Source: an uncultured Bacilli bacterium (GTDB lineage: Bacteria > Bacillota_I > Bacilli_A > RF39 > UBA660). From it: a DNA stretch of 8,859 nucleotides. A program made the translations under genes and the position numbers. The DNA is taken from positions 1 through 8,859 of the forward strand of contig CANQUW010000039.1 in assembly GCA_947627145.1 (NCBI GenBank), in the 5' to 3' direction. Shown piece by piece: positions 1 to 8,859 of the stretch. Numbering within the stretch: the stretch's first letter is position 1; the number at the start of each line of letters is the position of its first letter. The notes beneath the pieces were generated by a model. It was not told the origin of the DNA. It saw only the letters and a program-made list of their open reading frames with translations, and made no database searches.

Positions 1-224
1 GGTGGAGTTTTAATTACGAAATCAAAACTTCTATCTTCATATACAGAAATTTCAACTGGTAAAATATCTCCCATTTTATCACGAGTTGCATCATTATATT
101 TTGTACAAAAATCTTGTAAGTTAATACCTGCTGGTCCAAGAACTGTTCCAACTGGTGGAGCTGGTGTTGCTTTTCCTGCTGGTATTTGTAACTTAATCTT
201 ATTTACTACTTCTTTTGCTGCCAC
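1..224 (-). CDS. rplK: 50S ribosomal protein L11, N-terminal part (cut by window edge)
   Basis: L11 is a component of the GTPase-associated centre of the large ribosomal subunit, where it binds 23S rRNA together with the L10-L12 stalk. The visible 74 codons begin (V/M)[18 protein letters not shown] and continue with the proline-rich [14 protein letters not shown] segment, the classic L11 N-terminal domain signature that thiopeptide antibiotics contact. The protein runs off the window at about residue 74 of the usual ~140. The start is GTG at 224, because a near-perfect Shine-Dalgarno AGGAGGTG at 231-238 sits 6 nt upstream and no ATG fits. The gene follows nusG in the usual order, but a separate promoter (339-367) and a structured leader (256-306) lie between them. 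That points to independent control, probably by ribosomal protein L1. Identity is very secure. Confidence 0.97.
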
Positions 225-255
225 GAAAAACACCTCCTAATTTTTAGTTTTCGCG

Positions 256-306
256 AGTGGTCATAATAGCTTGATCTCCGCCTTAATGCAAACCATGCCT
301 CCCACT
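256..306 (-). promoter_or_regulatory. Structured rplK leader, probable L1-binding autoregulatory element
   Basis: On the minus-strand transcript an outer stem AGUGG (306-302) pairs with CCACU (260-256). An inner 8-bp stem AUGGUUUG (296-289) pairs with CAAGCUAU (273-266), including two G-U pairs. The stems are separated by an internal loop GAGGC / UAUGA, and a 15-nt loop caps the inner stem. Two helices around a purine-rich internal loop is the architecture of the L1 site on 23S rRNA and of its mimic ahead of rplK-rplA. From memory, many Firmicutes carry a GUGGGAG...ACCAC leader at this place. The pairing is seen directly by hand; L1 as ligand is inferred from position and form. The element lies 18 nt upstream of the rplK Shine-Dalgarno, so bound protein could block translation. 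Confidence 0.6.
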
Positions 307-310
307 AAAT

Positions 311-330
311 CTATATGTAATTTCATATAG
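311..330 (-). other. 5' hairpin in the rplK leader
   Basis: CTATATG (330-324) and CATATAG (317-311) are perfect inverted copies around the 6-nt loop AAATTA. With initiation near 333 the stem would sit almost at the 5' end of the rplK mRNA, where it may shield the transcript from 5'-dependent decay. No T-tract follows, so it is not a convincing terminator for nusG. The helix is all A-T except its two end pairs and therefore weak. Confidence 0.4.
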
Positions 331-338
331 GCCAATTT

Positions 339-367
339 ATAATAACATAAAACTTGTACTTTTGCAA
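339..367 (-). promoter_or_regulatory. Sigma-A type promoter for rplK
   Basis: On the minus strand the -35 box TTGCAA (367-362) is followed by a 17-nt spacer and the -10 box TATTAT (344-339). Initiation is expected near G333. The -35 box begins 4 nt beyond the nusG stop codon, so rplK can be transcribed independently of secE-nusG. Box similarity to consensus and ideal spacing are the only evidence. Confidence 0.6.
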
Positions 368-370
368 GAT

Positions 371-904
371 TTATGCTTTATCAATTTCATTTAAATTAAC
401 TTCAACTGATGTTTCTTGTCCAAATAAATCAACAAGTAAGTTAATTTTTTGATTTTCCATATCGATACTATCAATCTTTCCATACATTCCTTGGAATGGT
501 CCACCAATAATTTTAACTTTTGTTCCAACTTCAAGATTTTCATCAATTTCCATTCTACTAATTCCCATATTAGCAAGTACTCTATCTACTTCTTCTGGTT
601 GTAATGGTGTTGGTTTTGCTCCTTTTCCACTTGAACCGATGAATCCTGTTACTCCTGGTGTATTTCTTACTACATACCAAGCTTCATCTGTCATTACCAT
701 TTCTACTAATATATATCCTGGAAATAATTTTTTGATTTTTTCTTTTTTTACTCCATCTTTTACTTCTATTTCTTTTTGTTCTGGTACTATTACTCTAAAA
801 ATATAGTCTTCCATATTCATAGATTCAGCACGCATTTCTAATTTTTCTTTAACTTTATTTTCGTGTCCTGAATAAGTATTTACTACATACCATTGTTTAT
901 CCAT
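371..904 (-). CDS. nusG: Transcription termination/antitermination factor NusG
   Basis: NusG binds the clamp of RNA polymerase, modulates pausing, and can link transcription to translation or Rho. The 177-residue product has the NGN domain first (MDKQWYVVNTYSGHE... FPGYILVEM ... NTPGVTGFIG, residues 1-110). A KOW domain follows at residues 125-155 (VGTKVKIIGGPFQGMYGKI). Length and order match ordinary bacterial NusG. I chose ATG 904. An in-frame GTG at 913 would add three residues, but it lies inside the Shine-Dalgarno AGAGGTG, which serves ATG 904 at 6-nt spacing. The gene is 24 nt downstream of secE with no terminator, so the two are surely co-transcribed. Essential or near-essential in most bacteria; identity secure. 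Confidence 0.97.
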   Translation of the reverse strand: MDKQWYVVNTYSGHENKVKEKLEMRAESMNMEDYIFRVIVPEQKEIEVKDGVKKEKIKKLFPGYILVEMVMTDEAWYVVRNTPGVTGFIGSSGKGAKPTPLQPEEVDRVLANMGISRMEIDENLEVGTKVKIIGGPFQGMYGKIDSIDMENQKINLLVDLFGQETSVEVNLNEIDKA

Positions 905-928
905 CTTTTTCACCTCTTTACTATTCTA

Positions 929-1180
929 TTATTTAACTAATGATTTTAAAAATGCAAATATTATATCTATTGCATAAAAGAATATTCCACAAAATAAAAC
1001 AAAAAGTATTGTAGCTATTGAATATTTAATCATATCTTTTTTACTTGGCCAGTGAACTTTTTGTGTTTCACTTTTTACACCATGACAAAATATTCTAAAA
1101 CTTGTCCATAAACTTTTATTTTCAGTTTTTTTTGCTTTTCCTTTATTATTCTTTTTCATTTTCTTTTCGTTTTTTCCCAT
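929..1180 (-). CDS. secE: Preprotein translocase subunit SecE
   Basis: SecE is the small clamp-like subunit of the SecYEG protein-conducting channel in the cytoplasmic membrane. The 83-residue protein starts with a very Lys/Asn-rich cytoplasmic tail (residues 1-22). The SecE signature VKSETQKVHWPSKKDM (35-50) follows, then one membrane helix (about 52-76). One helix is the usual Gram-positive form. The start ATG 1180 has AGGTG 7 nt upstream; an internal Met8 is possible but has no better ribosome site. The gene precedes nusG as in most bacteria. rpmG (L33), which often lies directly upstream, is absent, and the kinase-like gene at 1278-1907 is there instead. A strong promoter at 1237-1265 drives it. 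Confidence 0.95.
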   Translation of the reverse strand: MGKNEKKMKKNNKGKAKKTENKSLWTSFRIFCHGVKSETQKVHWPSKKDMIKYSIATILFVLFCGIFFYAIDIIFAFLKSLVK

Positions 1181-1207
1181 AATATTTCACCTGATCTTTT
1201 CTTTCAA

Positions 1208-1229
1208 AATAAAAACACCTTGACGTGTT
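1208..1229 (-). terminator. Small hairpin with T-rich tail between the secE promoter and secE
   Basis: AACAC (1229-1225) pairs with GTGTT (1218-1214) around the loop GTCAAG, followed by TTTATTTT on the minus strand. It could be a weak intrinsic terminator for transcripts arriving from the gene at 1278-1907. It begins at about the predicted start point of the secE promoter, so for secE mRNA it would be a 5'-terminal hairpin. A five-pair stem is marginal for termination, and a function is only inferred. Confidence 0.35.
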
Positions 1230-1236
1230 CATCATT

Positions 1237-1265
1237 AAAATACCATAAACTTATCAAAATGTCAA
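1237..1265 (-). promoter_or_regulatory. Strong sigma-A type promoter for secE-nusG
   Basis: The minus strand carries a perfect -35 box TTGACA (1265-1260), a 17-nt spacer and the -10 box TATTTT (1242-1237). Initiation is expected near 1230, giving a leader of about 50 nt before secE. This is the best -35 box in the window and fits the high demand for SecE and NusG. Confidence 0.7.
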
Positions 1266-1277
1266 TTTATTTTTATA

Positions 1278-1907
1278 TTAATTTAATACGATCATCCAAT
1301 AAAGTAATGCTAGAATTAGAAATAAGTATATCATTACAAATGGAAATACAAATAAAGTTACAAAGCCATTTGGTTTAAATTTATCATTTGGTACAAGAGA
1401 ATGTCCATTTGATTTAACTAAACTTTTATTTTCTATTCCTTTGCTTTTATTATTATTTTGATTATTACTTTCATTATCATTTACTTCTTCATTTTTTGAA
1501 GAAGTATTTATAATTGAATAAAATTTTCTAAATTTAGGTAAATTCTTTTTATTATGAGAATAGAAATCTATTACATCATCCATATTTAATTTTGAGTTTT
1601 CTTTCAATTTATCTTTTATTTCTTTATCTTCTGTTTTTTGTAAATATGCACTCATCAATAAAATAAGATATTTATAGCCATCATTTTCTTGCTCTGGCTC
1701 TGGATGTTCTTTAAAACCAATCGTATGATTAAATCCTAATTTTTCATCGTCTCCAATATAAATATTATCTGTTGTGAAATCTCCTATTATAAAGTTCTTA
1801 TTATGATAATTCTTCATTTGTTTTGCTATTTCAGTAAATAATTTTTCTATATCCTCTGGGGTTTTATAATTTTCAAAATTTATACTTACTTTTTTTGAAT
1901 CATTCAT
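1278..1907 (-). CDS. Tail-anchored membrane protein with a kinase C-lobe-like segment, function unknown
   Basis: I do not recognise this 209-residue protein as a named family. Residues 38-51 (NFIIGDFTTDNIYI) resemble a protein-kinase catalytic loop, with Asp43 and Asn48 spaced as in HxDxxxxN, but the usual His and Lys are replaced. Residues 70-90 (PEQENDGYKYLILLMSAYL) recall the kinase PE...D-x-Y-x-x-G helix region. There is no N-lobe: no glycine-rich loop and no AxK lysine. Residues 135-160 are Asn/Ser/Lys-rich and probably disordered. Residues 182-207 form one strongly hydrophobic helix ending only two or three residues before the C-terminus, so the bulk should face the cytoplasm. There is no signal peptide. 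ATG 1907 follows AGGTG at 5 nt. The gene sits between the sigH-like gene and secE with its own promoter (1929-1957). The kinase relationship is inferred from motifs only and may be a degenerate pseudokinase or chance. Confidence 0.8.
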   Translation of the reverse strand: MNDSKKVSINFENYKTPEDIEKLFTEIAKQMKNYHNKNFIIGDFTTDNIYIGDDEKLGFNHTIGFKEHPEPEQENDGYKYLILLMSAYLQKTEDKEIKDKLKENSKLNMDDVIDFYSHNKKNLPKFRKFYSIINTSSKNEEVNDNESNNQNNNKSKGIENKSLVKSNGHSLVPNDKFKPNGFVTLFVFPFVMIYLFLILALLYWMIVLN

Positions 1908-1928
1908 ACTATCACCTATCTTATATAT

Positions 1929-1957
1929 ATAATATAATAAATAAGGTGTTTTTTCAA
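1929..1957 (-). promoter_or_regulatory. Promoter for the tail-anchored kinase-like gene
   Basis: On the minus strand TTGAAA (1957-1952) and TATTAT (1934-1929) are separated by 17 nt. Initiation near 1922 would give a leader of about 15 nt with the Shine-Dalgarno AGGTG. The -35 box begins 4 nt after the stop codon of the sigma-factor gene. No terminator is visible between the two genes, so read-through from upstream is also likely. Confidence 0.55.
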
Positions 1958-1960
1958 TTA

Positions 1961-2583
1961 TTAATTTATATAAATTTCATCCAAAGATCTTTTTTTCATT
2001 TCAATTCTTATATTTTTTAAATATCTTCCTACTTTATCATAACTGATATCTAAGAGTTTAGCGATTTCTTTATATGAAAAACCATTACAACGAAGTTCAA
2101 ATACAGCACTACAGTCTCTATCTAAATCTAATCTTAATTCGTTTAGTTCTTTGTAATAATCATTATACATTGTTAAATTTAGGGGATCTATCTCTTTTTC
2201 AGATGTTATTATATTTTTATATGGTTGCATAGTTGTTGGTTCACATACTTCGTATGAAAAAGATTTATTTAATACTTCATAACTTTTATTAGTAGTCTTT
2301 CTACAAAATGTTTGAATATTTCTTTTAATACAGGCAGTTACATAAGTACAGAATTTGATATTTTTATCTATTTTGTATTTTTCTATAGCTTTAAATATAG
2401 CATAGGTACCTTCTTGTATTAAATCTTCTAGTTCTATTCCATGATATTTATTTGTATTATAATATTTTTTAGCAAAATCTATTATTATTGGTTGATATTT
2501 TTTAATAATAATTCTCTTGCTTCTTCATTATTTTCATATATCAAATCTAATAATTCATAGTCATTTAGTTCTTTATAATGCAT
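1961..2583 (-). pseudogene. sigH: SigH-like RNA polymerase sigma factor interrupted by a frameshift
   Basis: Frame 0 begins at ATG 2583, just after the rlmB stop, with AGGAG at a short 3-nt spacing. It encodes MHYKELNDYELLDLIYENNE and reaches TAA TAA TAG (2487-2479) after 32 codons. A 1-nt backward shift at the A6 run (2503-2498) joins it to an open frame running without stops to TAA 1961. The restored product is 207 residues, against about 218 for B. subtilis SigH. Region 2 lies at residues 24-100 (2.2: LEDLIQEGTYAIFKAIEKYK; 2.4: TYVTACIKRNIQTF). Region 4 has a helix-turn-helix at 165-195 (GFSYKEIAKLLDISYDKVGR). Position between rlmB and secE also matches sigH. Only codons 2230-1961 (region 4) form a free-standing ORF with an ATG. 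Sequencing error, real decay, polymerase slippage and programmed frameshifting all remain possible. Both halves are well preserved, which argues against an old pseudogene. In SigH lineages the protein directs transition-state, competence or early sporulation genes; the role here is inferred. Confidence 0.8.
2497..2503 (-). other. A AAA AAT heptamer at the sigma-factor frameshift
   Basis: Reading in frame 0, codons 28-29 are AAA AAT preceded by A, giving the heptamer A AAA AAT. This has the X XXY YYZ form needed for tandem -1 slippage. After slipping, translation continues TAT CAA CCA (Tyr-Gln-Pro), exactly where region 2 needs it. A purine-rich stretch AAGAAGCAAGAGAA lies about 8 nt upstream. 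I see no strong downstream stem or pseudoknot. A run of seven A would also repair the frame, so a one-base indel is the main alternative. Confidence 0.5.
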
Positions 2584-2589
2584 ATTCTC

Positions 2590-3291
2590 CTACTTTCTAT
2601 TTCGAACTACTTCATAAATCATTATACCTGCCGCAACTGATGCATTTAGACTATTAGTTGTTCCATACATTGGAATTTTCGCTAGAAAATCACATTTCTT
2701 TTTTACAAGTGGACTCATACCTTTTCCTTCATTTCCTATTATTAAAACCGTCTTACCTTCATAGTTTATATTTTTATAATCAATAGCATTATCCATATCT
2801 GTTCCAATAATCCAGAAATTATTTTGTTTTAATTTGTCAATTGAACTTGCGATATTTGAAACTCTAATGATTTTCATTTTAAAGACTGTTCCAACACTAG
2901 TTTTTATAACGGTTGAATTGACTTCTACTTGTCTATCTTTTGGAATTATTATTGCATCTATTCCTGCTGCTTCACAAGTTCTTATAATAGCACCAAAATT
3001 ATGTGGATCCTCTATATGATCAAGCATAACAATATTTTTGATTTCTTCATCTTCTAGAACTTTATTAAAATCAAAATATCTGTAGTCCTCAATGTCTAAT
3101 ATTATACCTTGATGTAGACCATCAATCAAGTCATCCATACCTTTTTTTGAAAGAATTTTTTGGTTTATATTAGATTTTATGATAAGAGACAATATTTTTT
3201 GGTCATTAAATTGTTCTTGTAAGTAGATTTTTTTTATTTTTATATTATTTTGTAATATTTCTATTGCTACATTTTTTCCATATACTAACAT
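2590..3291 (-). CDS. rlmB: 23S rRNA 2'-O-ribose methyltransferase, RlmB/TrmH (SpoU) family
   Basis: SPOUT-class enzyme that transfers a methyl group from S-adenosylmethionine to a ribose 2'-OH of a guanosine in 23S rRNA. The 233 residues contain an N-terminal substrate-binding domain (about 1-75, starting LVYGKNVAIEIL). The knotted catalytic domain has all three SpoU motifs: motif 1 DHIEDPHNFGAIIRTCEAAG (91-110, Arg104), motif 2 IIGNEGKGM (184-192, Glu188) and motif 3 IPMYGTTNSLNASVAAG (206-222, Asn216). ATG 3291 is served by AGGAGG 6 nt upstream, and both lie inside the end of mrnC, so translation is probably coupled. The stop TAG (2592-2590) overlaps the Shine-Dalgarno of the following sigma gene. 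yacP, which lies between rlmB and sigH in B. subtilis, is missing. The exact target nucleotide cannot be told from sequence. Confidence 0.93.
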   Translation of the reverse strand: MLVYGKNVAIEILQNNIKIKKIYLQEQFNDQKILSLIIKSNINQKILSKKGMDDLIDGLHQGIILDIEDYRYFDFNKVLEDEEIKNIVMLDHIEDPHNFGAIIRTCEAAGIDAIIIPKDRQVEVNSTVIKTSVGTVFKMKIIRVSNIASSIDKLKQNNFWIIGTDMDNAIDYKNINYEGKTVLIIGNEGKGMSPLVKKKCDFLAKIPMYGTTNSLNASVAAGIMIYEVVRNRK

Positions 3292-3668
3292 TTGTTACCT
3301 CCTGTTATTAGACTCATTATTTCTTCTATTCTTTTAGTTTTTCCTTCTAATTCTAAATATCCTATTAAAGATTCTAGACCTGTTGCATATTTGTAGGTAA
3401 TAATATCACAATTTTTTGGATGAGATTTTGTTTTATAGTTTCTTGCACGTTTTATAATAGTTAGTTCTTCTTCACTAAAAAAATTTTTATCCACAAGTTC
3501 TGTTAAAAACTTGGCTTGACTTTTGGCACTTACATATTTAACTGCTTCCTTTTGAAGAGAATTAACATTAGCGATATTTTTACTTATTAAATATTTTCTA
3601 ATATAGTTTTCGTATACTGTATCTCCTAAATATGCTAGAACTAAAACGTTTATTTCTTTTGTTTCCAT
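3285..3668 (-). CDS. mrnC: Ribonuclease Mini-III (23S rRNA maturation)
   Basis: Mini-III is an RNase III-like nuclease lacking the double-stranded-RNA-binding domain; it trims the ends of 23S rRNA precursors as a dimer. The 127-residue product has the RNase III signature VLVLAYLGDTVYENYIR near the start, with the likely catalytic Asp16. A second acidic site is in YATGLESLIGYL (Glu99). Length fits the family (about 130-140). I chose ATG 3668 (METKEIN): it has AAGGAAGTGA, a one-mismatch match to the full Shine-Dalgarno, at good spacing. An in-frame ATG at 3698 would add ten residues but has no ribosome site. The gene follows cysS, as in B. subtilis, and its last seven bases overlap rlmB. Confidence 0.93.
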   Translation of the reverse strand: METKEINVLVLAYLGDTVYENYIRKYLISKNIANVNSLQKEAVKYVSAKSQAKFLTELVDKNFFSEEELTIIKRARNYKTKSHPKNCDIITYKYATGLESLIGYLELEGKTKRIEEIMSLITGGNKC

Positions 3669-3686
3669 ATAATCACTTCCTTCTAC

Positions 3687-3692
3687 ATTATA
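3687..3692 (-). promoter_or_regulatory. Consensus -10 box upstream of mrnC, possible internal promoter
   Basis: TATAAT on the minus strand lies 18 nt upstream of the chosen mrnC start, in the 47-nt gap after cysS. At 17-nt spacing the only -35 candidate is TTTCTT, a poor match, so activity is doubtful. If used, the transcript would start near 3680 and exclude the upstream ATG 3698. Confidence 0.25.
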
Positions 3693-3715
3693 CCTCATAA
3701 CACAAAAAGAAGAAA

Positions 3716-5113
3716 CTATATAATTTCAAATGTAGTTCCTTCTCTTGTATCAAGTAACTTTATATTTTCTTTTAATAATTCATCTCTAATAGAATCCGCA
3801 AGATGATAATCTTTATTTTTCTTAGCTTCCGCTCTTTCTTTTATTTTTCTATTTATATATTCTAATTTTTCTTCATCTATTTGTTCTTCTTTTTCATCTA
3901 GTAAACTTAATGATAAAACAGTATCAAAACTTTTTATTATTTCTTTTTTAGTAGAATCATTTAATTCTTTATCGTTTAATACTTCATAAAGTGTTGTAAG
4001 CATCATAGAAGTATTTAAGTCATCTTCTATAGACTTAGTAAATTTATCTTTATATTCATTAAACTTATCTTCATTTATATTTCCATCATCTGTTAGAGTT
4101 GATACTTTCTTTAGAAGTTTTTGATAAGCATTTTTAGCAATATCTAAAGATTCATAAGTAAATACTAATGGTTTTCTATAATGACTTCCTAGACAAAAGT
4201 AACGATATATTAAAGGATCATAACCTTCTTCTTTTAATCTACTAAGTGTTAATATTCCACCTTTTGATTTGCTCATTTTACCTAGTTTATCATTTAAAAA
4301 TTCTCCATGACACCAATAATTACACCATTTATGACCTAGATATGCTTCACTTTGAGCAATCTCGTTTGTATGATGTGGAAAAATATTATCTACAGCTCCA
4401 CAATGTATATCAAGTTTATCTCCTAAGTAAAGGCATGCTAGTCCTGAACACTCTATATGCCATCCTGGATAACCCACTCCCCAAGGAGAATCCCATTTCA
4501 TTGCTTGATTTTGAAATTTTGATAACGTAAACCAAAGCCCAAAGTCTCCTGGATTTTTTTTGTTTTCATCTTTTTCAACATCTTCTCTTACCGCAACCAT
4601 CATTTCTTCTGGATTTCTACCTGATAATTTATAGTAATCTTTTGCTTTTGTTACATCAAAATAAACATTACCATTAGAAACATAGGCATAACCATCTTGT
4701 AACATTTTTTCAATCATTTTTATATACATATCAATATGGTCACTTGCTTTTTCTACTGTTTCTGGTTTTTTAATATTTAGACTTTCCATATCTTTAAAGA
4801 ATGCTTTAGTGTAGAAGTCGGCAATTTCATAGACTGTTTTTCCTTCTCTTCTTGCGCCTTTTGCCATTTTATCTTCACCAGTATCAGCATCACTTGTTAA
4901 ATGTCCAACATCTGTTATATTCATTACTCTTTTTACATCATACCCAAGATACTCAAGTCCTTTTTGTAAAATATCTTCAAAAATATAAGTACGAAGATTT
5001 CCAATATGGGCATAATCATAAACAGTTGGTCCACACGTATACATCCTAACTTTATTTTTTTCTATAGGAATAAACTCTTCTACCTTTCTTGTTAAAGTAT
5101 TATAAATGTGCAT
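3716..5113 (-). CDS. cysS: Cysteine--tRNA ligase
   Basis: Class I aminoacyl-tRNA synthetase that charges tRNA-Cys with cysteine using ATP. The 465-residue length is typical (B. subtilis about 466). The ATP-binding HIGH-type motif is HIGN at 36-39, within YTCGPTVYDYAHIGNLRTY. The KMSKS loop is at 279-283 (GKMSKSKGG). The catalytic zinc ligands are intact with family spacing: Cys27, Cys222 (ECSGL), His247 and Glu251 (PHHTNEIAQSE). The C-terminal ~150 residues form the helical anticodon-binding part, with AEAKKNKDYHLADSIRDEL near 429-446. The start is ATG 5113 (MHIYNTLTRK), with AGAGG 7 nt upstream. An 18-residue upstream extension would run through the promoter and has no ribosome site. cysE and gltX, usual upstream neighbours in Bacillus, are absent. 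Confidence 0.97.
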   Translation of the reverse strand: MHIYNTLTRKVEEFIPIEKNKVRMYTCGPTVYDYAHIGNLRTYIFEDILQKGLEYLGYDVKRVMNITDVGHLTSDADTGEDKMAKGARREGKTVYEIADFYTKAFFKDMESLNIKKPETVEKASDHIDMYIKMIEKMLQDGYAYVSNGNVYFDVTKAKDYYKLSGRNPEEMMVAVREDVEKDENKKNPGDFGLWFTLSKFQNQAMKWDSPWGVGYPGWHIECSGLACLYLGDKLDIHCGAVDNIFPHHTNEIAQSEAYLGHKWCNYWCHGEFLNDKLGKMSKSKGGILTLSRLKEEGYDPLIYRYFCLGSHYRKPLVFTYESLDIAKNAYQKLLKKVSTLTDDGNINEDKFNEYKDKFTKSIEDDLNTSMMLTTLYEVLNDKELNDSTKKEIIKSFDTVLSLSLLDEKEEQIDEEKLEYINRKIKERAEAKKNKDYHLADSIRDELLKENIKLLDTREGTTFEII

Positions 5114-5138
5114 AATATCACCTCTATTTCTAAAAGCA

Positions 5139-5167
5139 ATTATAACACGATAAAGTTTATTTTCCAA
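5139..5167 (-). promoter_or_regulatory. Near-consensus promoter for cysS
   Basis: The minus strand has TTGGAA (5167-5162), a 17-nt spacer and a perfect TATAAT (5144-5139) preceded by TGT, an extended -10 element. Initiation near 5132 gives a leader of about 20 nt. The element fills the 58-nt gap after clpC. No T-box fits in so short a leader, so tRNA-Cys-sensing control is unlikely. The promoter probably also serves mrnC, rlmB and the sigma gene. Confidence 0.7.
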
Positions 5168-5171
5168 ATAT

Positions 5172-7475
5172 TTATGTCGTTTTTAAAGAATTTAATTCTA
5201 ATTTAGGAATTCCTTTAATAAGATTTGATGTTATTTTCGAAGATACTTCTTCGTTTATTATTTTATCTATTTTTCTCGCACCAAATTCTTGATAATTTGA
5301 TTCTTTTATAATTTCTTCCACAACTTCTGTGGAATAATTAAATTCTATTTTATCTTTAAAAAACTTTTTCAACAAATTAAGTTTAAAAGTTACTATTTTC
5401 TTTATGTCTTTTCCACAAAAACTGTGGAAATAATATATTTTATCTATTCTATTTAAAAATTCTATACTGAAGAAGTCTTTCATTTCTTTTGATAATTTAC
5501 TTCTTTCTTTGGTAAATCCTATTTTGGAATTATCATAACCAATATTCGATGTCATAAATATTAATGTATTGTTAAAATTAATTTCTTCTCCTTTAGAATT
5601 TTTTATTTTCCCTTCATCTAATATTTGTAATAATAATTTAATAACATTTGGATGAGCTTTTTCTATTTCGTCTAAAAGTATTATAGAATGTGGGTTACTT
5701 TTTACCATTTCTAAAACATTATTGTTGTCATCATATCCTATATATCCTGGTGGGGAGCCAAGTATTTTGCTTACACTGTGGGATTCTTTATATTCACTCA
5801 TATCTAGTCTAATAAATGATTCCTTATTATATAAGCTTTTTGCATATTCTTTTACTAAATATGTTTTTCCTACGCCTGTTGGTCCGACTAAAAGAAACGA
5901 ATATGGTTTTATTTTTAAATAATTACATTTTAGTTTCATAGTAAAATCACATAACTCTTCTATTATATTGTTTTGTCCATATACTTTATTTAATAAATCT
6001 TTTTTTAGACTTCTTACGACTTTAGTCATATCTTCACTTTCATATATAGGTATTTTACTTTTTATAGATACAACTTCTTTTACTAATTTTTTAGTAATTT
6101 TCTTTGGTTTATTGTTTTTAGATAATTTTAATTCTAATCTATTGATTTTATCTTCTAACTTTTGTTCTTCTCTTTTATAAAAAGAGGCTTTTTCATAATC
6201 TTGATTTAAAACTGCTTTGGTTTTTAGTTTTCTTATTTTATTAAGGTCCGAATTTATTGATATTTGTTTTTCTTCTTCTGGATTTAACATTAAAGCTGCT
6301 TTGGCACATACTTCATCTAAAATATCTATAGCTTTATCTGGCTGTTTTCTATTGTAAATATATTCATTACTTAATTTTATAATTAAGTCTATTATATCTT
6401 CTTCTATTATAGTTCCATGAAAACTTTCATATAAGGGTTTTAATTTTAATAAAATGTTTTTTACTTTTTTAGGATTAGGTTCTAGAATTTCTAATTTTTG
6501 AAATCTTCTATCTAGTGCTTTATCTTTTTCAATAAATGTTTTATATTCTGAATTTGTTGTGGCTCCTATTAATTTTATTTTTCCACGAGCTAGTGCTGGT
6601 TTTAGTATATTGGATGCATCTATTGCACCTTCGGCACCTCCCGCTCCTACCATAGTGTGAATTTCATCAATAAATACTATTATATTTTGATTTTCTTCTA
6701 TTTCTTCTATTACTTTATTTATTCTTTCTTCAAATTCTCCACGATATTTAGTTCCCGCAATTAAAGATGACATAGCCATTGAAAATATCCTTTTATTTTT
6801 TAAACTATTAGGTACTTTTCCTTCTTCTATACGTCTTGCGAGTTCTTCTACTATAGCTGTTTTTCCTACTCCTGCTTCTCCTATTAAAAGAGGATTATTT
6901 TTTGTTCTTCTAGATAGAATTTCAATTAATCTTGTTATTTCTTCATCACAACCTACTACTGGGTCGATTTCACCTAGTTTCGCTCTTTTGTTGAAGTCTA
7001 CTGCATATTCTTCTATTAATAGTTTAGTTTTGGAATCACTTCTTTTTGGATTTAGTTTATCTATAAATTCATCGTATAGTTCATCAATATCAATATTCAT
7101 TCCTATTAATAATCTAATCGCAACACCTTCTCCTTCTTCTAATAATGCTAAAAAAAGATTTTCTACTGTTACTTCTTCTGTTTCATTTTCTTTGCTGTCA
7201 AGGATTGCAGATTCTATTACTCTTTTTAAAAGTGGTGTATATAAAAACCAATTATTGGATTCTGTTCCTTTGCCTATTACATTTATAATTTCATCACGAA
7301 AATTTTTATAATTAATTCCAATTCTATTTAATTTTTTTGTTATGGCTAAATCTTCATCTTTTAATATAGATAGTAATAAGTGTTCGCTTCCTACATATGG
7401 ATGCCTTAATTTTTGCATTTCATTTTTTGAATTATTTAATACTTTTTGTGCTTCTTCACTAAATTTTGAAAACAT
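5172..7475 (-). CDS. clpC: ATP-dependent Clp protease ATP-binding subunit ClpC
   Basis: Hsp100/AAA+ unfoldase that feeds substrates to ClpP. The 767 residues show a double Clp-N domain (1-140) and D1 with Walker A GEAGVGKT (199-206) and Walker B IIVFIDE (265-271). The pore loop is [11 protein letters not shown] (Tyr244). A ClpC/UvrB-type coiled-coil insert follows (about 418-450, [14 protein letters not shown]). D2 carries Walker A GPTGVGKT (531-538), Walker B SIILLDE (597-603), pore loop GSPPGYIGY and sensor-2 GARKIDKII (732-740). KIGFTK (651-656) matches the [LIV]GF ClpP-docking loop. Glu31 and Glu105 align, shifted by one, with the B. subtilis Glu32/Glu106 phospho-arginine pockets as I recall them. 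The protein is about 40 residues shorter than B. subtilis ClpC, partly at the C-terminus. ATG 7475 follows AGGAGG at 7 nt. ctsR, mcsA and mcsB do not precede it; an unrelated transporter and a terminator do. Confidence 0.96.
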
Positions 7476-7494
7476 TCTATCTCCTCCTATTTAT

Positions 7495-7524
7495 ATTCTA
7501 TGAATATTTTGGTCTATATTTCAA
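7495..7524 (-). promoter_or_regulatory. Candidate clpC promoter
   Basis: On the minus strand TTGAAA (7524-7519) and TAGAAT (7500-7495) each match consensus at five of six positions, with an 18-nt spacer. Initiation would fall almost at the Shine-Dalgarno, giving a leader of about 15 nt. The surrounding sequence is very AT-rich, so other pairs (for example TTTAGA/TATAGA slightly upstream) are possible. I see no CIRCE (TTAGCACTC inverted repeat) and no CtsR heptad repeat near it. Confidence 0.4.
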
Positions 7525-7582
7525 TAAAATATGTTCTAAAAAAAGTGACAGAAATTTTGAAAATTTTGTTTTGTAAATTTTT

Positions 7583-7616
7583 ACACAAAAAAACCTAACT
7601 AATTTAGCTAGGTTTT
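7583..7616 (-). terminator. Intrinsic terminator of the transporter gene
   Basis: AAAACCTAGCT (7616-7606) pairs with AGTTAGGTTTT (7600-7590) around the loop AAATT, and the T run continues to 7587. The eleventh-pair stem contains one G-U wobble that would be an A-C mismatch on the other strand, so it is built for minus-strand transcripts. It starts 9 nt after the transporter stop and separates that gene from clpC. Confidence 0.85.
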
Positions 7617-7624
7617 CGTTATTT

Positions 7625-8859
7625 TTATATTAACATAAGAATTGTAAATAGGATTACTAATCCAACTAATAATTCTAATGCTAAACGCCAAATGTGTTTT
7701 AACCATTCTTTATATGAAATGTTTAAGTAAGATAATGTTGTCATTAATACCACACTTGTTGGTGCGACTAACATTACAAGTCCATACATAGATTGGAATA
7801 TTACTGCAATTAGTGGGTATGTTGTTTTATCACTTACTAAACTTTGTAAATATGGTGCAGCACTTTGGAATGCATATGATGGTTCTACATTAAGTAGACC
7901 AGCAAGTCCTGCGACTATTGTTGTAGTTGCAACATTAAATCCTTTTGTTAATTTGAATAACCAGTTATAAATAACTAATTGGAAAGGATGATATGTTACG
8001 ATTACTAAACAAGTGTAAATTAATACTATTAGTAATGCTGGACGTAATGCTCTTCTTGCACCAGTAAGCATTGTTTGTAAATAATCATTAAATTTGATTT
8101 TGTAGATTAATGCAATGATTATTGATGCAATAACTAGAACTAGAGATAGTTCTGTTAATGTCCAAGATCCAAATGGATTAACAGTACCAAGTAATTTTCC
8201 AAAGATTGCAAATTTTCCAATTTCAAATTCTGTTACAGCTTTTGTTGCTGTATCAAAAATATCTAAATTAAATGCTCCACTCCATGAAATAAATGATAAA
8301 ATCATGATTAAGAAAACTAAATCTAGTATAACAACTAATGGCCATACTTTTTGTTTCTTAGCAGAACCTTTAACTTCTTCTGGTACATAATCTTTTAATA
8401 ATTTTTCATGATCTTTAGATTTCTTTTGTTTACCAATATGTCTAATAGTTTCAAATATTAGTAATGCAAGTCCTGCTACTAAAATAATAACTTTAGAAAT
8501 AATTTCTGATGTTATCTTAATAGAGAATACTTGTATTAATATACTAGTAACACTATATGCAAATGTAGATCCAGCAAGTCCTACTACTACAGATCCTACT
8601 GTTACAGTTGCAGCTGTTTTTTTATCATATCCCATTAATAATACTAAAGAAATGATAAATGGGAATACAGCTAGTAGTGGTAATTGTAATCCACATACTG
8701 ATGTTGCTACTGCAAGTAATATCATTATTACTGGTAAAACAATTTTTTCCTTTCCTTTTACTTTTTTGACTATTTTATCTAATAAAACTCTATATGCTCC
8801 TGTCTTATATAGAACAGCATAGAATCCACCAATAGCTAATACAAAGATTGCAACAAAAC
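7625..8859 (-). CDS. YfcC/DcuC-type polytopic membrane transporter, 5' part outside window
   Basis: The 410 visible residues are mostly hydrophobic helices (I estimate nine to eleven) in the cytoplasmic membrane. One basic hydrophilic loop lies at about residues 139-170 of the visible part. The first in-frame ATG (8725) is not the true start: the frame is open and continues upstream with transporter-like sequence (AIGGFYAVLYKTGAYRVLL, then KKVKGKE) to the window edge. GGFYAVLYKTGA and, near the end, MLVAPTSVVLMTTL (362-375) followed by YKEWLKHIWRL resemble YfcC/DcuC/ArcD-like carriers of the ion-transporter superfamily. Those proteins move dicarboxylates, amino acids or related anions, commonly by exchange or with cations; the substrate here cannot be told. 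The gene ends at TAA 7627-7625 before a good terminator, so it is not in the clpC unit. Family assignment is from recall of motifs and is moderately secure. Confidence 0.75.
   Translation of the reverse strand, partial: FVAIFVLAIGGFYAVLYKTGAYRVLLDKIVKKVKGKEKIVLPVIMILLAVATSVCGLQLPLLAVFPFIISLVLLMGYDKKTAATVTVGSVVVGLAGSTFAYSVTSILIQVFSIKITSEIISKVIILVAGLALLIFETIRHIGKQKKSKDHEKLLKDYVPEEVKGSAKKQKVWPLVVILDLVFLIMILSFISWSGAFNLDIFDTATKAVTEFEIGKFAIFGKLLGTVNPFGSWTLTELSLVLVIASIIIALIYKIKFNDYLQTMLTGARRALRPALLIVLIYTCLVIVTYHPFQLVIYNWLFKLTKGFNVATTTIVAGLAGLLNVEPSYAFQSAAPYLQSLVSDKTTYPLIAVIFQSMYGLVMLVAPTSVVLMTTLSYLNISYKEWLKHIWRLALELLVGLVILFTILMLI

What the first reader, a model, noticed from the sequence alone, without database searches (positions are those of the whole stretch)
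2479..2583. SigH-like sigma factor split by a -1 frame change at a canonical-looking slippery A AAA AAT
Frame 0 from ATG 2583 gives 32 codons, then three consecutive stops TAA TAA TAG. The rest of the sigma factor is intact in the -1 frame, and the junction falls exactly on A AAA AAT (2503-2497). A tandem -1 slip yields ...LLLK(N/K)YQPIIIDFAKK, the expected region 2 sequence, and a normal 207-residue protein. Both halves look fully conserved, which is unusual for a decaying gene. Possibilities are a one-base assembly error, polymerase slippage on A6, phase variation between A6 and A7, or programmed ribosomal frameshifting that throttles a transition-state sigma factor.
Basis: partly seen in the sequence, partly recalled or inferred. 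Interest (0 to 1): 0.72.

Follow-up and report, generated by a model that had tools for sequence, protein, structure and literature searches.

The report
Sigma factor with private one-base frameshift
A SigH-like sigma factor gene of an uncultured bacterium is cut in two by a one-base frame change that was not seen in hundreds of related genomes, so it is most likely a sequencing error or a fresh mutation and not a built-in genetic switch.

Summary
On the minus strand ATG 2583 opens 32 codons that end in TAA TAA TAG; the other 180 codons, with sigma-70 regions 2 and 4, are open in the -1 frame, and the switch falls on A AAA AAT (2503-2497). The programmed and phase-variable readings are not supported. 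The seven closest full-length protein relatives (53-86% identity) are single-frame, 207-209 residues. Of 291 genomes in the closest relative's family, 267 carry the orthologue in one frame across the junction; 2 are cut by contig ends there and 22 lack the whole locus. The A run is not conserved, no Shine-Dalgarno-like or hairpin stimulator was found, and nine intact neighbour genes hold 19 in-frame A AAA AAN heptamers. The second half shows no decay (4 private substitutions against 11-14 in three close relatives). This fits a private indel that is very recent or not real. I favour an error in the record over a new null mutation, about 60:40; reads would decide. One result against pure error: two further close relatives are known only as C-terminal fragments, and one of them shows its own, different frame change.

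The parts
2587..2591 (-). AGGAG, ribosome-binding site of the sigma gene, overlapping the rlmB stop codon
   Evidence: upstream sequence; rlmB ORF ends at 2590
2485..2583 (-). Frame-0 part of the sigma gene: 32 codons and stop; first 27 residues identical to P0003
2497..2503 (-). A AAA AAT in frame 0, the place of the frame change
   Evidence: relatives run through here in one frame
2479..2487 (-). Three consecutive stops in frame 0 (TAA TAA TAG)
1961..2503 (-). -1 frame part of the sigma gene: 180 residues and stop, sigma-70 regions 2 and 4, no sign of decay
1961..2230 (-). Only start-to-stop ORF left in the second frame (89 aa, from ATG 2230; lacks region 2)
2590..3291 (-). rlmB, intact, directly upstream; used as the control for presence of the locus
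   Evidence: (TIGR00186, 241.5 bits against a cut-off of 160.15)

Best explanation
The locus is an ordinary SigH-like sigma factor gene of an uncultured member of the Bacilli, directly behind rlmB. In this one record it carries a private single-base indel in the codons for residues 28-30, which shifts the frame and ends frame-0 translation after 32 codons. The A AAA AAT is what an A-rich stretch looks like after such an indel and is not an evolved signal. I think it most likely that the indel is an error of sequencing or assembly (about 60%) and otherwise a very recent natural null mutation (about 40%). Shown: the break, its absence from the relatives examined, the lack of decay, the lack of recognisable stimulators. 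Inferred: error versus mutation, and the absence of recoding.
For: 7 of 7 closest full-length protein relatives are single-frame. 267 of 291 family genomes have the orthologue in one frame across the junction, 2 are cut by contig ends, 22 lack the locus. Tract not conserved in 33 loci. Window has 4 private substitutions against 11, 12 and 14 in three close relatives, 0 at sites invariant in the other seven sequences against 2, 1 and 1. No SD-like motif, no hairpin better than shuffles. 19 in-frame A AAA AAN heptamers in nine intact genes. A published classification of frame transitions asks for a conserved site in at least five genes for a programmed shift, and expects single cases confirmed by homologues to be sequencing errors (PMC3711429, passages seen).
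Against: The rest of the window is clean through 37 A or T runs of six or more in intact genes, 12 of them 7-8 long, so the record is not generally error-prone at homopolymers. Two other C-terminal-only fragments of close relatives exist (P0025, P0026); P0026 starts in the shifted frame, an independent frame change. These could mean repeated loss of the gene in this small group. P0024, the window's own fragment, stands for two member sequences, and the second could not be seen. Lack of decay is also what a gene still made by slippage would show.
Confidence: 0.88

Rival explanations
1. Real loss of function with wider reach: the gene is being lost in this small group of species, and the window shows one of several independent breaks.
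For: P0026 (77% identity, 87 aa) begins MWTNNYAT where the window's shifted frame reads M*TNNYAT, so its contig has a frame change near codon 120; P0025 (82%, 89 aa) begins at the same internal Met as the window's fragment. The gene evolves faster than most neighbours: 60% identity to L001 against 76-94% for the seven others compared, the uncharacterised gene (34%) excepted. One family genome, G132, has an in-frame stop at about codon 70.
Against: Intact copies in P0003, P0004 and P0005, the closest relatives. No excess of substitutions in the window. P0025 and P0026 come from contigs of 682 and 862 bases whose DNA I could not read; a contig end could explain P0025.
Confidence: 0.2
2. Programmed -1 ribosomal frameshifting on A AAA AAT makes the full sigma factor at a low, regulated rate.
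For: Correct register of a heptamer of the slippery type; second half constrained; residues 28-30 of the slipped product fit the family.
Against: Not seen in 267 genomes or 7 protein relatives. No SD-like motif in the 30 bases upstream; downstream hairpins matched by 27 of 40 shuffles, and 187 of 200 shuffles fold as well. In E. coli AAN codons with a pyrimidine third base are the weaker shifters, and without stimulator motifs reach at most 10 times background (PMC4066793, section 17 read; the value for this heptamer is in a figure I did not see). 19 in-frame A AAA AAN heptamers sit in intact neighbours.
Confidence: 0.05
3. Phase variation by changes in length of the A run.
For: A homopolymer is at the junction; two close genome relatives, L035 and L036, have a run of seven in frame. 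Reversible genetic control of sigH is known in S. aureus, by duplication (PMC7911514, passages seen).
Against: Run of six only; run not kept in the other 31 of 33 loci nor in P0003, by its Asn. The window has 12 longer runs inside intact genes.
Confidence: 0.04
4. Transcriptional slippage on the A run restores the frame in part of the mRNA.
For: A homopolymer is at the junction.
Against: Programmed realignment is described for A runs longer than seven (PMC3711429, passage seen); here it is six and not conserved.
Confidence: 0.02

Closest known systems
SigH (Spo0H) family sigma factors of Bacillota
   Same: Sigma-70 regions 2 and 4; directly behind rlmB and upstream of secE-nusG, as in the conserved cassette around sigH of Bacillus and Staphylococcus (recalled); best sequence match among solved structures is a sigma-H factor, 3mzy.
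   Different: Far below the curated SigH cut-offs (TIGR02859 44.5 of 294.8 bits; NF006148 45.4 of 208; NF006145 37.2 of 212). Frame broken in this record only.
Genes with programmed -1 frameshifting (dnaX, IS3-family transposases; examples recalled)
   Same: An X XXY YYZ heptamer in frame at the junction.
   Different: No conservation and no recognisable stimulator; heptamer of a weaker class.
Singleton frameshifted genes (indel mutation or sequencing error) in GeneTack's sense, PMC3711429
   Same: One case, both parts confirmed by homologues and Pfam, no conserved site.
   Different: Two other C-terminal-only fragments in close relatives, one with its own frame change.

Membership tests
SigH-like sigma factor | Sigma-70 region 2 and region 4 domains | tested here: met
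   Sigma70_r2 43.8 bits (cut-off 24), Sigma70_r4_2 29.9 bits (cut-off 25.7); TIGR02937 70.1 of 42.9 bits
SigH-like sigma factor | Curated SigH equivalog score | tested here: not met
   TIGR02859 44.5 of 294.8 bits; NF006148 45.4 of 208; NF006145 37.2 of 212 (180-residue piece only, without the first 27 residues)
SigH-like sigma factor | Place between rlmB and secE-nusG | tested here: met
   for the window, for L001; one uncharacterised gene lies between sigma and secE; the comparison with Bacillus is recalled
Programmed -1 frameshifting | Slippery heptamer in the right register | tested here: met
   but 19 in-frame A AAA AAN in intact neighbours
Programmed -1 frameshifting | Frame change conserved in relatives | tested here: not met
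   0 of 267 family genomes that span the junction, 0 of 7 closest full-length proteins
Programmed -1 frameshifting | Stimulatory SD-like sequence or downstream structure | tested here: not met
   pseudoknots not tested
Programmed -1 frameshifting | Full-length product observed | not testable with these tools
   needs proteomics or a reporter
Phase variation by slipped-strand mispairing | Long repeat tract kept in relatives | tested here: not met
   run of six here; longest run 2-7 in 33 loci, seven in 2
Phase variation by slipped-strand mispairing | Mixed tract lengths in one population | not testable with these tools
   needs the reads
Programmed transcriptional realignment | A run longer than seven | tested here: not met
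   six A; length rule from PMC3711429, passage seen
Old pseudogene | Further lesions or relaxed constraint | tested here: not met
   no other stop, 4 private substitutions against 11-14
Sequencing or assembly error | Reads disagree with the record | not testable with these tools
   no reads, and no whole genome held for the window

The most novel reading that the evidence does not exclude
In this species, and perhaps in the small group of P0025 and P0026, the SigH-like gene is split by a recently evolved frame change and full-length sigma factor is made only at the low rate of ribosomal slipping on A AAA AAT: a lineage-specific throttle on an alternative sigma factor, with parallel frame changes in sister species.
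Probability: 0.04. Interest if true: 0.6.

Novelty: not a real feature. Interest (0 to 1): 0.1.

Why it matters
If it were programmed, it would be an alternative sigma factor controlled by ribosomal frameshifting; the one search I made for that combination returned a single paper, a review on copper homeostasis (listing only). As it stands the result is mainly a caution: in AT-rich genomes slippery-looking heptamers are common, so a frame break on one says little until relatives are checked.

Tried and rejected
Own-genome search, genus search and file loading failed because no whole genome is held for the window, so neither paralogues nor the rest of this genome could be checked. A first scan of genome contigs with the 180-residue piece alone confirmed no relative; the alignment-based scan gave 34 loci, of which I used the closest. 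The 22 family genomes without an orthologue looked at first like gene loss; RlmB is missing from 22 of 22 of them at E<=1e-30 and present in 25 of 25 control genomes, so the locus as a whole is missing from those assemblies. Matches starting at model position 22-23 in G081 and G209 looked like a break at the same place; reading them showed orthologues with a shorter N terminus in one frame, starting right at the end of rlmB. Of 18 orthologue matches flagged with stops inside, 17 have the stop at the natural end and one, G132, has an internal in-frame stop at about codon 70. Restart of translation at an internal start was rejected: there is none before 2230. Codon-position divergence against L035 and L036 has most changes at third positions in both parts, but the sequences are too diverged, and the first part too short (25 codons), for a dN/dS test. 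Hit P0012 (150 aa, 43% of the query covered, unrelated end) was left out of the alignments. A search on homopolymer frame errors in metagenome assemblies returned one paper, which I did not use. No structure was predicted.

Full report
What is there. The window carries, all on the minus strand and in this order of transcription, a membrane transporter-like protein cut by the window's end, clpC, cysS, mrnC, rlmB, the sigma gene, an uncharacterised gene, secE, nusG and rplK cut by the other end. rlmB, secE, the RNase III domain of mrnC and the Clp ATPase are supported by family matches; the names cysS, nusG, rplK and of the transporter are recalled from their translations. The sigma gene starts at ATG 2583 behind an AGGAG that overlaps the rlmB stop. 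Its first 32 codons end in TAA TAA TAG. The -1 frame is open from 2503 to 1961 and holds sigma-70 regions 2 and 4.

Protein relatives. A search of about 5.8 billion proteins with the 180-residue piece gave 21 hits. The seven closest full-length ones, P0003-P0009 at 53-86% identity, are single proteins of 207-209 residues. The window's frame-0 piece matches them up to residue 27 (27 of 27 identical to P0003) and the -1 piece from residue 28 or 29 on. The break therefore sits in the codons for residues 28-30. K29 and Y30 are invariant in 40 of 40 aligned relatives. P0003 has Asn at residue 28, so the nearest relative does not have an unbroken run of A codons there.

Genome relatives. An alignment-based scan of named genomes found the two closest loci in MAGs called uncultured Bacilli bacterium, isolates 'Lapin-...' (rabbit, by the French word; inference), L001 and L002. 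Gene order is the same as in the window as far as the loci reach. The genus of that genome has three members in the collection: two carry the orthologue intact; the third, G007, shows neither sigma orthologue nor RlmB. From the family 291 genomes were searched; its capped list shows 150 genomes with a match spanning the junction. The other 141 were searched again with a broader 40-row profile: 62 of 70 and 57 of 71 have an orthologue-level match (E<=1.4e-26; the next matches, at 6e-24 and weaker, are paralogues or second fragments). Of these 269 genomes, 267 have a match that spans model position 28 in a single frame, and 2 (G152, G100) are cut there by contig ends. Of 18 such matches flagged with stops, 17 have the stop at the natural end and one (G132) has an internal in-frame stop at about codon 70. 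The remaining 22 genomes lack RlmB as well, 0 of 22 at E<=1e-30, while 25 of 25 control genomes have it, so they say nothing about the gene. In 33 loci read codon by codon, 33 are in frame, with a longest A run of 2 to 7 over residues 24-34.

Is the second half decaying? Over the 180 shared columns, the window has 4 substitutions at sites where its three closest relatives agree, against 11, 12 and 14 for each of these in turn, and none at sites invariant in the other seven sequences, against 2, 1 and 1. Either the protein is still made, or the break is very recent or not real.

Is there a signal? The heptamer A AAA AAT is in the right register, but the nine intact genes of the window hold 19 in-frame A AAA AAN heptamers, 9 of them A AAA AAT, in 2,569 codons. 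No SD-like stimulator lies in the 30 bases upstream, and downstream hairpins are no better than shuffled sequence (27 of 40 single-base shuffles as good; 187 of 200 dinucleotide shuffles). Pseudoknots were not tested. No Rfam family reaches its threshold in the window. In E. coli, AAN codons with a pyrimidine third base are the weaker shifters, and motifs without stimulator reach at most ten times background (PMC4066793, section 17 read, other passages seen; the value for this heptamer is in a figure that I did not see). A large survey of frame transitions asks for a conserved site and at least five genes for a programmed shift, and expects single cases confirmed by homologues to be sequencing errors (PMC3711429, passages seen).

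Error or mutation? The rest of the window is clean through 37 runs of six or more A or T inside intact genes, 12 of them 7-8 long, so a generally error-prone record is unlikely; a single error remains possible. Against pure error, the 89-residue ORF that the break leaves behind has, besides itself (P0024, which stands for two member sequences, the second not seen), two relatives in the protein collection that are also C-terminal only: P0025 (82%, same Met) and P0026 (77%, 87 residues). P0026 begins MWTNNYAT where the window's shifted frame reads M*TNNYAT, so its contig carries a frame change near codon 120, different from the window's. These are contigs of 682 and 862 bases whose DNA I could not read. 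They fit either noisy short contigs or repeated loss of this sigma factor in a small group. The closest RlmB in the collection is 88% identical, so I saw no other record of the same species. I lean to error over mutation about 60:40; this lean rests on the survey's experience with single cases and on the lack of decay, and is a judgement.

What the gene would do. By place and domains it is a SigH-like alternative sigma factor; it fails the curated SigH cut-offs, and the best sequence match among solved structures is a sigma-H factor, 3mzy. Related uncultured orders of Bacilli (RF39, RFN20, ML615J-28) are predicted to mix spore formers and non-spore formers (PMC10868615, passages seen); whether the window belongs to one of them was not tested. 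In S. aureus, sigH is under reversible control by gene duplication, not by frame change (PMC7911514, passages seen). Literature searches on frameshifting or phase variation of sigma factors (listings) showed no title about a sigma factor made by programmed frameshifting.

Verdict. A true reading of the sequence with an ordinary cause. The programmed reading keeps about 4-5%.

Noticed in passing
window 1278-1907 (-): Uncharacterised 209-residue protein between the sigma gene and secE: weak match to Bud32-type kinase models (best E 0.001-0.002, far below cut-off), hydrophobic C terminus, 34-35% identical in L001 and L002 and not found in L004.
   Followed up: partly
window 1961-2583 (-), L001, L002: The sigma gene evolves faster than most neighbours: about 60% identity to L001 against 76-94% for nusG, secE, rlmB, mrnC, cysS, clpC and the transporter.
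   Followed up: partly
P0026 (862-base ENA contig) and P0025 (682-base ENA contig): C-terminal-only fragments of the sigma factor in close relatives; P0026 starts in a shifted frame, an independent frame change near codon 120.
   Followed up: partly
L099 (G132): Orthologous sigma gene with an in-frame TAA at about codon 70 and otherwise intact.
   Followed up: no
L093 (G081), L094 (G209): Orthologues with a naturally shorter N terminus that starts right at the end of rlmB.
   Followed up: no
L095, L096, L102, L112 against L097-L099, L104: rlmB-sigma is kept, but what follows the sigma gene differs: secE in several loci, and elsewhere reading frames that look like topoisomerase I, UvrA, a glycosyltransferase or a YchF-type GTPase (names recalled from the translations).
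   Followed up: no
22 genomes: Sigma gene and rlmB are missing together in 22 of 291 family assemblies, so this locus seems to drop out of MAGs as a block.
   Followed up: partly
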